From: Acetobacter sicerae
GTDB taxonomy: Bacteria; Pseudomonadota; Alphaproteobacteria; Acetobacterales; Acetobacteraceae
Length of the DNA stretch: 64,000 nt
NCBI RefSeq assembly: GCF_011516765.1
Contig: NZ_JAAABN010000008.1
Span: 62,001 to 126,000, forward strand
Direction of reading: 5' to 3'
The notes beneath the pieces were generated by a model. The model saw only the letters and a program-made list of their open reading frames with translations. It was not told the origin of the DNA and made no database searches. Positions 1 through 64,000 of the stretch are shown here, piece by piece. The number at the start of each line of letters is the position of its first letter. The first letter of the stretch is position 1. A program made the position numbers and the translations under genes.

Positions 1-1196
1 TCATTCCAGAACGGGCCGGTCGAGAGGCGTGCGCTCTCGGGATAATGCGCGATCGCAGGCCAGAGGGCGGCGGCAATCCACAGCAGTCCCGCCAGAGCGA
101 GGGCTCCCGCGATCACTCTATGATGGGAGCGTGAACCGCTCGGACCGCTACGGCGTGCGTCCGGCACGAGCGCCTGCGCGAAACGGTCGAGCATGACGGC
201 CAGAACGGTGATCGCCAGCCCGGCTTCCAGTCCGCCACCGATATCGAGGCGGCGGAGGGCGCCAAGCACGTCCCAGCCAAGACCGCCGGCGCCGATCATC
301 GAGGCAATGATCACGACGTTGAGTGACAGCATGATAACCTGATTGACGCCCACCATCAGCCCGGGAAGCGCAGTTGGCAGCAGGATACGCCATGTCATCT
401 GGCGACGGGTGCAGCCCGTCATGCTGCCGAGCGAACGCAACTCGTCAGGGACGCCCTGAATGGCGACCACCGTGACACGGACCATCGGCGGGATGGCATA
501 GATCACGGTGGCGATCATGGCGGAGACGGGGCCGAAACCGAAGAGGATCAGCATCGGCAGGAGGTAGGCGAAGACGGGCATCGTCTGCGCCACGTCGAGC
601 AACGGGGAAAGAAGGCGACCAAAGGTGGCCGAACGGACGCACAGAAGCCCGAGCGCGAGACCGCCCGCAGCGCTCAGCAGGGCCGCCACCAGCACGGAGG
701 CGAGTGTGACCATGGCGCTGGTCCATTGCCCGAAGACTGCGAGATAGAGAAAACCGATCGTCATACCGACGGCGAGACGCCACCCGCGTAGTGTCCATGA
801 CAGGGCCGCGATAGCTATGATCAGAGCGAACCATGGCACGGGCGGAAACAGCATCACGGCCTCAGACCCCTGACCTTTCAGGACGCCGGTCGCCAGCACC
901 ATGGAGGCCAGTTGCAGCGGCAGATCAAGGAGAAACGAGAGTGCGCGGGTGAAACCGGACACGGTCAGCGGTCCCAGATGCGCATCCACTGTCAGCCAGT
1001 GCATGAAGGCGGAAATCCAGTCCGCCAGCGACAGACGCCATCCGGTTGGATATTTCTGCACCCAGCGTGGAAACACGGTGCGTGGCAGTTCAGCCAGAAT
1101 GACGCTCAGAATGACGATGATCAGCCACGGCAGATGGCGCAGATTGACCGGTTTGCCGAAAACGACACCGGCAGGGAGAGCAGACGCTTTCTTCAT
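1..1196 (-). CDS. ProW/TmoW-type ABC transporter permease, partial (runs off window start)
   Basis: Membrane permease of a quaternary-amine (glycine betaine/proline/TMAO type) ABC importer. I translated it from the ATG at 1196, which overlaps the stop of the ATPase gene as ATGA; the frame stays open to the window edge (398 codons). It has hydrophobic segments throughout and the cytoplasmic coupling (EAA-type) loop ELRSLGSMTGC at about residues 270-280. The first permease unit appears to end near residue 365 with a typical LDRFAQAL tail, after which a new hydrophobic segment (GALALAGLLWIAAALWP) begins, as if a second copy of the permease domain follows outside the window. Substrate is inferred from the neighbouring tdm and tmm genes; glycine betaine remains possible. 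Confidence 0.85.
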   Translation of the reverse strand, partial: MKKASALPAGVVFGKPVNLRHLPWLIIVILSVILAELPRTVFPRWVQKYPTGWRLSLADWISAFMHWLTVDAHLGPLTVSGFTRALSFLLDLPLQLASMVLATGVLKGQGSEAVMLFPPVPWFALIIAIAALSWTLRGWRLAVGMTIGFLYLAVFGQWTSAMVTLASVLVAALLSAAGGLALGLLCVRSATFGRLLSPLLDVAQTMPVFAYLLPMLILFGFGPVSAMIATVIYAIPPMVRVTVVAIQGVPDELRSLGSMTGCTRRQMTWRILLPTALPGLMVGVNQVIMLSLNVVIIASMIGAGGLGWDVLGALRRLDIGGGLEAGLAITVLAVMLDRFAQALVPDARRSGPSGSRSHHRVIAGALALAGLLWIAAALWPAIAHYPESARLSTGPFWN

Positions 1197-2230
1197 GCGC
1201 CGACAGCCTGTGTCTCGGGGCCGATGAGGATGTCGAGCAGCATGGTCCGGTCGATGGCGCCAATGATTTCATTGTTTTCAATGACAGCAAGCGGAAGGGA
1301 GGAGGCATCAAGCTCGCGTGCAAAGGAGATGACCCGGTCTGTCGCATTGACTTCACCGCCAAAGGGGCCAGCGGAAGGAGACGTTGTCATGATGGATCGG
1401 GCAGTAAGAATATGGGCGCGTGGCGCGTCCCGCGTGAAGGCGCGCACGTAATCTGTGGCGGGGCTGACAAGCAGTTCTTCCGCCGTGCCGACCTGTTCGA
1501 CCTGTCCGTCTTTCATGATGGCGATGCGATCCGCAACGCGTACAGCTTCTTCGAAATCATGCGTGATAAAAACAATGGTTTTTTTCAGCATGCCCTGAAG
1601 ACGTATGACCTCGGCCTGCATTTCGCGGCGGATCAAGGGGTCGAGGGCGGAGAACGGTTCATCAAGGAACCACACGTCAGGATCGCCAGCGAGAGAGCGG
1701 GCAATACCGACACGCTGCTGCTGCCCGCCCGACAGCTGGGCGGGAAAACGGTGTTCGCGGCCCTCAAGCCCGACCAGACGGATCATCCGCTGTGCGATTT
1801 CCTCACGTTCCGCGCGCGGTCGCCCCTGAATTTCCAGCGGAAAAGCAACGTTGCCGAGCACCGTAAGGTGTGGCAACAGCGCGAAATGCTGGAAGACCAT
1901 CCCCATCTGGTGACGGTGGATCTGGATCAGATCAGCTTCGGAAAATTCGAAAAGATTCTTGCTTTCAAAGAGGATCTTTCCGGCCGAAGGAGGCGTGAGA
2001 CCGGCCAGGCAGCGTAAAAGGGTCGATTTCCCGGAGCCGGACAGGCCCATGATGACAAAGGTCTTGCCCCGTTCAATATCGAGATCGACATTGAAGATCG
2101 CAGGTGTAATGCCAGCTTCCTGAAGCGTCTGCACATTGTCGGTGGTCAGATGGCCGTCTGTGACGAATTCGGATGCGCGTGCGCCATAGAGTCGGCTGAC
2201 TTTCCGGCAAGCCAGTACGGGATGCTGCAT
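1193..2230 (-). CDS. ProV/TmoV-type ABC transporter ATPase
   Basis: ATP-binding subunit of the same importer, 345 aa. Walker A GLSGSGKST at residues 62-70, signature LSGGQQQRVGIARS from 166, Walker B VWFLDEP at 186-192, and a C-terminal CBS-like stretch (about 280-340), the domain order of ProV/OpuAA. Its stop overlaps the permease start by 4 nt and it lies 67 nt after the substrate-binding protein gene, so the order is binding protein, ATPase, permease in one operon. The choice between glycine betaine and trimethylamine N-oxide as substrate cannot be made from the ATPase; the divergent tdm/tmm genes favour TMAO. Confidence 0.92.
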   Translation of the reverse strand: MQHPVLACRKVSRLYGARASEFVTDGHLTTDNVQTLQEAGITPAIFNVDLDIERGKTFVIMGLSGSGKSTLLRCLAGLTPPSAGKILFESKNLFEFSEADLIQIHRHQMGMVFQHFALLPHLTVLGNVAFPLEIQGRPRAEREEIAQRMIRLVGLEGREHRFPAQLSGGQQQRVGIARSLAGDPDVWFLDEPFSALDPLIRREMQAEVIRLQGMLKKTIVFITHDFEEAVRVADRIAIMKDGQVEQVGTAEELLVSPATDYVRAFTRDAPRAHILTARSIMTTSPSAGPFGGEVNATDRVISFARELDASSLPLAVIENNEIIGAIDRTMLLDILIGPETQAVGA

Positions 2231-2258
2231 CAGGTCTCTCTTCTGCGGAAAGGGGATG

Positions 2259-2290
2259 CCTCCGACAGTCCCGGCGGGACTGCGCGGAGG
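2259..2290 (-). terminator. Strong intercistronic hairpin between binding-protein and ATPase genes
   Basis: Nested inverted repeat: CCTCCG (2259-2264) pairs with CGGAGG (2285-2290) and CAGTCCC (2266-2272) with GGGACTG (2276-2282). There is no U-tract, so it more likely acts as a partial terminator or 3' stabiliser. Such hairpins often allow the binding protein to be made in excess over the membrane components. Confidence 0.6.
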
Positions 2291-2297
2291 AGAGTCG

Positions 2298-3248
2298 TTA
2301 CTTGCTGAGCCAGGCTTTCCACACGTCTTCGTGCTTGTTTACCCAGTCCTGAGCCACGTCCTCGACTTTTTCGCCATTGAGGTCCACACGGGCGTCAAGC
2401 TCACCCATGGTTTTGTTGTCGAACTTGTAATTCTTGATGATGGCGTATGCGCCCGGCCACTTGTCCTTCATGCCGGACCAGACGGCCTTCCAGATAGGGC
2501 CGTAAGGCTTGCCACAGTCATACTTGGCGTCCTTGTTGATTCCCCAGCCGGGATCTTCGTAACAACCCGGTTCGTAACGGGGAAATTCAACAAATTCCCC
2601 TTTGTATTTGATGGGCACCCAATGCGGTGTGTAGATCCACAGAATGATGGGAGCCTTGCGTTCGTAGGCGCTTTTAAGCTCGGCGAACAGCGCGGCGTCC
2701 GTGCCGGCATGTACGACCTCAAACGGCAGATCGAGCGCTTCAATGCGCTCCTCATCATGTCCGCCCCAGGTCGAAGGACCGCCGAGATAACGCCCCTTGG
2801 GGTCGGTTTCAGGCGTGCTGAAAACCTCGCCACACTTTTTGAGAGCTTCCCAGTTGGGCAGGCCCGGGCACTTTTCCTTCATGTATTCCGGAAACCACCA
2901 CTCTTCACGAGCCTGCATTCCGGAAGAACCCAGATCTTCCACTTTGCCGGTTTTGACTGCGGCCTGAAGAGCTTCCTGCGCTGTCGTGGCCCAGACTTCG
3001 GGGGCGACAGTGAGGTCACCATTTTCCATGCCACTGAACTGGGCGAGGTAATCGGCCGGCACATAATCAATGTTGTATCCAGCTTTTTTCAGAATATCGC
3101 CCATGATATGGGCGGTTATCAGTTCACCTGTCCAGTCATTGAGAGTGATCTTGATCGGATCGTGGGATTCTGGTGCAGCGATGGCGGAGCGGCCCATGAG
3201 GCAAAGGCCGCCCAGCAGTGAGATGCAAAGCAGATTTCTGATCATCAT
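2298..3248 (-). CDS. ProX/TmoX-type periplasmic substrate-binding protein
   Basis: Periplasmic binding protein of the OpuAC family for quaternary amines, 316 aa from the chosen start. An in-frame start 14 codons upstream exists, but the paired ATG codons at 3248/3245 follow GGAAGTGA and directly precede a signal peptide (MIRNLLCISLLGGLCLMG, cleavage after SAIA). The mature part is rich in Trp and Tyr (for example EVWATT, EEWWFPEY, LGGPSTWGG, WIYTPHWVP), as expected of an aromatic cage that binds methylated ammonium groups by cation-pi contacts. First gene of the minus-strand operon and divergent from tdm, which suggests TMAO as ligand; glycine betaine or choline are alternatives. Confidence 0.9.
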   Translation of the reverse strand: MMIRNLLCISLLGGLCLMGRSAIAAPESHDPIKITLNDWTGELITAHIMGDILKKAGYNIDYVPADYLAQFSGMENGDLTVAPEVWATTAQEALQAAVKTGKVEDLGSSGMQAREEWWFPEYMKEKCPGLPNWEALKKCGEVFSTPETDPKGRYLGGPSTWGGHDEERIEALDLPFEVVHAGTDAALFAELKSAYERKAPIILWIYTPHWVPIKYKGEFVEFPRYEPGCYEDPGWGINKDAKYDCGKPYGPIWKAVWSGMKDKWPGAYAIIKNYKFDNKTMGELDARVDLNGEKVEDVAQDWVNKHEDVWKAWLSK

Positions 3249-3583
3249 TTCACTTCCATAATGATGTTGGGTAAATCCTAGTAACCGCAAGACAGAAACA
3301 GCAACAGTTAATTCTTATATATAAGATATATTTATATGCGGGCTTAGATAATTCTTCTGGTTACGAAGGTTGATGAAGTATTTTTCTATTTCAAAGCAAT
3401 GATATAGCGAAATTTTGAAAGAATCTGAAACTCCTGAGTAATGTTTTTATATCGAAACGGATTCGGCGGTATGCCTGGGTAGGATCCCTGTTTGTTCTAT
3501 AAAAATTCCTTTCAGTAGAATGGAAAAATGGAGTTTCATGTCTGCGTCCGTATGAGAGGCGGATGACTGCCCGTTCAGGGTGA
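3249..3583. promoter_or_regulatory. AT-rich divergent control region, importer operon / tdm
   Basis: About 335 bases without a convincing gene, markedly more AT-rich than the flanks, especially 3300-3480. It must hold the promoters of the divergent importer and tdm-tmm operons. I could not pick a confident -35/-10 pair or a clean palindromic operator by eye. Short open frames here look spurious. Confidence 0.5.
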
Positions 3584-5902
3584 ATGGTGCCAAATGGCAC
3601 TATTGTTGTGAGCCCTGCCGCATGCTTCCTTTTATTTCCGATCGGCAACGTATCGAGGGCGACGATCATGACCGCGTTTCTTGTGAAGGCTCCGAAAAGA
3701 TCTTCTCATCGGATCAATGGAGGAAGCAGCGCTCAGAAGTTTTCGGTAACCGCAGGTGAGCGCCTCGAAATTCTGGGCGTTGATGGAGGGCAGGCGGCCG
3801 TCGTGTTTGCTGCGCGGGGTATGCTGGAATGCTCTTCGGGAGCAGAAACCGCGCACAGCTTTTCCAGTGAGGCCCTTTCCGAGTTTCTGGAAGGAGACGA
3901 GGTTTCCTTTGTCGTTCTGGGCGCAGACGCTGCGCCGGGTGAGGCTGTCAGTGTTGCGGTGCTGCAGGATGGAAACATTGTGGTCGATGCTCCTGCGGAC
4001 GATATGCTGCCTGAAAGCTCTGAGGCTCCCGGTCGTGTGGACGTGGTGATGTATGCAACTGACAGCACGTCACGACTGCCGCCCCCACTCGGACCTGTCG
4101 TGCAGGAGATATGCGTGCCTGCGGCCTCGGCTGTGAGTTACCGTGTCCGCAAGGGCGACTATATCCAGATCATCGATGTTGAAGGTCGGCAATGCTCCGA
4201 TTTTCTCGCATTCGATGCACTGGCGCTGAAAGAGGGCAGGGAGTGCGGGCTGGATGCGACCGCCACCCGGACCGTGCAGGGAAACGTCATGCCGACACCG
4301 GGACTGCACGCCAGGTTTCTCAATGAGCACATGCAGCCGATGGTCGAGATCGTGCAGGACACGGTAGGCCGTCACGATGCATTTCTTCTGGCCTGCACAG
4401 CCAAATATTATGACGATGGCGGCTATCCCGGCCATGCCAACTGCACTGAAAACTTCAACAATGTTCTTGAAGTGGAGGGGATTGTTCCCCGCAGTGGGTG
4501 GCCCGCAATCAACTTCTTCTTCAACACGCAGGTTCTCGAATGCGGAACGATCGTGGGCGAGGAACCGTGGTCCCGGCCCGGAGACTATGTGCTGCTCAGG
4601 GCGGAGAAGGATCTCGTCTGCGCCTCTTCATCGTGCGCTGATGATGTGACGTCCGCAAACGGCTGGATACCCACCGACATTCACATCCGTATTTACGACC
4701 GGAACAACCGTTTTCCGAAGGGGGTGACGCATCGCATGACACCCGAATCTCCACCCGTCATGACACGCCAAAGTGGTTTTCACGATCGTCTGGAAGCGCT
4801 GGGCGCGAAGTTTGTCGAGTATAAAGGCTTCTGGCTGCCATCCTATTTCGAAGGCTATGGTCCGGTTTCCGAATACTGGGCCTGCCGGACAAAAGCCTGC
4901 GTCATGGATCTGTCGGCTCTGCGCAAGTTCGAAATCACAGGTCCGGATGCCGAACTGCTACTCCAGACCGCTGTGACGCGCGATATCCGTAAGCTGGCTG
5001 TAGGGCAGGTGGTTTATACGGCGCTGTGTTATCCGCACGGTGGTATGCTGGATGACGCAACCGTGTTCCGTCTGGCGCCGCAGGCGTTCCGGCTTGTCTG
5101 TGGCGATGATTATTGCGGTGAATGGCTCCGCAAGCTGGCTGATGAGCGGGGACTGCATGTCCGTATTCGTGCATCTACGGACCAGCTGCATAATCTTTCA
5201 GTACAAGGGCCGGAAAGTCGGAAAATTCTGGCTCCTCTGATCTGGACCTGTCCGACACAGCCGGACATCGAATCCCTGAAATGGTTTCGGTTTACCATCG
5301 GGCGCATTGGTGGGCCGGAGGGAATTCCGGTTGTGGTTTCACGAACCGGCTACACGGGAGAGCTTGGTTACGAAATCTGGTGTCACCCCAAGCAGGCTTC
5401 TGCCGTGTGGGATGCGATCTGGGAGGCCGGAAAGCCGAAAGGACTGGTGCTTCTCGGGCTGGACGCTCTCGACTGGCTGCGTATCGAAGCCGGACTGGCT
5501 TTTGCCAATTACGAGTTCTGTCCGGAGACGGATCCATTCGAGGCAGGCATTGGCTTTGCCGTGCCTGCGGCCAAGATCGAGGACTATGTCGGCCGTGAGA
5601 CCCTGCTGCGGAGACGTGAAAATCCGCGGCAATGTCTGATCGGATTGGAAACTCATATGAACGACAGGCTTGATCACGGAGACGCTGTCTATTCAGGGCG
5701 GGCGAAGGTCGGTGTCGTGACAAGCGCGTGCAACTCTCCCGTTCTGGGGAAAAACATCGCGCTCGCACGTGTCGATGTATCGGTAGCGGAAATTGGAAAG
5801 GAACTGGAAATCGGAAAACTTGACGGGTTTCGAAAGAGAATACCGGTGAAGGTTACATCTTTTCCGGCTTATGACCCCAAAAAAACACGGGTCAGATCCT
5901 GA
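3584..5902 (+). CDS. tdm: Trimethylamine N-oxide demethylase (TMAO aldolase) Tdm
   Basis: Cytoplasmic enzyme converting TMAO to dimethylamine and formaldehyde. 772 aa in two parts: a DUF1989 (urea-carboxylase-associated) domain at about residues 170-370 and a GcvT-like tetrahydrofolate-binding domain at about 395-772, the architecture of the Methylocella silvestris enzyme. Cys271, Cys287 and Cys351 have the same spacing as the zinc-ligand triad I recall for that protein (C263/C279/C343). The GcvT half has RTGYTGELGYEIWC and GLDALDWLRIEAGL. The formaldehyde is expected to be handed to folate. The start is uncertain: the ATG at 3668 (after GAGGG) would remove 28 residues and is also plausible. 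57 nt upstream of tmm, probably one operon. Confidence 0.88.
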   Translation: MVPNGTIVVSPAACFLLFPIGNVSRATIMTAFLVKAPKRSSHRINGGSSAQKFSVTAGERLEILGVDGGQAAVVFAARGMLECSSGAETAHSFSSEALSEFLEGDEVSFVVLGADAAPGEAVSVAVLQDGNIVVDAPADDMLPESSEAPGRVDVVMYATDSTSRLPPPLGPVVQEICVPAASAVSYRVRKGDYIQIIDVEGRQCSDFLAFDALALKEGRECGLDATATRTVQGNVMPTPGLHARFLNEHMQPMVEIVQDTVGRHDAFLLACTAKYYDDGGYPGHANCTENFNNVLEVEGIVPRSGWPAINFFFNTQVLECGTIVGEEPWSRPGDYVLLRAEKDLVCASSSCADDVTSANGWIPTDIHIRIYDRNNRFPKGVTHRMTPESPPVMTRQSGFHDRLEALGAKFVEYKGFWLPSYFEGYGPVSEYWACRTKACVMDLSALRKFEITGPDAELLLQTAVTRDIRKLAVGQVVYTALCYPHGGMLDDATVFRLAPQAFRLVCGDDYCGEWLRKLADERGLHVRIRASTDQLHNLSVQGPESRKILAPLIWTCPTQPDIESLKWFRFTIGRIGGPEGIPVVVSRTGYTGELGYEIWCHPKQASAVWDAIWEAGKPKGLVLLGLDALDWLRIEAGLAFANYEFCPETDPFEAGIGFAVPAAKIEDYVGRETLLRRRENPRQCLIGLETHMNDRLDHGDAVYSGRAKVGVVTSACNSPVLGKNIALARVDVSVAEIGKELEIGKLDGFRKRIPVKVTSFPAYDPKKTRVRS

Positions 5903-5959
5903 AATATAACCAGAAACAGGTTTGCGAGCCTGATCGTCCTGTAAGGAGCATTGACGAAC

Positions 5960-7336
5960 ATGACAAAAAAGCGGGTGGCAGTCATTGGCGCGGGTCCGAG
6001 CGGACTTGCTGCGTTGAGAGCATTCAGCACGGCGCGTAAGCAGGGACATGATGTTCCTGATGTCGTCTGCTTTGAGAAGCAGTCATCGGCGGGCGGTATC
6101 TGGAATTATACCTGGCGTACGGGGCTCGATGAATACGGAGAGCCCGTGCATGGGAGCATGTACCGCTTTCTATGGTCAAACGGCCCGAAGGAGGGTCTTG
6201 AATTTTCAGACTATTCCTTTGAAGAGCATTTTGGTCGTCCCATCCCGTCCTATCCGCCTCGTGCCGTGCTGCTGGATTACATTCTGGGCCGTATGAAGCG
6301 TGATGATCTGCAGGGCGACATGCGTTACAGCACGCCGGTAAGGGAGGTGCAGTGGGATGCGGATGCGGAACATTTCATCGTCACAGTTGAAGATCTTGCG
6401 AACGGTCATGTTTATTCAGAATGTTTTGATTATGTCATCTGTGCTTCCGGTCACTTCTCCACCCCCAATGTCCCCAGTTTTCCGGGCTTTGATCTGTTTC
6501 CCGGTCGTATCCTGCACGCCCATGATTTCCGGGATGCGAATGAATTTGCCGGTAAGGACATTCTTCTGATCGGCAGTTCGTATTCTGCGGAAGATATCGC
6601 TTCGCAGTGTTACAAATACGGCGCGAAGTCGATCATCTTTTCCTATCGCTCCCGTCCTCTGGGTTTTAACTGGCCGGAAGGTTTTTCGGAGCACCCGCTT
6701 CTTGAAAAAGTGGAAGGAAATGTAGCCCATTTTAGTGACGGAGAAACCCGCAAGGTCGACGCCATCATTCTGTGCACGGGATACAAGCATCATTTTCCCT
6801 TCCTGCCAGATACGTTGCGTCTGAAAACAAATAACCGTCTGTACCCACTGGATCTGTACAAAGGCGTCTGCTGGATCGACAATCCGAATCTGCTTTATCT
6901 TGGGATGCAGGATCAGTATTACACATTCAATATGTTTGATGCTCAGGCGTGGTTCGCCCGTGATGTGATTATGGAACGTCTTGAACTGCCTACGGCGGCG
7001 GACATGACGGCGGATACCCATGTATGGCGCAAGCGCGAAGAGGCGCTTGAAGACGCCTATCAGGAGATCGATTTCCAGACGGATTACGTCCGTGATCTGA
7101 TGAAATATACTGATTATCCACCGTTTGATCTCGATAAGGTGGCTGAGATCTTCAAAGAGTGGAAGCATGACAAGGGTGACGGCATCATGACTTTCAGGGA
7201 CCGAAGCTATCCATCCGTCCTGACCGGCACAATGGCGCCTCCGCACCATACGGTATGGATGAAAGCGCTGGATGATTCTCTTGAGGCTTTTCTTGCTCCT
7301 GTGGCCGAACCCCAGCGTAAGGTCAGTGCGGGCTAA
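5960..7336 (+). CDS. tmm: Trimethylamine monooxygenase Tmm (flavin-containing monooxygenase)
   Basis: FAD/NADPH enzyme oxidising trimethylamine to TMAO, 458 aa. N-terminal FAD motif [12 protein letters not shown], the FMO fingerprint [11 protein letters not shown], the NADPH motif [10 protein letters not shown] (its Tyr is the residue linked to catalysis in bacterial Tmm) and the C-terminal [13 protein letters not shown]. Blocks such as [10 protein letters not shown] and [20 protein letters not shown] match Methylocella/roseobacter Tmm as I remember them and separate it from generic FMOs. A TTG nine bases upstream lies only 2 nt from the AGGAG at 5944-5948; the ATG at 5960 has proper spacing. 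Its TMAO product feeds the neighbouring Tdm. Confidence 0.93.
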
Positions 7337-7343
7337 CACGACT

Positions 7344-7374
7344 CAGGACATCAGCCAGTTCAGATGATGTCCTG
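7344..7374 (+). terminator. Inverted repeat after tmm
   Basis: CAGGACATCA (7344-7353) and TGATGTCCTG (7365-7374) form a perfect 10-bp stem with an 11-nt loop just after the tmm stop. A U-rich run appears only some 20 nt later, so it is either a weak terminator or a processing hairpin. Confidence 0.5.
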
Positions 7375-7531
7375 AAAGAATTTGAAAGATCATTGTTTTT
7401 AATATGATGTTTCCTTTGTAAGGAAAACTTATATATCCGATAATGCAATCGGGCTGCATGGTTTTCCTGATATTATTTGTTGCGATGTCAATTCGAAGTA
7501 AAGGCTCGGTGAGCCGGGAGAAGCTGCAAAC
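7375..7531 (+). promoter_or_regulatory. AT-rich leader of the dimethylamine demethylase genes
   Basis: AT-rich spacer between the tmm hairpin and the next gene. AGGAAAAC near 7422 and GTTTTCCT near 7461 are complementary and may form a long-range hairpin. A separate promoter for the four following genes is likely here. GGGAGAAG serves as ribosome-binding site before the ATG at 7532. Confidence 0.35.
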
Positions 7532-8665
7532 ATGACCACAAGCTGGCGTTCAAGCACCCTTGCCGATCGTCACCGTGCCCTTGGTTCGGGTCTTGAAGAC
7601 TGGAACGGCATGGCGACGGCCTGGAGTTATTCCACTGATGTACGGGATCATCACGTCGCCGTTCGTACGAAGGCGGGCCTGATGGATGTCTCAGGCCTGA
7701 AGAAAGTCCATCTTGTCGGACCGCACGCAACAGCAATCCTTGATTATGCAACCAGCAGGAATCTCCAGAAGGTCACTCCAGGGCGCTCGGTTTACGCCAC
7801 AGCGCTCAATGATTCAGGCAAGTTCATTGATGACTGCGTTCTCTACCGCACCGGGCCCAATAGCTGGATGGTGGTGCATGGAGCCGGATCTCTGCATGAG
7901 ATGCTGGCGCAGGCGGTTGTGGGGCGTAACGCCGCCATGCTGTTCGATGACGATCTGCATGACCTGTCGCTGCAGGGGCCGGTGGCGGTGGATTTTCTTG
8001 AGCGTCATGTTCCCGGAATCAGGCAGCTTAACTACTTTCACCATATGCAGACCACGCTTTTCGGCGCGCCGGTCATGATCTCTCGCACCGGTTATACCGG
8101 AGAGCGTGGATATGAGATTTTCTGCAAGGGGGTCGATGCACCGCTGATCTGGGACAGTATTCTGGAAGACGGAAAGGGCGATGGTATCGTGCCGGTCTGC
8201 TTTACCGCGCTCGATCTGCTGCGTGTCGAAAGCTATCTTCTGTTCTATCCTTACGACAATTCGGAAATGTATCCGTTTGAACAGGATCTGGCAGGCGACA
8301 CGTTGTGGGAACTGGGCCTGAACTTTACCGTCAGTCCTGGCAAGACGCATTTCCGTGGTGCTCCGGCCCACTTCGCGCTCAAGGGAAAAGAGCGTTTCAG
8401 GATATTTGGTCTGCTGCTGGATGGTGATGTGGCGGCCAAGGAAGGTTCGGCTGTTTATGATGGTGAGCGCAAGGTTGGCGTTGTCACCTGCGCCATGGTT
8501 TCGAAACTGACGGGAAAATCGATGGCGCTGGCGCGGATGGACGTGCCTTACGCCACACCGGGGAAACATATTGTGGTGCGTTCTGGAGACACGGAACTGC
8601 CGGGTGTAACCCATACGCTCCCATTCGACGATCCTGAGAAAAAGAAGCGGACAGTAAAGGGATGA
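7532..8665 (+). CDS. dmmD: GcvT-family folate-dependent subunit of dimethylamine monooxygenase (DmmD-type)
   Basis: 377 aa aminomethyltransferase-like protein. It has the GcvT features RTGYTGERGYEIFC and an LDLLRVESYL segment, but stands outside any glycine-cleavage operon. In bacteria that oxidise dimethylamine, a GcvT-like gene (called dmmD or the folate-binding subunit of the heme-dependent oxidative N-demethylase) is clustered with the catalytic subunits and is thought to trap the released formaldehyde as methylene-tetrahydrofolate. The three genes that follow are the other members of that set. Membership of a related folate-dependent demethylase family cannot be excluded. Confidence 0.8.
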   Translation: MTTSWRSSTLADRHRALGSGLEDWNGMATAWSYSTDVRDHHVAVRTKAGLMDVSGLKKVHLVGPHATAILDYATSRNLQKVTPGRSVYATALNDSGKFIDDCVLYRTGPNSWMVVHGAGSLHEMLAQAVVGRNAAMLFDDDLHDLSLQGPVAVDFLERHVPGIRQLNYFHHMQTTLFGAPVMISRTGYTGERGYEIFCKGVDAPLIWDSILEDGKGDGIVPVCFTALDLLRVESYLLFYPYDNSEMYPFEQDLAGDTLWELGLNFTVSPGKTHFRGAPAHFALKGKERFRIFGLLLDGDVAAKEGSAVYDGERKVGVVTCAMVSKLTGKSMALARMDVPYATPGKHIVVRSGDTELPGVTHTLPFDDPEKKKRTVKG

Positions 8666-8708
8666 TATCCCGTTCCGTCATGACCCTTTTGGAAAGGAAA
8701 AAGGTCTT

Positions 8709-9254
8709 ATGGGAACAAGTGAGCTTCCGTACCGGCCTCTGACCTTTGATCCCGATGGGCGACGCCACCTGTTTGTCCGTGAAAACGCGACACAGGCGTT
8801 TCCGGAAGGTGAACAGCCTGCCGTGTTCGAGGTCTGGACCATCGAGCACAGCAGTCTGATAAAAGCTGAGTCAGACACATGCGATGTGCGGATGCGTTCT
8901 GCTGCCGACCTTTTGGAAAGGCTCGCCTATCGTCTGTCGCGTGAAAAGGTGGGGCTCCGGCTGTATGCGGCCGGCCGACCGGCTTTTCTCGCACAGGTGG
9001 CGAAAGTGGCGGATGGTGCCGGTCTGTGTGGTGGGGAAATCTTTCTTGATGAACCGGCCGGTTTCGAGCGGCGCGTGTTCTGCGTGCACTGCGACACGCT
9101 TCATGACGGGGTGAGTGGTGACACGCTGGTGTGTCAGGGATGCGCCACCGAACTGTCCGTCCGCGACCATTATTCCCGTGCTCTCGGCGCCTATATGGGA
9201 GCGGGTGAACCAGCGGTGGTGATTGAGGCGATGGAGGCGGCGACTCATGGCTGA
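8709..9254 (+). CDS. dmmA: Dimethylamine monooxygenase small subunit, DmmA-like, with zinc-ribbon-like cysteines
   Basis: 181 aa protein with a C-terminal pair of Cys-x2-Cys motifs (CVHC and CQGC, about residues 128-150) that look like a small metal-binding ribbon, followed by RDHYSRALGAYMG. I recognise the layout as the small subunit usually encoded beside the DUF3445 heme subunit and the PDR/VanB reductase in dimethylamine monooxygenase clusters; the letter names differ between papers, so the symbol is tentative. A strong GGAAAGGA-type ribosome site precedes the ATG. Its end overlaps the next gene by 8 nt, implying translational coupling and probably a fixed subunit ratio. Confidence 0.72.
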   Translation: MGTSELPYRPLTFDPDGRRHLFVRENATQAFPEGEQPAVFEVWTIEHSSLIKAESDTCDVRMRSAADLLERLAYRLSREKVGLRLYAAGRPAFLAQVAKVADGAGLCGGEIFLDEPAGFERRVFCVHCDTLHDGVSGDTLVCQGCATELSVRDHYSRALGAYMGAGEPAVVIEAMEAATHG

Positions 9255-10197
9255 ACGAATGGGCTTCCCCGCGTCCATTGAGCGTGTCGAAAGTCTGACG
9301 CCAACATTGCGGCGGTTTGTGCTCAGCGCGCAGAAGCAAACATTCCCGCCTGTGTCACCGGGAAGTTATGCCGCCCTTGAATTCGAGGATGGTGAGAAAG
9401 TCTACAAAAACGCCTATTCCATCGTGGAACGTTCGGAAGACGGACGGGACTTGACGGTGATAGTCCGTCTCGCACCGCAGTCACGGGGTGGTTCGCGGTT
9501 CCTGCACGAAAAGGGACGACCTGGACTGCCCGTGTGGGTCGGAAGTGTAGCGAACCTCTTTCCGATTGTGAAAACAGCACGGCGTCACCTGCTGCTTTCC
9601 GCGGGAATTGGAATCACTCCTTTTCTTTCCTATCTGAAAAAACTGCGCTCTGTCGGGGCGGATTACACACTACATCATTTCTGCCGCGCGGAAGAACGTC
9701 CGGCTTTTGAAGCATTGCTGGCCGATCAGGATCAGGTCCGGGTTTTCGTGCACACCGAATTGCCGTCCGAGGTCGGTCTTGCTGACTGGTTGCAGGATGA
9801 GGCGATTGCGACCCATGTCTATTTCTGCGGACCAGAAGGGTTCATGAAATGGGTGGAAGAAACCACGCATCGGTGCGGCTTTGCTCCGGGGAAAGCGCAT
9901 TCCGAACATTTCTTCGTGCCGGAGGGAGGACGGCCGTTTGAGGTCATTCTGGCACGTAGTGGCCGCAGGGTAGCGGTCAAGGCGGATGAGACGCTGCTGG
10001 AAGCCCTGGAACAGGCTGATGTGGATGCTCCCTGCATGTGCCGGGGCGGCGCGTGTGGCGCATGTGCCGTGACCGTGCTCGACGGACAGGCGGACCATCG
10101 TGACCATGTGCTTACGGAGGCGGAACGCGCCTCGGGCAACGTTATTCTTACCTGTGTGTCCCGTGCGAAAACGGACACGCTCACCCTTGATCTTTAA
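9247..10197 (+). CDS. PDR/VanB-family reductase with C-terminal [2Fe-2S] domain (electron transfer subunit)
   Basis: 316 aa reductase: flavin-binding barrel (YKNAYSIVERSE), a nucleotide-binding domain (LSAGIGITPFLSYL, then YFCGPEGFM) and a plant-type ferredoxin domain with CRGGACGAC plus a distal Cys in NVILTC near residue 304. This is the phthalate dioxygenase reductase/VanB order. It would take electrons from NAD(P)H to the heme subunit encoded next. The frame is open from a TTG at 9223, but the ATG at 9247 follows GGAGGCGG at good spacing and is preferred. It overlaps the preceding stop and lies 11 nt before the DUF3445 gene. Confidence 0.85.
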   Translation: MAERMGFPASIERVESLTPTLRRFVLSAQKQTFPPVSPGSYAALEFEDGEKVYKNAYSIVERSEDGRDLTVIVRLAPQSRGGSRFLHEKGRPGLPVWVGSVANLFPIVKTARRHLLLSAGIGITPFLSYLKKLRSVGADYTLHHFCRAEERPAFEALLADQDQVRVFVHTELPSEVGLADWLQDEAIATHVYFCGPEGFMKWVEETTHRCGFAPGKAHSEHFFVPEGGRPFEVILARSGRRVAVKADETLLEALEQADVDAPCMCRGGACGACAVTVLDGQADHRDHVLTEAERASGNVILTCVSRAKTDTLTLDL

Positions 10198-10208
10198 GGA
10201 GGCCAGTC

Positions 10209-11252
10209 ATGAGCGGTCAGACGCATGTCCGGGACAGTTACCGTCCTCCATTCCATGTCGAAAACAGTGAGGAAACCATTCTCCGGTTTCCCTTTCCGTT
10301 TCCTGAAGATACTTACATGTATTCGATGAATGTCGAACCGCATGTGCGCGGCGGTCCGGTGGAGGCCATGAGCCACACATTCGATGTCGATGAGCATTAT
10401 ATTGGCGAGTGCGCCGAGAAAGCACGTATTCTTGCGGAAGATCCCAAACGCTGCATGGTATTGCCGCATATGCGCGATGCAGAATGGGATTTTCTCGAAC
10501 TGGGCATGGACAGTCTGTCATCAGACTATCCCGGGCATTTTACCCTGAAGAAAGAGGGTAATGACTGGCGCTGGGAAAATCATCTTCTGAATATCAGCCA
10601 GTCCTTTGTGTTTGGCGACGAAGCCACGCTTCCGCAGGCGCCTTTCGAATACATGGCGCGTCAGATGCAGGGAGATTTTACGCTCCATGACCAGCGTGAA
10701 AACGATCTGTGGATGGATGGCGGCATGGTCACATCGCAGGCGGACTGGTCACTGAAATTCGACATGGGCATGTCCTTTCGCCAGTGGCATGCGCCTGTTC
10801 CCAAGGCCTCTGAAATGGGAATTTTCGATCGTGGTCTCAGGTTTCTGCTGATGCTTCAGTACGGACGTCCGGTCAGGCGTCTGAACTGGACCATGACGAT
10901 CAATCCCCGACTTGATACGTCGCCGGAAAATTACATGATCTGGGGCGAGGATCGCGCATCGGTCACGCCTGAAAACGTAGCGGAAAAAGTGCATCTGCGT
11001 GTTGAGCTTCAGTCGCTTTACCGCCTGCCGCGTTCCAATGCGATCCTCTTCGCGATCCGTTGTTATCTTTTACCGATAAAAGACATCATGACAGTGCCAA
11101 AATGGCGAAAACGTCTGCACCGCGTCCTGCGCGATCTTGATCCGGCGCTGGCTTCCTACAAAGGGCTGGATCTTTATCGTTCCACAGTTGTTGAATTTTT
11201 ACGACCGCATGATGATGGTGCGCCGTTATCGGTAGGTATTCAGCCTGAGTAA
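10209..11252 (+). CDS. Heme-dependent oxidative N-demethylase alpha subunit (DUF3445), dimethylamine monooxygenase
   Basis: 347 aa protein of the DUF3445/HODM alpha family, whose characterised member from Pseudomonas mendocina binds heme in a PAS-like fold and demethylates dimethylamine to methylamine. Family blocks visible here are the N-terminal FPFPEDTYMY, LNWTMTINP in the middle, and RVELQSLYRLPRSNAILFAI near the C-terminus. It is the last of four tightly spaced genes (folate subunit, small subunit, reductase, heme subunit). Ligand residues for the heme cannot be named with certainty from sequence alone. An oxidative demethylase for another secondary amine is the main alternative. Confidence 0.82.
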   Translation: MSGQTHVRDSYRPPFHVENSEETILRFPFPFPEDTYMYSMNVEPHVRGGPVEAMSHTFDVDEHYIGECAEKARILAEDPKRCMVLPHMRDAEWDFLELGMDSLSSDYPGHFTLKKEGNDWRWENHLLNISQSFVFGDEATLPQAPFEYMARQMQGDFTLHDQRENDLWMDGGMVTSQADWSLKFDMGMSFRQWHAPVPKASEMGIFDRGLRFLLMLQYGRPVRRLNWTMTINPRLDTSPENYMIWGEDRASVTPENVAEKVHLRVELQSLYRLPRSNAILFAIRCYLLPIKDIMTVPKWRKRLHRVLRDLDPALASYKGLDLYRSTVVEFLRPHDDGAPLSVGIQPE

Positions 11253-11487
11253 GATGGCAGGTTCGCAGTTTTGAGTATGCCTCTGTCATTCTCTCTCATG
11301 CTGATGAGAGTCTGATCGCTTAGCTATGTGACTTGGCTGGCAGCCGATTCGGCAACAAACACTATGATGTGTTTATTTGAAATTTGATCCGACCTATCTA
11401 CGAAACGTCGTAGACACTTTCGACCTGTAGTGGTGCAGCTAACCACTAATACGCTATCGCTTTCATCCATTTATGTAGAAAGATCAA

Positions 11488-11563
11488 TGGCGTCCCATAG
11501 GGGATTCGAACCCCTGTTGCCGCCGTGAGAGGGCGGTGTCCTAGGCCTCTAGACGAATGGGAC
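11488..11563 (-). tRNA. tRNA-Glu (anticodon CTC)
   Basis: Read on the minus strand, a full cloverleaf is present: acceptor arm GTCCCAT/ATGGGAC, D arm, anticodon stem CCGCC/GGCGG closing the loop CTCTCAC (anticodon CTC, decodes GAG), T arm with GGTTCGAATCC, discriminator G and encoded CCA. The tRNA stands alone with no neighbouring integrase. Confidence 0.95.
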
Positions 11564-11644
11564 ATTGGCCGTGGGCGGGTTCTTACGGCAAGCGACGCAC
11601 CAACACAAGTATTCTGCTAAAAAATAATCAGTGCGGATGCTTGA

Positions 11645-11992
11645 TCACTGAGCGAGATCAAGCTCGCCGACAGGTCGCCCTGCGCCAGTATCCCACAGAA
11701 CGATCCGATCCGGCCCCCCACCGCTCAGGCGCACCGCCATGACTGTGCCATTCGACCAGGCAATCTGCTCAATCCGGGTTCCAGCCGGTTCATGCAGAAG
11801 AAAAGTCTGGGGCTGTATGGCTGTCGCTGCAACCGGCAAGGAAATGCCCGCGGGAGCGGCGACCGGTGCGCGTGGGTGCGACATCCGGTGAATAATGATC
11901 GCCACCAGCGCGCCGACCCCCAGAATAATCAGGATTCCCATGCCGATGACGGCCGCAAACAGCCCTCGCCGTGCGAAAGTGCTCTGCTCCAT
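11645..11992 (-). CDS. Small single-pass membrane protein, unknown function
   Basis: 115 aa. One N-terminal membrane helix (about residues 12-35, LFAAVIGMGILIILGVGALV), then a proline/alanine linker and a soluble domain containing WSNGTVMAVRLSGG and RIVLWDTGAG. Small proteins of this kind are often found beside rluD-type genes in Alphaproteobacteria, and here it is divergent from that gene with only 38 nt between the starts. No catalytic motif is seen. Function unknown. Confidence 0.7.
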   Translation of the reverse strand: MEQSTFARRGLFAAVIGMGILIILGVGALVAIIIHRMSHPRAPVAAPAGISLPVAATAIQPQTFLLHEPAGTRIEQIAWSNGTVMAVRLSGGGPDRIVLWDTGAGRPVGELDLAQ

Positions 11993-12030
11993 GCCGTCAT
12001 TCCTTCACAGTTGATGCCATCGGCCTGTAA

Positions 12031-13017
12031 ATGACACCCATGACAGTTTCAAGCCACGGGCCACGCACCCTGATCATCACCGAGGAATTTGCCGGTCAGC
12101 GCACGGATCGCGTGCTGACGGCCTGCTTTCCGGACCTGTCCCGTTCCCGTATCAAAAACCTGATCGACGAGGGGCGTCTGACCCGTAACGGACTCTGCCT
12201 GCGTGAACCGGCCGAACCTGTCCGCACAGGAGTGGAGCTCATTCTGGACATTCCAGCACCGACACCCGCCATACCGGTGGGAGAGGCCATCAGCTTTCCC
12301 ATTCTTTACGAAGATGACGACCTGATCGTTCTCGATAAACCGGCCGGACTTGTGGTCCATCCCGCGCCCGGCAATGAAACAGGCACGCTTGTGAACGCCC
12401 TTGTCGCGCATTGCGGAGAAAGTCTCGTCGGGATCGGGGGGGAACGGCGTCCGGGAATCGTGCACAGGCTGGACAAGGATACGTCCGGTCTGATGGTTGC
12501 GGCCAAGACCGAGCGCGCTCATCGTGCACTGTCGGAGGATTTTGCCGCCAGACGGATCGACCGCGCCTATCTCGCCCTGTGCTGGGGCGTGCCTTCTCCC
12601 ACCAAGGGAGAATATGAAGGCAATATCGGGCGCGACAAACGGGACCGCAAACGCATGGCGATGGTGGGGAGCGGCGGTAAGACAGCCCTGACCCGTTACA
12701 CCGTTCTGAAGGCGTTCGGCACGTATGCCGCGCTGGTGGAATGTCGTCTCGCCACGGGACGCACGCACCAGATCCGGGTTCATTTCTCCGCTAACGGTCA
12801 CCCGCTGATGGGGGACCCTCTCTATCTGCGGCGTATTCCTGCGATCGCGAAAACATGCCCCATCGACGCGCGGGACGCTGCGCTTGATTTCCCCCGGCAG
12901 GCGCTCCATGCGGCCCGGTTGGGATTCACGCATCCCGGAACAGGAGAAAAGCTGCTCTTCGAAACGTCACCACCTGAAGATTTCATGACTCTTGAAAGAA
13001 TACTGGCGAGTGATTAA
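12031..13017 (+). CDS. rluD: RluA/RluD-family 23S rRNA pseudouridine synthase
   Basis: 328 aa. N-terminal S4-like RNA-binding segment (SRSRIKNLIDEGRLTRNG, about residues 35-55), then the catalytic domain with HRLDKDTSGLMV, whose Asp is the nucleophile, and the downstream GRTHQIRVH motif. The S4-plus-synthase layout and length fit RluD, which modifies the helix-69 uridines of 23S rRNA; RluC is the main alternative. The gene begins just after the divergent membrane-protein gene and is followed by the rpoH leader. Confidence 0.85.
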   Translation: MTPMTVSSHGPRTLIITEEFAGQRTDRVLTACFPDLSRSRIKNLIDEGRLTRNGLCLREPAEPVRTGVELILDIPAPTPAIPVGEAISFPILYEDDDLIVLDKPAGLVVHPAPGNETGTLVNALVAHCGESLVGIGGERRPGIVHRLDKDTSGLMVAAKTERAHRALSEDFAARRIDRAYLALCWGVPSPTKGEYEGNIGRDKRDRKRMAMVGSGGKTALTRYTVLKAFGTYAALVECRLATGRTHQIRVHFSANGHPLMGDPLYLRRIPAIAKTCPIDARDAALDFPRQALHAARLGFTHPGTGEKLLFETSPPEDFMTLERILASD

Positions 13018-13265
13018 CTAACATAATTTTTTGTTAATCTTGACTTTTTCGGGTATTTACTTTAGACAGGTCCTATCTTTTCGACGCGCCAATGAGGCCG
13101 CCGGAATGGATGTCCCGGCTTCTTCTGCCCGAGTGGGGGAGCTTGCCGGGGACACATTAAATCCACTCCCTGCGTCGCCCGATATCACAGGCCGATCACT
13201 CCGACGTTCAAAGTCTCCGGAAGTCGGATAAGACAGGCCAGTGCCGGGATGAAGGAGATTTCTCC
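13018..13265 (+). promoter_or_regulatory. rpoH promoter and long structured 5' leader
   Basis: A TTGACT at 13040-13045 is a possible -35 element, though the matching -10 is weak. The leader contains TGTCCCGGC (13111-13119), which can pair with GCCGGGGACA (13145-13154) with one bulge. AAGGAG before the ATG is the ribosome site. A 66-codon open frame inside the leader shows no sign of being a gene. Confidence 0.45.
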
Positions 13266-14156
13266 ATGGCATCACCCTCTCTAACCCTTGGACCTGACGC
13301 CAGCCTTTCCCGCTATCTTCAGGAAATCCGCAAATATCCTCTTCTGTCACCGGAAGAAGAAGCCTCTCTCTCCCGTCGCTGGCGCGACAAGGGGGATGTA
13401 AAGGCTGCCCATAAGCTGGTCACATCTCACCTCCGTCTCGTCGCCAAGATCGCCTTTGGCTACCGTGGATATGGTCTGCCGCTGAACGAACTGATCAGCG
13501 AAGGCAATGTCGGCATGATGCAGGCCGTCCGCCGGTTCGATCCGGAGCGCGGCTTCCGTCTGGCTACCTATGCCATGTGGTGGATCCGTGCGGCGATTCA
13601 AGAGTACATCCTTCACAGCTGGTCGCTGGTGAAGATGGGGACCACCTCCGCCCAGAAGAAGCTGTTCTTCAACCTGCGCCGTCTCAAGGGCGAGATGAAG
13701 GCGATTGATGACGGGGATCTGGCGCCGGAACAGGTCGATCATATCGCCAGGACGCTCGGTGTGCCTGAGCAGGATGTCGTGGCGATGAACCGGCGTCTGG
13801 CTGCTGGCGATCACAGTCTGAACGCGCCTCTTCGCAGTGACGGAGATGGCGAGTGGCAGGACTGGCTTGTCGATGACGGCGACAATCAGGAAGACATGCT
13901 CGGCGAGCATGAGGAGCTTTCTAACCGCAAGGCTCTGCTCTCCAGCGCGATGGCGTCGCTCAATGAACGTGAGCGTCACATTTTCGAAGAGCGTCGTCTG
14001 AAAGACGAGCCTGTCACGCTTGAGGAACTGGCTCAGCACTACGGTATTTCACGCGAGCGCGTGCGTCAGATCGAAGTGCGGGCTTTCGAGAAAGTGCAGG
14101 CCCACATGAAGGAAGACATTGAAGCGCGTCGGCAGAAAGAAGCTGTGACGCAGTAG
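13266..14156 (+). CDS. rpoH: RNA polymerase heat-shock sigma factor RpoH (sigma-32)
   Basis: 296 aa sigma-70 family factor. Region 2 is seen as HLRLVAKIAFGYRGYGLP, LISEGNVGMMQAV and YAMWWIRAAIQEYIL; the RpoH box region carries QKKLFFNLRRLKGEM (about residues 138-152); region 4.2 has the helix-turn-helix LAQHYGISRERVRQIEVRA near the C-terminus. Directs transcription of heat-shock genes. The start follows AAGGAG at 7 nt spacing. Alphaproteobacteria may have two RpoH paralogues; which one this is cannot be said. Confidence 0.95.
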   Translation: MASPSLTLGPDASLSRYLQEIRKYPLLSPEEEASLSRRWRDKGDVKAAHKLVTSHLRLVAKIAFGYRGYGLPLNELISEGNVGMMQAVRRFDPERGFRLATYAMWWIRAAIQEYILHSWSLVKMGTTSAQKKLFFNLRRLKGEMKAIDDGDLAPEQVDHIARTLGVPEQDVVAMNRRLAAGDHSLNAPLRSDGDGEWQDWLVDDGDNQEDMLGEHEELSNRKALLSSAMASLNERERHIFEERRLKDEPVTLEELAQHYGISRERVRQIEVRAFEKVQAHMKEDIEARRQKEAVTQ

Positions 14157-14163
14157 GTTTCAG

Positions 14164-14193
14164 GGCATCGCCTTTTTTGAATGGGGCGATGCC
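14164..14193 (+). terminator. Hairpin after rpoH
   Basis: GGCATCGCC (14164-14172) and GGCGATGCC (14185-14193) form a 9-bp stem 8 nt after the rpoH stop. T-rich sequence follows about ten bases later. Directly after it, GAAGTTTTTGG and CCAAAATTTC (14198-14230) form a second, imperfect repeat of the kind that recurs between genes in acetic acid bacteria. Confidence 0.6.
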
Positions 14194-14333
14194 TTCTGAA
14201 GTTTTTGGAAAAAAGCTTCACCAAAATTTCTTTGTGTTTTTGTCTGAGACTGTGAAGAGACGCGCTTTGAAGAGCGGGCCTTCCGGAGACCCCAGACATA
14301 AACGGGGGCAGGGCAATACCCTGCTACAAAGCC

Positions 14334-14936
14334 TTACCCCAGACACTCTTTCCGAAACGCCTCAAAAGCGCGCGCCCGATGGCTGATGGCGTTTTTCTCC
14401 GCATCGCTCATCTCGGCGAATGTCCGTGTTTCTCCCTCAGGAACAAAAATCGGATCGTACCCGTGCCCGGCAGCACCACGGGGTTCCGGCGCGATGGTGC
14501 CGTCGATGCGCCCTTCAAAGCACTCGGTCGCGCCGTCAGGGAAAGCGAGGCACAGGACGGAGATAAACCACGCTTCCCGTTCATCGCCGTCGATCCCTTC
14601 TTCAATCCGTCGCATTGCGCCTGCGAAATCCTTGTCCGGTCCGGCCCAGCGCGCGGAATAGATGCCCGGCGCGCCGCCCAGAGCCGACACGCAGAGACCG
14701 GAATCATCCGCGAGTGCAGGGAGACCTGTGGCCTTCGCCGCTGCTTCCGCCTTGATGCGGGCATTGCCTTCAAAGGTCAGGGCCGTCTCATCCGGCTCCG
14801 GCAGATTCAGCTCGCCCGCAGACACGACTTCCACACCGTAAGGCGCCAGAAGAGTAGCGAACTCGGCCAGTTTGCCTTTGTTGTGACTGGCAAGAACCAG
14901 ACGGCTGCCCTGCTTCAGTGGTAAGTGTGCGCTCAT
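14334..14936 (-). CDS. rdgB: Non-canonical purine NTP pyrophosphatase (RdgB/HAM1, XTP/dITP diphosphatase)
   Basis: 200 aa. Opens with [14 protein letters not shown], the NTP-binding start of the HAM1 family, then [23 protein letters not shown] with the catalytic Asp pair, [19 protein letters not shown] and SHRARAFE at the C-terminus. It hydrolyses dITP and XTP to monophosphates to keep deaminated purines out of DNA. Full length for the family; transcribed towards rpoH. Confidence 0.95.
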
Positions 14937-15072
14937 GCGATCTCCGCTGTGTTGATGACCCGTTCTGTCAGACCCGTCTCAGACCTCAGGTAACCCTCTC
15001 CACACTCTTCCTGCAACGGAGAGGGAAATCGGATTACCTGATGCAGGACAATCCCGACCCACAAGCGCCGGA

Positions 15073-16071
15073 TCAGCGGCCCGGAGGCGCCATGAATTCG
15101 GGACCGACCGGGTCCTTGATGCAGGTCCTGAGGATCGTATCGATCTCACGCAGATCATCAGCGCTCAGATGCCAGCCCATTGCGTCGGCGACCGCTGCGA
15201 TCTGGTCCGGACGGCGTGCGCCCCACAGGGCAATGGTCGGCCCCTGATCAAGCACCCAGCGAATGGCCAGCGCCAGAAGCGACTTGTTGTGTTTCTCGCG
15301 TGCAAAATCCTGTAACTGGCGCACGGCTTCCAGATACTGGGCAAAGCGGGGTGACTGGAACTTGGGGTCGGCGCTGCGCAGATCATCAGAGCCAAATTTG
15401 GTCTGCGCCGTCATCTTGCCCGACAGAAGGCCACGACAGAGCGGCCCGTAGGCGAGGATGGTCAGGTCATGCTGGCGTGCATAAGGCAGGATGTCATGCT
15501 CCATCCCACGTTCAAACAGATTGTAGGGCGGCTGTACGGCAGCCAGAGGAGCGACTGAACGGAACGCATCCATTTCGGCGATGGTGAAGTTGCTGACCCC
15601 AAGGGCCAGAACCTTGCCTTCCTTGACCAGATCTTCGAGCGTGCGGGCAGTCTCCTCCATCGGCACGGCGGAATCGGGCCAGTGAACCTGATACAGGTCG
15701 ATGTAATCGGTGCGCAGACGGCGCAGCGAGTCTTCGATTTCCTTGCGGATACGGGCGGGTGATGTATTGCGGAACGGCTTGTGATCTTCTTTCCAGTCCA
15801 GTCCGACTTTGGTTGCGATCGCCACCTTCTCCCGTCGTCCGGCAAGGGCCTGCCCTACAATTTCTTCCGAATGGCCAAAGCCATAGACGGGGGCCGTATC
15901 GATCAGCGTGATCCCCAGATCAACGGCTTCCTGAATGGTGGCAATGGCGTTCCTGTCATCCGGACCGCCCCACATCCAGCCGCCAATGGCCCATGTGCCG
16001 AGCGCAATGCGTGAGACGGGGTGTTTAAGCCCACGGATGGTGGTCGTTTCTGTAACAGATGCCTGTGTCAT
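15073..16071 (-). CDS. Aldo/keto reductase
   Basis: 332 aa NADP-dependent oxidoreductase of the AKR superfamily. The tetrad regions are IDTAPVYGFGHSEE (Asp and Tyr), VAIATKVGLDW (Lys) and LYQVHWPD (His), followed by LGVSNFTIAEMD and the NADP-binding part near the C-terminus (ALWGARRPDQI). The frame is open for 41 more codons upstream, but the ATG at 16071 follows GGAGAG and begins just before the barrel (GLKHPVSRIALGTWAIGG). Substrate not predictable; such enzymes reduce sugars, aldehydes or quinones. Confidence 0.88.
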   Translation of the reverse strand: MTQASVTETTTIRGLKHPVSRIALGTWAIGGWMWGGPDDRNAIATIQEAVDLGITLIDTAPVYGFGHSEEIVGQALAGRREKVAIATKVGLDWKEDHKPFRNTSPARIRKEIEDSLRRLRTDYIDLYQVHWPDSAVPMEETARTLEDLVKEGKVLALGVSNFTIAEMDAFRSVAPLAAVQPPYNLFERGMEHDILPYARQHDLTILAYGPLCRGLLSGKMTAQTKFGSDDLRSADPKFQSPRFAQYLEAVRQLQDFAREKHNKSLLALAIRWVLDQGPTIALWGARRPDQIAAVADAMGWHLSADDLREIDTILRTCIKDPVGPEFMAPPGR

Positions 16072-16340
16072 GAAGACTCTCCGTGTTCGTGAATCCATGA
16101 TGACGGACGTAACCGTCGCCTGTGCAACGTGCCACAGCGTGTCGGGATCTGTTACCTGCTCCCACAGGGCGCAGCCATGCCTCGTCATCTTCACTCTTTC
16201 CTAAAGTGCAGACAGGCAGAGTTCTGGTGGAACTGCATCATGATCCACTGTCTTCAGACGCATGAACCTTGTGTGACCTTGCTGCGTTTTGAAGAACTTA
16301 TGTGGCTGTCCGCGATGTCTGCGCATTCCGGAGGGAGGGC
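16072..16340. other. Spacer between divergent aldo/keto reductase and hrcA
   Basis: About 270 bases that should contain the promoters of both genes. I see no CIRCE element (TTAGCACTC-N9-GAGTGCTAA) and no convincing sigma-32 promoter. The main feature is the strong Shine-Dalgarno stretch GGAGGGAGGG at 16330-16339. Confidence 0.4.
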
Positions 16341-16388
16341 ATGCCGAAATCTCTTGCCACACCTCCCTTCACACAGCAGAATCCTTGA
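16341..16388 (+). CDS. 15-codon upstream reading frame overlapping the hrcA start
   Basis: ATG at 16341 directly follows GGAGGGAGGG, the best ribosome-binding site in the area, and opens a 15-residue frame (MPKSLATPPFTQQNP) ending in TGA at 16386-16388. That stop overlaps the in-frame TTG of hrcA as TTGA. It may be a coupling leader, or the true hrcA N-terminus displaced by a frameshift. Confidence 0.4.
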   Translation: MPKSLATPPFTQQNP

Positions 16389-17512
16389 AGACTCTTCAGC
16401 AGAAAGGCGCACCTTCCATCTCTGGTTCCAATGAAAAATCCGGCCTGACGTTTGGTCGCTCCATCGAACTTCTTGGAGCAGCATCCGGTCTGAATTCACG
16501 TTCCGCCACCATTCTGCGGGAGCTGGTGGAGCATTATCTGGAGACAGGAGATCCGGTCGGCAGCCGCACGCTGTCACACCGTCTGCCCCTCGGTCTCTCT
16601 CCCGCGACGATCCGCAGTGTGATGGCCGACCTGACGGATGCTGGTCTTTTGTTTTCGCCGCATACCTCGGCAGGACGTCTGCCTACCGAAAAAGGACTTC
16701 GCCTGTTTGTCGACGGCCTGCTTCAGTTCGGCAATCTCAGCGAGGAGGAGCGTGAGTCCATCTCCAGCACGCTGGAAATGCGTGGACGCTCGATGGAAGA
16801 CACCCTGACGGAGGCGTCATCGCTGCTGTCAGGTCTGTCGCAGGCCGCCAGTCTCATCATTGCGCCCAAAAGCGAGGGAGCGATCAAACATATCGAGTTT
16901 GTCGCTCTTGGGGGTAACCGCGCGCTTGTGGTGCTCGTCGGCGCTGACGGGCAGGTCGAGAACAGGGTGATCGAAACACCGGCTGGGATGCCACCATCCA
17001 CCCTGACGGAAGCCGCGAACTACCTGAACGCCCGCCTGACCGGTCGCACGCTCGTCGAACTCAGGACGCGGGTGAATGACGAGATGGAAGCGGATCAGAC
17101 CCAGCTTGATCAGCTTGCCACGGAAGTTGTGGCCAGCGGTCTGGCGACCTGGAGCAACGAGGGGCGGGGCGGCACGCTGATTATCCGCGGGCAGGGCAAT
17201 CTGCTGACCGATATTACGGAAATCGAGCGTCTTTCGACCATTCAGCGTCTGTTCGAGCGGCTGGAAAAGCAGGACGCCATGCTGCGCCTGCTGGAACTGG
17301 CCGAGAATTCGGACGGTGTCCGCATCTTTATCGGCTCGGAAAGCGGACTGTTCGGGGCGTCCGGCATGTCGATGGTTGTGGCGCCGGCCCGAAATGAGGC
17401 CCGACGGATTGTGGGCGCCATCGGGGTTATTGGCCCGACGCGGATCAATTACGGCAGGATCATTCCTGTTATTGATTATACAGCCCGGGTCATCGGACAG
17501 ATGCTTGGGTAG
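16385..17512 (+). CDS. hrcA: Heat-inducible transcription repressor HrcA
   Basis: DNA-binding repressor of chaperone genes via CIRCE. N-terminal winged helix NSRSATILRELVEHYLETGD and VGSRTLSHRLPLGLSPATIR, then the GAF-like dimerisation part and the C-terminal IFIGSESG, IGVIGPTRINYGRIIPVIDY. The start is uncertain: the frame has no ATG or GTG; the only candidates are TTG at 16289 and TTG at 16385, neither with a Shine-Dalgarno of its own. I use 16385 (375 aa) because it overlaps the stop of a short frame that has a very strong ribosome site. hrcA is often followed by grpE, but grpE is not found here. Confidence 0.9.
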   Translation: MKTLQQKGAPSISGSNEKSGLTFGRSIELLGAASGLNSRSATILRELVEHYLETGDPVGSRTLSHRLPLGLSPATIRSVMADLTDAGLLFSPHTSAGRLPTEKGLRLFVDGLLQFGNLSEEERESISSTLEMRGRSMEDTLTEASSLLSGLSQAASLIIAPKSEGAIKHIEFVALGGNRALVVLVGADGQVENRVIETPAGMPPSTLTEAANYLNARLTGRTLVELRTRVNDEMEADQTQLDQLATEVVASGLATWSNEGRGGTLIIRGQGNLLTDITEIERLSTIQRLFERLEKQDAMLRLLELAENSDGVRIFIGSESGLFGASGMSMVVAPARNEARRIVGAIGVIGPTRINYGRIIPVIDYTARVIGQMLG

Positions 17513-17647
17513 CTGGGCAACTGGCCGCTTTACTGATGTGGAGAGCGGTCAATGAAGGTGTCGATGCAGAGCAGAGACATTGCCGCGCTGCTGGAGGTCA
17601 GAAATATGCCACCCGGTTTTGGCCGGATGACATATCTGATGCCGTGA

Positions 17648-18193
17648 TTATTTGACCTGTGCTGCGTAGCCGAGAAGCTTGGTTTTGAGATCGGTTGCGA
17701 GTTTCACCAGATCCGCGTTTGTGGATGTAGCGCTGTCTGCATCAATAACAGTGCTTGTGGTTTTTGTGCTGCTCGCAAGATAGCGCGCATAGGCTCTGTC
17801 GAAGGCTGCGCCGTGCAGACGCTGCATCTGGTCGATGACTTTCTGACTTTGCGCGGAGGGCTTGGCCGCCAGTGTTACCGTGCCGGTTGTAGCAAGCGCG
17901 GTCAGCTTGTCATGATTATCGGTCAGATCTTTTACGATCGTCGTGCTGAGGAGCGCGATGTCGTTGCGGGCGGCGTGGGTTTTGGCAAGGTTGGCCAGCG
18001 CAATGTGGGTCAGATCCGCATCATTGAGCTTTGTGGCGAGACCTGTGTCCACAGCAGTAAAGGGGGCGGGCTTCGCCAGAGAGGGCAGAGGAGGTGCAGG
18101 CGGCTGACCTGGGTTCATGCAGGCGCTCAGCGTGAAAAGCGAAACGACAAGAGAAGAGCAGGCAAGCACCTGATGACGGGACGGAAGAAACAT
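17648..18193 (-). CDS. DUF4142-type lipoprotein
   Basis: 181 aa from the ATG at 18193, which follows AGGAGAA; the frame is open further upstream but without coding character. Signal peptide with lipobox LSAC (residues 22-25), a proline-rich linker, then an alpha-helical domain (AKLNDAD-like start, ALANLAKTHAARNDI, DNHDKLTAL, AFDRAYARYLASS) matching the DUF4142 ferritin-like fold. Such proteins sit in the periplasm or outer membrane and have no assigned reaction. Transcribed convergently with hrcA. Confidence 0.75.
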   Translation of the reverse strand: MFLPSRHQVLACSSLVVSLFTLSACMNPGQPPAPPLPSLAKPAPFTAVDTGLATKLNDADLTHIALANLAKTHAARNDIALLSTTIVKDLTDNHDKLTALATTGTVTLAAKPSAQSQKVIDQMQRLHGAAFDRAYARYLASSTKTTSTVIDADSATSTNADLVKLATDLKTKLLGYAAQVK

Positions 18194-18576
18194 GATCAGC
18201 AAATTCTCCTTTGACCTCAGGGGGTGTTTTGCATGACTGCCCAAGGTCTCAGATAACACTATTAAAGAACCCCAATGATAATAGCGTATGGTTGGGAGGA
18301 AAAGGCAAGACACGAGAGACACAGGTGCTCCGCGATTTTGGAAAGGAGCGTAAGTCATCATTCGACCTGAGGAGGGAAAGTTTTATGGGCAGGACTGCCA
18401 TCTGCCTCACAGCATCCTTTCTTCCCGAAATATGCAGGAAGAAATCATACAGCCGGATCAAAGTCTGAGGGTTTGTCGTTTCCGCCTCTTGCATTGCATG
18501 GGAAGAAAACAGTACGTAATAATTCGACGCGTCTTGCTTAAAGCGTTCTGGACACGGTGTGAGGATAGTCGAAGAA

Positions 18577-19176
18577 ATGAAGTGTGGTATTTGGGGTTTG
18601 TTAACGGTCGCCTCACTCTCTGTCAGCTTAAGCGGTTGCGGATATTTTGATTCACGGGCTGCGCATAAAGCACAAATCACGATGATCGGGATGACATCCT
18701 ACGATCTTCAGGCTTGCGCAGGCCTGCCAGCCTCCACCAAGCAGCTCAATGATACGACGCAGATCCTGACCTACACAGGCACGCAGCCTGCGCCGAGCTT
18801 TGGCGGTTCGACCCTTATCCCGGTTGGTGATATTTCGACTCTGGTGAACACGCTTGGCGGTGGCGGTGGTACCGGTTGTACTGCCGTGATCCGCCTTGAT
18901 AATGATCGTGTGTCCGACGTGCATTACACGGGCAACGATGATGAAATGATCGGCACGGATGGCGTCTGTTCGATCATCACGCGTGGGTGCGCCCGTCAGC
19001 CGGAAGGCACGATGAAGAGTTCCGCCGGTGGTATTCTTGGACCGGTTTCCGCCTTCCATCCGCCCAGAACACCGCAGCAGTCCACCACTGCGACCTATTC
19101 CAAGCAGTCAGGCAATGCGGTGCTGAATACCGAGAAGGATTCTACAGCGCCAGCTATTGTGCCGCGCGCCCAGTAA
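18577..19176 (+). CDS. Small lipoprotein, unknown function
   Basis: 199 aa from the ATG at 18577 (a GTG at 18559 is also possible). Signal peptide with lipobox LSGC, then MTSYDLQACAGLPA and LDNDRVSDVHYTG, six or so cysteines in the mature part, and a Gly-rich turn (LGGGGGTG). The tail is Thr/Ser/Pro-rich and probably flexible. I do not recognise a characterised family; lipoproteins of this type occur in acetic acid bacteria. Followed by a strong terminator. Confidence 0.65.
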   Translation: MKCGIWGLLTVASLSVSLSGCGYFDSRAAHKAQITMIGMTSYDLQACAGLPASTKQLNDTTQILTYTGTQPAPSFGGSTLIPVGDISTLVNTLGGGGGTGCTAVIRLDNDRVSDVHYTGNDDEMIGTDGVCSIITRGCARQPEGTMKSSAGGILGPVSAFHPPRTPQQSTTATYSKQSGNAVLNTEKDSTAPAIVPRAQ

Positions 19177-19208
19177 AACGCGGGCTTGAAATCAGGCTTA
19201 TACTGGCG

Positions 19209-19250
19209 AGAGGGAATGTTGCTCCGGCGACATTCCCTCTTTTTCTTTAT
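19209..19250. terminator. Rho-independent terminator between convergent lipoprotein genes
   Basis: AGAGGGAATGT (19209-19219) and ACATTCCCTCT (19230-19240) form a perfect 11-bp stem with a 10-nt loop, followed by TTTTCTTTAT on the plus strand. It ends the upstream gene and may serve both convergent genes. Confidence 0.85.
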
Positions 19251-19258
19251 AGGAATTA

Positions 19259-19705
19259 TCAGTTTCTGTTTGGTTGGGCGGTCACCCATGAACGTTGGGA
19301 CGACTGGGCATAGGCCTTGTCCGTGACCCAGTGCAGGGCTGTCCTGCCTTCTTCCGGCGTTAAAACTCCTGAATCTACGTCCTTTCCGACATTCAGGGAC
19401 GCCAGATCTATTTGCAGAAGAAGATAATACTGCGCTCCCATGGCGGCCGGTCCATAATGGAAGTGCGCCTGATAGATGCAGTTGAACCGCTGATAGGCAG
19501 TCCCTTTCGCAAAGGGATATTTTGCAAAGCAGTCTGAAACAGCGGCGTGCATGTCCCCTTTGCCATGATCATCCACACACCCTGACAGCAGAACAAAGAC
19601 CGAGGCCGTCACCAGACATTGCACCCCCAGAGCAAAGATCCGCCGCGAAGTGCGCGTGATCTTTCTGAAATGAGCAGGCCGGGCTGTTTTTGGAAAACGT
19701 CTCAT
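19259..19705 (-). CDS. Small lipoprotein, unknown function
   Basis: 148 aa from the ATG at 19705 (25 more codons are open upstream). An Arg-rich start is followed by a membrane or signal segment (LVTASVFVLLSGC), giving a lipobox LSGC. The mature part has paired cysteines (VSDCFAKYPFAKG, RFNCIYQAHFHYG) and aromatic residues. No family recognised. Convergent with the preceding lipoprotein gene across a shared terminator. Confidence 0.6.
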   Translation of the reverse strand: MRRFPKTARPAHFRKITRTSRRIFALGVQCLVTASVFVLLSGCVDDHGKGDMHAAVSDCFAKYPFAKGTAYQRFNCIYQAHFHYGPAAMGAQYYLLLQIDLASLNVGKDVDSGVLTPEEGRTALHWVTDKAYAQSSQRSWVTAQPNRN

Positions 19706-20170
19706 GTTCTGGATTTTTGTATCGAAAAGAGAACGGCGTGCCTCAAGAGATAAAGAGGGTGGTTGCAAAAGGCCAGACATGCTCCTGCGTCTTTCTGCCT
19801 CTACGGATGCGGGCTGTATAGTGTGAGATGTCTCATGCGTCTTCTTGGCGGCCTGCTACGCAGTTCTGGCTATGAGACCTGCGCGTGACCGGGTGCCTGG
19901 TATCACGATTGAAATTCCCGCTCTCAGCAAGGCAATGCCTTCAGAGCAGAAAAGCAGACAGCGCCATTTTTCGGATGCGTTTGGTTGGGGTGTGAACGTA
20001 CCATGACAATCGGACAATCCTCATACGGGAGTTGCAGGAGGCCGCGGCTATGCCTATTAGCGTGCCACCTACCGCAGCAGGCGGTTGTGTTCGAATCTGC
20101 GACAGACTGATTAAAGTCGCTAACCTCTCAGCCACACAAACCGCCCACCATCTTCCGGGAGATGTCATCA
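19706..20170. other. Spacer without a supported gene
   Basis: About 465 bases. A 44-codon frame at 19872-20006 (MRPARDRVPGITIEIPAL...) has no clear ribosome site and I do not call it. No tRNA, palindrome or repeat is evident. The promoter of the DUF3126 gene should lie at the right end, where GGGAG at 20156 is its ribosome site. Confidence 0.4.
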
Positions 20171-20398
20171 ATGAGCACGATTTCGACAAGTGAGATTTCA
20201 CGTCTGCAAACCACCCTGCGTCGTCTGCTGGGCGCGAAGGGACTGAGCGTCAACGCTCCGCCGCGTCCCGGCCTGTCAGTGGAACTGGCCGTGGATGGTG
20301 AGGTGATCGGCACGATTCATCGTGATGATGACGAGGGCGAAGTGTCCTACGCCATCAATATCATCCTTCTGGAAGAAGACCTGCCGCCGCCGGTCTGA
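20171..20398 (+). CDS. DUF3126 family small protein
   Basis: 75 aa from the ATG at 20171; the ATG nine bases upstream is too close to the GGGAG ribosome site. The sequence ISRLQTTLRRLLG, VELAVDGEVIGTIHRDDDEG and SYAINIILLEEDL matches the short alphaproteobacterial DUF3126 family, of unknown function. Acidic C-terminal half, no membrane segment. Single-gene unit closed by a terminator. Confidence 0.8.
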   Translation: MSTISTSEISRLQTTLRRLLGAKGLSVNAPPRPGLSVELAVDGEVIGTIHRDDDEGEVSYAINIILLEEDLPPPV

Positions 20399-20418
20399 GA
20401 CAGGCAGGCTGAAACAGA

Positions 20419-20453
20419 AAAACCTCCGATCCGTTTGGCGGGTCGGAGGTTTT
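20419..20453. terminator. Rho-independent terminator after DUF3126 gene
   Basis: AAACCTCCGA (20420-20429) and TCGGAGGTTT (20443-20452) form a 10-bp stem with a 13-nt loop, with TT following. It is A/T-flanked on both sides and may also end the convergent DUF2939 gene. Confidence 0.8.
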
Positions 20454-20487
20454 CAAAAGCTGTCTGTTGGTCCGGTCGGGCTTGATT

Positions 20488-21138
20488 TCAGGCCTTGTGC
20501 TGCATGACCGAAGCTTCCATGACCGGATGATGGACCGCGGTCGGGAAATCCACGCGGGTCAGTTTCCACTGCCAGCGTTCAATGCGGAGCTGGACCCGTA
20601 ATGGGGTTTCGTTTTCATGTCCCGGAAGCATGACCTGCGCTTCAAAACTGTTGGCGGCCGTGAAGCGCACCAGCGCATGACTGACGGCAGACAGGACGGT
20701 GCCAGCGTTGATTCTGGCGGGACCGGACGCCATCGCCTGATCGATCACATGCCCCAGATTGTCCTGCGTGACGCGTGTATCAACGGCGTTGGACACGACG
20801 TTCGTCGCGAAGGACGACCCAAATTCCGGCAGCTCGTCAGACACTTCGTTGACCTGCCCGATATTGAGGCCGTTCAGCACCTGCTCCTTGATCGACGCAT
20901 CAAGAGACGACCAGTTGATCGTGTGCCCGAGCGCAATCATATCATGGTTGGAAACGGCGCCCGCAATCGTCCAGAGCGTCATGAAAGGCGACAGGGTGTA
21001 GAAAGCCAGAGACGTCGCGAGGGAGGCCAGGCAGATCACACGCGCCCGCTTCCGCGCGGGGCTGGCCCAGGCATCAGAGGAGGGTGTTGTGTCTGCGGTG
21101 TGCATGGCGGCGCTCCTGCTATTCATGATAGGGACCAT
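20488..21138 (-). CDS. DUF2939 domain protein
   Basis: 216 aa. A cytoplasmic N-terminus rich in Ala, Ser and Arg is followed by one membrane helix (VICLASLATSLAFYTLSPFMTLW, about residues 34-56) and a periplasmic domain starting IAGAVSNHDMIALGHTINWSSL, the signature opening of DUF2939. The C-terminal part (RIERWQWKLTRVDFP) completes the family pattern. Function unknown. Divergent from the moeB-type gene. Confidence 0.72.
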   Translation of the reverse strand: MVPIMNSRSAAMHTADTTPSSDAWASPARKRARVICLASLATSLAFYTLSPFMTLWTIAGAVSNHDMIALGHTINWSSLDASIKEQVLNGLNIGQVNEVSDELPEFGSSFATNVVSNAVDTRVTQDNLGHVIDQAMASGPARINAGTVLSAVSHALVRFTAANSFEAQVMLPGHENETPLRVQLRIERWQWKLTRVDFPTAVHHPVMEASVMQHKA

Positions 21139-21245
21139 ATCATACGCAATGCAGTTATGCAGTTATGGTTTGCCTGCGATGACACGCATCACGGAAAAGT
21201 GATCTCACTTCTTTCGGCGTCCCGCCCGAACCACCGGAAAGACCT

Positions 21246-22025
21246 ATGCCGCTCGACCTGACGGAAAACGAAATACAACGGTATTCGCGCCACATCCTGC
21301 TGCCGGAAATCGGGGGCACGGGGCAGGTGCGCCTGCGTAACTCTTCGGTTCTGATTGTGGGCGCGGGAGGGCTGGGGTCACCTGTCGCCTGTTATCTGGC
21401 GGCAGCGGGTGTCGGGCGGATCGGGATCATTGATCATGATCGGGTCGAGCTTTCCAACCTTCAGAGACAGATTCTGCACACCACGGATCGTGTCGGCATG
21501 AGCAAGGCTGTCTCCGCCCGTCAGACCCTTGAAGCGCTCAATCCCGAGATCTGTATCGAGACGCATGAAACACGGCTGACGACTGACAATGTCGCGGATC
21601 TTGTCTCCCGTTATGACCTTGTCTGCGACGGATGCGATAATTTCGAGACACGCTATCTGGTCAACACCGCTTGTGTGCAGCATCGCAAGACACTCGTGTC
21701 CGCGGCAGTGCTGCGGTTTGACGGGCAGCTTTCGACCTTTCGTCCCCATCTCGGTGGTCCCTGTTACGAATGCCTGTTTCCGCGCACCGGTGCGGACGGG
21801 TCCGCTCCGAGTTGTGGCGATGCGGGTATTTTTGGTGCGGTCACGGGAGTTCTCGGAACACTTCAGGCGACAGAAGCGTTGAAGGAGTTGTTGAACCTCG
21901 GCGAATCCCTTTCGGGCAGACTGCTGCTCTGGGATGCGCTGGCGACGCGGTTCACCACCATCACCATCCCAAAAGATCCGGACTGCCCGGTCTGTGGCAA
22001 ACAGGAAAGACATGACCAGGACTGA
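21246..22025 (+). CDS. moeB: MoeB/ThiF-family adenylyltransferase (E1-like)
   Basis: 259 aa. Adenylates the C-terminus of a ubiquitin-like sulfur carrier such as MoaD or ThiS. Shows RYSRHILLPEIG, the nucleotide motif VLIVGAGGLGSPVACYLAAAGVG, DHDRVELSNLQRQ, DGCDNFETRYLVN and two zinc Cys pairs (CYEC about residue 176 and CPVC near the C-terminus). There is no rhodanese extension. Whether it serves molybdopterin or thiamine synthesis cannot be decided; a sulfur-carrier gene is not adjacent. Ribosome site GGAAAG. Confidence 0.88.
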   Translation: MPLDLTENEIQRYSRHILLPEIGGTGQVRLRNSSVLIVGAGGLGSPVACYLAAAGVGRIGIIDHDRVELSNLQRQILHTTDRVGMSKAVSARQTLEALNPEICIETHETRLTTDNVADLVSRYDLVCDGCDNFETRYLVNTACVQHRKTLVSAAVLRFDGQLSTFRPHLGGPCYECLFPRTGADGSAPSCGDAGIFGAVTGVLGTLQATEALKELLNLGESLSGRLLLWDALATRFTTITIPKDPDCPVCGKQERHDQD

Positions 22026-22416
22026 CACGGTGGAGCGCAAATTTGAGAAGGACTTCGCCTTTCTCCTTTGCGATAGTGATTTCAACCGGCTGCACGCGGC
22101 CTTCATGCTGGCGGCTACTGCGCTCGCCATGAACCGGTCCGTCATCATCTTTGCAACGGGGCCGGGCGTTCTGGCGCTGTGCCGGCAGTCGGCGACGTTA
22201 TGGGAGAAAGAAGACCGTCAGCTTGCGATGCAGGGTGTTGCAACCCTCGACACCCTGCGGGATGCGCTTCTTTCCATGGACGCCAGACTGCTTGTCTGTG
22301 AAACTGGGCTCCGACGCGCGGGAAAGACAGAGGCCGACCTGATCGAGGAAGCCGAAGTGATTGGAATGCCTACTTTTCTTGATCTTTCAGCCGGGTATAA
22401 ACTGGTCACCTTCTAG
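22012..22416 (+). CDS. DsrE-like small protein
   Basis: 134 aa from the ATG at 22012, which follows AGGAAAG and overlaps the moeB-type stop by 14 nt, implying coupling. Pattern FAFLLCDSDFNRLHAAFMLAATALAMNRSVIIFATGPGVLAL is that of the DsrE/peroxiredoxin-like fold, and a single conserved-looking Cys lies in LLVCETGLRRAG. The pairing with a MoeB/ThiF-type enzyme suggests a sulfur-handling role, an inference from context only. Confidence 0.7.
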   Translation: MTRTDTVERKFEKDFAFLLCDSDFNRLHAAFMLAATALAMNRSVIIFATGPGVLALCRQSATLWEKEDRQLAMQGVATLDTLRDALLSMDARLLVCETGLRRAGKTEADLIEEAEVIGMPTFLDLSAGYKLVTF

Positions 22417-22583
22417 AAGCCTGTCCGTTCCCTTTGTGGTGATGGACGGGAGTCTGAGGTTCCATCTCGCGGTCAGGTGAGTGTGTCTGATCGTGATCGG
22501 CTCACATCGCATCAGGGTATTTCTGTGACGGGAATCCATGAACCCACTTGCCGACAGGCTCAGCTCTTGGCACGGATGCGGGC

Positions 22584-23678
22584 ATGAAAGCATCCATCCC
22601 CCTGTGTGTCGCCGCGACCATTATGACTGCGGCCACAACCCTGTCGGTAACTGCCGCTGCGCATGCCGCCACATCGGATCAGCCTGCGCATCACCATAAA
22701 GGTGACGCCACCGCCGCGCATAAGGCAGGTAAAAAGGCGACGCATACGGGAGCGCATTCGGATAAGGCGCAGAAGACTCACCATGACGCCGAGGTGAAAG
22801 CCCACGGTTCGTCCGCGACAGCCCATCACAAGAAGCATGAGGCGGCGACCAGAGAAGAAGCGTCTCACAAGAGCAAGGCGACGCATAAAGCCCATCCGGC
22901 AAAACATGCGGCTCATGGTGCGCCGTCCGAAACGGTGCGTCCGGTCCCGGTTCCCGTGCCCGCGGACGGTAATCCGGCACAGCCAGCCTCGCCGGACGAA
23001 GCGCCGAACGGCTCCAACGCCAATGGACAGGACCCCACGAAGGGCAGCAATACCGGCCTTCCGCTGCCTCGTTTCGCGGCCCTGCGCGCGGATGATGTGA
23101 ACATGCGCGCCGGTCCGGGTCAGCGCTATCCCATCCAGTGGGTCTATCATCGTCGCGGTCTGCCCGTGCAGATCGAGCGCGAGTTTGATGTGTGGCGTCT
23201 GGTGGAGGATGCTGATGGAGTAAAGGGCTGGGTGCATCAGGCCACGCTCATCGGCTCGCGTGATTTTGTGATTCCATCCCTGCCGGGCACGACGGTTCCT
23301 TCTCCGGAAGCCGATGCCAAACCGGCGCCGGACGCATCCGCTGCGGCGAAGGTCGATGGGCAGAAAGGTGAGACGCCGAAAACCGAAGCACCGAAAGCTG
23401 AGGCTCCGGCCGCCAACCGGCACACCGAAGCCAAGATCATCAGCCGTGTCTCCACCAGCGCGGATGTGGCGAAGCTGCCCGGTGCGGTCATTCTGCATTC
23501 GTCGGCTGACGATGAGTCCGCCGCTGTCGCAGTGCTGACCCCGGGCACTGTTGGAACCATCAAGACCTGCGCTTCCGGGTCATCATGGTGCAAGGTTTCG
23601 GTGCAGCGTTACGAGGGCTGGGTTCACCGGGCCCAGATGTGGGGAATCGGTCCGGACGAGGCCTATCCGCCATCCTGA
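22584..23678 (+). CDS. Secreted SH3-domain protein with His/Lys-rich linker
   Basis: 364 aa from the ATG at 22584 (the open frame starts 12 codons earlier at a TTG). Signal peptide of about 27 residues ending AAAHA, then about 90 residues dominated by His, Lys and Ala, a Pro-rich linker, a bacterial SH3 domain (ALRADDVNMRAGPGQRYPI ... GVKGWVHQATL, about 165-215), an Ala/Pro/Glu/Lys linker and a second degenerate SH3-like unit (LHSSADDESAAVAVL ... RYEGWVHRAQMWG). Likely bound to the cell wall. Related to the SH3 proteins widespread in Alphaproteobacteria. Confidence 0.8.
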   Translation: MKASIPLCVAATIMTAATTLSVTAAAHAATSDQPAHHHKGDATAAHKAGKKATHTGAHSDKAQKTHHDAEVKAHGSSATAHHKKHEAATREEASHKSKATHKAHPAKHAAHGAPSETVRPVPVPVPADGNPAQPASPDEAPNGSNANGQDPTKGSNTGLPLPRFAALRADDVNMRAGPGQRYPIQWVYHRRGLPVQIEREFDVWRLVEDADGVKGWVHQATLIGSRDFVIPSLPGTTVPSPEADAKPAPDASAAAKVDGQKGETPKTEAPKAEAPAANRHTEAKIISRVSTSADVAKLPGAVILHSSADDESAAVAVLTPGTVGTIKTCASGSSWCKVSVQRYEGWVHRAQMWGIGPDEAYPPS

Positions 23679-23791
23679 AGGTGTGATCACCCTTTTTTGT
23701 CCGAAAGGGACGGATGCGCGGTGATCGGATGACAGGTTTCCTTCGTTGAGTCAGTCTCGGGGCATCCGGCTCGCAACAGGAGACAGCAACC

Positions 23792-25225
23792 ATGGTCGTC
23801 GCTCAGTGCCGCACAAAAATCGTGGCCACACTCGGACCTTCCTCATCGACGCATGAGGTGATCAGGGGGCTCGCTCTTGCCGGGGCCGATGTCTTTCGGT
23901 TCAATTTTTCCCACGGCACTCACGACGATCATGCCGCCCGTTACCGGATCGTGCGGGAAGTCGAGCAGGAAATCGGACGACCGCTCGGTGTCCTTGCTGA
24001 CATGCAGGGGCCGAAGCTGCGGGTAGGCCGTTTTGCGGATGGGAAGGTTCTGCTGGAAACGGGCAGACCGTTCCGTCTTGATCTCAGTGACGCACCGGGC
24101 GACGCCTCCCGGGTCAATCTCCCCCACCGGGAGATCATTTCCGTGGCGAAGGAAGGCTCCGTTCTCCTGCTGGACGACGGCAAGCTGAAGCTCATCATCA
24201 GGAAGGTCGGTGACGATTTTCTGGAAACGGAAGTTCTGGTGGGTGGTCCGCTCAGCAACCACAAGGGGGTGAATGTCCCTGATCTTGTGCTGCCCATTCC
24301 CGCCCTCACCACAAAGGATCGGGACGATCTCGCCTTTGCGCTGGAGATGGGAGCGGATTTCATCGCCCTGTCTTTTGTGCAACGCCCGGAAGACGTTCTG
24401 GAGGCGCGGAGTCTGGTGCAGGGGCGTGCCTGGCTGGTGTCCAAGCTGGAAAAACCGCAGGCGCTGGACAATCTGGCGGCCATTCTCGACGCGTCCGATG
24501 CGGTCATGGTGGCGCGTGGGGATCTCGGTGTGGAACTGCCGCCGGAGGTTGTGCCGCTGGCGCAGAAACGGATCATCCGTGAAGCCCGCCTGCTCGGCAA
24601 ACCGGTGATCGTGGCGACGCAGATGCTGGAGAGCATGATTTCGGCTCCTACACCCACCCGCGCCGAAGCCTCGGATGTTGCAACCGCCGTGTTTGACGGT
24701 GCGGACGCCGTGATGCTGTCTGCCGAGTCCGCCGCCGGTCAGTATCCGTGTGAAGCGGTGACGATCATGAACCGGATTCTGGAGCAGGTGGAATCGGACG
24801 AGGGCTGGCGCATGATCATGCAGGCCAGCCGTCTTGCTCCCGAGCATTACATTGCCGACGCCATTGCTCATGCCGCCCAGCAGGTCGCCACCACGCTGGC
24901 CGCTTCGGCCATCGTGGCCTACACGCATGCCGGGCCGACCGCCTTGCGCATCGCCCGTGAGCGCCCGATCGCCCGTGTTCTCGGACTGACGCCGACCATT
25001 GCAACGGCCCGACGTCTGGTTCTGGTCTGGGGCGTGCAGTCCTTTGTCACGCCTGCGGACAAGCAGGTTCGGGATACGGAAGCCATGGTTTCGACGGCGC
25101 TGGAGGCGGCGCTCAAGAGTCATGTCGCCGCTCCGGGCGACACGATCGTCATCACGGCCGGCGTGCCTTTCGGGATCAGCGGATCGACCAATACGATCCG
25201 GGTTGCGAAAATTCCTGAAGCCTGA
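23792..25225 (+). CDS. pyk: Pyruvate kinase
   Basis: 477 aa. Converts phosphoenolpyruvate and ADP to pyruvate and ATP. Visible motifs: TKIVATLGPSSS at the N-terminus, FRFNFSHGTHDDH, LADMQGPKLRVG, FIALSFVQRPEDV, VSKLEKPQALDN, VARGDLGVELP and VATQMLESM. AGGAGA precedes the ATG. In acetic acid bacteria that lack phosphofructokinase this enzyme completes the pentose-phosphate and Entner-Doudoroff routes; that point is family knowledge, not seen here. Confidence 0.97.
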   Translation: MVVAQCRTKIVATLGPSSSTHEVIRGLALAGADVFRFNFSHGTHDDHAARYRIVREVEQEIGRPLGVLADMQGPKLRVGRFADGKVLLETGRPFRLDLSDAPGDASRVNLPHREIISVAKEGSVLLLDDGKLKLIIRKVGDDFLETEVLVGGPLSNHKGVNVPDLVLPIPALTTKDRDDLAFALEMGADFIALSFVQRPEDVLEARSLVQGRAWLVSKLEKPQALDNLAAILDASDAVMVARGDLGVELPPEVVPLAQKRIIREARLLGKPVIVATQMLESMISAPTPTRAEASDVATAVFDGADAVMLSAESAAGQYPCEAVTIMNRILEQVESDEGWRMIMQASRLAPEHYIADAIAHAAQQVATTLAASAIVAYTHAGPTALRIARERPIARVLGLTPTIATARRLVLVWGVQSFVTPADKQVRDTEAMVSTALEAALKSHVAAPGDTIVITAGVPFGISGSTNTIRVAKIPEA

Positions 25226-25335
25226 AGTGATCCCTTCTCCCTCTGGCCCCGGCTGAAGGGGAAGGGTAAAGAAGACAGGACTAAACGGATGTTCCGTTTC
25301 CCACAGCGACTTACGCAGGCGACTTCAGGCACGGC

Positions 25336-26694
25336 ATGAGCAAGACACGACAGTTTTTCGGGACCGACGGCATCCGCGGGAAGGCGAACACTTCTCCCAT
25401 GACCGTGGAGATTGCTCAGAAGCTCGGTCAGGCTGCCGGGCTGCATTTCCGTCGGGGCAGTCACCGTCACCGCGTGGTGGTCGGCAAGGATACCCGCCTG
25501 TCGGGTTACATGATCGAATGCGCGCTTGTGGCCGGTTTCCTGTCGGCGGGTATGGATGTGACCCTTGTCGGTCCAATGCCGACTCCCGCCATCGCCATGC
25601 TGACACGGTCTCTTCGCGCTGATCTGGGCGTGATGATTTCCGCCTCTCACAATCCTTTCAGTGACAACGGCATCAAGCTGTTCGGACCGGATGGTTTCAA
25701 GCTTTCCGATCAGGAAGAAACCACGGTCGAAGCGCTGATGATGACGGATCTGACGTCGCAACTGGCGTCGCCTGCCGAGATTGGTCGCGCCTCGCGTCTC
25801 AATGATGCCGCTGGTCGCTATATCGAGCACGCCAAGGCCTCGCTTCCCAAAGGCTGTCGTCTCGACGGGCTGAAAATCGTCATCGACTGTGCGAATGGCG
25901 CAGCTTACCGCGTCGCTCCAGCTGCCATCTGGGAGCTGGGCGCGGAAGTGATCCGTCTGGGCTGTGATCCTGACGGTGTGAACATCAATGAAGGCTGCGG
26001 CTCCACCCATCCGCAGGAACTCTGCGAGGCGGTGGTCCGGCACGGGGCCGATCTTGGTATTGCGCTGGACGGTGATGCTGACCGTATGCTGCTGGTTGAT
26101 GAGACCGGGCACCTGATCGACGGCGACCAGATTCTGGGCCTGATCGCCCGGTCATGGGCCAAGGCCGGACGACTGGCGACGTCTTCGGTCGTGGCCACCG
26201 TCATGTCCAATATGGGGCTTGAGCGTTTTCTGGCGGATGGCGGTCTGAAGCTTGAGCGCACCGCCGTCGGCGATCGTTATGTCGTTGAGCGGATGCGTGA
26301 AAACGGAGCCAATGTCGGCGGCGAACAGTCGGGACACGTGGTGCTCTCCGACTTTGCGACCACGGGCGATGGACTGCTTGCCGCGCTTCAGGTTCTGGCC
26401 GTGCTGATTGAGGATGGACGCCCGGCCAGCGAGGTCTGCCGGGTTTTCTCGCCTTATCCGCAGCTTCTGAAAAACATCCGGTTTTCTGGGACCAGCCCGC
26501 TGCGTCTGCCTGAAGTGCAGGCAGCCCGCGATGATGTGGTGGCGCAGCTCGGACAGAAAGGCCGCCTCGTCCTGCGTGAAAGCGGGACTGAACCGCTGGT
26601 GCGCGTGATGGTGGAGGCCGAGCACGAATCGGATGTGCAGCAGGCTGTGAACGCCATGTGTGACGCCATCAACTCAGCCCATGTGGCGGCCTGA
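25336..26694 (+). CDS. glmM: Phosphoglucosamine mutase GlmM
   Basis: 452 aa. Interconverts glucosamine 6-phosphate and glucosamine 1-phosphate on the way to UDP-GlcNAc. Begins [14 protein letters not shown]; the phosphoserine loop is MISASHNPF; the metal loop is LDGDADRML; sugar binding GGEQSGHVV; phosphate binding [14 protein letters not shown]. Stops 2 nt before thiD, so the two are co-transcribed. Confidence 0.97.
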
Positions 26695-26696
26695 TC

Positions 26697-27500
26697 ATGC
26701 GCGGGCGGGTTCTCAGCATAGCAGGTAGCGACTCCGGCGGAGGGGCCGGTATCCAGGCGGACATCAAGGCGATTACCGCGCTTGACGGTTTCGCCATGAC
26801 GGCGATTGCCGCTCTGACCGCCCAGAACACGATGGGTGTAGTCGATATTCTTGATGTGCCGCCCGAGTTTCTCAGAACCCAGATTCGCTGCGTGCTGGAC
26901 GATATTGGCGCGGATGCTTTCAAGACCGGGATGCTTGGCCGGGCTGAGTGCATTCATGTGGTCGCGGAAGAAATCAGCCGTTACCGGAAGATCCCCTTCG
27001 TCCTTGATCCCGTAATGGTTGCAAAGGGCGGCGCGGCGCTTCTTGTTCCGGACGCGATCTCGGCGCTGATCGATTCCCTTCTGCCGCTCTCCACGCTCCT
27101 GACGCCGAACATCCCGGAAGCTGAGGCGCTTCTTGGGGTGCAGATCGAGACGGAACAGGACATGATTGATGCGGGGCACGCCCTGCGCGACAAAGGTGTG
27201 CCGGCAGTGTTGGTGAAGGGAGGGCATATGAAAGGCCCCCGTCTCGCTGACGTGCTGGTGGATGGTGATACGGTCGAGATCTTCACGTCTCAGCGTATCG
27301 ATACCCGTCATACACATGGAACGGGCTGCACACTGGCCAGCGCGATTGCGACGCGGCTTGCACAGGGGCGCTCCCTGAGAGACGCTGTGAAGGAAGCGCG
27401 GGCTTATCTGATCGGCGCCATTACCCATGCTCCGGGATATGGCCATGGGGCAGGCCCACTGGACCACGGCATTACGATTGCCGCGAACTGGATTGCCTGA
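26697..27500 (+). CDS. thiD: Hydroxymethylpyrimidine (phosphate) kinase ThiD
   Basis: 267 aa ribokinase-like enzyme phosphorylating HMP and HMP-P for thiamine synthesis. Motifs: LSIAGSDSGGGAGIQADIKA at the start, TAIAALTAQNTMGV, FVLDPVMVAKGG, LLTPNIPEAEAL, VLVKGGH and the anion hole HGTGCTLASAIA. Coupled to glmM by a 2-nt gap. No TPP riboswitch is visible ahead of the pair. Confidence 0.95.
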   Translation: MRGRVLSIAGSDSGGGAGIQADIKAITALDGFAMTAIAALTAQNTMGVVDILDVPPEFLRTQIRCVLDDIGADAFKTGMLGRAECIHVVAEEISRYRKIPFVLDPVMVAKGGAALLVPDAISALIDSLLPLSTLLTPNIPEAEALLGVQIETEQDMIDAGHALRDKGVPAVLVKGGHMKGPRLADVLVDGDTVEIFTSQRIDTRHTHGTGCTLASAIATRLAQGRSLRDAVKEARAYLIGAITHAPGYGHGAGPLDHGITIAANWIA

Positions 27501-27593
27501 ACGGAAATGTCTGAAAATCTGACAGAGTGTCGTCCGGTCCCTCCGGAAGCAGAAGACACTCTGTCACATGCGGCGTTCTGACAGTTGTGATTC

Positions 27594-28328
27594 TCAGGCG
27601 GCGACGGTTTCCTGTTGTTCGGCCGGTGCTGCGGCTTCATTGGTTTCCAGACGCTGGAACTGCTCGCGCAGCATGTAACCCCGACCCCAGACGGTGGTGA
27701 TGAGGTTGCCTGCGCCCGCCGCCTGCAACTTTTTCCGCAGCTTGCAGATGAAAACATCGATGATCTTCATCTCCGGTTCATCCATGCCGCCATAAAGATG
27801 GTTCAGAAACGCATCCTTGGTCAGAACCATCCCCTTACGCAGGACGAGCAGTTCCAGAATGGCATATTCCTTACCCGTCAGATGGACAGGCGCATCGTTC
27901 ACCATGACTTCGCGGCTGTCGAGGCTGAGCTTGAGCGGTCCCACACGCAGGGTCGGCTCGCTGAAGCCCTTGGAGCGCCGCAGAATGGCCTGCATCCGCG
28001 CGACCAGTTCATCGGGATCAAAGGGTTTCGTCATGTAGTCGTCCGCGCCGATGGAGAAGGCTTTCACCTTTGCCTGCGGGCGCGTCAGGCCGGAGAGAAC
28101 CACCATCGGGGTGGTGACGCGTGCTGCGCGGGCCCGGCGGACAACCTCGTATCCTTCGATGTCAGAGAGCATCAGCTCAAGGACAGCGAGATCATAATCA
28201 TAGTGCCGGAGCATCTCGACGGCTTCTTCGCCGGACTGGACATGATCGACTGTGAAACCAGCCCCCTTCATGATCTGGGAGATTTCACCGACAGAGGAGA
28301 GATCGTCTTCAACGAGCAGAACGCGCAT
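27594..28328 (-). CDS. ctrA: CtrA-type cell-cycle response regulator with Glu at the phosphoacceptor position
   Basis: 244 aa OmpR-family regulator; from the ATG at 28328 (AAGGG upstream) it starts MRVLLVEDD like Caulobacter CtrA and aligns without gaps through the receiver. The DNA-binding half is nearly diagnostic: HLTGKEYAILELLVLRKG, FLNHLYGGMDEPEMKIID, VFICKLRKKL. In Caulobacter the phosphoacceptor is Asp51; here the codon is GAG, giving Glu51 (DLAVLELMLSD). Glu7/Asp8/Asp9, the switch Ser and Lys (MTKPF) are kept. Asp51 to Glu is used as a phosphomimetic in Caulobacter, so this protein may be constitutively active. The C-terminal tail is Glu/Ala/Gln-rich. Divergent from fliI. Confidence 0.93.
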   Translation of the reverse strand: MRVLLVEDDLSSVGEISQIMKGAGFTVDHVQSGEEAVEMLRHYDYDLAVLELMLSDIEGYEVVRRARAARVTTPMVVLSGLTRPQAKVKAFSIGADDYMTKPFDPDELVARMQAILRRSKGFSEPTLRVGPLKLSLDSREVMVNDAPVHLTGKEYAILELLVLRKGMVLTKDAFLNHLYGGMDEPEMKIIDVFICKLRKKLQAAGAGNLITTVWGRGYMLREQFQRLETNEAAAPAEQQETVAA

Positions 28329-28512
28329 GATGGTAACCCTTGGTTCGTTGTTGATCATTAGTTACCACCATGGGTTGTATTGGTCCACGGAAATTTCACG
28401 TAAAGATTGTATAAAGATTTTTGTTAACCGTCATAAACACGCAAATTGTCTTTTTTTTTATCTATTTGACCCAGAAACACGGAACCCGAATGGTCTCAAC
28501 CGGAGAAATCTT
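28329..28512. promoter_or_regulatory. ctrA/fliI divergent promoter region with CtrA half-site
   Basis: 184 AT-rich bases between the two starts. TTAACC at 28424-28429 matches a CtrA half-site; the second half (TTAA 7 nt away) is degenerate (AAAC). It could allow autoregulation of ctrA and control of fliI. CGGAGAA at 28501 is the ribosome site of fliI. Confidence 0.4.
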
Positions 28513-29922
28513 ATGAAATCGGATTTCCTCACGCAGGTTAATGCAACCTGTGCGAGTATTCCTGCTGCTGTTGCGACCGGGCGAATCACGTCGCTATCGG
28601 GGCTCGCCGTGACGGTCACGGGTCTTGGAAGTCTGGCGTCGGTCGGCGACCGGGTGTTCCTGATGCGGCGGAACAGCGCGGCGATTCCTGCGGAAATCAT
28701 AGGATTCTCCGGCAGCCACGCTCATGCCATGGCCTTTGGCAGCCTTGATGGGCTGGCAAGCGGAAGCGAGGTCCAGTTTCCTGTCTTTATTGGCTCCCGT
28801 GCCCCGAAACCGGGAGGAAGCCTGCCTGTGTCGGACGGATGGATCGGACGGATCATTGATCCTCTCGGTCGTCCGCTCGACGGCAAGGGCCCCTTGCCGC
28901 CGGGTCCTGTGCCGCGACCGGTGCGTACGGCGCCCCCGGATGCGACCCTGCGCGCCCGTCTGGGGCCGAGAATCGATCTTGGTGTTCGGGCCATGAACCT
29001 TTTCACGACCTGCCGGGAAGGGCAGAGACTCGGGCTTTTCGCCGGGTCAGGCGTGGGAAAATCCACGCTGATGTCGATGCTGGCCCGTAATACCGCCTGC
29101 GATGTGGCCGTCATTTCCCTTGTCGGGGAGCGGGGAAGGGAAGTCCGCGAGTTTGTAGAGGACGATCTGGGACCGGAGGGACTCGCCCGTTCGGTTGTCA
29201 TCGTAGCGACCTCGGATTCCCCTCCGCTCATGCGGCGGGAAGCCGCCTATGCGGCGCTCACCGTCGCCGAGTATTTTCGTGACGAAGGCAAATCGGCGCT
29301 TCTGCTGATGGATAGCGTCACCCGGTTCTGTCAGGCGCTGCGTGAAATCGGTCTGTCCGTGGGTGAACCTCCGGCCACGCGAGGCTATCCTCCTTCGGTC
29401 TTCGCGGAACTGCCTCGACTGCTGGAACGGGCCGGACCCGGCATTGTGCGTCCTGATGGTTCCGCCGGGCAGATCTCCGCGCTTTTTTCGGTTCTTGTGG
29501 AAGGCGATGATCAGAACGAGCCCGTAGCCGATGCGGTGCGTGGCATTCTGGACGGGCATCTGGTTCTGGACCGGCGCATCGCGGAGACAGGCCGTTACCC
29601 GGCTATCGACATTCTGCGCTCACTGTCCCGTACTGTGCCCGGCTGCAATTCCGCTGATGAAAATGCGCTGACCCGGCGCGCCCGCGCCATTCTTGCCACT
29701 TATGCAGAGATGGCCGACATGATCCGCCTGGGCGCCTATCGGCCCGGAGCCGATGCGGCGGTTGATGAAGCCATCAAGCTCCGACCGGCCATTGAGGCCG
29801 TCCTTTCGCAAGGCCGCCACGAACGCTTCACGCTGGAGCAGAGCTTTGCCGCCTTGAGAGACGCACTTGCCGAAACACCCGTCCAGGAAAACTTGGTCGC
29901 GGCCGCGATGGCCGTTTCCTGA
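28513..29922 (+). CDS. fliI: Flagellar export ATPase FliI
   Basis: 469 aa ATPase that powers export of flagellar rod, hook and filament proteins. Walker A is LFAGSGVGKSTLMSML; the family signatures SLVGERGREVREF, LLLMDSVTRFCQALREIGL and GEPPATRGYPPSVFAELPRLLERAG follow, then the C-terminal AYRPGADAAVDEAI. The frame is open from 28252, inside ctrA on the other strand, but the ATG at 28513 has a good ribosome site and fits the family start. Followed by fliJ. Confidence 0.95.
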   Translation: MKSDFLTQVNATCASIPAAVATGRITSLSGLAVTVTGLGSLASVGDRVFLMRRNSAAIPAEIIGFSGSHAHAMAFGSLDGLASGSEVQFPVFIGSRAPKPGGSLPVSDGWIGRIIDPLGRPLDGKGPLPPGPVPRPVRTAPPDATLRARLGPRIDLGVRAMNLFTTCREGQRLGLFAGSGVGKSTLMSMLARNTACDVAVISLVGERGREVREFVEDDLGPEGLARSVVIVATSDSPPLMRREAAYAALTVAEYFRDEGKSALLLMDSVTRFCQALREIGLSVGEPPATRGYPPSVFAELPRLLERAGPGIVRPDGSAGQISALFSVLVEGDDQNEPVADAVRGILDGHLVLDRRIAETGRYPAIDILRSLSRTVPGCNSADENALTRRARAILATYAEMADMIRLGAYRPGADAAVDEAIKLRPAIEAVLSQGRHERFTLEQSFAALRDALAETPVQENLVAAAMAVS

Positions 29923-29960
29923 TCGTTTAGCGCAACCCCAGACAGACCGAGAACCATCCC

Positions 29961-30395
29961 ATGTCGTCCTCACCGCTTGATTCCCTTTTGAAAATCCGAA
30001 AGCAGGAGCTTGATGAAGCCAAGAAACTGCTTTCGGAAGCATTGGCGCGGGCCATGACTGCGTCGGACGCCGTGAAGGCCGCGGAGCAGAACATGGTCCG
30101 CGAGAGAGACATGGCGCTGGATTTTTCGGCGGATGATCAGGTGGTCGAGGCCTATTCCCGGTGGTTGCCGATCGGTCGGGCGGCCCTCGACAGGGCGCGT
30201 CTGAGTGAACAGGACGCCGCCATGGAGGTGGAGGCCTGTCGCACGCGGGTCAACATGGCCCGGTCAGCGCTCGAAGCTGCTGAAAAACTGGCCGAAACGC
30301 GGGCCAAGGAGCAGCAGGAACTGGCGCAGAAAAAGGAACAGGCCATGCTGGATGATCTCGCCATGCGCCGGGCGACCCGGAAGAAAACAGACTGA
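29961..30395 (+). CDS. fliJ: Flagellar export chaperone FliJ-like protein
   Basis: 144 aa, almost wholly alpha-helical and charged, with long coiled-coil heptads (LLKIRKQELDEAKKLLSEAL, ALEAAEKLAETRAKEQQEL). FliJ sequences diverge widely; the call rests on length, coiled coil and position 38 nt after fliI. It would bind the FliI ring and couple it to the FlhA gate. Confidence 0.82.
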   Translation: MSSSPLDSLLKIRKQELDEAKKLLSEALARAMTASDAVKAAEQNMVRERDMALDFSADDQVVEAYSRWLPIGRAALDRARLSEQDAAMEVEACRTRVNMARSALEAAEKLAETRAKEQQELAQKKEQAMLDDLAMRRATRKKTD

Positions 30396-30584
30396 AGGCG
30401 TCAGACTACAGCACTGGCCGCCGTCAGGTTTCCTCAATGCGTGTGTTCCTTGGGGAAGCAGGTTTCGTTCATGCAGCCCCGCCGGATGTAGTGCGCCGGC
30501 TCAAAAGAAAAATCGTGACAGGAATACGGAGACACAGGAAATAATGGATTTCTTTCCTTTCCTGTAACCACCCGGATTTCGTTC

Positions 30585-31049
30585 ATGACCACCCGTAACC
30601 TGATGCTGAACACCCGGTCCGAGACCGAGGCTCTTGCCCGCAGGCTGGCTGGTCTGACCCGTTCGGGGGACGCCATTCTGCTTTCCGGATCGCTCGGCGC
30701 AGGAAAAAGCGTGTTTGCGCGGGCCTTTCTGCGCACCCTGTGCAATGACCCGACGCTGGATGTCCCCAGTCCCACCTTTACGCTGGTCCAGTCCTATGAC
30801 TCGCCGCAGGGTGAAGTGTCACATTTCGATCTCTGGCGATTACAGGGCCCTGAAGCGCTGGAAGAACTCGGTTGGGACGACGCCCTCACAGGCATCGTGC
30901 TGGTTGAATGGCCTGAGCGGCTGGAGGACCTCACGCCGCCCGATGCCCTGCATGTCACGCTGAAACCCCGTCCTGTCACCGGACAGGACCCTGACGCAGA
31001 AGACCAGCCCCGGGAGGCCGTTCTGACAGGCTGGGCAGACCGTCTGTGA
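30585..31049 (+). CDS. tsaE: tRNA threonylcarbamoyladenosine biosynthesis ATPase TsaE
   Basis: 154 aa. P-loop LSGSLGAGKSVFARAFL, the switch-like SPTFTLVQSYD, FDLWRLQGPEALEELGW and the Walker B region GIVLVEWPERL are those of TsaE, which works with TsaB and TsaD to make t6A37 in ANN-decoding tRNAs. It starts a DNA-repair-linked row (tsaE, addB, addA). Confidence 0.95.
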   Translation: MTTRNLMLNTRSETEALARRLAGLTRSGDAILLSGSLGAGKSVFARAFLRTLCNDPTLDVPSPTFTLVQSYDSPQGEVSHFDLWRLQGPEALEELGWDDALTGIVLVEWPERLEDLTPPDALHVTLKPRPVTGQDPDAEDQPREAVLTGWADRL

Positions 31050-31080
31050 ACGGGACGGTGGCGCTCTTGCAGCACTCTTT

Positions 31081-34000
31081 TTGACGGATCATCCTTCTCT
31101 GATGAACGCTTTCTCTGCTTCCGGTCTCGTCACCATTCCTGCCCATCTCCGTTTTCTGGACGAAATCGCGGCGCGCTGGACCGCAGGTGTGGAGGAAGAT
31201 CCCGAGCGGATCGGTGACGGCACTCTTGTTCTGCCGGGTCGTCGCGCCGCTCGCGCTCTGACCGAAGCCTTTTTGCGGCAGGCGGACGGACGGGCGATTC
31301 TTCTGCCCCGGATCATTCCCATCGGCGGACTTGATGAAGCGGAAACGGCGCTCGCCAGTCCTGACGCCCTGCTGCTGCCACCGGCTGTGCCGCCCATGCG
31401 GCGGCTCGCCATTCTCACGCGACTGGTGCTTCAGGCGGAAACCGCTTTCGGCACCCGTCCGATGCTGGATCAGGCATGGCCTCTCGCAAGGGCGCTTGCT
31501 GATCTGATGGATGAGGCGGAGCGTTCGGGCATCAATCTGGCCGAAACCCTGCCGGACGCTGTCGATGAAAACTTCGCCACGCACTGGCAGGCGACCCTCC
31601 GGTTCCTCGGCATCATCACCCGCGTCTGGCCTGACTGGCTGCGTGAGCAGGGAGTGATGAATCCCGTCGCCCGCCAGATCGCGCTGCTGGACGCGCAGGC
31701 TGATTACTGGGCGCATCAGGTTGATGGAACGGCGCGTCTCTGGGCCGTCGGTTTTACCGATGCGCTGCCGTCCACTGTCAATGCGTTGCGGGGTGTGCTC
31801 CAGCATCCGCACGGCCAACTGATCGTACCCGGTCTTGATCGGGAGATGGATGGCGAGACGTTCGCCACTCTCCCGGACGGTCACCCGCAGGCGGGTCTGT
31901 CCCGGCTTCTGGCCAGCCTCGATTCCCGTCGGGACGATGTGGAGACATGGTCCTCCGTTCTGTCAGACGACGAAAACCGTTCTGTTCTCGCCTCCCGCAC
32001 TCACACCATTGCACGGGCTCTGTTGCCCGCCGCCGCACTGTCGGACTGGGCGGCCAATCCTGAACGTGGTGAGTGTGCTGGTCTGCACCGCCTTGCCTGT
32101 GCTGACCAGCAGGAGGAAGCCGCCGCCATCGCCCTGATTCTGCGGGCTGGTATCGAGCAGAAGAACAAGAGGGTCGCCCTTGTGACGCCGGATCGGGCGT
32201 TAGCGGGACGTGTGGCGGCTGAGCTGGCCCGCTGGGGCATCCTTGCGGACGACAGTGCGGGTGAACTGCTCATCACTACACCCGCCGCTGTATTGCTGCG
32301 TTTGCTGGCGCAGGCCGTGGATCAGGATCTTGCGCCCGTCTCGCTGCTGGCGTTGCTGAAACACCCACTGGTTGCGTGCGGCATGTCGCCCGGCACGGCC
32401 CGCGCCTCCGCCCGTCTGCTGGAACGTCGACTTCTGCGTGGTCCAGCGCCCGCGCCGGGCATTGAAGGGCTGCGGCGACATCTGGAAGAGAAGCAGAAGA
32501 GGGAAGGGGCTTCTCTTGATGGCGCGTCGGCGGATCGGCCTGATGAACCGCAGCCTCTCGACCTGTTCCTGACAGCCATTGAACGCTGCCTTGCGCCTGC
32601 GCTGGAAAGCGCCCGCGAAGAAAGGACACTTCCGGACCAGCTTACGGCGCTGCTCAAGGCTGCCGAGGCGCTCACCACAACCGATGATACGCCGGGCGCG
32701 GAAAAACTCTGGCGTGGCGAAGACGGCAATGCCCTCGGTCGCCGTTTCTCCGACCTGCTGACGGCCACGGATGTGCTGCCTCCCCAGCCGTGGGCCGTGC
32801 TCGACGGGCTGCTGGCCGCCGTCTTCACCGAGGAGCGCGTGCAGAGTCGGCGTGCGTTGAGAGGACGTGGCGAGACGACCATCACGCTCCATCCCCGCGT
32901 GTTTATCTGGGGTCTGACCGAGGCCCGCCTTCAGACGGTCGATCTCATGGTGCTGGGCGGTCTGGTTGAAGGCGTCTGGCCCCCAGCCACCGATCCGGGG
33001 CCGTGGCTCAGTCGTCCCATGCGTGCGCGTGTCGGGCTGCCATCTCCTGAGCAGGCCATCGGGCAGGCGGCACATGATTTCGCATCCTGCCTGTCGTCCG
33101 CTGCCGAAATTGTGCTGTCCACACCGGGTCGTCGTGAAGGTGCGCCCGCTGTTCCCGCCCGATGGCTGGTGCGGCTGGATGCTTTCCTCGCCGGACGGGG
33201 GCAGAAACTGGTTGAGCATCCGGCGCAATCGTGGCTGTCGCAGATCGACCGCCCCGCCGGCGCAGCGCAGCCGGTTGCGGCCCCTGAGCCACGCCCCCCT
33301 GTCGATAGACGGCCCCGTCGCCTGAGCGTCACCGAGATCGAGACATGGATGCGTGATCCTTACGCCATCTATGCCAAACATGTGCTGCATCTGCGTCCGC
33401 TTGATCCGCTGGAGCAGTCTGTTGATGCATCCGATTACGGTATGCTGGTGCATGGCGCGCTCGACATATGGTTTCAGAAACATGGTGCAGAGTGGCCGCA
33501 TGATCCTGTGACGTCCCTGCGCAAGGCGTTTCTCGACAGTCTGGACGCCGCCAGTCTGCGCCCGGCGCTGGCTTCATGGTGGCGACCCCGTCTGCTTCGC
33601 ATCGCCGACTGGGTCGCACAGGCCGAGGCCGCCCGTCGGGCAGGCGCTTCTCCGCGGGCCATTCTGACGGAAGCCAAAGGTCGCGCCACCATTACGGATA
33701 CGCCGGGTGGCACCTTTACCCTGACGGGCCGGGCAGACCGTATTGATCTGTTTGACGACGGGAAGATGGCGTTGCTCGATTACAAGACGGGCACGGTCCC
33801 TTCCACGAAAGAGGTGATTGCCGGGTGGAGTCCGCAGCTTCCGCTTGAAGCCGCCATGCTGACGCTGGGCGCGTTCCCGGAGGCGACGAAGCATTTTTCT
33901 GCTGATGAGAGCAGTCATTCTGAAGTTGGTGATCTGATCTACTGGCGTCTGACCGGCGGAGCGGAGCCGGGGTCTGAGACGGTGGTGAAAAGCAGGGAGA

Positions 34001-34185
34001 TCAGCATCGCCGAGCTTGCCCAGCAGGCCTGGGAAAGTCTGCGCCAGCGTGTGATCGCGTATGACAGCAAGGCGCAGCCGTATCTTTCACATCCTCATCC
34101 CGGAAAGCCACCGCGTTTTGCAGACTATGCCCAGCTTGCCCGTGTGACGGAATGGAGCACGGCGCGTGAGGAGGGGGGAGAATGA
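31081..34185 (+). CDS. addB: AddB, subunit of the AddAB double-strand-break repair helicase-nuclease
   Basis: 1034 aa. With AddA it resects double-strand breaks for RecA-dependent repair. The N-terminal helicase-like part opens LPGRRAARALTEAFLRQADG and IIPIGGLDEAE, which is typical of alphaproteobacterial AddB; the C-terminal RecB-type nuclease has MALLDYKTGTVP at about residue 900. The longest frame starts with TTG at 31081 without a clear ribosome site; the ATG at 31102 is an alternative that costs seven residues. addA follows after 184 nt. Confidence 0.93.
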   Translation: MTDHPSLMNAFSASGLVTIPAHLRFLDEIAARWTAGVEEDPERIGDGTLVLPGRRAARALTEAFLRQADGRAILLPRIIPIGGLDEAETALASPDALLLPPAVPPMRRLAILTRLVLQAETAFGTRPMLDQAWPLARALADLMDEAERSGINLAETLPDAVDENFATHWQATLRFLGIITRVWPDWLREQGVMNPVARQIALLDAQADYWAHQVDGTARLWAVGFTDALPSTVNALRGVLQHPHGQLIVPGLDREMDGETFATLPDGHPQAGLSRLLASLDSRRDDVETWSSVLSDDENRSVLASRTHTIARALLPAAALSDWAANPERGECAGLHRLACADQQEEAAAIALILRAGIEQKNKRVALVTPDRALAGRVAAELARWGILADDSAGELLITTPAAVLLRLLAQAVDQDLAPVSLLALLKHPLVACGMSPGTARASARLLERRLLRGPAPAPGIEGLRRHLEEKQKREGASLDGASADRPDEPQPLDLFLTAIERCLAPALESAREERTLPDQLTALLKAAEALTTTDDTPGAEKLWRGEDGNALGRRFSDLLTATDVLPPQPWAVLDGLLAAVFTEERVQSRRALRGRGETTITLHPRVFIWGLTEARLQTVDLMVLGGLVEGVWPPATDPGPWLSRPMRARVGLPSPEQAIGQAAHDFASCLSSAAEIVLSTPGRREGAPAVPARWLVRLDAFLAGRGQKLVEHPAQSWLSQIDRPAGAAQPVAAPEPRPPVDRRPRRLSVTEIETWMRDPYAIYAKHVLHLRPLDPLEQSVDASDYGMLVHGALDIWFQKHGAEWPHDPVTSLRKAFLDSLDAASLRPALASWWRPRLLRIADWVAQAEAARRAGASPRAILTEAKGRATITDTPGGTFTLTGRADRIDLFDDGKMALLDYKTGTVPSTKEVIAGWSPQLPLEAAMLTLGAFPEATKHFSADESSHSEVGDLIYWRLTGGAEPGSETVVKSREISIAELAQQAWESLRQRVIAYDSKAQPYLSHPHPGKPPRFADYAQLARVTEWSTAREEGGE

Positions 34186-34369
34186 ACAGCGTTTCGTTTC
34201 TTTCGCTGTCTGTGAAGGGTATGATTGCATCTCTTCTGATCTCATCAGTCAGGATTATGGATCGTGACCGGAAGCGGGCACCGACCTTTTCACTCCGACT
34301 GGTTTTCAAAGGCGCAGCCTTTGGCGGGGCAGGGGCAGCGCCCCTGAACAGACGCACGAGGTTGCCAGC
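34186..34369 (+). other. addB-addA spacer with a bridging 63-codon frame
   Basis: The two subunit genes are usually abutting or overlapping. Here 184 bases intervene. A frame from 34182 to 34373 starts inside the addB stop (ATGA) and ends inside the addA start (GCATGA), coding for 63 residues of low-complexity, basic character. GGGGCAGGGGCAGCGCCCC near 34335 resembles GC-rich intergenic repeats of acetic acid bacteria. I regard it as spacer rather than gene, but coupling through it is possible. Confidence 0.4.
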
Positions 34370-37300
34370 ATGACTCTCCCCACCAGCGCCATCGATCTCG
34401 CCAACGCGCAGCAGAACGCGGCGTCTGATCCAAATGCGTCCGTGTTCGTGTCCGCTTCCGCAGGCAGCGGCAAGACCAAGCTGCTCATCGACCGCCTGCT
34501 GCGTCTGATGTTGCCACGTCAGAACCCGCATGACCCTGCCAGCCCGCTCATTCCCGGCACATGGCCGGGACGTATCCTCTGTCTGACGTTCACCAAGGCG
34601 GCCGCGGCTGAAATGGCGATCCGCCTCCAGCGCACGCTCGGTGAGTGGGTTACCCTGCCGGATGACAGACTGGATCAGGCGCTTGGCAGACTGAATGTTC
34701 CCACGTCGGCCCGTGCGGAAGCCCGCGCCCTGTTCGCCCGTGTGCTCGATCTGCCGGGCGGCATGCGGATCGGCACGATCCACGCTTTCTGTCAGTCGCT
34801 GCTGCGTCGTTTTCCACTGGAAGCCGCCACCAATCCGCATTTTACGCTGATGGAAGATACGGACGCCTCGCTGGCTCTGTCGGAAGCGACGGAGGCGGAA
34901 CTGGGACGTCTTCCTGCCAGTCTGGTCGAGCCGCTGGCGGCACAGATTTCACTCGTGGATCTGCTGGGTCTGCTGACTGAACTCCGTTTCAGTGGTCAGA
35001 GTCATGATGCGCTGGCGCTTGCGCGCACGGACAGGGAAACCTTGCGGAAGAAACTGCTCAGAGCGCTGGGCGTGAAGGCGGTTCCTGACGGGGATCCGGT
35101 TCTGGCGGCCTGCACGGACATTCCTGATGAGGATACGCTGCGCGAAGCACTGAAAACGATGCTGGAAACGGCTCCGGCGACAGCGCAAAAACGTGCCGCC
35201 GAGATGCTGGACTGGCTGTCGCATTATCCGCCAGAGCGGGCCGCGAACTGGTCCGCGTGGCAGGGATTTTTCCTGACCGGTAAAGGCGAGCTTCGCAAGA
35301 ACGCTGGCGCCAGCGAAAAATATGCTAAAAACTATACCTCAACGGTTGATCGGATTCAGGAAGAAGGCAGACGTATTCTTGCTGTCGAGGAAACACGCCG
35401 CGCCATTACTCTCGCCAATCTGACGCTTGCGCTTCTGCGTACGGCTGCTCCGGTTCTGGAAACCTACAGTACTGGCAAGGCGTTGCGCGGACAGGTGGAG
35501 TATGACGATCTCATTCTCCGCACGCTCGGGCTGCTCCGTGATCCCGGTGCGGCGTGGGTGCTTTACAAACTCGACGGTGGCATCGACCATCTTCTGCTTG
35601 ATGAGGTGCAGGACACCTCCCGCGAGCAGTGGCGGATTGCTGGTGATCTGACGGAAGAATTCTTCTCGGGCGTCGGTGCGCATGATGAAAATTCTGGACC
35701 GCGCACAGTCTTTGCCGTGGGCGATTACAAACAGTCGATCTATGGATTTCAGGGAGCTGACCCAGAAGCTTTCCGCGAATGGCGTCAGACTTTTGAAAAG
35801 CGTGCCCAGAGCGCCGAGGCGCTCTGGCGCGAACCCCAGCTGACCGTCTCGTTCCGCTCCACCACACCGGTTCTGTCTCTTGTCGATGCGGTCTTCAGTC
35901 ATCCGCTCGCTGCCCGCGGTGTTAGCGAGCCGGGTCAGGCGATGCCGCGTCATGAATCCGCTCGTCCGGGACAGGGTGGGCGTGTCGAACTCTGGCCTCT
36001 CGTACCGCGCGTCATTGAAGGCGAGGAGGATGCCGGGGAACCTGATCCATGGGCGGCAACCCGGAAAAATGTAGGACAGATTTCGCCACAGCAGCGCCTT
36101 GCGGACACGCTGGCCCGCTGGATCGCCGCGCAGTTGCTGCAACCTCCTGCTCCGGGAGAAACACAGCTGACGCCGGGCGATGTGCTGATTCTCGTGCCGC
36201 GCCGTTCCGCCTTCGTGCGGGCGTTGATCCGTGCGCTCAAGACCGCTGACGTGCCAGTGGCGACGCTTGTGCGGACCGGCCTTGCCGACCAGACGGTGGT
36301 GCAGGATCTGATGGCGTTGTGCGATGCGCTGCTTCTGCCCCAGGACAATCTGACGCTGGCCTGCGTGCTGACCTCGCCGCTCGGTGGCCTCAGCGATGAC
36401 AGTCTGATGGCGCTGGCCATGGATCGTGATGGCGAACCGCTCTGGACCGTCCTGCGGGAACGTCACGCCGAGCGTCCGGACTGGTCGGCGGCATGGAATT
36501 ATCTGTCGGCCCTGTTCCGCCGCGTGGATTATGCCTCGCCCTACACGCTGCTGTCCGAAGCGTTGGGTGTGCATGGCGGTCGCGCCCGTATCCTTGCGCG
36601 TCTTGGTCCGGAAGCTGCCGAGCCGATTGATGAGCTTCTTTCCGCCGCTCTTCGTTATGAGGAAAATCACGCGCATTCCCTGCAGGGTTTTCTACACTGG
36701 CTTCGTAACTCCAATGAAAGCGTCAAGCGGGAAGCGGAGGCAACGGGGAACGCCGTGCGTGTGATGACGGCGCATGGCTCCAAGGGATTGCAGGCGCGAC
36801 TGGTCATCCTGCCTGATACGATCGGGACACCTCGTTCCGACAGTCGGCTTCTCTGGCTTCCAGAGAAAGGGAGTAGTTCGAACCTGCCGGTATTCGTCCC
36901 GCGCACTGATACTGCAACAGATGTGACGAAAGCGGTACGTGAGAAACTTCGTGAGCAGGCAGCAGAAGAATATAACCGCCTGCTCTATGTCGCCCTGACC
37001 CGCGCCAGCGATCGGCTGATTGTCTGTGGTTGGGAGACAGGGCGCACGCTCAGTGATGAAAGCTGGTACGCACGTTGCGTAGATGGCTTCACTGCGGCTG
37101 AGGCGGTGTCTGAACCGTTTGATCTCGGATGGGAAGGATCACGACTGGTCCTGCAAGAAATTGCGACTGTCATGAAGACAGCGCATGCTGAAGCACCTTT
37201 GCCATCCCAGGCGCCTCTTCCAGCATGGGTCGGGCATGCGCCTGACTGGACGCCCATAGAGCCGCCTGTGGAATCCGCGCTCGCCCGTCCATTGTCTCCG

Positions 37301-37888
37301 AGCCGTCCTGATGACGCGCCCTTTGGTGAGCAGCCTTCGACCAGATCGCCACTGGATATTGCGGCACTTACTCCAAATGCGGCCCGTGAGGCGGCGTTCC
37401 GCCGTGGCACGCTTGTTCACGCACTGCTCCAGTTCCTGCCAGATCGACCGGAAGCAGACCGGACAGATATAGGTTATAACTGGCTGCTTCAGCCCGGTAA
37501 CCAGCTGGATGAACAGGAATCGGCCCGACTGGTCGCACGTGTCATTAAAGTGATGGAATCACCAGTGCTGGCACCGCTGTTTGCGGAGGGGAGTCGTGCG
37601 GAGCAGAGGCTGGCGGGCGTTGTCGGAGAAACTGTGATTGTCGGTCAGGTCGATCGTATGGTCGTGCTGCCGGATCGTGTGCTGGTCTGCGACTTCAAGA
37701 CCAATCGTCGTCCGCCTTCATCAGTGGAACGCACGCCGGTGATGTATCTGCGACAGATGGCGGCCTATCGCGCGTTGCTGCAATCGCTGTATCCGGGACG
37801 TGCCGTGGAGTGCTGTCTGGTGTGGACGGAGGTTCCGGCGGTCACTGTGTTGCCCGGGGATCTGCTGGAGGAATACAGACCGCGATGA
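34370..37888 (+). CDS. addA: AddA, helicase-nuclease subunit of AddAB
   Basis: 1172 aa UvrD-family helicase with C-terminal nuclease. Walker A VSASAGSGKTKLLIDRLL at about residues 27-44; motif Ia LCLTFTKAAAAEMAIR; motif II DHLLLDEVQDTSREQWRI near 410; motif III AVGDYKQSIYGFQGADPEAF; motif V VMTAHGSKGLQARLVILP; motif VI EEYNRLLYVALTRASDRL; nuclease motif VLVCDFKTNRRPP near 1105. Complete and apparently functional. Confidence 0.96.
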   Translation: MTLPTSAIDLANAQQNAASDPNASVFVSASAGSGKTKLLIDRLLRLMLPRQNPHDPASPLIPGTWPGRILCLTFTKAAAAEMAIRLQRTLGEWVTLPDDRLDQALGRLNVPTSARAEARALFARVLDLPGGMRIGTIHAFCQSLLRRFPLEAATNPHFTLMEDTDASLALSEATEAELGRLPASLVEPLAAQISLVDLLGLLTELRFSGQSHDALALARTDRETLRKKLLRALGVKAVPDGDPVLAACTDIPDEDTLREALKTMLETAPATAQKRAAEMLDWLSHYPPERAANWSAWQGFFLTGKGELRKNAGASEKYAKNYTSTVDRIQEEGRRILAVEETRRAITLANLTLALLRTAAPVLETYSTGKALRGQVEYDDLILRTLGLLRDPGAAWVLYKLDGGIDHLLLDEVQDTSREQWRIAGDLTEEFFSGVGAHDENSGPRTVFAVGDYKQSIYGFQGADPEAFREWRQTFEKRAQSAEALWREPQLTVSFRSTTPVLSLVDAVFSHPLAARGVSEPGQAMPRHESARPGQGGRVELWPLVPRVIEGEEDAGEPDPWAATRKNVGQISPQQRLADTLARWIAAQLLQPPAPGETQLTPGDVLILVPRRSAFVRALIRALKTADVPVATLVRTGLADQTVVQDLMALCDALLLPQDNLTLACVLTSPLGGLSDDSLMALAMDRDGEPLWTVLRERHAERPDWSAAWNYLSALFRRVDYASPYTLLSEALGVHGGRARILARLGPEAAEPIDELLSAALRYEENHAHSLQGFLHWLRNSNESVKREAEATGNAVRVMTAHGSKGLQARLVILPDTIGTPRSDSRLLWLPEKGSSSNLPVFVPRTDTATDVTKAVREKLREQAAEEYNRLLYVALTRASDRLIVCGWETGRTLSDESWYARCVDGFTAAEAVSEPFDLGWEGSRLVLQEIATVMKTAHAEAPLPSQAPLPAWVGHAPDWTPIEPPVESALARPLSPSRPDDAPFGEQPSTRSPLDIAALTPNAAREAAFRRGTLVHALLQFLPDRPEADRTDIGYNWLLQPGNQLDEQESARLVARVIKVMESPVLAPLFAEGSRAEQRLAGVVGETVIVGQVDRMVVLPDRVLVCDFKTNRRPPSSVERTPVMYLRQMAAYRALLQSLYPGRAVECCLVWTEVPAVTVLPGDLLEEYRPR

Positions 37889-38144
37889 CGGAAGTGTTCT
37901 GAAAATCTGTTTATTTAATTGAGGTTGTTGGGATTTTTTTTGGAAAAAGGAGCATCTCTTATAATCCTGAAATCTAAGCGGGACCAAAGGATCTGTGTCC
38001 CTTTGTAGGATATGGGGCAACGTCCCATAGAAAGAGTTCGCCGTTTCATTGATGTCTGCAGGATATATAAGTGTTTTTGGACTGTGAGACATGTGAGGTT
38101 TCTTGGGGAAGGAACCAAAAACGTCGTGTTACTTTCAGATGATT
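37889..38144. other. Spacer after addA, AT-rich
   Basis: About 255 bases, the left edge of an AT-rich patch reaching to about 40500. No gene, tRNA or integrase is seen. Several short minus-strand frames here have no ribosome site. Confidence 0.35.
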
Positions 38145-38846
38145 TTAGACGCGCTGCATTGTCCAGACCACGCGGCCGATGATGGTCATGGCATGGCCGT
38201 CAGGGGAGCCCAGACTCACCTGGTCAGCAGGGAAAGTTGCTGACTGATAGGCCGGATTATCGGACTGAACGAGAAAATCACCATTGGCTGTCCGGGAGAT
38301 TCTTTTTACGAACAGACCTCCGTGCATCACGACAGCATAGACACCCTCGATCCTTGTTGAAGGCTGGGTGTCTATCAGCAGACGATCACCGCTGTGGATG
38401 GTCGGAAGCATGGAATCGCCGTCAGCCGTGATCATGATCAGGCCGGAAGGTTGCAGGCCCAGTTCTTCCGTCAGAAAGGATCGCGGAAACTGTATGGGAT
38501 GTCCGACACTTTCCTCACAGGTCCGCCCAAAACCGGCGGAGGCTCTTGCATCGTAATAAACGACAGAAACGGAAGAGGAGAGTTTGGTCTCTCCCGTCCA
38601 GAGCCATTCGACCGAGACATCAAGTTCTCTGGCCATTTCATCAATTTTTGAAGGTTTCCAGTCTGCGCCGGGCTTCTGATACTTCCCGATCATGGACTCG
38701 GAAATGCCTGTAGCGAGATGCAGTTGTCGTGCGGAGCCGTAACGCTGGATGGCCTGCGTGAGTCTTCCTTCGCGGGTTGAAAGGTCAGGAGCTTCTTTCA
38801 GGGAAGGACCACGACGACGACTGGAGATTTTCTTTTCTTCGGCCAT
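38145..38846 (-). CDS. Phage-type CI/LexA-like repressor with S24 self-cleaving peptidase domain
   Basis: 233 aa from the ATG at 38846. N-terminal helix-turn-helix (REGRLTQAIQRYGSARQLHLATGISESMIGKY, about 25-57) and a C-terminal S24 peptidase domain: candidate Ala-Gly cleavage site in ARASAGFG, nucleophile Ser in ADGDSMLPTI, and general-base Lys in HGGLFVKRIS. All residues needed for RecA-stimulated self-cleavage appear to be kept, so it should respond to DNA damage as CI and LexA do. It resembles prophage repressors, but no phage structural genes are nearby. Divergent from two small genes across a palindromic operator. Confidence 0.85.
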   Translation of the reverse strand: MAEEKKISSRRRGPSLKEAPDLSTREGRLTQAIQRYGSARQLHLATGISESMIGKYQKPGADWKPSKIDEMARELDVSVEWLWTGETKLSSSVSVVYYDARASAGFGRTCEESVGHPIQFPRSFLTEELGLQPSGLIMITADGDSMLPTIHSGDRLLIDTQPSTRIEGVYAVVMHGGLFVKRISRTANGDFLVQSDNPAYQSATFPADQVSLGSPDGHAMTIIGRVVWTMQRV

Positions 38847-38918
38847 TACGGGGTGTGAGTTTGTTCTGAGAAGGTGTCTATATAATAACACTCCCCAAAA
38901 GAGGTTTTTCGCTTGCTT

Positions 38919-38940
38919 ATATGAGTTGAATGGCTCATAT
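38919..38940. promoter_or_regulatory. Palindromic operator candidate for the S24 repressor
   Basis: ATATGAG (38919-38925) and CTCATAT (38934-38940) are perfect inverted arms 8 bases apart, in the divergent region between the repressor and the gene at 39025. A TATAAT at 38880 lies close by. Size and placement fit a CI-type dimer site controlling both directions. Confidence 0.55.
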
Positions 38941-39024
38941 TTCTCTCCGAAAGGGCGGTTGGAAAATCGTTAAAAACTCACAAAAGACTAGAAGCGGCAA
39001 AAATCCTTACTCAATGGATGATGT

Positions 39025-39330
39025 ATGTCACAGATCGATCGTAAAAAACAAGTCCATTCGCGGTCATATGATGGGCCAAATCCTATTCGTATGAGCGATC
39101 GGGACTGGAATATCATGATTTCGGCTCTCTCTGATGACCAGAAGGAAGTGCTGAATATGCTGCGGCAGCGGGCGCAGTGCTGCACGCAGATGGCTGTTTC
39201 CGGGACGCATGCTACCGCTGTGACGCTGGAAGTTGCGGAAACGGCCATGGAAGCCCTGTTACAGAAATTGGCGGAAATGGAAGTGAGTTTTCCATTGAAT
39301 GGATTTCCTCTCTCAGGGAGTTATGCGTGA
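39025..39330 (+). CDS. Small protein, unknown function, divergent from the repressor
   Basis: 101 aa, helical and charged, no membrane segment (SDRDWNIMISALSDDQKEVLNMLRQRAQCC, TAVTLEVAETAMEALLQKLAEM). Its position opposite a CI-like repressor is that of a Cro-type or early gene, but I see no clear helix-turn-helix. Its TGA overlaps the next start as TGATG, so the two are coupled. Confidence 0.6.
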   Translation: MSQIDRKKQVHSRSYDGPNPIRMSDRDWNIMISALSDDQKEVLNMLRQRAQCCTQMAVSGTHATAVTLEVAETAMEALLQKLAEMEVSFPLNGFPLSGSYA

Positions 39331-39599
39331 TGGTCAGGAAATTTGAGGCCGAGCGGGCGGAAGATCTGGGGAAGGCCGCCAGGGCGCTGTACGCAAAGGG
39401 GAAGAGTATTCGTGCGATTTCAGAGCAGATCGGGGCGTCGCGATCCTATGTTCATCGGATCCTGATGCGTGCACGGGCAGAACATCTCGCCGCCATGGTC
39501 AGCCAGCGTCGTATTGCTCAGGGTAATGATCCCCTCCCTCCGGGAAACATTATCAGCATGGGAGCCATAAGTTTGCATAACAGAAGGTATATTCATTGA
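39330..39599 (+). CDS. Small helix-turn-helix DNA-binding protein
   Basis: 89 aa from the ATG at 39330; a GTG at 39327 has slightly better spacing from AGGGAG. ARALYAKGKSIRAISEQIGASRSYVHRILMRARAEHL (about residues 14-50) is a resolvase/sigma-region-4-like helix-turn-helix, so it is probably a DNA-binding regulator or the binding domain of a lost recombinase. Coupled to the preceding gene and controlled, by position, by the S24 repressor. Confidence 0.65.
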   Translation: MVRKFEAERAEDLGKAARALYAKGKSIRAISEQIGASRSYVHRILMRARAEHLAAMVSQRRIAQGNDPLPPGNIISMGAISLHNRRYIH

Positions 39600-40064
39600 A
39601 TAATCTGTGGCGTGGATGTGTATATCGTTTGAAGCTGGTGGGTGATTTTTCATGAGTGGTATTTGTGGGATGAATAAAATACATTTTCTGTATTGATGTT
39701 CAGAAAGATGTTTCCTGAAATTATTCAGGATATTTTTAAATAATTTCGCAAATCCATATAAAATTTCAGATGGTATAACAGGACAGACGGCAGTATACGA
39801 TCTTATTGGAATAACTGCTGTTACAGCGGCTCCCTTTATTGCCGCAACCGCTGCGGGAGCAGGGCTGCTGCCGGAACGGCTCTCGTGACAGACGCGAGTT
39901 CCCTTGCAAAATGGGCATTCCTCCCACCACCATCTCCGGGACAGGAAAAAAACGAATATAGAAATTCTGTAACCAGTCAGGGATAGAGTTTTGGCTCCTG
40001 CGTGTCGTAGTATATGTGGGAACCAATCTCTATTTTTTTAAAAGAGTAATTTTTCTATTGGAGT
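39600..40064. other. AT-rich spacer, possible gene debris
   Basis: About 465 bases. On the plus strand a frame from 39697 to 39891 without a start codon encodes a hydrophobic Ala/Thr-rich tail (LIGITAVTAAPFIAATAAGA) and may be a fragment of a lost gene. A minus-strand 86-codon frame over the same bases looks spurious. Nothing else is seen. Confidence 0.35.
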
Positions 40065-40424
40065 ATGTGTGTGTTGAGTAAAATAGAAAAATATTCTCTA
40101 TATCTGTTCATTGTTTCTGAAGTGATTCTTGTCATGAGTATAATGACTTACGAGGATTTCCAGAAACAGGACAGATTTTTGTTTTCCGCAATGGCGCTGG
40201 TTTTTCTGATATTCCCGTTCGGCATTCTGAAAGCGGACAGGCGGTTTAAATTGTTCTTTGTTGTGGGCGTGTTCTATTCTTTCTTTATGTCGGCAGGGTT
40301 TTTCTTCCTGAAGATGAGCCTGATAACGCCGCTTTCTTATCTTGATATATCAAGGTGTTTATTAGTTGCGCTATTTTTCGTTCTTCTGTTTTTTATTGCA
40401 AAATTCAAGAAATCCCAAATGTGA
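40065..40424 (+). CDS. Small four-helix membrane protein, unknown function
   Basis: 119 aa with four hydrophobic segments: about residues 10-28 (LYLFIVSEVILVMSIM), 40-56 (FSAMALVFLIFPFGIL), 63-82 (LFFVVGVFYSFFMSAGFFFL) and 94-112 (LLVALFFVLLFFIA). A TTGGAGT precedes the ATG. Codon use is AT-rich, unlike the flanking genes, suggesting recent acquisition. No family recognised. Confidence 0.6.
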   Translation: MCVLSKIEKYSLYLFIVSEVILVMSIMTYEDFQKQDRFLFSAMALVFLIFPFGILKADRRFKLFFVVGVFYSFFMSAGFFFLKMSLITPLSYLDISRCLLVALFFVLLFFIAKFKKSQM

Positions 40425-40484
40425 AATAGACAAATTGTCGGGAAATAATCATTCCGTATTTTCTGACGCCTCGTTCTCGCAAAA

Positions 40485-40511
40485 AGAAGGGCCTGAAAAA
40501 TAATCAGGCCC
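40485..40511 (-). terminator. Rho-independent terminator of the carboxymuconolactone-decarboxylase-like gene
   Basis: GGGCCTGA (40489-40496) and TCAGGCCC (40504-40511) form an 8-bp stem; read on the minus strand it is followed by TTCTTTTTGC. Confidence 0.8.
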
Positions 40512-40528
40512 ATAATGCCGACCAGAAA

Positions 40529-40885
40529 TCAGCCGCCTGCTTTTTTCGCAGCGTCGAACGCATCCATGATGCGCGTCGAATAAACCAGCGCCGCGCCCGC
40601 ATTCAGGGCAATGGCGACGCTCAGCGCCTCGCCGATCTCCTCGCGTGTCGCTCCAGCCTTTACGGCTTCCGCAGCATGAATGGTGATGCAGCCATCGCAG
40701 CGGGTCGTGGCGGCGACAGCAAGCGCAATCAGTTCCCGCGTCTTGGCGTCCAGATGGCCGCTCTTCGCGCTGGCGCTGTTCAGGGCAAGAATGCTTGAGA
40801 CAGTGTCCGGCGCGACAGAGCTATAAGCGCCGATGGCCTTGCCCAGATGTTCGCGCCGTTCATTCCAGTCGCTCCAGTCTGTCAT
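40529..40885 (-). CDS. Carboxymuconolactone decarboxylase/AhpD-like protein
   Basis: 118 aa helical protein with the redox motif CDGCITIH (Cys-x2-Cys-x3-His), preceded by ELIALAVAATTR and followed by HAAEAVKAGATREEIGEAL. This is the AhpD-like branch of the family, whose members reduce peroxiredoxin partners or act as small antioxidant enzymes. No peroxiredoxin gene lies next to it. Divergent from zapE. Confidence 0.88.
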   Translation of the reverse strand: MTDWSDWNERREHLGKAIGAYSSVAPDTVSSILALNSASAKSGHLDAKTRELIALAVAATTRCDGCITIHAAEAVKAGATREEIGEALSVAIALNAGAALVYSTRIMDAFDAAKKAGG

Positions 40886-41040
40886 ATCCTGAATTCCTCT
40901 GCTTGGGATGAAAGTGCCTCACGATAGGACGATGTCCGTGCGCCGCCTCTTCACCACCGCGTGAGTATGGTGTCACGAGCGAGTGTGGCCTATTGCCACT
41001 CTCTTGCTGGTCACAGCAGGCATCGCTATCGGCAGAAGCT

Positions 41041-42279
41041 ATGGATACCATGAACAGACAGCCCCTTTCCGCCCAGTCCCGGACTTCTGGCCAGCCTCAG
41101 GCATCAGGTCCATTCGCGCTGTATGAAGAGCGTGTCGCCAGCGGCACCCTGCGGCGTGACCCGGATCAGGAACGAGTCGCCAGACGCCTCGATCGTCTTT
41201 GGGTCGAACTGGAGGCTTATCGCCCCGCTCCGGTCAAACCGCCGGAAGAGCGCAAAGGCCTGTTGTCGAAGCTCGTCAGCAAACTGCCTGAACTGCTGAA
41301 CCGGACGGACGAACGTGTCGATGACGGTATTCCGCGTGGGGTGTACATCGTGGGTCGTGTCGGTCGCGGCAAGACCATGCTGATGGATCTGTTCTTTTCC
41401 TGCGTCACGATCGAGAAGAAGCAGCGCATCCACTTTCTGACCTTCATGCAGGAAGTGCATCAGCGGCTCCGGGCGCTCAAGGAAGCCAATCCGGGGATGA
41501 GCGATCCGATCCCTCCTTTGGCCCGGACAATCGCCCAGGACGCGACGCTTCTCTGCTTTGACGAGTTTCAGATCAACGACATCGCCGACGCCATGATTCT
41601 GGGGCGTCTTTTCGAGGCGCTTTTTGCGGCGAAGGTCATCATCGTCGCCACATCGAATACCGTGCCCGGTGATCTGTTCCAGAATCGGCCCGGTGCGGAT
41701 GCCTTCAAGCCATTCATCGCTATCATCAAGCGCCATCTGGACACTGAAGTGCTGGATTCGGAAACCGATTACCGCCGTGGACGCGATCAGGACGACACAA
41801 CATGGATCGTTCCGGCCGATGAGACGGCCAGACGGCGTCTCGACAAGATCGTGGCGCGTTATGGCGAAGGCCATCCGGTGGAAAAGGTGACGCTGGAATT
41901 CAGTGGCCGGTCCCTGCCGGTCGATCATGCACAGGGGCCGGTTGCCCGTTTCGATTTCACTTCTCTGTGTAGCAGACCGCTGGGACCAAATGATTATTTG
42001 GCCATCGCCAGGAAATTTCCCGTTATTGTGATGGACGACATTCCATCGCTCGGACCCGACGATGCGAACGTCGCCAGACGCTTCATCACATTGATTGACG
42101 CCTTGTACGACAACGGCAATTTGCTGTTCGTCTCTGCCGACGACTCCCCGGATAACCTCTTCCCGTCAGGGGAGGGCGCGGACGCATTTGCCCGCACGGC
42201 GTCCCGTCTCATGGAAATGAGCAGCGAGAGCTGGCTGGCCCGCGCCCATGGTCCGGGGGGAGTCCTCTCCAGACCGTGA
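41041..42279 (+). CDS. zapE: ZapE (AFG1-like) ATPase
   Basis: 412 aa from the ATG at 41041 (ATG at 41050 also possible). Walker A GRVGRGKTMLMDLFF at about residue 103, Walker B LLCFDEFQINDI, then VATSNTVPGDLF and LPVDHAQGPVARFDF, all typical of the AFG1/ZapE family. In E. coli ZapE destabilises Z-rings under stress. It lies upstream of odhA, as is frequent in Alphaproteobacteria. Confidence 0.92.
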   Translation: MDTMNRQPLSAQSRTSGQPQASGPFALYEERVASGTLRRDPDQERVARRLDRLWVELEAYRPAPVKPPEERKGLLSKLVSKLPELLNRTDERVDDGIPRGVYIVGRVGRGKTMLMDLFFSCVTIEKKQRIHFLTFMQEVHQRLRALKEANPGMSDPIPPLARTIAQDATLLCFDEFQINDIADAMILGRLFEALFAAKVIIVATSNTVPGDLFQNRPGADAFKPFIAIIKRHLDTEVLDSETDYRRGRDQDDTTWIVPADETARRRLDKIVARYGEGHPVEKVTLEFSGRSLPVDHAQGPVARFDFTSLCSRPLGPNDYLAIARKFPVIVMDDIPSLGPDDANVARRFITLIDALYDNGNLLFVSADDSPDNLFPSGEGADAFARTASRLMEMSSESWLARAHGPGGVLSRP

Positions 42280-42390
42280 CAGCCCGACGGCTTGTCGTGT
42301 CTTTTTCGGCGGTCTAGCAAATTTCGCAGTAACCCGGCCGGGACCGGGTATGGCCGGGTCACCCGGTCGTGGAATGGAGACACGCAGATC

Positions 42391-42567
42391 ATGGATATGT
42401 TTGCAGAGACGCAGCCATCCCGTCTGAAGTCGCTTTCCTGCGGTCAGGTGACCAGTTCTTCAGCTTTGGACGTAACAGTCATGTCGAAACGGCCTATCGA
42501 CCGGCTTGGGGAGGTGACACACAGACTCACCTCCACGAGCTTGAGAAGAAACACAGGAGCGTTCTGA
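42391..42567 (+). CDS. Possible 58-codon upstream frame before odhA
   Basis: ATG at 42391 follows GGAGAC at about 10 nt; the frame ends 2 nt before the odhA ATG. The product (MDMFAETQPSRLKSLSCG...) is Ser/Thr/Arg-rich with no known family. The tight junction would allow coupling to odhA, but it may be chance. Confidence 0.3.
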   Translation: MDMFAETQPSRLKSLSCGQVTSSSALDVTVMSKRPIDRLGEVTHRLTSTSLRRNTGAF

Positions 42568-42569
42568 AA

Positions 42570-45428
42570 ATGGCGGGCAGCGATCTTCTTACGACGGCAC
42601 TGAGCGGGAGCAATATCGCTTACGTGGCCGATCTGTACGCACGGTGGGCCGAAGACCCGAAGAGCGTGGACCCGTCCTTCGCCGATCTGTTCGGCTCAAT
42701 GGACGATGAAACGGCTTCCATCCTTCAGGACGCCTCCGGGGCTTCCTGGGCGCCACGCAAATCCATCATCACGGGTGACGAACCCGCTCCGGCTCCTGCG
42801 GGCGGCAAGGGCGCAGGTCTGGCCGCGACGGACAGCCTCGCCATCGCGCAGCTGATCCGGGCGTTCCGTGAATTCGGACATCTGGAAGCGCAGACCGATC
42901 CGCTGGGTCTGAAAGTTCCGGCTCCGGCCGTCGAGCTTGACCCTGCGACTTACGGTTTCGGCGCAAAGGATCTCGATCGTCCGGTCTATATCGGCAAGCT
43001 GCTGTCTCCGATCCTGCCGGGCCGCGAGACAGCCAGCGTCAAGGAAGTCGTGGCGGCCCTGCGTCAGGTCTATTGCGGCGCGATCGGCGCGGAATACATG
43101 TATGCGCGCTCCGAAGAGCAGCGCGAGTGGTTCCGTTCCCGTCTGGAAGGCGATAACTGGCCCAGCAGCGTCACGGTCGAGGAACAGAAATCGATCCTCA
43201 AGAACCTGACGGAAGCCGAAGGTTTCGAGTCCTTCTGCCAGAAGCGTTATGTCGGCGCGAAGCGCTTCGGTCTTGAAGGTGGTGAAGTCTCCATCCCGGC
43301 GCTGCACGCCATGATCGATCAGGTCGCGCAGCAGGGCGTGAAGTCGGTCGCCATCGGTATGGCGCATCGCGGTCGTCTGAACACGCTGGTGAACGTCGTC
43401 CGCAAGCCCTATGTCGCGATCTTCAACGAGTTCGGCGGCGGCTCCTTCAAGCCTGACAACGTGGCTGGTTCCGGCGACGTGAAATACCATCTCGGCTCCT
43501 CCACGGATGTCGAGATCGGCGGTCACGCGGTTCACATCTCGCTCCAGCCGAACCCGTCGCATCTTGAGGCGGTTGACCCGGTCGTCTGTGGCAAGGTCCG
43601 CGCCGCACAGGATGATGATGGCGATACCGAGACCCGTCTGTCGCACATGGCGATCCAGATTCACGGTGACGCGGCTTTCGCCGGTCAGGGCGTGGTCTAT
43701 GAGACGCTGTCCATGTCTCAGCTCGCCGGTTATCGCACGGGCGGTTCAATCCATATCATCGTCAACAACCAGATCGGCTTCACGACCAATCCGGTGAATG
43801 GCCATTCCGGCATCTATGGTTCCGACATGGCCAAGGCCATCGAAGCGCCGGTGCTGCACATCAACGGCGACAATGCCGAGGCCGTGGTTTACGCCTCCCG
43901 TCTGGCGGCGGATTATCGCCAGAAATTCGCCAGCGACATCATTCTCGATATCGTCTGCTATCGCCGCAACGGCCATAACGAGACGGACGAGCCTGCCTTC
44001 ACGCAGCCCGTGATGTACAAGGCCATCTCCGCTCACGAGACGCCGCACACCGTCTACGCCAATCATCTGGTGAAAGCGGGCGTGCTGACAGAAGACGAAG
44101 TGAAGGCCCAGTGGGATGCGTTCCACGCCAGGCTGGATGAAGACTTCAAGTCAGCGCAGTCCTACAAGGTCAACAAGGCGGACTGGCTGGAAAGCAACTG
44201 GGCCGGTCTGCAGGCTCCCCCGAAAGCGGGGGAAGTGGTGAAGGTCGAAACCGGTATTGCAAAAGACGTGCTGACCGAAATCGGCGCCGCCATCACCAGG
44301 GTGCCTGAGGGATTCAACCTCAACAGCAAGATCGCCCGCCAGCTCAAGGCGAAGACCAAGGCGATCGAGACGGGTGAAGGCATCGACTGGGCGACTGGTG
44401 AAGCGCTTGGCTTCGGCTCCCTGCTGCTGGAAAAGCACCGCGTCCGTCTGTCGGGTGAGGATGTGCAGCGCGGCACGTTCAGCCAGCGTCATGCCGTGGT
44501 CTTCGATCAGACCAACCAGCAGCCTTACACGATGCTGAACCACATCAAGGAAGGGCAGTCCCAGATCGATATCTGGAACTCGCATCTGTCCGAGTTCGCC
44601 GTGCTGGGCTTCGAGTATGGCTACACCATGCACAACCCGAACAACCTCGTGTTGTGGGAAGCGCAGTTCGGTGACTTCGCCAACGGTGCGCAGGTCATCA
44701 TCGACCAGTTCATCGCTTCCGGCGAGACGAAGTGGCTGCGTATGTCCGGCCTCGTGCTGCTGCTGCCGCATGGCTACGAAGGGCAGGGACCGGAGCACTC
44801 CTCCGCCCGTCTGGAACGCTATCTCCAGCTCTGCGCCGAAGACAACATGTTCGTCTGCAACATCACGTCGCCGGCCAACTACTTCCACGCGCTGCGTCGT
44901 CAGCTGAAGCTGCCTTACCGCAAGCCGCTGGTGCTGATGGAGCCGAAGTCCCTGCTGCGTCACAAGCTCGCCGTGTCCACACTGGCCGAGTTCGAGACAG
45001 GCACCAGCTTCCGTCCGGTGATCGGCGAGATCGATCCGCTGGCAGACAACGCTGTCGAACGCGTCGTCCTGTGCTCGGGCAAGGTTTACTACGACCTGCT
45101 GGAAGCACGGCGCGACCAGAAGCAGGAGAAGGTGGCGATCATCCGTCTGGAGCAGCTCTATCCGTTCCCGGAAGCAGAGCTGGCGGCGGAACTGGAGCGC
45201 TACCCGAATGCGAAAGAGATCGTCTGGTGTCAGGAGGAAACCCGCAACGCTGGCGGCTGGCACTTCGTCGATCGTCTGATCGAGGGCGCGCTGGGTGTGG
45301 CCGGTCACAAGGTCGGTCGTCCGGTTTACGCGGGTCGCGCTGCTGCTGCGAGCCCGGCGACCGGTCTGGCGAAGATCCATGCCGCCGAGCAGGCGGCGCT
45401 GGTCAAGAGCGCGCTGGGACTGGCCTGA
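42570..45428 (+). CDS. odhA: 2-oxoglutarate dehydrogenase E1 component
   Basis: 952 aa thiamine-diphosphate enzyme that decarboxylates 2-oxoglutarate. The frame is open 67 codons upstream but the ATG at 42570 follows AGGAGC and starts like the family (LTTALSGSNIAYVADLYARW). Blocks: IGMAHRGRLNTL, GDVKYHLGSS, ISLQPNPSHLEAVDPV, HGDAAFAGQGVVYETLSM, IVNNQIGFTTNP and the C-terminal VWCQEETRNAGGWHFV. First of three genes giving the whole complex. Confidence 0.96.
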   Translation: MAGSDLLTTALSGSNIAYVADLYARWAEDPKSVDPSFADLFGSMDDETASILQDASGASWAPRKSIITGDEPAPAPAGGKGAGLAATDSLAIAQLIRAFREFGHLEAQTDPLGLKVPAPAVELDPATYGFGAKDLDRPVYIGKLLSPILPGRETASVKEVVAALRQVYCGAIGAEYMYARSEEQREWFRSRLEGDNWPSSVTVEEQKSILKNLTEAEGFESFCQKRYVGAKRFGLEGGEVSIPALHAMIDQVAQQGVKSVAIGMAHRGRLNTLVNVVRKPYVAIFNEFGGGSFKPDNVAGSGDVKYHLGSSTDVEIGGHAVHISLQPNPSHLEAVDPVVCGKVRAAQDDDGDTETRLSHMAIQIHGDAAFAGQGVVYETLSMSQLAGYRTGGSIHIIVNNQIGFTTNPVNGHSGIYGSDMAKAIEAPVLHINGDNAEAVVYASRLAADYRQKFASDIILDIVCYRRNGHNETDEPAFTQPVMYKAISAHETPHTVYANHLVKAGVLTEDEVKAQWDAFHARLDEDFKSAQSYKVNKADWLESNWAGLQAPPKAGEVVKVETGIAKDVLTEIGAAITRVPEGFNLNSKIARQLKAKTKAIETGEGIDWATGEALGFGSLLLEKHRVRLSGEDVQRGTFSQRHAVVFDQTNQQPYTMLNHIKEGQSQIDIWNSHLSEFAVLGFEYGYTMHNPNNLVLWEAQFGDFANGAQVIIDQFIASGETKWLRMSGLVLLLPHGYEGQGPEHSSARLERYLQLCAEDNMFVCNITSPANYFHALRRQLKLPYRKPLVLMEPKSLLRHKLAVSTLAEFETGTSFRPVIGEIDPLADNAVERVVLCSGKVYYDLLEARRDQKQEKVAIIRLEQLYPFPEAELAAELERYPNAKEIVWCQEETRNAGGWHFVDRLIEGALGVAGHKVGRPVYAGRAAAASPATGLAKIHAAEQAALVKSALGLA

Positions 45429-45442
45429 CTGTCTGAAAACAT

Positions 45443-45465
45443 CGGGTCGCCATCATGGTGACCCG
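45443..45465 (+). other. Intercistronic hairpin odhA-odhB
   Basis: CGGGTCGCCA (45443-45452) pairs with TGGTGACCCG (45456-45465), a 10-bp stem with one G-T pair and a 3-nt loop. No U-run follows, so a stabilising or processing role is more likely than termination. Confidence 0.6.
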
Positions 45466-45625
45466 GTTCCGGTTGTACGCTTTCCATCGCCTGTCTCGCA
45501 GACGTGATGATCAGGTGCCGGGAGCGTGAGTTTCGAAGACCTCCGGTTGGGGGCATAACTGAAGGATCGGTGTTGACGGTGTGGAACCGCAACATGCCGA
45601 TTCGAAAAGGAAAGTGGGAAGCGAG

Positions 45626-46858
45626 ATGTCAGTCGAGATCAAGGTGCCGACGCTGGGCGAGAGTGTCACGACGGCGACTGTTGCGAAATGGCTGAAGAAA
45701 GCCGGAGAGCAGGTAGCGGCTGATGAACCCGTTGCCGAGCTGGAGACTGACAAGGTGACGGTGGAGGTTCCTGCCCCACAGGCCGGTGTTCTGGGTCAGC
45801 CTGCCGTCAAGGAAGGCGACGAGGTCGAGGTCGGTGCGCTTCTGACCACACTGGAGCCGGGCGGTTCCGCCAAACCGGCGCCAGCCAAGACGGAAGCTCC
45901 GAAAGCGGAAGCGCCAAAGGCTGCCGCTGCGAAAGCAGCCCCTGCTCCGGCAAAAAAATCCGCCCCTGTGGAGCAGGCTGATGCTGCAACAGCATTCCCG
46001 GCCGCACGCAAGATCATGACCGAGCAGGGCGTGTCCGCGCAGCAGATCGGTTCCGGTTCCGGTAAGGATGGCCGTATCACAAAAGGCGATGTGCAGGCCT
46101 TCCTGTCGCAGCCTCCGGTGACGGCGCAGGCTCCGGCCAAGCCGCCACGCAAGGACGATCCGCGTGAAGAGCGCGTGAAGATGACACGCCTGCGTCGCAC
46201 CATCGCCCGTCGTCTGAAGGACGCGCAGAACACGGCGGCGATGCTGACCACGTTCAACGAGATCGACATGACCGCCGCGAAGGAAATGCGCGTCGAGTTC
46301 CAGGATCTCTTCGTGAAGAAATACGGTGTGAAGCTTGGCTTCATGTCGATCTTCTCAAAGGCCGCGATTGCCGCTCTCAACGAATTCCCGGCGATCAATG
46401 CCGAGATTGATGGCGATGACGTCATCTACCGTCACTTCATCAATCTCGGCATTGCGGTGGGCGGTCCGAACGGACTGGTCGTGCCGGTGATCAGGGACGC
46501 GGAAACGCTGTCTCACGCCGAGATCGAGAAGAAGATCGCAGGCTTTGGCAAGGCGGCCCGCGAAGGCACGCTGAAGATCGACGATCTGTCCGGCGGCACG
46601 TTCTCCATCACGAACGGCGGCATCTACGGCTCCATGCTGTCCACGCCGATCCTGAATGCGCCGCAGTCCGGTATTCTGGGTATGCACAACATCGTTGACC
46701 GTCCGGTGGCGGTGAACGGCAAGGTCGAGATCCGTCCGATCATGTATGTGGCGCTCTCCTACGACCACCGTATCGTTGACGGCAAGGAGGCTGTGAGCTT
46801 CCTCGTTGCTCTCAAGAAGTATGTTGAAGATCCTCGCAGTCTGCTGCTCGGACTCTGA
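45626..46858 (+). CDS. odhB: 2-oxoglutarate dehydrogenase E2 (dihydrolipoyl succinyltransferase)
   Basis: 410 aa. N-terminal lipoyl domain with the lipoylated Lys in [11 protein letters not shown] (about residue 43), an Ala/Pro/Lys linker, an E3-binding domain ([31 protein letters not shown]) and the catalytic domain with [13 protein letters not shown] at the C-terminus (His and Asp of the active site). ATG at 45626 follows AAAGGAAAG. Accepts the succinyl group from E1 and transfers it to CoA. Confidence 0.96.
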
Positions 46859-47028
46859 GACGTTTCACAGGCTCTTTCGTCTTGTGATGGAAGGGCCTGT
46901 ATATTTCCGGAAGCTGTCTGATGAAGCTTTCGTGCCTCTGAACGGAGAGGCGGACACAGACGATGGACGTGAGGCGGCTTTATGCGCCACGATCAGCGTC
47001 GATCGACATTCAATCGGGACGGGAAAAA

Positions 47029-48768
47029 ATGGCAATCGAAATCAAGGTTCCGGCGTTGGGCGAGAGTGTGACGTCTGCCACGGTCGGCAAATGGCTCAAG
47101 CAGCCGGGTGATGCGGTCGCTGTCGATGAGCCGGTTGTCGAGCTTGAAACCGACAAGGTGAGTGTTGAGGTCCCCGCTCCGGCTGCTGGCGTGCTGGAAA
47201 CCCACGCCGTCAAGGAAGGCGATGAAGTGGAAGTCGGCGCGGTGCTGGCCATTCTGGCCGAGGGCGCAAAAGCTGCCGCGAAGCCTGCCGCTGCTTCCAA
47301 ACCAGCCGAAACGCCGAAGAAGGAAGCCGCTCCGGCTGCGGAAAAGAAGCCTGCTCCAGCAGCGACGGAAGCCCCTGCCGAGACGGATTATGATCTGGTC
47401 GTGATTGGCGCCGGTCCGGGCGGCTATATCTGCGCCATTCGTGCAGCCCAGCTTGGTTTCAAGGTGGCCTGCGTCGAAAAGCGCGCCACGCTCGGCGGCA
47501 CCTGCCTGAATGTCGGCTGTATCCCGTCCAAGGCGCTGCTGCAGTCGTCTGAAAACTATCACGCTGCGGAACATGATTTCGCAACGCACGGCATCGATAT
47601 TGCAGGTATCAAGCTCAATCTGGCGCAGATGCAGAAGCGCAAGGCCGGTATTGTCGAGGCCAATGTCAAAGGCGTTGAGTATCTCTTCAAGAAGAACGGC
47701 ATCACCTGGCTCAAGGGCACAGGCAAGGTCGAAGGCACGGGTCGTCTGACGGTTGACGGCAAGCCCGTCACCGCAAAGCACATTGTTATTGCGGCAGGCA
47801 GTGACAGCGCGGGCCTGAAGGGTGTGGACGTCGATGAGAAGGTGATCGTCACCTCCACCGGCGCTCTCGAACTCTCCGCCGTGCCGAAAAAGATGGTGGT
47901 CATCGGGGGTGGCGTGATCGGCCTTGAGCTGGGCAGCGTCTGGCATCGTCTGGGTGCGGATGTGACGGTTATCGAGTTCCTCGATCGTCTGGTTCCGGGC
48001 ACGGACAATGAAATCGAAGCGGCTTTCCGCAAGATCCTGATCAAGCAGGGCCTGACGATGAAGCTCGGTCACAAGGTGACCAAGGCCGAGAAAACCGGAA
48101 AAGGCGTGACCCTGACGGTCGAGCCTTCACAGGGTGGCGCTGCTGAAACCCTTGACGCTGATGTCGTGCTGCTGGCCATCGGTCGTACGGCGGCGAGCAA
48201 AAACATGGGTCTTGAAGAGGCCGGTATTGCTCTCGACAACCGTGGTCGTATCGAAGTCGATGAGCATTTCGCCACGAACGTGCCGGGTGTTTACGCCATC
48301 GGTGACGTGATCCGTGGCCCGATGCTGGCGCACAAGGCTGAGGAAGAGGGTGTTGCCGTTGCTGAAATCCTTGCCGGTCAGGCGGGGCATGTGAATTACG
48401 ACGCCATTCCGGGTGTGGTCTATACATGGCCGGAAGTGGCGACAGTCGGCTTCACGGAAGAGCAGCTCAAGGAAAAGGGCGTCGAATACAAGGTCGGCAA
48501 GTTCCCGTTCATGGCCAATGGCCGTGCCCGCGCCATCGGCATGACCGACGGGTTTGTGAAGGTGATTGCCGACGCAAAGACGGACCGTGTTCTTGGCACG
48601 CACATCATCGGTCCGGGTGCTGGCGAACTGATTGCGGAATGCACGATGGCGATCGAGTTTGGCGCTTCGTCCGAGGATATCGGACGTGTCTGTCACGCTC
48701 ACCCGACGCTGAGCGAAGCGGTGAAGGAGGCGGCGCTGGGCGTCACTGGTCATTCGCTGAATATCTGA
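47029..48768 (+). CDS. lpdA: Dihydrolipoyl dehydrogenase (E3) with an N-terminal lipoyl domain
   Basis: 579 aa, about 110 longer than ordinary E3. Residues 1-80 are a lipoyl domain ([20 protein letters not shown], Lys in [11 protein letters not shown]), an Ala/Pro/Lys linker runs to about 120, then FAD-dependent disulfide reductase: [20 protein letters not shown], redox [25 protein letters not shown] and the C-terminal [14 protein letters not shown] with the catalytic His. The lipoyl module closely resembles that of odhB. Closes the odh operon, 170 nt after odhB, and is followed by a terminator. Confidence 0.95.
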
Positions 48769-48792
48769 CAACGGGCTTAAGTCTGACTAAGG

Positions 48793-48826
48793 AAACGCCG
48801 CTGGGAAATCAGCGGCGTTTTTTTGT
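48793..48826 (+). terminator. Rho-independent terminator of the odh operon
   Basis: AAACGCCGCTG (48793-48803) and CAGCGGCGTTT (48810-48820) form an 11-bp stem with a 6-nt loop followed by a run of T. Confidence 0.95.
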
Positions 48827-49368
48827 TGGGGTCATGGCCGATATTGGCGGACAGGACAGGACTCTATGGTTTTTGTGCAGAATGTGCTGCGGAGAAGCGG
48901 TGGATAAATACAAGGTTCCGGGTATTGCCTGATGTTTCGGAGCGCCCGTCTGGGCACGCTGTACTCATCAAGACCCGGAGCAACCAGAAACTGGGAAAAG
49001 CGTTCTGTCTGATGCGATGAAGCGAATGTCTTGTTGGGGTTTGCTGGGTTTTATCGCGTGTGACGCTTCTTGTTGCGGCTATACCCGCAGAGTCCGGACT
49101 GCTTCAGGAAAGTTATGCCGAGATAAGGTGTGTAGTGTAAAAATCTTCGGTAATTTTAATTTTTACTTAAAATTAAATGGTATGACAAATACATCATGTA
49201 TCTGTTTTTTAACTGATATCATTCTGTTAAAGATAGGTAGCACAGTAGAGGTGTGAAACAGGGTTTGTTATTTCTTCTGGTGGCGTGTAGTTCATCCTGT
49301 GATAAAACACCACAGCATAAGCAGTCCCGCGAGACGACTGACGGGAGGCATTGAGGAGAGAGCACCGA
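48827..49368. other. Spacer without a supported gene
   Basis: About 540 bases, becoming AT-rich from 49130 to 49260. A 79-codon frame at 49017-49256 (Cys-rich, several rare-looking codons) has no ribosome site and is not called. No RNA gene or palindrome was recognised. The promoter of the transpeptidase gene should lie at its right end; GAGGAGAGAG is that gene's ribosome site. Confidence 0.4.
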
Positions 49369-50301
49369 ATGAAGGTTTGGAGAACAACGCTGGCTTTGAC
49401 GCTTGTGACTTCCGTTGCGTGTTCTTCGCCTGCTTTCTGCCAGTCTCCGGCTGTTCCCGGCACCCCGGCGGACACTGTTGCGCCGCCTGAGCCGCTGCCT
49501 GATAGTGATGCAGCACCGCCGGTCGTCATCCCGCCTCTCCCTTCGCTGGATGACAGTGAAGCCCGTATTGAAGCGAAAAAACTGTCGATAGCCCTGCACA
49601 AGGAAGTGCCCGGTCTGCTGCCTTTGAGCGAGGCCCAGAAACTGCACTGGGTCAAGCTGGCTCAGGAGACAATCGCCCGTTCGGATTTCCGTATTACGCG
49701 GGCACAGGTGATTGTGGTTGTCGATCGCAATGTGAAAGTCCAGAAACTGGCTCTTGTTCTGGCGCTTCCCGATACATCGGACTGGCAGGTTCTGGGTAGT
49801 GTAAGAGTATCGACCGGTAATACTGGCCGCAAATACTATTACATCACGCCCACAGGCGTCTTCCCGAATACCGCTGATCGTCTGGGTTACAGGGCCGAAG
49901 GCACGAAAAACGAGAATGGTATTCGCGGCATCGGCGCGAAAGGGATGCGGGTCTGGGATTTCGGCTGGCACAACGCTGTCAAAGGCTGGCTGGCGTCTGG
50001 GGAAACAGGCGATATCCGTCTTGAGATGCACGCGACCGATCCCGATTTTCTGGAAAGTCGCCTTGGTCATCCTGCTTCCGAAGGCTGCGTGCGTATTCCC
50101 GCAGCCTTCAACGTATTCATGGACCGTCACGGTCTGCTCGATGTCGAGTATGAACAGGCCGCCAGTTACGACGACCGTTTCAAGGCGCTTCTGAGGAAGG
50201 ACCGGGTGCCATCACCCATCGCGGGTGAGGCATTGGTGGTCGTGGATTCCGGTGCGAAGCCTACGGCTCCGGTGCCTTTAACGACCGCGCAGAAGTCGTG
50301 A
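49369..50301 (+). CDS. L,D-transpeptidase (YkuD family)
   Basis: 310 aa. Signal peptide of about 25 residues ending PAFCQ, a Pro-rich stretch, then the YkuD domain with the catalytic motif GHPASEGCVRIP (His-x2-Ser-x-Gly-Cys-x-Arg, about residue 240). Earlier blocks NVKVQKLALVLALPD and YYITPTGVFPNTADRLGYRAEGT fit the family. It should form 3-3 peptidoglycan cross-links or anchor proteins to the wall in the periplasm. Single-gene unit. Confidence 0.88.
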   Translation: MKVWRTTLALTLVTSVACSSPAFCQSPAVPGTPADTVAPPEPLPDSDAAPPVVIPPLPSLDDSEARIEAKKLSIALHKEVPGLLPLSEAQKLHWVKLAQETIARSDFRITRAQVIVVVDRNVKVQKLALVLALPDTSDWQVLGSVRVSTGNTGRKYYYITPTGVFPNTADRLGYRAEGTKNENGIRGIGAKGMRVWDFGWHNAVKGWLASGETGDIRLEMHATDPDFLESRLGHPASEGCVRIPAAFNVFMDRHGLLDVEYEQAASYDDRFKALLRKDRVPSPIAGEALVVVDSGAKPTAPVPLTTAQKS

Positions 50302-50402
50302 AATTCTTGGGACTGAAGGTTTTGTTGCGGGTGGAGTGAGGGGCTGTTTACGCTTCATTTCCGAGGTTCGTCCGCAGCAGCGGATTGCCTGAAAGCCCAC
50401 TC

Positions 50403-51296
50403 TCAACCACGATAGCGCAGGGCGTCCAGAAGGAGGCTGAATGCTGGCGAAGGTTGCCGGCGGCTAGGATAATACAGGTAGTAGCCGTCGAAGGGCTCGC
50501 ACCATTCGTCCAGCACCCGCACCAAGGTTCCGGCGGCCAGATGGTCCTTTACATGGTCTTCAACCATGAAGGCGATACCGTGACCAGCAAGAGCTGCGGC
50601 CACAATGAGGTCGGCAGTGTTGAACACGAGCTGCCCTTCCGCCTTGACCTTGAGTTCCTTGCCGTCACGCTCAAATTCCCAGCCATAAAGACCGCCCGAG
50701 GTCGGCAGGCGCAGGTTGATGCAATTATGCTCGGCAAGATCATAGGGGGTCTGAGGCGTCCCGCGTCTGGCGAAGTATGAGGGCGCGCTGAATGCGGCCA
50801 TGCGCAGCTTTGGACTGATCGGCACGGCGACCATGTCCTGTTCCAATCGCTCGCCGAGCCGGATGCCGGCGTCATATCTTTCAGCCACGATATCGACGAG
50901 CCCGCTCTCGACGTTCACCTCGACGTTGATGTCGGGGTTCTCGGCCGCGAGACGGTCGATCGCCGGCCACAGTACTGCGTGGGCCGCATGAGCGCTTGTC
51001 GTGATACGGACGGTGCCGGCTGGTCGTTCGCGGAGCCGGGTTAAAGCGGCAAGTCCCTGGTCGATGTCGTCGAGCGCTGGCCGAAGCGTCTCGATCAGCC
51101 GTTCGCCGGCTTCCGTGGGCGCGACGCTGCGCGTCGTGCGCGTGAGCAGGCGAAGCCCCAGCCTAGCTTCCAGCCGCCGCATCGAATGGCTGAGTGCGGA
51201 CTGGGAGAGGCCAAGCTTCGCCGCGGCCCTGGTGAAGCTATGCTCCTCGGCAACCACCAGGAACATGGCCAGGCTTCCCAATTCTTCACGACGCAT
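50403..51296 (-). CDS. LysR-family transcriptional regulator
   Basis: 297 aa. N-terminal winged helix FTRAAAKLGLSQSALSHSMRRLEARLG (about residues 20-46), then the effector-binding domain with TVRITTSAHAAHAVLWPAIDRLA and DAGIRLGERLEQDMVAVP. It is divergent from an aldo/keto reductase gene, the usual arrangement for a LysR activator and its target. The inducer is unknown. Confidence 0.93.
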   Translation of the reverse strand: MRREELGSLAMFLVVAEEHSFTRAAAKLGLSQSALSHSMRRLEARLGLRLLTRTTRSVAPTEAGERLIETLRPALDDIDQGLAALTRLRERPAGTVRITTSAHAAHAVLWPAIDRLAAENPDINVEVNVESGLVDIVAERYDAGIRLGERLEQDMVAVPISPKLRMAAFSAPSYFARRGTPQTPYDLAEHNCINLRLPTSGGLYGWEFERDGKELKVKAEGQLVFNTADLIVAAALAGHGIAFMVEDHVKDHLAAGTLVRVLDEWCEPFDGYYLYYPSRRQPSPAFSLLLDALRYRG

Positions 51297-51322
51297 ATCG
51301 AGCCGCCCATATCACCAGTTTC

Positions 51323-51337
51323 ATGACATGGAGTCAT
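51323..51337. promoter_or_regulatory. LysR-type operator candidate
   Basis: ATGAC-N5-GTCAT (51323-51337) is a perfect interrupted palindrome containing the T-N11-A pattern of LysR boxes. It lies 27 bases from the regulator start and about 110 from the reductase start. Confidence 0.55.
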
Positions 51338-51424
51338 AGACCCAAGCGATTTATCCTGTCTAATCTGCAGAACAGCCTCAGCTTACACTGCCGCCATACC
51401 GACACCGGAGCGGGCGTCGATTGA

Positions 51425-53312
<1,888 letters not shown>

Positions 53313-53614
53313 GCTTGGTAAGAGCCGTGAGCAACATGCTTCGTCCGACCATCCGCAAGCTTCGACAGCATCGAAAAGGGTGGACGGAACGGACGAAGCG
53401 ATTGTGGGACAGGTGAGCCGGCGCTGCTTTTTCGGCGTCTATTTCTCCCGCGAGTTTTTAGCTCAATCAGTAGGCTCACTAAGGAACCATGCGCTCGCCT
53501 GGATGCCCGGTTTCTAATTTTTTATCCTAGAGTGGACCTTCCGGTCACCTCCCATAGCTGCCACCAACAGGCCACGTGCCGACAAGTTCGCCCGCACCTG
53601 TCCGGTCGGTTCCA
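53313..53614. other. Spacer between reductase pair and cobalamin cluster
   Basis: About 300 bases between convergent units. No gene, terminator with clear U-run, tRNA or attachment site was recognised. Confidence 0.4.
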
Positions 53615-54388
53615 TCATCTGGCTTCCGTTACGCTGCTCGCGTGCCGCCGCAGCAGATAGATATCCATGATCCAGCCGTGGCGGGCGCGGGCTTCGGCGC
53701 GGGCAGCGATTATGCGCGGCCCGATCTGCGCGAGAGGGCCGGATAACAGAATCTGCTCGGGCATACCGACATAGGCGCCCCAGTAGATGCTGATGGCATC
53801 GGCGGGGATATGCTGGAACGAGCAGTCGCCGTCCAGCATGACCACGACGGTATCCGTTCCCGGCGGCCAGCCATGATCGCGCAACTGGCGTCCGGTGGTG
53901 ACCAGAAATGGAGCGCCGATGTCGTTGAGCGGGATGGCGTGGGCGGCCGCCAGCATGTTCAGCGACATGATGCCGGGAATGCTGCGGATCGTCATGGGAG
54001 CCGGGTTTAGCTGAGCAGCAATCCGCAGGGTGCTGTCATACAGGGCAGGGTCGCCCCAGACGAGGAGCGCGACCGTGCCGCCCTGGGGCAGGTTGGCATG
54101 GATCGCTTCGTTCCATGCATGGGCGATTGCTCGGTGCCAGTGTGCGACACCTCTGTGGTAGTCGGGGTCGGTGACGTCGCGACGCGGCATGTCGAATTCG
54201 ACGATGCGGACGGTTGGATTGGTCAGCACCTGTGCGCAGATGGTCCGGCGCAATTCGGCAAGATCGGCCTTTTCGTCACCCTTGCGCGGTATGAGGATCA
54301 GGTCGGCGGCATTGAGTTCACGAACGGCCTGAAGGGTCAGGTGTTCGGGATTTCCCGTGCCGATGCCGACAAGGACCAGATCGATCAT
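53615..54388 (-). CDS. cobF: Precorrin-6A synthase (deacetylating) CobF
   Basis: 257 aa SAM-dependent methyltransferase of the aerobic corrin pathway: methylates C-1 of precorrin-5 with loss of the acetyl unit. Opens LVLVGIGTGNPEHLTLQAV, followed by DLILIPRKGDEKADL, VALLVWGDPALYDSTL and SIPGIMSLNMLAAAH. ATG at 54388 follows GAGGGAAAG. Last gene of the cluster, 78 nt after cobM. CobF occurs only in the aerobic route, so cobalt is inserted late. Confidence 0.93.
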   Translation of the reverse strand: MIDLVLVGIGTGNPEHLTLQAVRELNAADLILIPRKGDEKADLAELRRTICAQVLTNPTVRIVEFDMPRRDVTDPDYHRGVAHWHRAIAHAWNEAIHANLPQGGTVALLVWGDPALYDSTLRIAAQLNPAPMTIRSIPGIMSLNMLAAAHAIPLNDIGAPFLVTTGRQLRDHGWPPGTDTVVVMLDGDCSFQHIPADAISIYWGAYVGMPEQILLSGPLAQIGPRIIAARAEARARHGWIMDIYLLRRHASSVTEAR

Positions 54389-54466
54389 GAAACGCTTTCC
54401 CTCAGATTGGTTGGCCAACGCGCCCGGTGTGACATGGTCTTACCCCCGTAACAGAAGGCGAGCTGG

Positions 54467-55255
54467 TCATTCTGCCTCGGGTTCCGGGAAACGGGGCGCG
54501 GTGCCGACAGGGCGGAAGCGACGGTCGTAATCACCGGCATAGAGCCGGCTTTCGCCGAACTCGGTCGCCCCGAGCGCAGGACCGACAAGGATCAGCGCCG
54601 TGCGTTCCATCTCGCTGGCCAGTGCGGACTCCAGCGTCGCCAGCGTGGCCCGGACGATGCGCTCGTCCGGCCAGCTTGCGCGCCACACGATGGCGACGGG
54701 GCAGTCGGCGCCATAATGCGGGGTGAGTTCGGTCAGGACGCGGTCCAGCACATGGATTGACAGGTGGATCGCCAGTGTCGCGCCTGTGGCGGCGAAAGCA
54801 GCAAGATTCTCGCCCGGTGGCATGGCGGTGGCCCGGCCGGAGGTGCGTGTCAGTACGACCGACTGGGCAACGCCCGGCAGGGTAAGCTCCGCACCCAGTG
54901 CGGCGGCGGCGGCGGCGAAGGATGGCACGCCGGGCGTGACATCATAGGGAATGCCCAGTTCGCGCAGGCGGCGCAGTTGCTCGCCCATGGCGGACCACAC
55001 CGACAGGTCGCCGGAATGTAGCCGGGCGACATCATGGCCCGCTTCGTGCGCCGCTACGATTTCGGCGATGATCGCATCCAGCGATAGTGGCGCTGTATTG
55101 ACGATGCGCACGCCGGGCGGGCAGTGGTCGAGCAGCGCCGCCGGGACCAGCGATCCGGCATAAAGGCAGACGGGACTGGCCGCGATCAGGTCCCGCCCAC
55201 GCAGGGTAATGAGATCCGCTGCGCCCGGTCCGGCGCCAATGAAATGAACCGTCAT
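54467..55255 (-). CDS. cobM: Precorrin-4 C11-methyltransferase CobM
   Basis: 262 aa. SAM methyltransferase: [18 protein letters not shown] at the start, [28 protein letters not shown] and [22 protein letters not shown]. Its ATG overlaps the cobE stop as ATGA. Confidence 0.95.
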
Positions 55256-55620
55256 GGAATGTCCCTTTCTGCAATCGCGGCCATGGCCAGCCCGTCGGCG
55301 GAGGTCGTGCGAGGGGCGAGCAGGTAAGCGCCCGTTCCGGCAGCGGCCAGTGCGGATGCTTCGGCGACACTGCCTGTGCCGAAGCGAGCCATGACACGAT
55401 CGGAACGGGTTGGTGTGCTGATATGCGCCAGAGTTTCGGCGTCCAGCGCGCGGATGGGCAGCTTCATTTCCTCGGCCAGAGCCAGCAAAGCGGGTGAGGC
55501 GGCTTTTTGCGCAATCGTAGCCAGCGCGACGAGATCTCTGCCGCCGCCCGCTGCTTCCAGCGCATCACGCAGCGAGGCGATGCTGGCTGCCCGCCGGAAG
55601 CCGAAACCTGCGACCCTCAT
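55252..55620 (-). CDS. cobE: CobE / CbiG C-terminal-like protein
   Basis: 122 aa. Begins [21 protein letters not shown] and contains [20 protein letters not shown], the short cobalamin protein that corresponds to the C-terminal domain of CbiG. In the aerobic pathway its exact role is unsettled (possibly in handling an early intermediate). Joined by ATGA overlaps to cobL before it and cobM after it; longer upstream frames overlap cobL and are not used. Confidence 0.88.
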
Positions 55621-56798
55621 CGTGTCACGCTCCACTGCACGACGGGGCGTGCCGGACTCCATCCGCGCATCGACCCCAGTGGGGCGGCTTTCGCCAGTTC
55701 GATACGCAGCAATTCGCCTCCCTTCTGTCCATGCCACAGGGCCAGCAAGGCTTCGGTTTCCAGCGTGACGCCGTTTGCGACAATCCGTGTTCCGGGTGGC
55801 AGCACGGTCCATAAATGATCCAGCAGGGCCGGATGACCGCCACCACCGATGAAAACGGCATCCGGGTCGGGCAAGCCATCCAGTGCGTCCGGAGCCCCGC
55901 CTTCCACGACCCGCAGAAGGTGGTCCACTCCCAGAGCCCTTGCATTGGCGCGGATATTCTCGGCGCGGTCAGCGCGGACTTCGACTGCGATCGCCCGCCC
56001 GCCCGCCAGACACCATTCCACCGAAACCGATCCCGATCCGGCACCGACATCCCACAGGATTTCATCGGGGCGCGGCGCAAGAGCCGAGAGCGTGAGGGCG
56101 CGGATCGGGCGCTTGGTGATCTGCCCGTCATGCAGAAAGGTGTTGTCCGGCAGGCCCGACGCCCGGCTCAGTCCCTGTGGCCCCGACATGGCGATGGCGA
56201 CGGCCACTGGTGCCGCGACGTCCGTAAGTGCGAAACCTTCCGCAAGGACAGAGCGGATGCGCTCGCGTGGGCCACCCAGAGCCTCCATGACATGAAGCGT
56301 GGAAGTGCCGTATCCCCGACCGACCAGCCATTGCGCCAGTTTTCCGACAGCGGGCCCATCGCGCAGCAGACAGATCGCCCGCCCGTTGGCCTGTAGCGCC
56401 GGTCCCAGCCGCTCGAACGGCGCTGCATGCAGCCCCAGACAGGAGACCTGTTCAAGTCGCCAGCCCAGCCGGTTAGCCGCCAGAGAAAAGGTCGATGGCG
56501 CGGGGTAGGACACCCACTCGCCGGGATCGAGGCGGGCGGCAAGGCTGGCTCCCGCGCCGAACCAGAACGGATCGCCCGAGGCAAGAACCACCACCCTGCG
56601 TCCACGCTCGGCCAATACCGGCTCAACCGAGAAGGGCACCGGCCATGCGCGGCCCCGGTCGTCCGCTTCCGCCAGCGCAAGATGGCGCAGCCCGCCGAAA
56701 ATCACCTCGGCGCGGGCCAGCTCGGCCTGGCATGACGCCGATAAACCTGCCATGCTGTCTTCACCGATGCCGATGATCACAAGCCAGGGTTCAGCCAT
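55617..56798 (-). CDS. cobL: Precorrin-6Y C5,15-methyltransferase (decarboxylating) CobL
   Basis: 393 aa, two domains: N-terminal CbiE-type methyltransferase (WLVIIGIGEDSMAGLS, VVVLASGDPFWFGAGASLA) and C-terminal CbiT-type (LSALAPRPDEILWDVGAGSG, then DAVFIGGGGHPALLDH). Methylates C-5 and C-15 of precorrin-6B and removes the C-12 acetate carboxyl. Start at 56798 (AAGGA 9 nt upstream, inside cobK): its ATG and the divergent cobK ATG share the bases CATG at 56796-56799. The stop overlaps cobE. Confidence 0.94.
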   Translation of the reverse strand: MAEPWLVIIGIGEDSMAGLSASCQAELARAEVIFGGLRHLALAEADDRGRAWPVPFSVEPVLAERGRRVVVLASGDPFWFGAGASLAARLDPGEWVSYPAPSTFSLAANRLGWRLEQVSCLGLHAAPFERLGPALQANGRAICLLRDGPAVGKLAQWLVGRGYGTSTLHVMEALGGPRERIRSVLAEGFALTDVAAPVAVAIAMSGPQGLSRASGLPDNTFLHDGQITKRPIRALTLSALAPRPDEILWDVGAGSGSVSVEWCLAGGRAIAVEVRADRAENIRANARALGVDHLLRVVEGGAPDALDGLPDPDAVFIGGGGHPALLDHLWTVLPPGTRIVANGVTLETEALLALWHGQKGGELLRIELAKAAPLGSMRGWSPARPVVQWSVTR

Positions 56799-57546
56799 GA
56801 CGCGTGTCCTTCTGCTGGGCGGCACCACCGAAGCCAGCCAGATGGCGCGTGAACTGGCCGAAACAGGCGTCGACGCCATCTTTTCCTATGCTGGCCGCAC
56901 CGCGTCGCCAGCGCGCCAGCCTCTGCCGGTCCGGGTCGGCGGGTTTGGCGGAATAGAGGGGCTGGCCGCCACTCTTAGAGAAGCGGCAATCACTCATGTC
57001 ATCGACGCTACCCATCCTTTTGCCGCCCGGATGAGTCGAAATGCTGTGGAAGCCTGTGCGGCTGTCGGTGTTCCGTTGCTGGCGTTCGAACGAGCGCCGT
57101 GGGAGGCGGCGGAAGGCGACGACTGGCGTGCGGTTGCCGACATCACGGGCGCGGTCGCCGCGCTGCCCGATGAACCGGCACGGATTTTTCTGGCGATCGG
57201 TCGACAGTCGATCGACGCTTTCGCGGTCCGTCCGCAACATGACTACCTGTTGCGTCTGGTCGATCCACCTGACGTCGTCCTGCCCTTGCCCCGGGCGACT
57301 GTGGTCATCGCCAAGGGACCATTCACGCTGGCGGGTGATCTCGCTCTGATGCAGGCGCACCGCATCACCCATGTCGTGGCGAAGAACGCCGGTGGCGTGG
57401 GCGCACGTGCGAAGCTGGATGCCGCGCGGGCGCTGGGTGTGCCGGTGATCCTGATCGACCGGCCTGCCGTGCCGCCGCGCCCTGTCGCACGCACCGTCGA
57501 CGAGGTGATGAGGTGGCTTGGTCATCCCGCGCGCCTTGGCGTGTAG
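56797..57546 (+). CDS. cobK: Precorrin-6A reductase CobK
   Basis: 249 aa NADPH enzyme reducing precorrin-6A to 6B. RVLLLGGTTEASQMARELAE at the N-terminus, VIDATHPFAARMSRNAVEA, LLAFERAPWE, and VVAKNAGGVGARAKLDAAR near the C-terminus. The only plus-strand gene in the cluster. Its ATG at 56797 overlaps the cobL ATG, its ribosome site (AGGG) lies within cobL, and its 3' end overlaps cobJ by 25 nt, so it is wedged between two opposing genes. Confidence 0.94.
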   Translation: MTRVLLLGGTTEASQMARELAETGVDAIFSYAGRTASPARQPLPVRVGGFGGIEGLAATLREAAITHVIDATHPFAARMSRNAVEACAAVGVPLLAFERAPWEAAEGDDWRAVADITGAVAALPDEPARIFLAIGRQSIDAFAVRPQHDYLLRLVDPPDVVLPLPRATVVIAKGPFTLAGDLALMQAHRITHVVAKNAGGVGARAKLDAARALGVPVILIDRPAVPPRPVARTVDEVMRWLGHPARLGV

Positions 57547-58259
57547 ACATACCGGCCGACCCGTCGCGTTGCTTCATTGCCGACCAGCACCACTGTCCGC
57601 ATATCGGCCATCTCGGCGCGCGCTTCGGCCAGTGTCACCACGCTGATCCGTTCCTCGGGCGTCGTGACGGCACGGGCGAAGATGATCAGCCGGTCCGGCC
57701 CACATTCCTCACGCAGGATGTCCAGTGCGCGGGCCAGTTGATGCGGGCGGCTGGCCGAGCGCGGATTGTAGAAGGCCATGGCGAAACCCGCCTGTGCCGC
57801 AAGGCGCAGCCGCCGTTCGACGATGTCCCAGGGCTTGAGATTGTCGGACAGGTTGATCGTGCAGAAATCATGGCCCAGCGGTGCGCCAATCCGTGCGGCG
57901 GCGGCCAGCATGGCGGTGATGCCGGGCAGCACCCGGATTTCGACATGGGCGAAGCGAGGGGACTGTTCCACCGCTTCGAATACCGCCGAAGCCATGGCGA
58001 ACACGCCGGGATCGCCGGACGAGACGACGACGACCCTGCGCCCGGCCGCCGCCAGTTCCAGCGCATGGGTGGCCCGCTCCAGTTCCACGCGGTTATCGGT
58101 GGCGTGCAGCGTCAGCCCCTCGCGTGCCGGGATGCGCGCCACATAGGGGATATAGCCGATCACATCGGTCGCATCGGTCAGGGCGGCTGTCACTTCCGGC
58201 GTGATCAGCGCCTCGTCGCCGGGGCCGAGACCGGCAATGACCAGTGGCGTGACGGTCAT
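57522..58259 (-). CDS. cobJ: Precorrin-3B C17-methyltransferase CobJ
   Basis: 245 aa. Ring-contracting SAM methyltransferase of the aerobic pathway: LVIAGLGPGDEALITPEV, YIPYVARIP, VVVVSSGDPGVFAMASAV, LPGITAMLAAAARIGAPLGH and AMAFYNPRSASRP. Start overlaps the cobI stop as ATGA. Its 3' end overlaps the convergent cobK by 25 nt. Confidence 0.95.
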   Translation of the reverse strand: MTVTPLVIAGLGPGDEALITPEVTAALTDATDVIGYIPYVARIPAREGLTLHATDNRVELERATHALELAAAGRRVVVVSSGDPGVFAMASAVFEAVEQSPRFAHVEIRVLPGITAMLAAAARIGAPLGHDFCTINLSDNLKPWDIVERRLRLAAQAGFAMAFYNPRSASRPHQLARALDILREECGPDRLIIFARAVTTPEERISVVTLAEARAEMADMRTVVLVGNEATRRVGRYVYTPRRAG

Positions 58260-59002
58260 GGTTCTCCTCCATGCCCGGTTTCGGGACGACGACCCTGCCC
58301 ATGCACCAGCACGATTGCGAAATAGGGGCAGTCCTCGTCGCTGGCTTCGGCGAGACGGATCACCCGCTGGCCGGGCATGGTGCCGCGCTCCACCAGCCAT
58401 GCATCCTCAAACCGACCGGAGGCGGCCAGAGCCCGGCGCACCTTGGGCAGATTTCTGCCGGTCTTCATCACAACCAGCGCATCCGCAGTCCGCATATGTT
58501 GAGTCAGGTCGGCCTCCGGCATCGTGCCGGTCAGCACGGTGAGCACATCGTCGCCCCATGTGATCGGAATGCCTGTGGCGTTCCAGCAGCCGGTCATGCC
58601 GGTGATGCCGGGGACGACTTCCATCTCGACCTGGCCCTGAAGCCGCGCGTGCAGATGCATGAAGGAGCCGTAGAAGAACGGATCGCCCTCACACAGCACC
58701 ACCACTTCCTGCGTTCGCGCCAGATCGGTCAGACGGCCCGCCCAGTCATCGTAAAAGCTGGCCAGCGCGCTGCGATAGGCGGGACTGTTCACCGGCAGTT
58801 CGGTGGTTACGGGATATTCCATCGGATATTCGAGAGTGTCGGGAGCCAGCATCCCCTCGACGATCCGCCGCGCCTGACCTGCGCGTCCGGCCTTACGGAA
58901 ATAGGCCACATGGCGGGCGTTGCGGATGAGTCGGTCGGCGCGCACGCTGATCAGGTCGGGGTCGCCGGGGCCGAGGCCGGTGCAGATGATCTTGCCGGAC
59001 AT
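58256..59002 (-). CDS. cobI: Precorrin-2 C20-methyltransferase CobI
   Basis: 248 aa. IICTGLGPGDPDLISVRADR at the start, VVVLCEGDPFFYGSFMHLHA, VVPGITGMTGCWNATGIPI, and a C-terminal acidic tail. Adds the C-20 methyl group to precorrin-2. Four nt after cobH, overlapping cobJ by 4 nt. Confidence 0.95.
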   Translation of the reverse strand: MSGKIICTGLGPGDPDLISVRADRLIRNARHVAYFRKAGRAGQARRIVEGMLAPDTLEYPMEYPVTTELPVNSPAYRSALASFYDDWAGRLTDLARTQEVVVLCEGDPFFYGSFMHLHARLQGQVEMEVVPGITGMTGCWNATGIPITWGDDVLTVLTGTMPEADLTQHMRTADALVVMKTGRNLPKVRRALAASGRFEDAWLVERGTMPGQRVIRLAEASDEDCPYFAIVLVHGQGRRPETGHGGEP

Positions 59003-59006
59003 GACG

Positions 59007-59636
59007 CTATTCTGTCCGACTGGCCAGAGCGTTCACCGCCGCGACCGTGATCGCCGAGCCGCCCAGACGCCCCCTGACTGTCAGCGAGGGCACAGGAAGC
59101 GCCTCCATCAGCGCGTCCTTCGATTCCGCAGCGCCAACAAAACCGACCGGACAGCCGATGATCGCCGCCGGTCGGGGGCAGGCGGGGTCTTCCAGCATGT
59201 TGAGCAGGTGGAACAGGGCGGTGGGCGCGTTGCCGATGGTCACCACAGCTCCCGCGAGGTACGGACGCCACAGTTCAAGCGCCATGGCCGACCGGGTATT
59301 GCCCGCCCTGCGGGCCAGATCGGCCACGCATGGATCGTTCAGCGTGCAGATCACGTCATTGTCGGCGGGTAGGCGTGCGCGGGTAATCCCTTCGCTGACC
59401 ATGCGTGCGTCACACAGGATTGGCGCCCCCGCCTCCAGCGCCGCGCGTGCTGCGATCGCCATATTGGGCGAGAAGGCGATATGCTTTTCCAGACCGACCA
59501 TGCCGGCTGCATGGATCATCCGTACGGCGACGATCTCTTCTTCCGGGGTGAAGCGCGCCAGATCGGCCTCCGCCCGGATGATGGCGAAGGAGCGGCGGTA
59601 GATGGCAGCGCCGTCGGTTTCATACTGGTAAGGCAT
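59007..59636 (-). CDS. cobH: Precorrin-8X methylmutase CobH
   Basis: 209 aa. Moves the C-11 methyl group to C-12, giving hydrogenobyrinate. Family blocks: YRRSFAIIRAEADL, VRMIHAAGMVGLEKHI (the catalytic His is in MIHAAG), ILCDARMVSEGITRARLP, and GCPVGFVGAAESK. Start overlaps the end of cobG by 17 nt. Confidence 0.96.
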   Translation of the reverse strand: MPYQYETDGAAIYRRSFAIIRAEADLARFTPEEEIVAVRMIHAAGMVGLEKHIAFSPNMAIAARAALEAGAPILCDARMVSEGITRARLPADNDVICTLNDPCVADLARRAGNTRSAMALELWRPYLAGAVVTIGNAPTALFHLLNMLEDPACPRPAAIIGCPVGFVGAAESKDALMEALPVPSLTVRGRLGGSAITVAAVNALASRTE

Positions 59637-60789
59637 TTGGATTTTCCATCAGCGTTCCGGGATCGGCCAGCAACTGTTCGACCGTGAGGGGAGAGGATGC
59701 GGGAGAAGAGGCAGCGTTGCCGTCCCTGACAAGGGCAAAACCACGGGCCTGAGCCACGAGGGTCAGCGATGTCGGTCCGGGATGCGCGCACCCTTTCGCA
59801 CACCCGGACACATGCAGCATCCTGTCGACAGGGACATGTGGCGCGAGCGCGCGCGCCAGCGGTCGCGTGGGTTGCAGGGCCTGAGTGCAACCGGGCAGAC
59901 CGGGACAGGCGATGACACGCAGCAGGGGATCGTCCGCGCGCGTGATGATACCTTCGATATCAGGTGCGCCGATCCGCTCTTCGAGCAGCAGCATGCGCCA
60001 TGGTGTGGCGCGCAGAGGGGCGATAGTGGCAAGGGCGGACAGCGCACGCGCCTGCATCTGCCCGAAGGCGAAGCCGATCATGAACCCGACGGCCGATTGG
60101 CCGGGCGCAGGAGGCGGCATGTCGGTCATCGGTGCGGCTTCGATTACGTTAAAGGCGGCGGGCAGCGTTGCGCCGTCAGCCAGATGCGCCACCATCCGTT
60201 TCCGACCGCCGCTGGAGATGAACCAGCGGGCCAGACTGAGCGCAGTGTCGACGGCGGTATCCGGTGTGACCCGTGCGCCGCTGGCAGCGCCATCGGCCCG
60301 GCAGAGCAGGGCTCCCGTGGCGTCGCGTTCGATCCGGATATCGGCGGAGACGTCCCGCAGCATGGGGGTGACACCGGTATCGACGGCGAAGCCGAATTTG
60401 CCGGGCAGGTCGAGCGCCCGGTCGTTCCGCAGTGCGCTGCCCAGCCGTTCGGCCAGTTCCGCCGTGCCGTCGCCGCTCTGCCAGAACGGCGTCACGACGA
60501 TATTGCGTCTGGCTTCCGCTTCAGGCGTCGCGTCGATGAGGCCCAGCGCAGCAAGGCCCATGACAAGCGGGGCATAGGTCGGGTCGGTAACCCCACGAAT
60601 CTGGATGTTGGCCCGTGCAGACAGGTCGATCAGTCCGTTGCCATATTGCCCGGCCAGACACGCGAGACCGGCGGCCTGCGCCTGGGTCAGTCGCCCGATG
60701 GGAGGACGGACACGGACCAGCAGTCCGTCACCGGATGACATCGGGCGAAGAGCGCCGGGACACCAGCCCTTGACCAGCGGTGCGGTCAT
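59620..60789 (-). CDS. cobG: Precorrin-3B synthase CobG
   Basis: 389 aa from the ATG at 60789. Sulfite/nitrite reductase-like oxygenase that prepares precorrin-3A for ring contraction. The N-terminal half (GDGLLVRVRPPIGRLTQAQA, NIQIRG) and the C-terminal Fe-S ligands CPGLPGC and CAKGC (Cys-x5-Cys and Cys-x3-Cys, in HVSGCAKGCAHPGP) are present. Found only in oxygen-dependent cobalamin synthesis. Its ATG overlaps the stop of the 36-codon frame upstream. Confidence 0.93.
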   Translation of the reverse strand: MTAPLVKGWCPGALRPMSSGDGLLVRVRPPIGRLTQAQAAGLACLAGQYGNGLIDLSARANIQIRGVTDPTYAPLVMGLAALGLIDATPEAEARRNIVVTPFWQSGDGTAELAERLGSALRNDRALDLPGKFGFAVDTGVTPMLRDVSADIRIERDATGALLCRADGAASGARVTPDTAVDTALSLARWFISSGGRKRMVAHLADGATLPAAFNVIEAAPMTDMPPPAPGQSAVGFMIGFAFGQMQARALSALATIAPLRATPWRMLLLEERIGAPDIEGIITRADDPLLRVIACPGLPGCTQALQPTRPLARALAPHVPVDRMLHVSGCAKGCAHPGPTSLTLVAQARGFALVRDGNAASSPASSPLTVEQLLADPGTLMENPNALPV

Positions 60790-60896
60790 GACGCCTCGCA
60801 CAGGCTGGCGGCGATGGTATTGCGGCGGATCGTCCACAGACCTGCTGCGGCGAACGTGCGGAAACGATCGTGGCTTTCGCGGAAGACCACCTGCAT
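60786..60896 (-). pseudogene. 36-codon frame resembling a CobN C-terminus (probable remnant)
   Basis: From ATG at 60896 (after GGAAGGGAT) to a stop overlapping the cobG ATG. The stretch RFRTFAAAGLWTIRRNTIAASL looks like the extreme C-terminus of cobaltochelatase CobN (helix followed by GLW-x-P/R-R-N). It lies in the same frame as the 33-codon frame upstream, one stop codon apart. Probably the 3' scar of a deleted cobN, which often precedes cobG; translated it would be a 36-residue peptide. Confidence 0.45.
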
Positions 60897-60902
60897 GGTG
60901 AT

Positions 60903-61004
60903 TTATCCCTTCCGCCTCATCTGGCCCGGTGGCGTGGCATGGGCCGCTTCAGTGTCGGCTGGAGCAGAGACGGGAATTTTCGCAAAGCCGGTTGAGGAAC
61001 TCAT
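60903..61004 (-). pseudogene. 33-codon frame after DUF1636 gene, possible CobW N-terminal remnant
   Basis: ATG at 61004 follows CAGGAGCG at good spacing, and its stop (TAA) is in frame with the next short frame. It begins MSSSTGFAKIPVS, reminiscent of the KIPV start of CobW-type GTPases, but then diverges and lacks the expected P-loop. Either a 5' scar of lost cobW, or an unrelated small protein. The good ribosome site argues that it may still be translated. Confidence 0.35.
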
Positions 61005-61005
61005 G

Positions 61006-61362
61006 TCATCGCTCCTGCGGAGGGAGGCGGGCAAGGCTCTGTTTGCGGAAAATCTGCGAGCACTGGCTCCAGGGTACCAGACCGTCGGGGGTAGCCGCAT
61101 AGGCGGTGGCGCCGGTCAGGATCTCGGCCGCGTCGTCTTCACTGAGACGCCCATAGACGTAGCTCCAGCAGCCGGGTGCGGTCAGTGCTATCACGCAGCC
61201 ATTACTGCAGGCGGACAGGCATTCAACCGGTGCGATGGTAAGCTTTTCGGGCATGGGTTTATTGGCCAGCGCGCTGTAGAGGCGAGCGCCTGCCACGGGT
61301 TGCCCCTTCACGGTCGGTTGACCTGCTCGGCAGGTCGTACAGACGAGGAGTGTCGCGTTCAT
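61006..61362 (-). CDS. DUF1636 putative metal-binding protein
   Basis: 118 aa from the ATG at 61362. Cys pair LLVCTTCRAG at residues 8-11, a second cluster ECLSACSNGCVIAL about residue 58, and GCWSYVYGRL: the thin-type ferredoxin-like DUF1636 family, regularly encoded in cobalamin or cobalt-transport clusters. First gene after the cobalamin riboswitch. Likely binds a metal or Fe-S cluster; role unproven. Confidence 0.85.
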   Translation of the reverse strand: MNATLLVCTTCRAGQPTVKGQPVAGARLYSALANKPMPEKLTIAPVECLSACSNGCVIALTAPGCWSYVYGRLSEDDAAEILTGATAYAATPDGLVPWSQCSQIFRKQSLARLPPQER

Positions 61363-61474
61363 GTCCCAGCTCTGTTCAGCAACCGGGGTGTCCGCGGCCA
61401 AACCCCGACCGCGAACGGACAATGGGGAGCGTCCAGCCGGTTGCAGCGCACCCCGGCTGCCCGTTGTCTCATTT

Positions 61475-61636
61475 TGCTGGCAGGTCTCCCGGCTCCCGGA
61501 TTCAGGGTTTCCCCAGTGATCACCCACCTTCCCGACGATGCGTCAGTGGCATTGGGCGATCTTTCCGGTAACGGTCGCGGGGGCGGCTGTGCCTGGGTCG
61601 GCCCTTTCGGGCAGGCCTGTCACATTCCCTCTTAGC
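61475..61636 (-). promoter_or_regulatory. Cobalamin riboswitch
   Basis: Read on the minus strand: GAGGGAATGTGACAGGCCTG at the 5' side, ACAGCCGCCCCCGCGAC (from 61590), GCCACTG (61550-61544), and the B12 box AGCCGGGAGACCTGCC (61494-61479). Order and spacing are those of the AdoCbl riboswitch. In the 112 nt to the DUF1636 start, CCGGGGTG and CACCCCGG can pair, a likely expression platform. B12 should switch off the whole cob operon. Confidence 0.93.
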
Positions 61637-61640
61637 CACT

Positions 61641-62050
61641 CTACAGATAACCCTATAGAGCAGAACCAATAGATCGGCTGTTGGGGCAATGCGCCTCTTA
61701 TGTCAAGCGAGGAAGCCCATCATGACCCATGCCTCGGACCCGGACAGCAACAGCTTGGCTGATACTGTCTGTTAGGCCGGACGCGACAGGATCACGGTCT
61801 TCACGCAGGGGAGAAAGGCTGCAGATCGTCCGTGCCGGGGGCAGGGAACGGGACATTCTCATCCGGTTTCGGGATGGCCCTGCGCGGTCGTCCTGCTGGC
61901 TATCTGCAAGGGCTCTTCGGATACAAACCTTCGATAAAGGCTGAATTCACCGGAAACGGATAGCCAATAAGCGCTGCTTTGAACGGGTATCGGGTCTTTC
62001 TGCCTTCCCGAGCACAATAGTCTCGTCAGCAGACAAGACAAAACGCCATA
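61641..62050. other. Spacer between riboswitch and leuA
   Basis: About 410 bases. The riboswitch promoter should be in its left part; a TTGACA (minus strand, about 61713-61708) is a candidate -35 but no matching -10 is obvious. Short frames here (for example 61729-61944) lack ribosome sites. No other feature seen. Confidence 0.4.
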
Positions 62051-62078
62051 AAAAAAGCCGCCCCATGAAAGGGCGGCC
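62051..62078 (-). terminator. Rho-independent terminator of leuA
   Basis: On the minus strand GCCGCCC (62077-62071) and GGGCGGC (62063-62057) form a 7-bp GC stem followed by TTTTTTT. Confidence 0.92.
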
Positions 62079-62106
62079 TCATAATGCTTGATAAAGGAAG
62101 CAGATT

Positions 62107-63681
62107 TCAGCCCGCGACCAGCTCTTCCGGCTCACCGCGTGTCCGCTTGACCAGCAGCTTGTTCAGCGCGTGGATGTAGGACCGCACGGCAGAAACGACC
62201 GTATCGGCGTCAGCGCCCTGACCATCGACCATCTTGCCGTTTTCTTCCAGACGCACGGTTGTGCGTGCCTGCGCATCGGTGCCTTCGGTGACGGCGCCGA
62301 CAGAGAACAGGGCCAGACGCGCATCGTGCGGGAAGGCGCTGCGGATGGCGTTGAAGGCTGCATCGACCGGACCGTTGCCGTTGGCGGTCGTTTCCACGGC
62401 TTCACCGTCGATTTCCAGAACCAGCGTTGCTTCCGCAGGGCGCTGCGAACCGGCCACCACATCCAGCGACAGGAAGCGGATGCGGGCATGATCGCGGACT
62501 TCATCGTCAACCAGCGCGATGATGTCCTCGTCGTAAACGACCTTCTTGCTGTCAGCCAGATCCTTGAAGCGCTGGAAGGCTTCGTTCATCTTCTCGTCGC
62601 TGATCGTGTAACCCAGCGCCGCCAGCTTGTCGCGGAAGGCCGCACGACCGGAATGCTTGCCCAGCACCAGCGAGGTCTTGGACCAGCCGACACTTTCCGG
62701 CGTCATGATTTCGTAAGTCGCGGCGTTCTTCAGCACGCCATCCTGATGGATGCCGCTCTCATGGGCAAAGGCGTTGCGACCGACGATGGCCTTGTTCGGC
62801 TGAACGTCAAAGCCCGTTGTCGTGGACAGCATCTTCGACAGCTTCAGCAGCTTCGTCGTCTCGATGCGGTTGGTGTAGGGATACTGGTCGTGGCGGGTGC
62901 GGATCGCCATGACGATCTCTTCCAGCGCCGCATTGCCCGCGCGCTCGCCGATGCCGTTGATCGTGCACTCGATCTGACGGGCGCCGCCGCGCAGGGACGC
63001 CAGCGTGTTGGCCACGCCCAGGCCCAGATCGTTATGATTGTGCGCGGAGAAGATCACCTGATCCGCGCCCGGCACACGCTCTTTCAACATGGTGAAGATG
63101 CGTTCCATGTCTTCCGGCGTGGCGTAACCGACCGTGTCAGGGATGTTGATGGTCGTCGCGCCTGCCTTGATGGCGGCTTCAACGCAACGGCACAGAAAGT
63201 CAGGGTCCGTGCGGGAGCCGTCTTCCGCGGACCATTCGACGTCGTTCGTCAGGTTGCGGGCGGCCTTGTTGCCGGTGGTGATGATTTCCAGAACGGTCTC
63301 CGGCTCCATCCGCAGCTTGTATTTCATGTGCAGCGGGGAAGTGGAGATGAAGTTGTGGATACGACCGCGTTCGGCGTGCGCGATGGCGTCGCCTGCCGCC
63401 TGAATGTCGTTCTTGCCGCCGGAACGGGCCAGCGCGCAGACAACTGAGCCCTTCACGACGCGGGCGATTTCAGCGACGGACTGGAAATCGCCCTTGGACG
63501 CGACGGGAAAGCCCGCCTCGATCACGTCCACGCCGAGATCGGCCAGTGCTGCGGCCATGCGCAGTTTCTCTTCCAGATTCATGGAAAAGCCGGGCGACTG
63601 CTCGCCGTCACGCAGCGTTGTGTCGAAGATGAAAACGCGGTCGTCGGTGACGCGGCCGAAGGAAGGATGGTCGAAGGTCAT
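62107..63681 (-). CDS. leuA: 2-isopropylmalate synthase LeuA
   Basis: 524 aa. Condenses acetyl-CoA and 2-ketoisovalerate in the first step of leucine synthesis. DTTLRDGEQSPGFSM near the N-terminus, VIEAGFPVASKGDF, FSAHNHNDLGLGVANTLA (metal His pair), NGIGERAGNAALEEIVM, HESGIHQDGVLKN, and the C-terminal LeuA regulatory domain (about 400-500) that binds leucine. The frame is open 17 codons upstream; the ATG at 63681 fits the family start. Preceded by an attenuator-like leader. Confidence 0.96.
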   Translation of the reverse strand: MTFDHPSFGRVTDDRVFIFDTTLRDGEQSPGFSMNLEEKLRMAAALADLGVDVIEAGFPVASKGDFQSVAEIARVVKGSVVCALARSGGKNDIQAAGDAIAHAERGRIHNFISTSPLHMKYKLRMEPETVLEIITTGNKAARNLTNDVEWSAEDGSRTDPDFLCRCVEAAIKAGATTINIPDTVGYATPEDMERIFTMLKERVPGADQVIFSAHNHNDLGLGVANTLASLRGGARQIECTINGIGERAGNAALEEIVMAIRTRHDQYPYTNRIETTKLLKLSKMLSTTTGFDVQPNKAIVGRNAFAHESGIHQDGVLKNAATYEIMTPESVGWSKTSLVLGKHSGRAAFRDKLAALGYTISDEKMNEAFQRFKDLADSKKVVYDEDIIALVDDEVRDHARIRFLSLDVVAGSQRPAEATLVLEIDGEAVETTANGNGPVDAAFNAIRSAFPHDARLALFSVGAVTEGTDAQARTTVRLEENGKMVDGQGADADTVVSAVRSYIHALNKLLVKRTRGEPEELVAG

Positions 63682-63684
63682 GAA

Positions 63685-63792
63685 AAGCCCCGGTATGACG
63701 TGTCTTGGTCCCTGTTTCGTCCTTTTAGGCACGAAACGCTCTGCTGACGATATCCCCTAAGCGTTATCGGCAACGCATGCCGATGGGCGCGC
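63685..63792 (-). promoter_or_regulatory. leuA leader with mutually exclusive hairpins (attenuator candidate)
   Basis: Downstream of the leader peptide, on the minus strand: ATCGGCA/TGCCGAT form a 7-bp stem; AACGCT can pair with AGCGTT; and GTTTCGT can pair with ACGAAAC. The second and third pairings share bases in AGCGTTTCGT, so they exclude each other. No long U-run was seen, so read-out by translation initiation is also possible. Confidence 0.5.
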
Positions 63793-63891
63793 TCAGGGGC
63801 GGATAAGTCGAAGGAGAAGCTGGGAGAGGCCGCGCGTGGTCGTGGCGCTGAAGCGCTTCATCGACTCGGAACGGGCGGCGGCAATAGTCAT
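63793..63891 (-). CDS. leuA leader peptide, leucine-rich
   Basis: 32 codons: starts MTIAAARSES and ends GLSQLLLRLIRP, with five Leu and one Ile among its last eleven residues (codons CTC, CTT, CTC, CTT, CTT, ATC). It ends 112 nt before leuA. The clustering of leucine codons just before alternative hairpins is the usual sign of ribosome-mediated attenuation. No strong ribosome site is visible before its ATG. Confidence 0.6.
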   Translation of the reverse strand: MTIAAARSESMKRFSATTTRGLSQLLLRLIRP

Positions 63892-64000
63892 GCTGGGTAA
63901 AATACTGGATCAGCAGAGAGATGCAACCCAAAGATGGATGCAACCTGTGGCGACAGGGTGATTGCCTGTGTGCTGATGATGGACCTGATCGCATATTGCG

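Follow-up and report, generated by a model that had tools for sequence, protein, structure and literature searches.

CtrA is the textbook example of a cell-cycle regulator controlled by phosphorylation, and the ctrA gene of Acetobacter sicerae encodes glutamate at the very position that receives the phosphate. This raises the question of how such a regulator functions, and of what has become of the CckA-ChpT relay to which CtrA belongs in other Alphaproteobacteria. An earlier note on this DNA had suggested a CtrA that is always on and uncoupled from the relay. Here, we followed residue 51, the remaining phosphate pocket and the relay proteins through the genus, the family Acetobacteraceae and beyond.

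A CtrA with glutamate in place of the phosphorylated aspartate

The gene lies at 27594..28328 on the minus strand of the window, i.e., the whole stretch of 64,000 nucleotides that was analysed, and encodes an OmpR-type response regulator of 244 amino acids plus stop, as indicated by Pfam and NCBIfam models. Response_reg and Trans_reg_C are both above the Pfam cut-off, and the best family is the NCBIfam CtrA model NF045991, with 343 bits (slightly below its cut-off of 350) against 172 for the next family. An OmpR-type receiver joined to a winged helix, with the CtrA model as best match, thus places the protein among the CtrAs. It is the only CtrA found in this genome (4.03 Mb, 99.98% complete), where the second-best match is just 35% identical. 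The divergent gene fliI (28513..29922, plus strand; TIGR03498 FliI above cut-off) is its neighbour, an adjacency typical of CtrA that is shared by many other genomes, Caulobacter sp. AP07 (L042) among them.

In the alignment with the AP07 protein, codon 51 (28176..28178, minus strand) reads GAG, Glu instead of the phosphorylatable Asp of a CtrA, and this replaced acceptor also places the protein among the pseudo-receivers, the atypical OmpR-type regulators. Asp occupies the aligned position in all seven paralogues of this genome whose loci were read. Codon reading showed that the acidic pair E7-D8 of the pocket (28305..28310, minus strand) and the pocket lysine K101 (28026..28028, minus strand) are retained; the alignment agrees for the pair and also shows S79. 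The earlier note, which had described Glu51 (GAG) in an otherwise preserved receiver followed by an intact DNA-binding domain, was therefore correct on these points. Overall, the protein resembles the CtrA of Caulobacter and other Alphaproteobacteria, the output of the CckA-ChpT-CtrA relay, in domain order, similar length, fliI neighbour, DNA-binding domain and all pocket residues except 51. It differs from them by Glu51 and by its setting, in which ChpT was not found and CckA, DivK and CpdR were not identified.

The CtrA of Acetobacter musti (L009) is 84% identical to that of the window and, across the columns used for the tree, identical to that of genus member G019. Glu51 is present in 15/15 genomes of the window's CtrA group, the window's included, and is encoded by GAG in 5 and by GAA in 10. 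The occurrence of Glu in all 15 genomes, through two different codons, excludes the base-call error that would have undone the earlier observation, and the probability of any sequencing or assembly error at codon 51 is negligible.

Residue 51 and ChpT across the Acetobacteraceae

CtrA was recovered at E ≤ 1e-60 in 46 of 49 genus genomes and at E ≤ 1e-50 in 262 of the 299 genomes of the family sample. Three small genomes of the genus (G038, G039 and G041; 1.5, 1.7 and 2.6 Mb) gave no CtrA match at E ≤ 1e-42. From genus and family, 183 loci were fetched. Three short or broken CtrAs (L384, L387, L388) were dropped ahead of all counts, and five doubtful ones (L389, L390, L394, L395 and L396; partial or only ~40% identical, with none, D, R, R and S at residue 51) were removed, leaving 175 clear CtrAs. 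The 46 genus CtrAs carry Glu at residue 51 in 20 cases, Asp and Thr in 8 each, His in 5, Ser in 4 and Asn in 1.

ChpT was searched for with PF10090 in 80 genomes and with a profile made from 13 Acetobacteraceae ChpTs in 299 genomes. The profile matched 185 genomes at E ≤ 1e-5, of which the 176 below 1e-10 were counted as ChpT-positive; the nine matches at 1e-5 to 1e-7 were read by us as cross-hits to the ATPase domain. Of the 14 family genomes in its own sample for which the profile finds ChpT, PF10090 recovered 13, missing G210. In the genus 34 genomes were searched, 26 of them with PF10090 alone. None of these 34 passed, and the other 15 of the 49 genus genomes were assigned as ChpT-negative by genus. 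In the window genome, where the earlier note had left the presence of chpT to be checked, neither PF10090 nor the 13-sequence profile gave a match above cut-off.

Residue 51 follows this distribution. Among the 72 ChpT-positive genomes with a clear CtrA, 71 have D51 and one has E51 (G179). The 103 ChpT-negative genomes with a clear CtrA (88 searched and 15 assigned by genus; 108 with the doubtful loci) have 56 E, 26 D, 8 T, 5 H, 4 S, 2 A and 2 N; without the 15 genus-assigned genomes, the remaining 88 have 51 E, 23 D, 5 H, 3 S, 2 T, 2 A and 2 N. An intact pocket (D51, an acidic residue 7, D8 and K101) is found in 70 of the 72 ChpT-positive rows (the exceptions being L168 and L214; D8 is present in 71/72 and K101 in 72/72) versus 14 of the 103 ChpT-negative rows. 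Glu51, known to the earlier note from one organism, is thus common well beyond a single species: it is widespread in the Acetobacteraceae, reaching 17 of the 24 non-Acetobacter genera of the ChpT-negative set, and belongs to a more general erosion of the pocket.

The 14 ChpT-negative genomes with D51 and an intact pocket count against our main reading, in which relay loss would have led to a phosphorylation-independent CtrA. Seven of them are Acetobacter (L103-106 and L108-110), four of which were searched for ChpT; the others are G061 (99% complete), G146 (100%), and G086, G088, G122, G134 and G304 (77-90%). G179 (L168, L285) is the only genome with both ChpT and E51; it is 88% complete and gave no CckA match at 1e-45. 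It also holds a second CtrA-like match.

Among named loci, the best 80 matches have D at residue 51 in 78 cases and E in two (A. musti L009 and a Geminicoccaceae MAG, L086). The genomes behind 50 of these 80 loci were searched with PF10090, which was above cut-off in 46, only just in L065 and through a partial gene in Caulobacter AP07. The four genomes below it are the two with E51, the 2.3 Mb MAG L047 (D51) and the Bradyrhizobium draft L056 (D51); ChpT thus went undetected in 2/2 E51 and 2/48 D51 genomes, the latter 48 being from outside the family. L086, an 8.5 Mb MAG with E51 and no ChpT above cut-off, is an apparent parallel case outside the Acetobacteraceae.

Relay gaps in the Rhodospirillales were already noted in passages published in 2010 and 2021. 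Excerpts of PMC8116508 give chpT, cckA and divL in only 27-36%, against 72-82% for ctrA, gcrA and ccrM, with detection named as a possible cause. The erosion of the target residues in CtrA bears on this published doubt, as it speaks for a real loss of the relay in Acetobacteraceae.

CckA, DivK and CpdR in the window genome

To place CckA, the best kinases of 30 genomes and two from the window genome were compared. Nine proteins (from G102, G078, G092, G210, G105, G183, G197, G109 and G230) are 47-63% identical to L296 or L298, and the others 30-44%. With a stretch of L296 as query, many genomes gave matches at 1e-74 to 1e-156, the window genome one at 2.0e-52, and 5/8 genus genomes none at 1e-45. 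The split is not as clear-cut as the one obtained with ChpT: the ChpT-positive G123, G131 and G149 reach just 1e-64 to 1e-72, and matches at 1e-65 to 1e-67 also come from ChpT-negative genomes, e.g., G073 and G070.

By identity, E-value and model score, no kinase of the window genome could be assigned to CckA. On a CckA model, kinase L267 reaches 316 bits, a margin of 2.5 over a general hybrid-kinase model, compared with 429-490 bits for four family CckAs and 1065 for Caulobacter AP07 on its own model, and its reading as a much changed CckA is ambiguous. It belongs to a cluster of the window genome at G000:C2:323141-327890 (L263, L267, L380), in which hybrid kinases are encoded together with a receiver protein. 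The 746-aa hybrid kinase L265, whose best PDB match is the CckA structure 5idj, was rejected as CckA: it is 33-35% identical to L295, L296 and L298, below the range of the nine Acetobacteraceae CckA-like proteins among themselves, and PRK13557 fits it better (288 bits) than the CckA models (257 and 226).

Response regulators of the window genome comprise at least 29 matches (one further, C7:189087, was missed by that search), and neither DivK nor CpdR was found among those matched. The only two single-domain regulators found have CheY as best model, ahead of CpdR and DivK (98 and 72 bits, with CpdR at 55, all below the model cut-offs), and they adjoin cheA and cheB. Of the genes that the earlier note had listed besides chpT, divK and cpdR thus went unfound, and cckA comes down to the ambiguous L267. 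Taken together with the ChpT searches, these comparisons leave the uncoupling of CtrA from the CckA-ChpT relay well supported at the level of gene content.

Order of events in the CtrA tree

A tree of 177 rows was built by a quick method with the pocket columns excluded and with SH-aLRT supports only; L133 and the five doubtful rows are absent from it. One clade (support 87) unites 93 ChpT-negative rows and contains no ChpT-positive row. Its earliest branches are g18, followed by g56 and g71 (6 rows, one genome being 73% complete), in which no ChpT was above threshold and D51 is kept together with Q7 or G8. A clade of 87 rows (support 86) comes next, where E51 is widespread. The T, H, S and one N residues and the Acetobacter D51 group all fall within a single Acetobacter subclade (30 rows) that has long branches. 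Outside the 93-row clade, no ChpT was above threshold in G128 (E51, H8), G049 (A51, N8, A101; ChpT profile 3.4e-6) and L086 (E51), and G100 and G140 (D51, damaged pocket) also lie there; long branches make the positions of these outlying rows unsure. G049 (L245), from another genus of the family, still has fliI next to ctrA.

The bulk of the association between ChpT and residue 51 stems from the one clade. An independent-pairs test found only 2-3 supported pairs, none contrary, and was not significant (p 0.5) with so few loss events; its second counts drop 15 rows, a hand-made list of less complete genomes that includes G179.

Read with its moderate support, the tree suggests the order relay loss, pocket damage, D51E and further decay. 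The CckA-ChpT relay would have been lost in the common ancestor that acetic acid bacteria share with some neighbouring genera of the family, an absence within the limits of the searches that is firmer for ChpT than for CckA. The acidic pair would have broken first, in the early branches still carrying D51, before D51 changed to Glu in the main clade. Later changes to T, H, S and N and apparent returns to D would fall mostly in the one Acetobacter subclade.

Erosion of the phosphate pocket and selection on the receiver

Conservation was compared over positions 1-122 of the receiver region between 57 ChpT-positive genera and 16 E51 genera outside Acetobacter (L133, L391 and the five doubtful rows are left out of the tables, and g40 and g81 also out of the E51 set). 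Of the 61 positions conserved at ≥85% in ChpT-positive genera, 34 are still at ≥85% in E51 genera and 11 are kept in under half of them: 8, 14, 34, 39, 50, 51 (by construction of the E51 set), 55, 63, 80, 116 and 120. For example, D8 falls from 98% to 0, R14 from 88% to 0, P55 from 100% to 19% and G80 from 95% to 25%. Mean retention is highest in alpha4-beta5-alpha5 (0.82 vs 0.67-0.72 elsewhere), which is the dimer interface of the OmpR-type subfamily (PMC3960148, in excerpt). The receiver would thus retain its fold and this dimer face.

At the level of rows, D8 is kept in 6 and lost in 34 of the 40 E51 CtrAs of the ChpT-negative set outside the window's group, position 8 taking S, N, P, T, G or Y where it is replaced. 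The window's group is less eroded, with D8 in 15/15 and K101 in 14/15. These differences bear on whether CtrA is still phosphorylated, on Glu51 or on another residue, by a different kinase or by a small phosphodonor such as acetyl phosphate, of which acetic acid bacteria could hold much. The E7, D8 and K101 kept in the window's group would suit such chemistry, as would the seven Acetobacter species with D51 and an intact pocket. The loss of D8 from most other E51 rows argues against it, given that an acidic residue of this kind is needed for Mg in receivers (excerpt of PMC9430884). The residue proposed in the earlier note, Asp54 of the SDIEGYE stretch, is really Asp56; it was rejected as a new phosphate acceptor, being conserved in D51 CtrAs as well. 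Glu has been shown to be phosphorylatable, though the authors of PMC4395418 state, in the part available, that they know of no example from bacterial signalling. We consider continued phosphorylation very improbable.

Whatever its chemistry, the receiver of the window's group is under purifying selection: dN/dS is 0.051 in the receiver (86 of 91 pairs in range) and 0.030 in the DNA-binding domain (80 of 91), so the receiver still has a function. The Acetobacter group with D51 goes against a simple picture, with 0.053 in the receiver and 0.093 in the DNA-binding domain; these two values were set aside, as the codons had been compared without gap handling. The C-terminal Ala-Ala (27597..27602, minus strand, in the window) is present in 15/15 CtrAs of the window's group, in 47 of 72 ChpT-positive rows and in 8 of 79 other ChpT-negative rows. 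In Caulobacter CtrA this ending is the ClpXP signal; its retention allows a proteolytic control in the window's group, though CpdR was not found.

A probable phosphorylation-independent CtrA

Judging from these sequence patterns, the window CtrA probably functions without a phosphate switch. We regard it as likely that, after loss of the relay and erosion of the pocket, CtrA became a phosphorylation-independent, pseudo-receiver regulator of the OmpR type. CtrA would have stayed under strong purifying selection while its phosphate chemistry was released, Glu51 would probably hold an active-like state, and the level of CtrA, governed by synthesis and perhaps by proteolysis, would determine output. 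Thus, the uncoupling proposed in the earlier note stood (ChpT not found, no assignable CckA, CheY-like single-domain regulators); its always-on state, through Glu51 mimicking phospho-Asp, is plausible. Glu can indeed mimic phospho-Asp, and Glu alone is often not sufficient to activate receivers (PMC4395418, in part).

Glu51 may instead have no positive role, the pocket having drifted after relay loss. CtrA would then act via a receiver that is constitutively dimeric or via its DNA-binding domain, and Glu would be just one of several residues tolerated at the site. Other ChpT-negative relatives have T, H, S, N, A or D at position 51, K101 is kept in 0/21 ChpT-negative rows that have neither D nor E, and ChxR with its Glu kept DNA binding after mutation to Asp or Ala (PMC4395418, excerpt). 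A mere tolerance sits poorly with the presence of E in 17 of 24 non-Acetobacter ChpT-negative genera and with its persistence in the window's group through synonymous GAG/GAA changes, while position 8 varies; the rest of the pocket kept in the window's group (D8, K101) also speaks against an idle Glu. This explanation seems to us rather unlikely.

A phosphorylation-independent CtrA would have known counterparts. ChxR of Chlamydia trachomatis and HP1043 of Helicobacter pylori share the OmpR/PhoB architecture, ChxR also having Glu at the acceptor site, and both are described as constitutively active dimers (excerpts of PMC3960148 and PMC4395418). They differ in that here the conversion of a relay-controlled regulator can be traced, the window copy keeps the remaining pocket, and its activity without phosphate is a prediction. 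Most E51 CtrAs also resemble aspartate-less receivers and pseudo-receivers in having mostly lost the second acidic residue: in Asp-less receivers Glu is the commonest replacement (26%) and this residue is acidic in only 29% (PMC4395418, in excerpt). CtrA is not mentioned in the searched text of PMC4395418 or PMC12632262. The same substitution has been made in the laboratory, where stabilised CtrA(D51E) is active in Caulobacter (passage of PMC5189948) and D51E serves as the phosphomimetic CtrA in Rhodobacter capsulatus (passage of PMC6363796); here it is natural, fixed, and without a detected relay.

The literature on CtrA, ChpT and CckA in Acetobacteraceae and acetic acid bacteria, as far as accessible and with few subscription papers covered, yielded no report of a replaced CtrA acceptor. 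The replaced acceptor site would thus be the new element here, relay gaps in Rhodospirillales and pseudo-receiver OmpR-type regulators having been known before. With the relay apparently gone and the regulator kept, the Acetobacteraceae form a natural series through which the purpose of phosphorylation can be addressed directly. The series also bears on how a response regulator can outlive its kinase, and on how acetic acid bacteria time their flagellar and cell-cycle genes. Tentatively, a whole clade could have turned its cell-cycle master regulator from a phosphorelay switch into a factor that is constitutively active and controlled by dosage. Living genera would then still display the intermediates, and Geminicoccaceae would provide a parallel case.

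The ctrA-fliI region

In the genus, E51 is found in all 15 genomes with fliI beside ctrA, and among the remaining genus loci that span ≥3 kb, 0/15 have fliI there. Flagellin, sought with PF00669 at E ≤ 0.001 and with weak matches counted, was detected in 15/15 fliI-linked E51 Acetobacter (weakly in G035), 8/8 T51 (weakly in G043), 4/4 S51 and 1/1 N51 genomes, and in 1/5 H51, 1/8 D51 and 1/5 other E51 genomes. With this distribution the residue-51 classes do not simply track motility, and flagella were rejected as their cause.

An imperfect palindrome, TACCACC-ATG-GGTTGTA, lies at 28363..28379, 35-51 bp before the ctrA start. It has one match in the window and 0 in 100 shuffles. Similar sequences occur in relatives, both in Acetobacter and in other genera, partly in ChpT-positive genomes too; it is possibly an operator or an RNA element of ctrA. 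A second conserved block at ~28380-28413, about GTCTACGGAAATTTCACGTAAAGCGTGTATAAAGA with variation, is present between ctrA and fliI in E51 Acetobacter loci and contains no canonical CtrA box.

Canonical CtrA boxes were absent between ctrA and fliI, and TTAACCAT was absent from the window. TTAA-N7-TTAA, the target-site motif of CtrA, occurs at a single site in the 64-kb window, at 49156-49170, where 0.03 would be expected.
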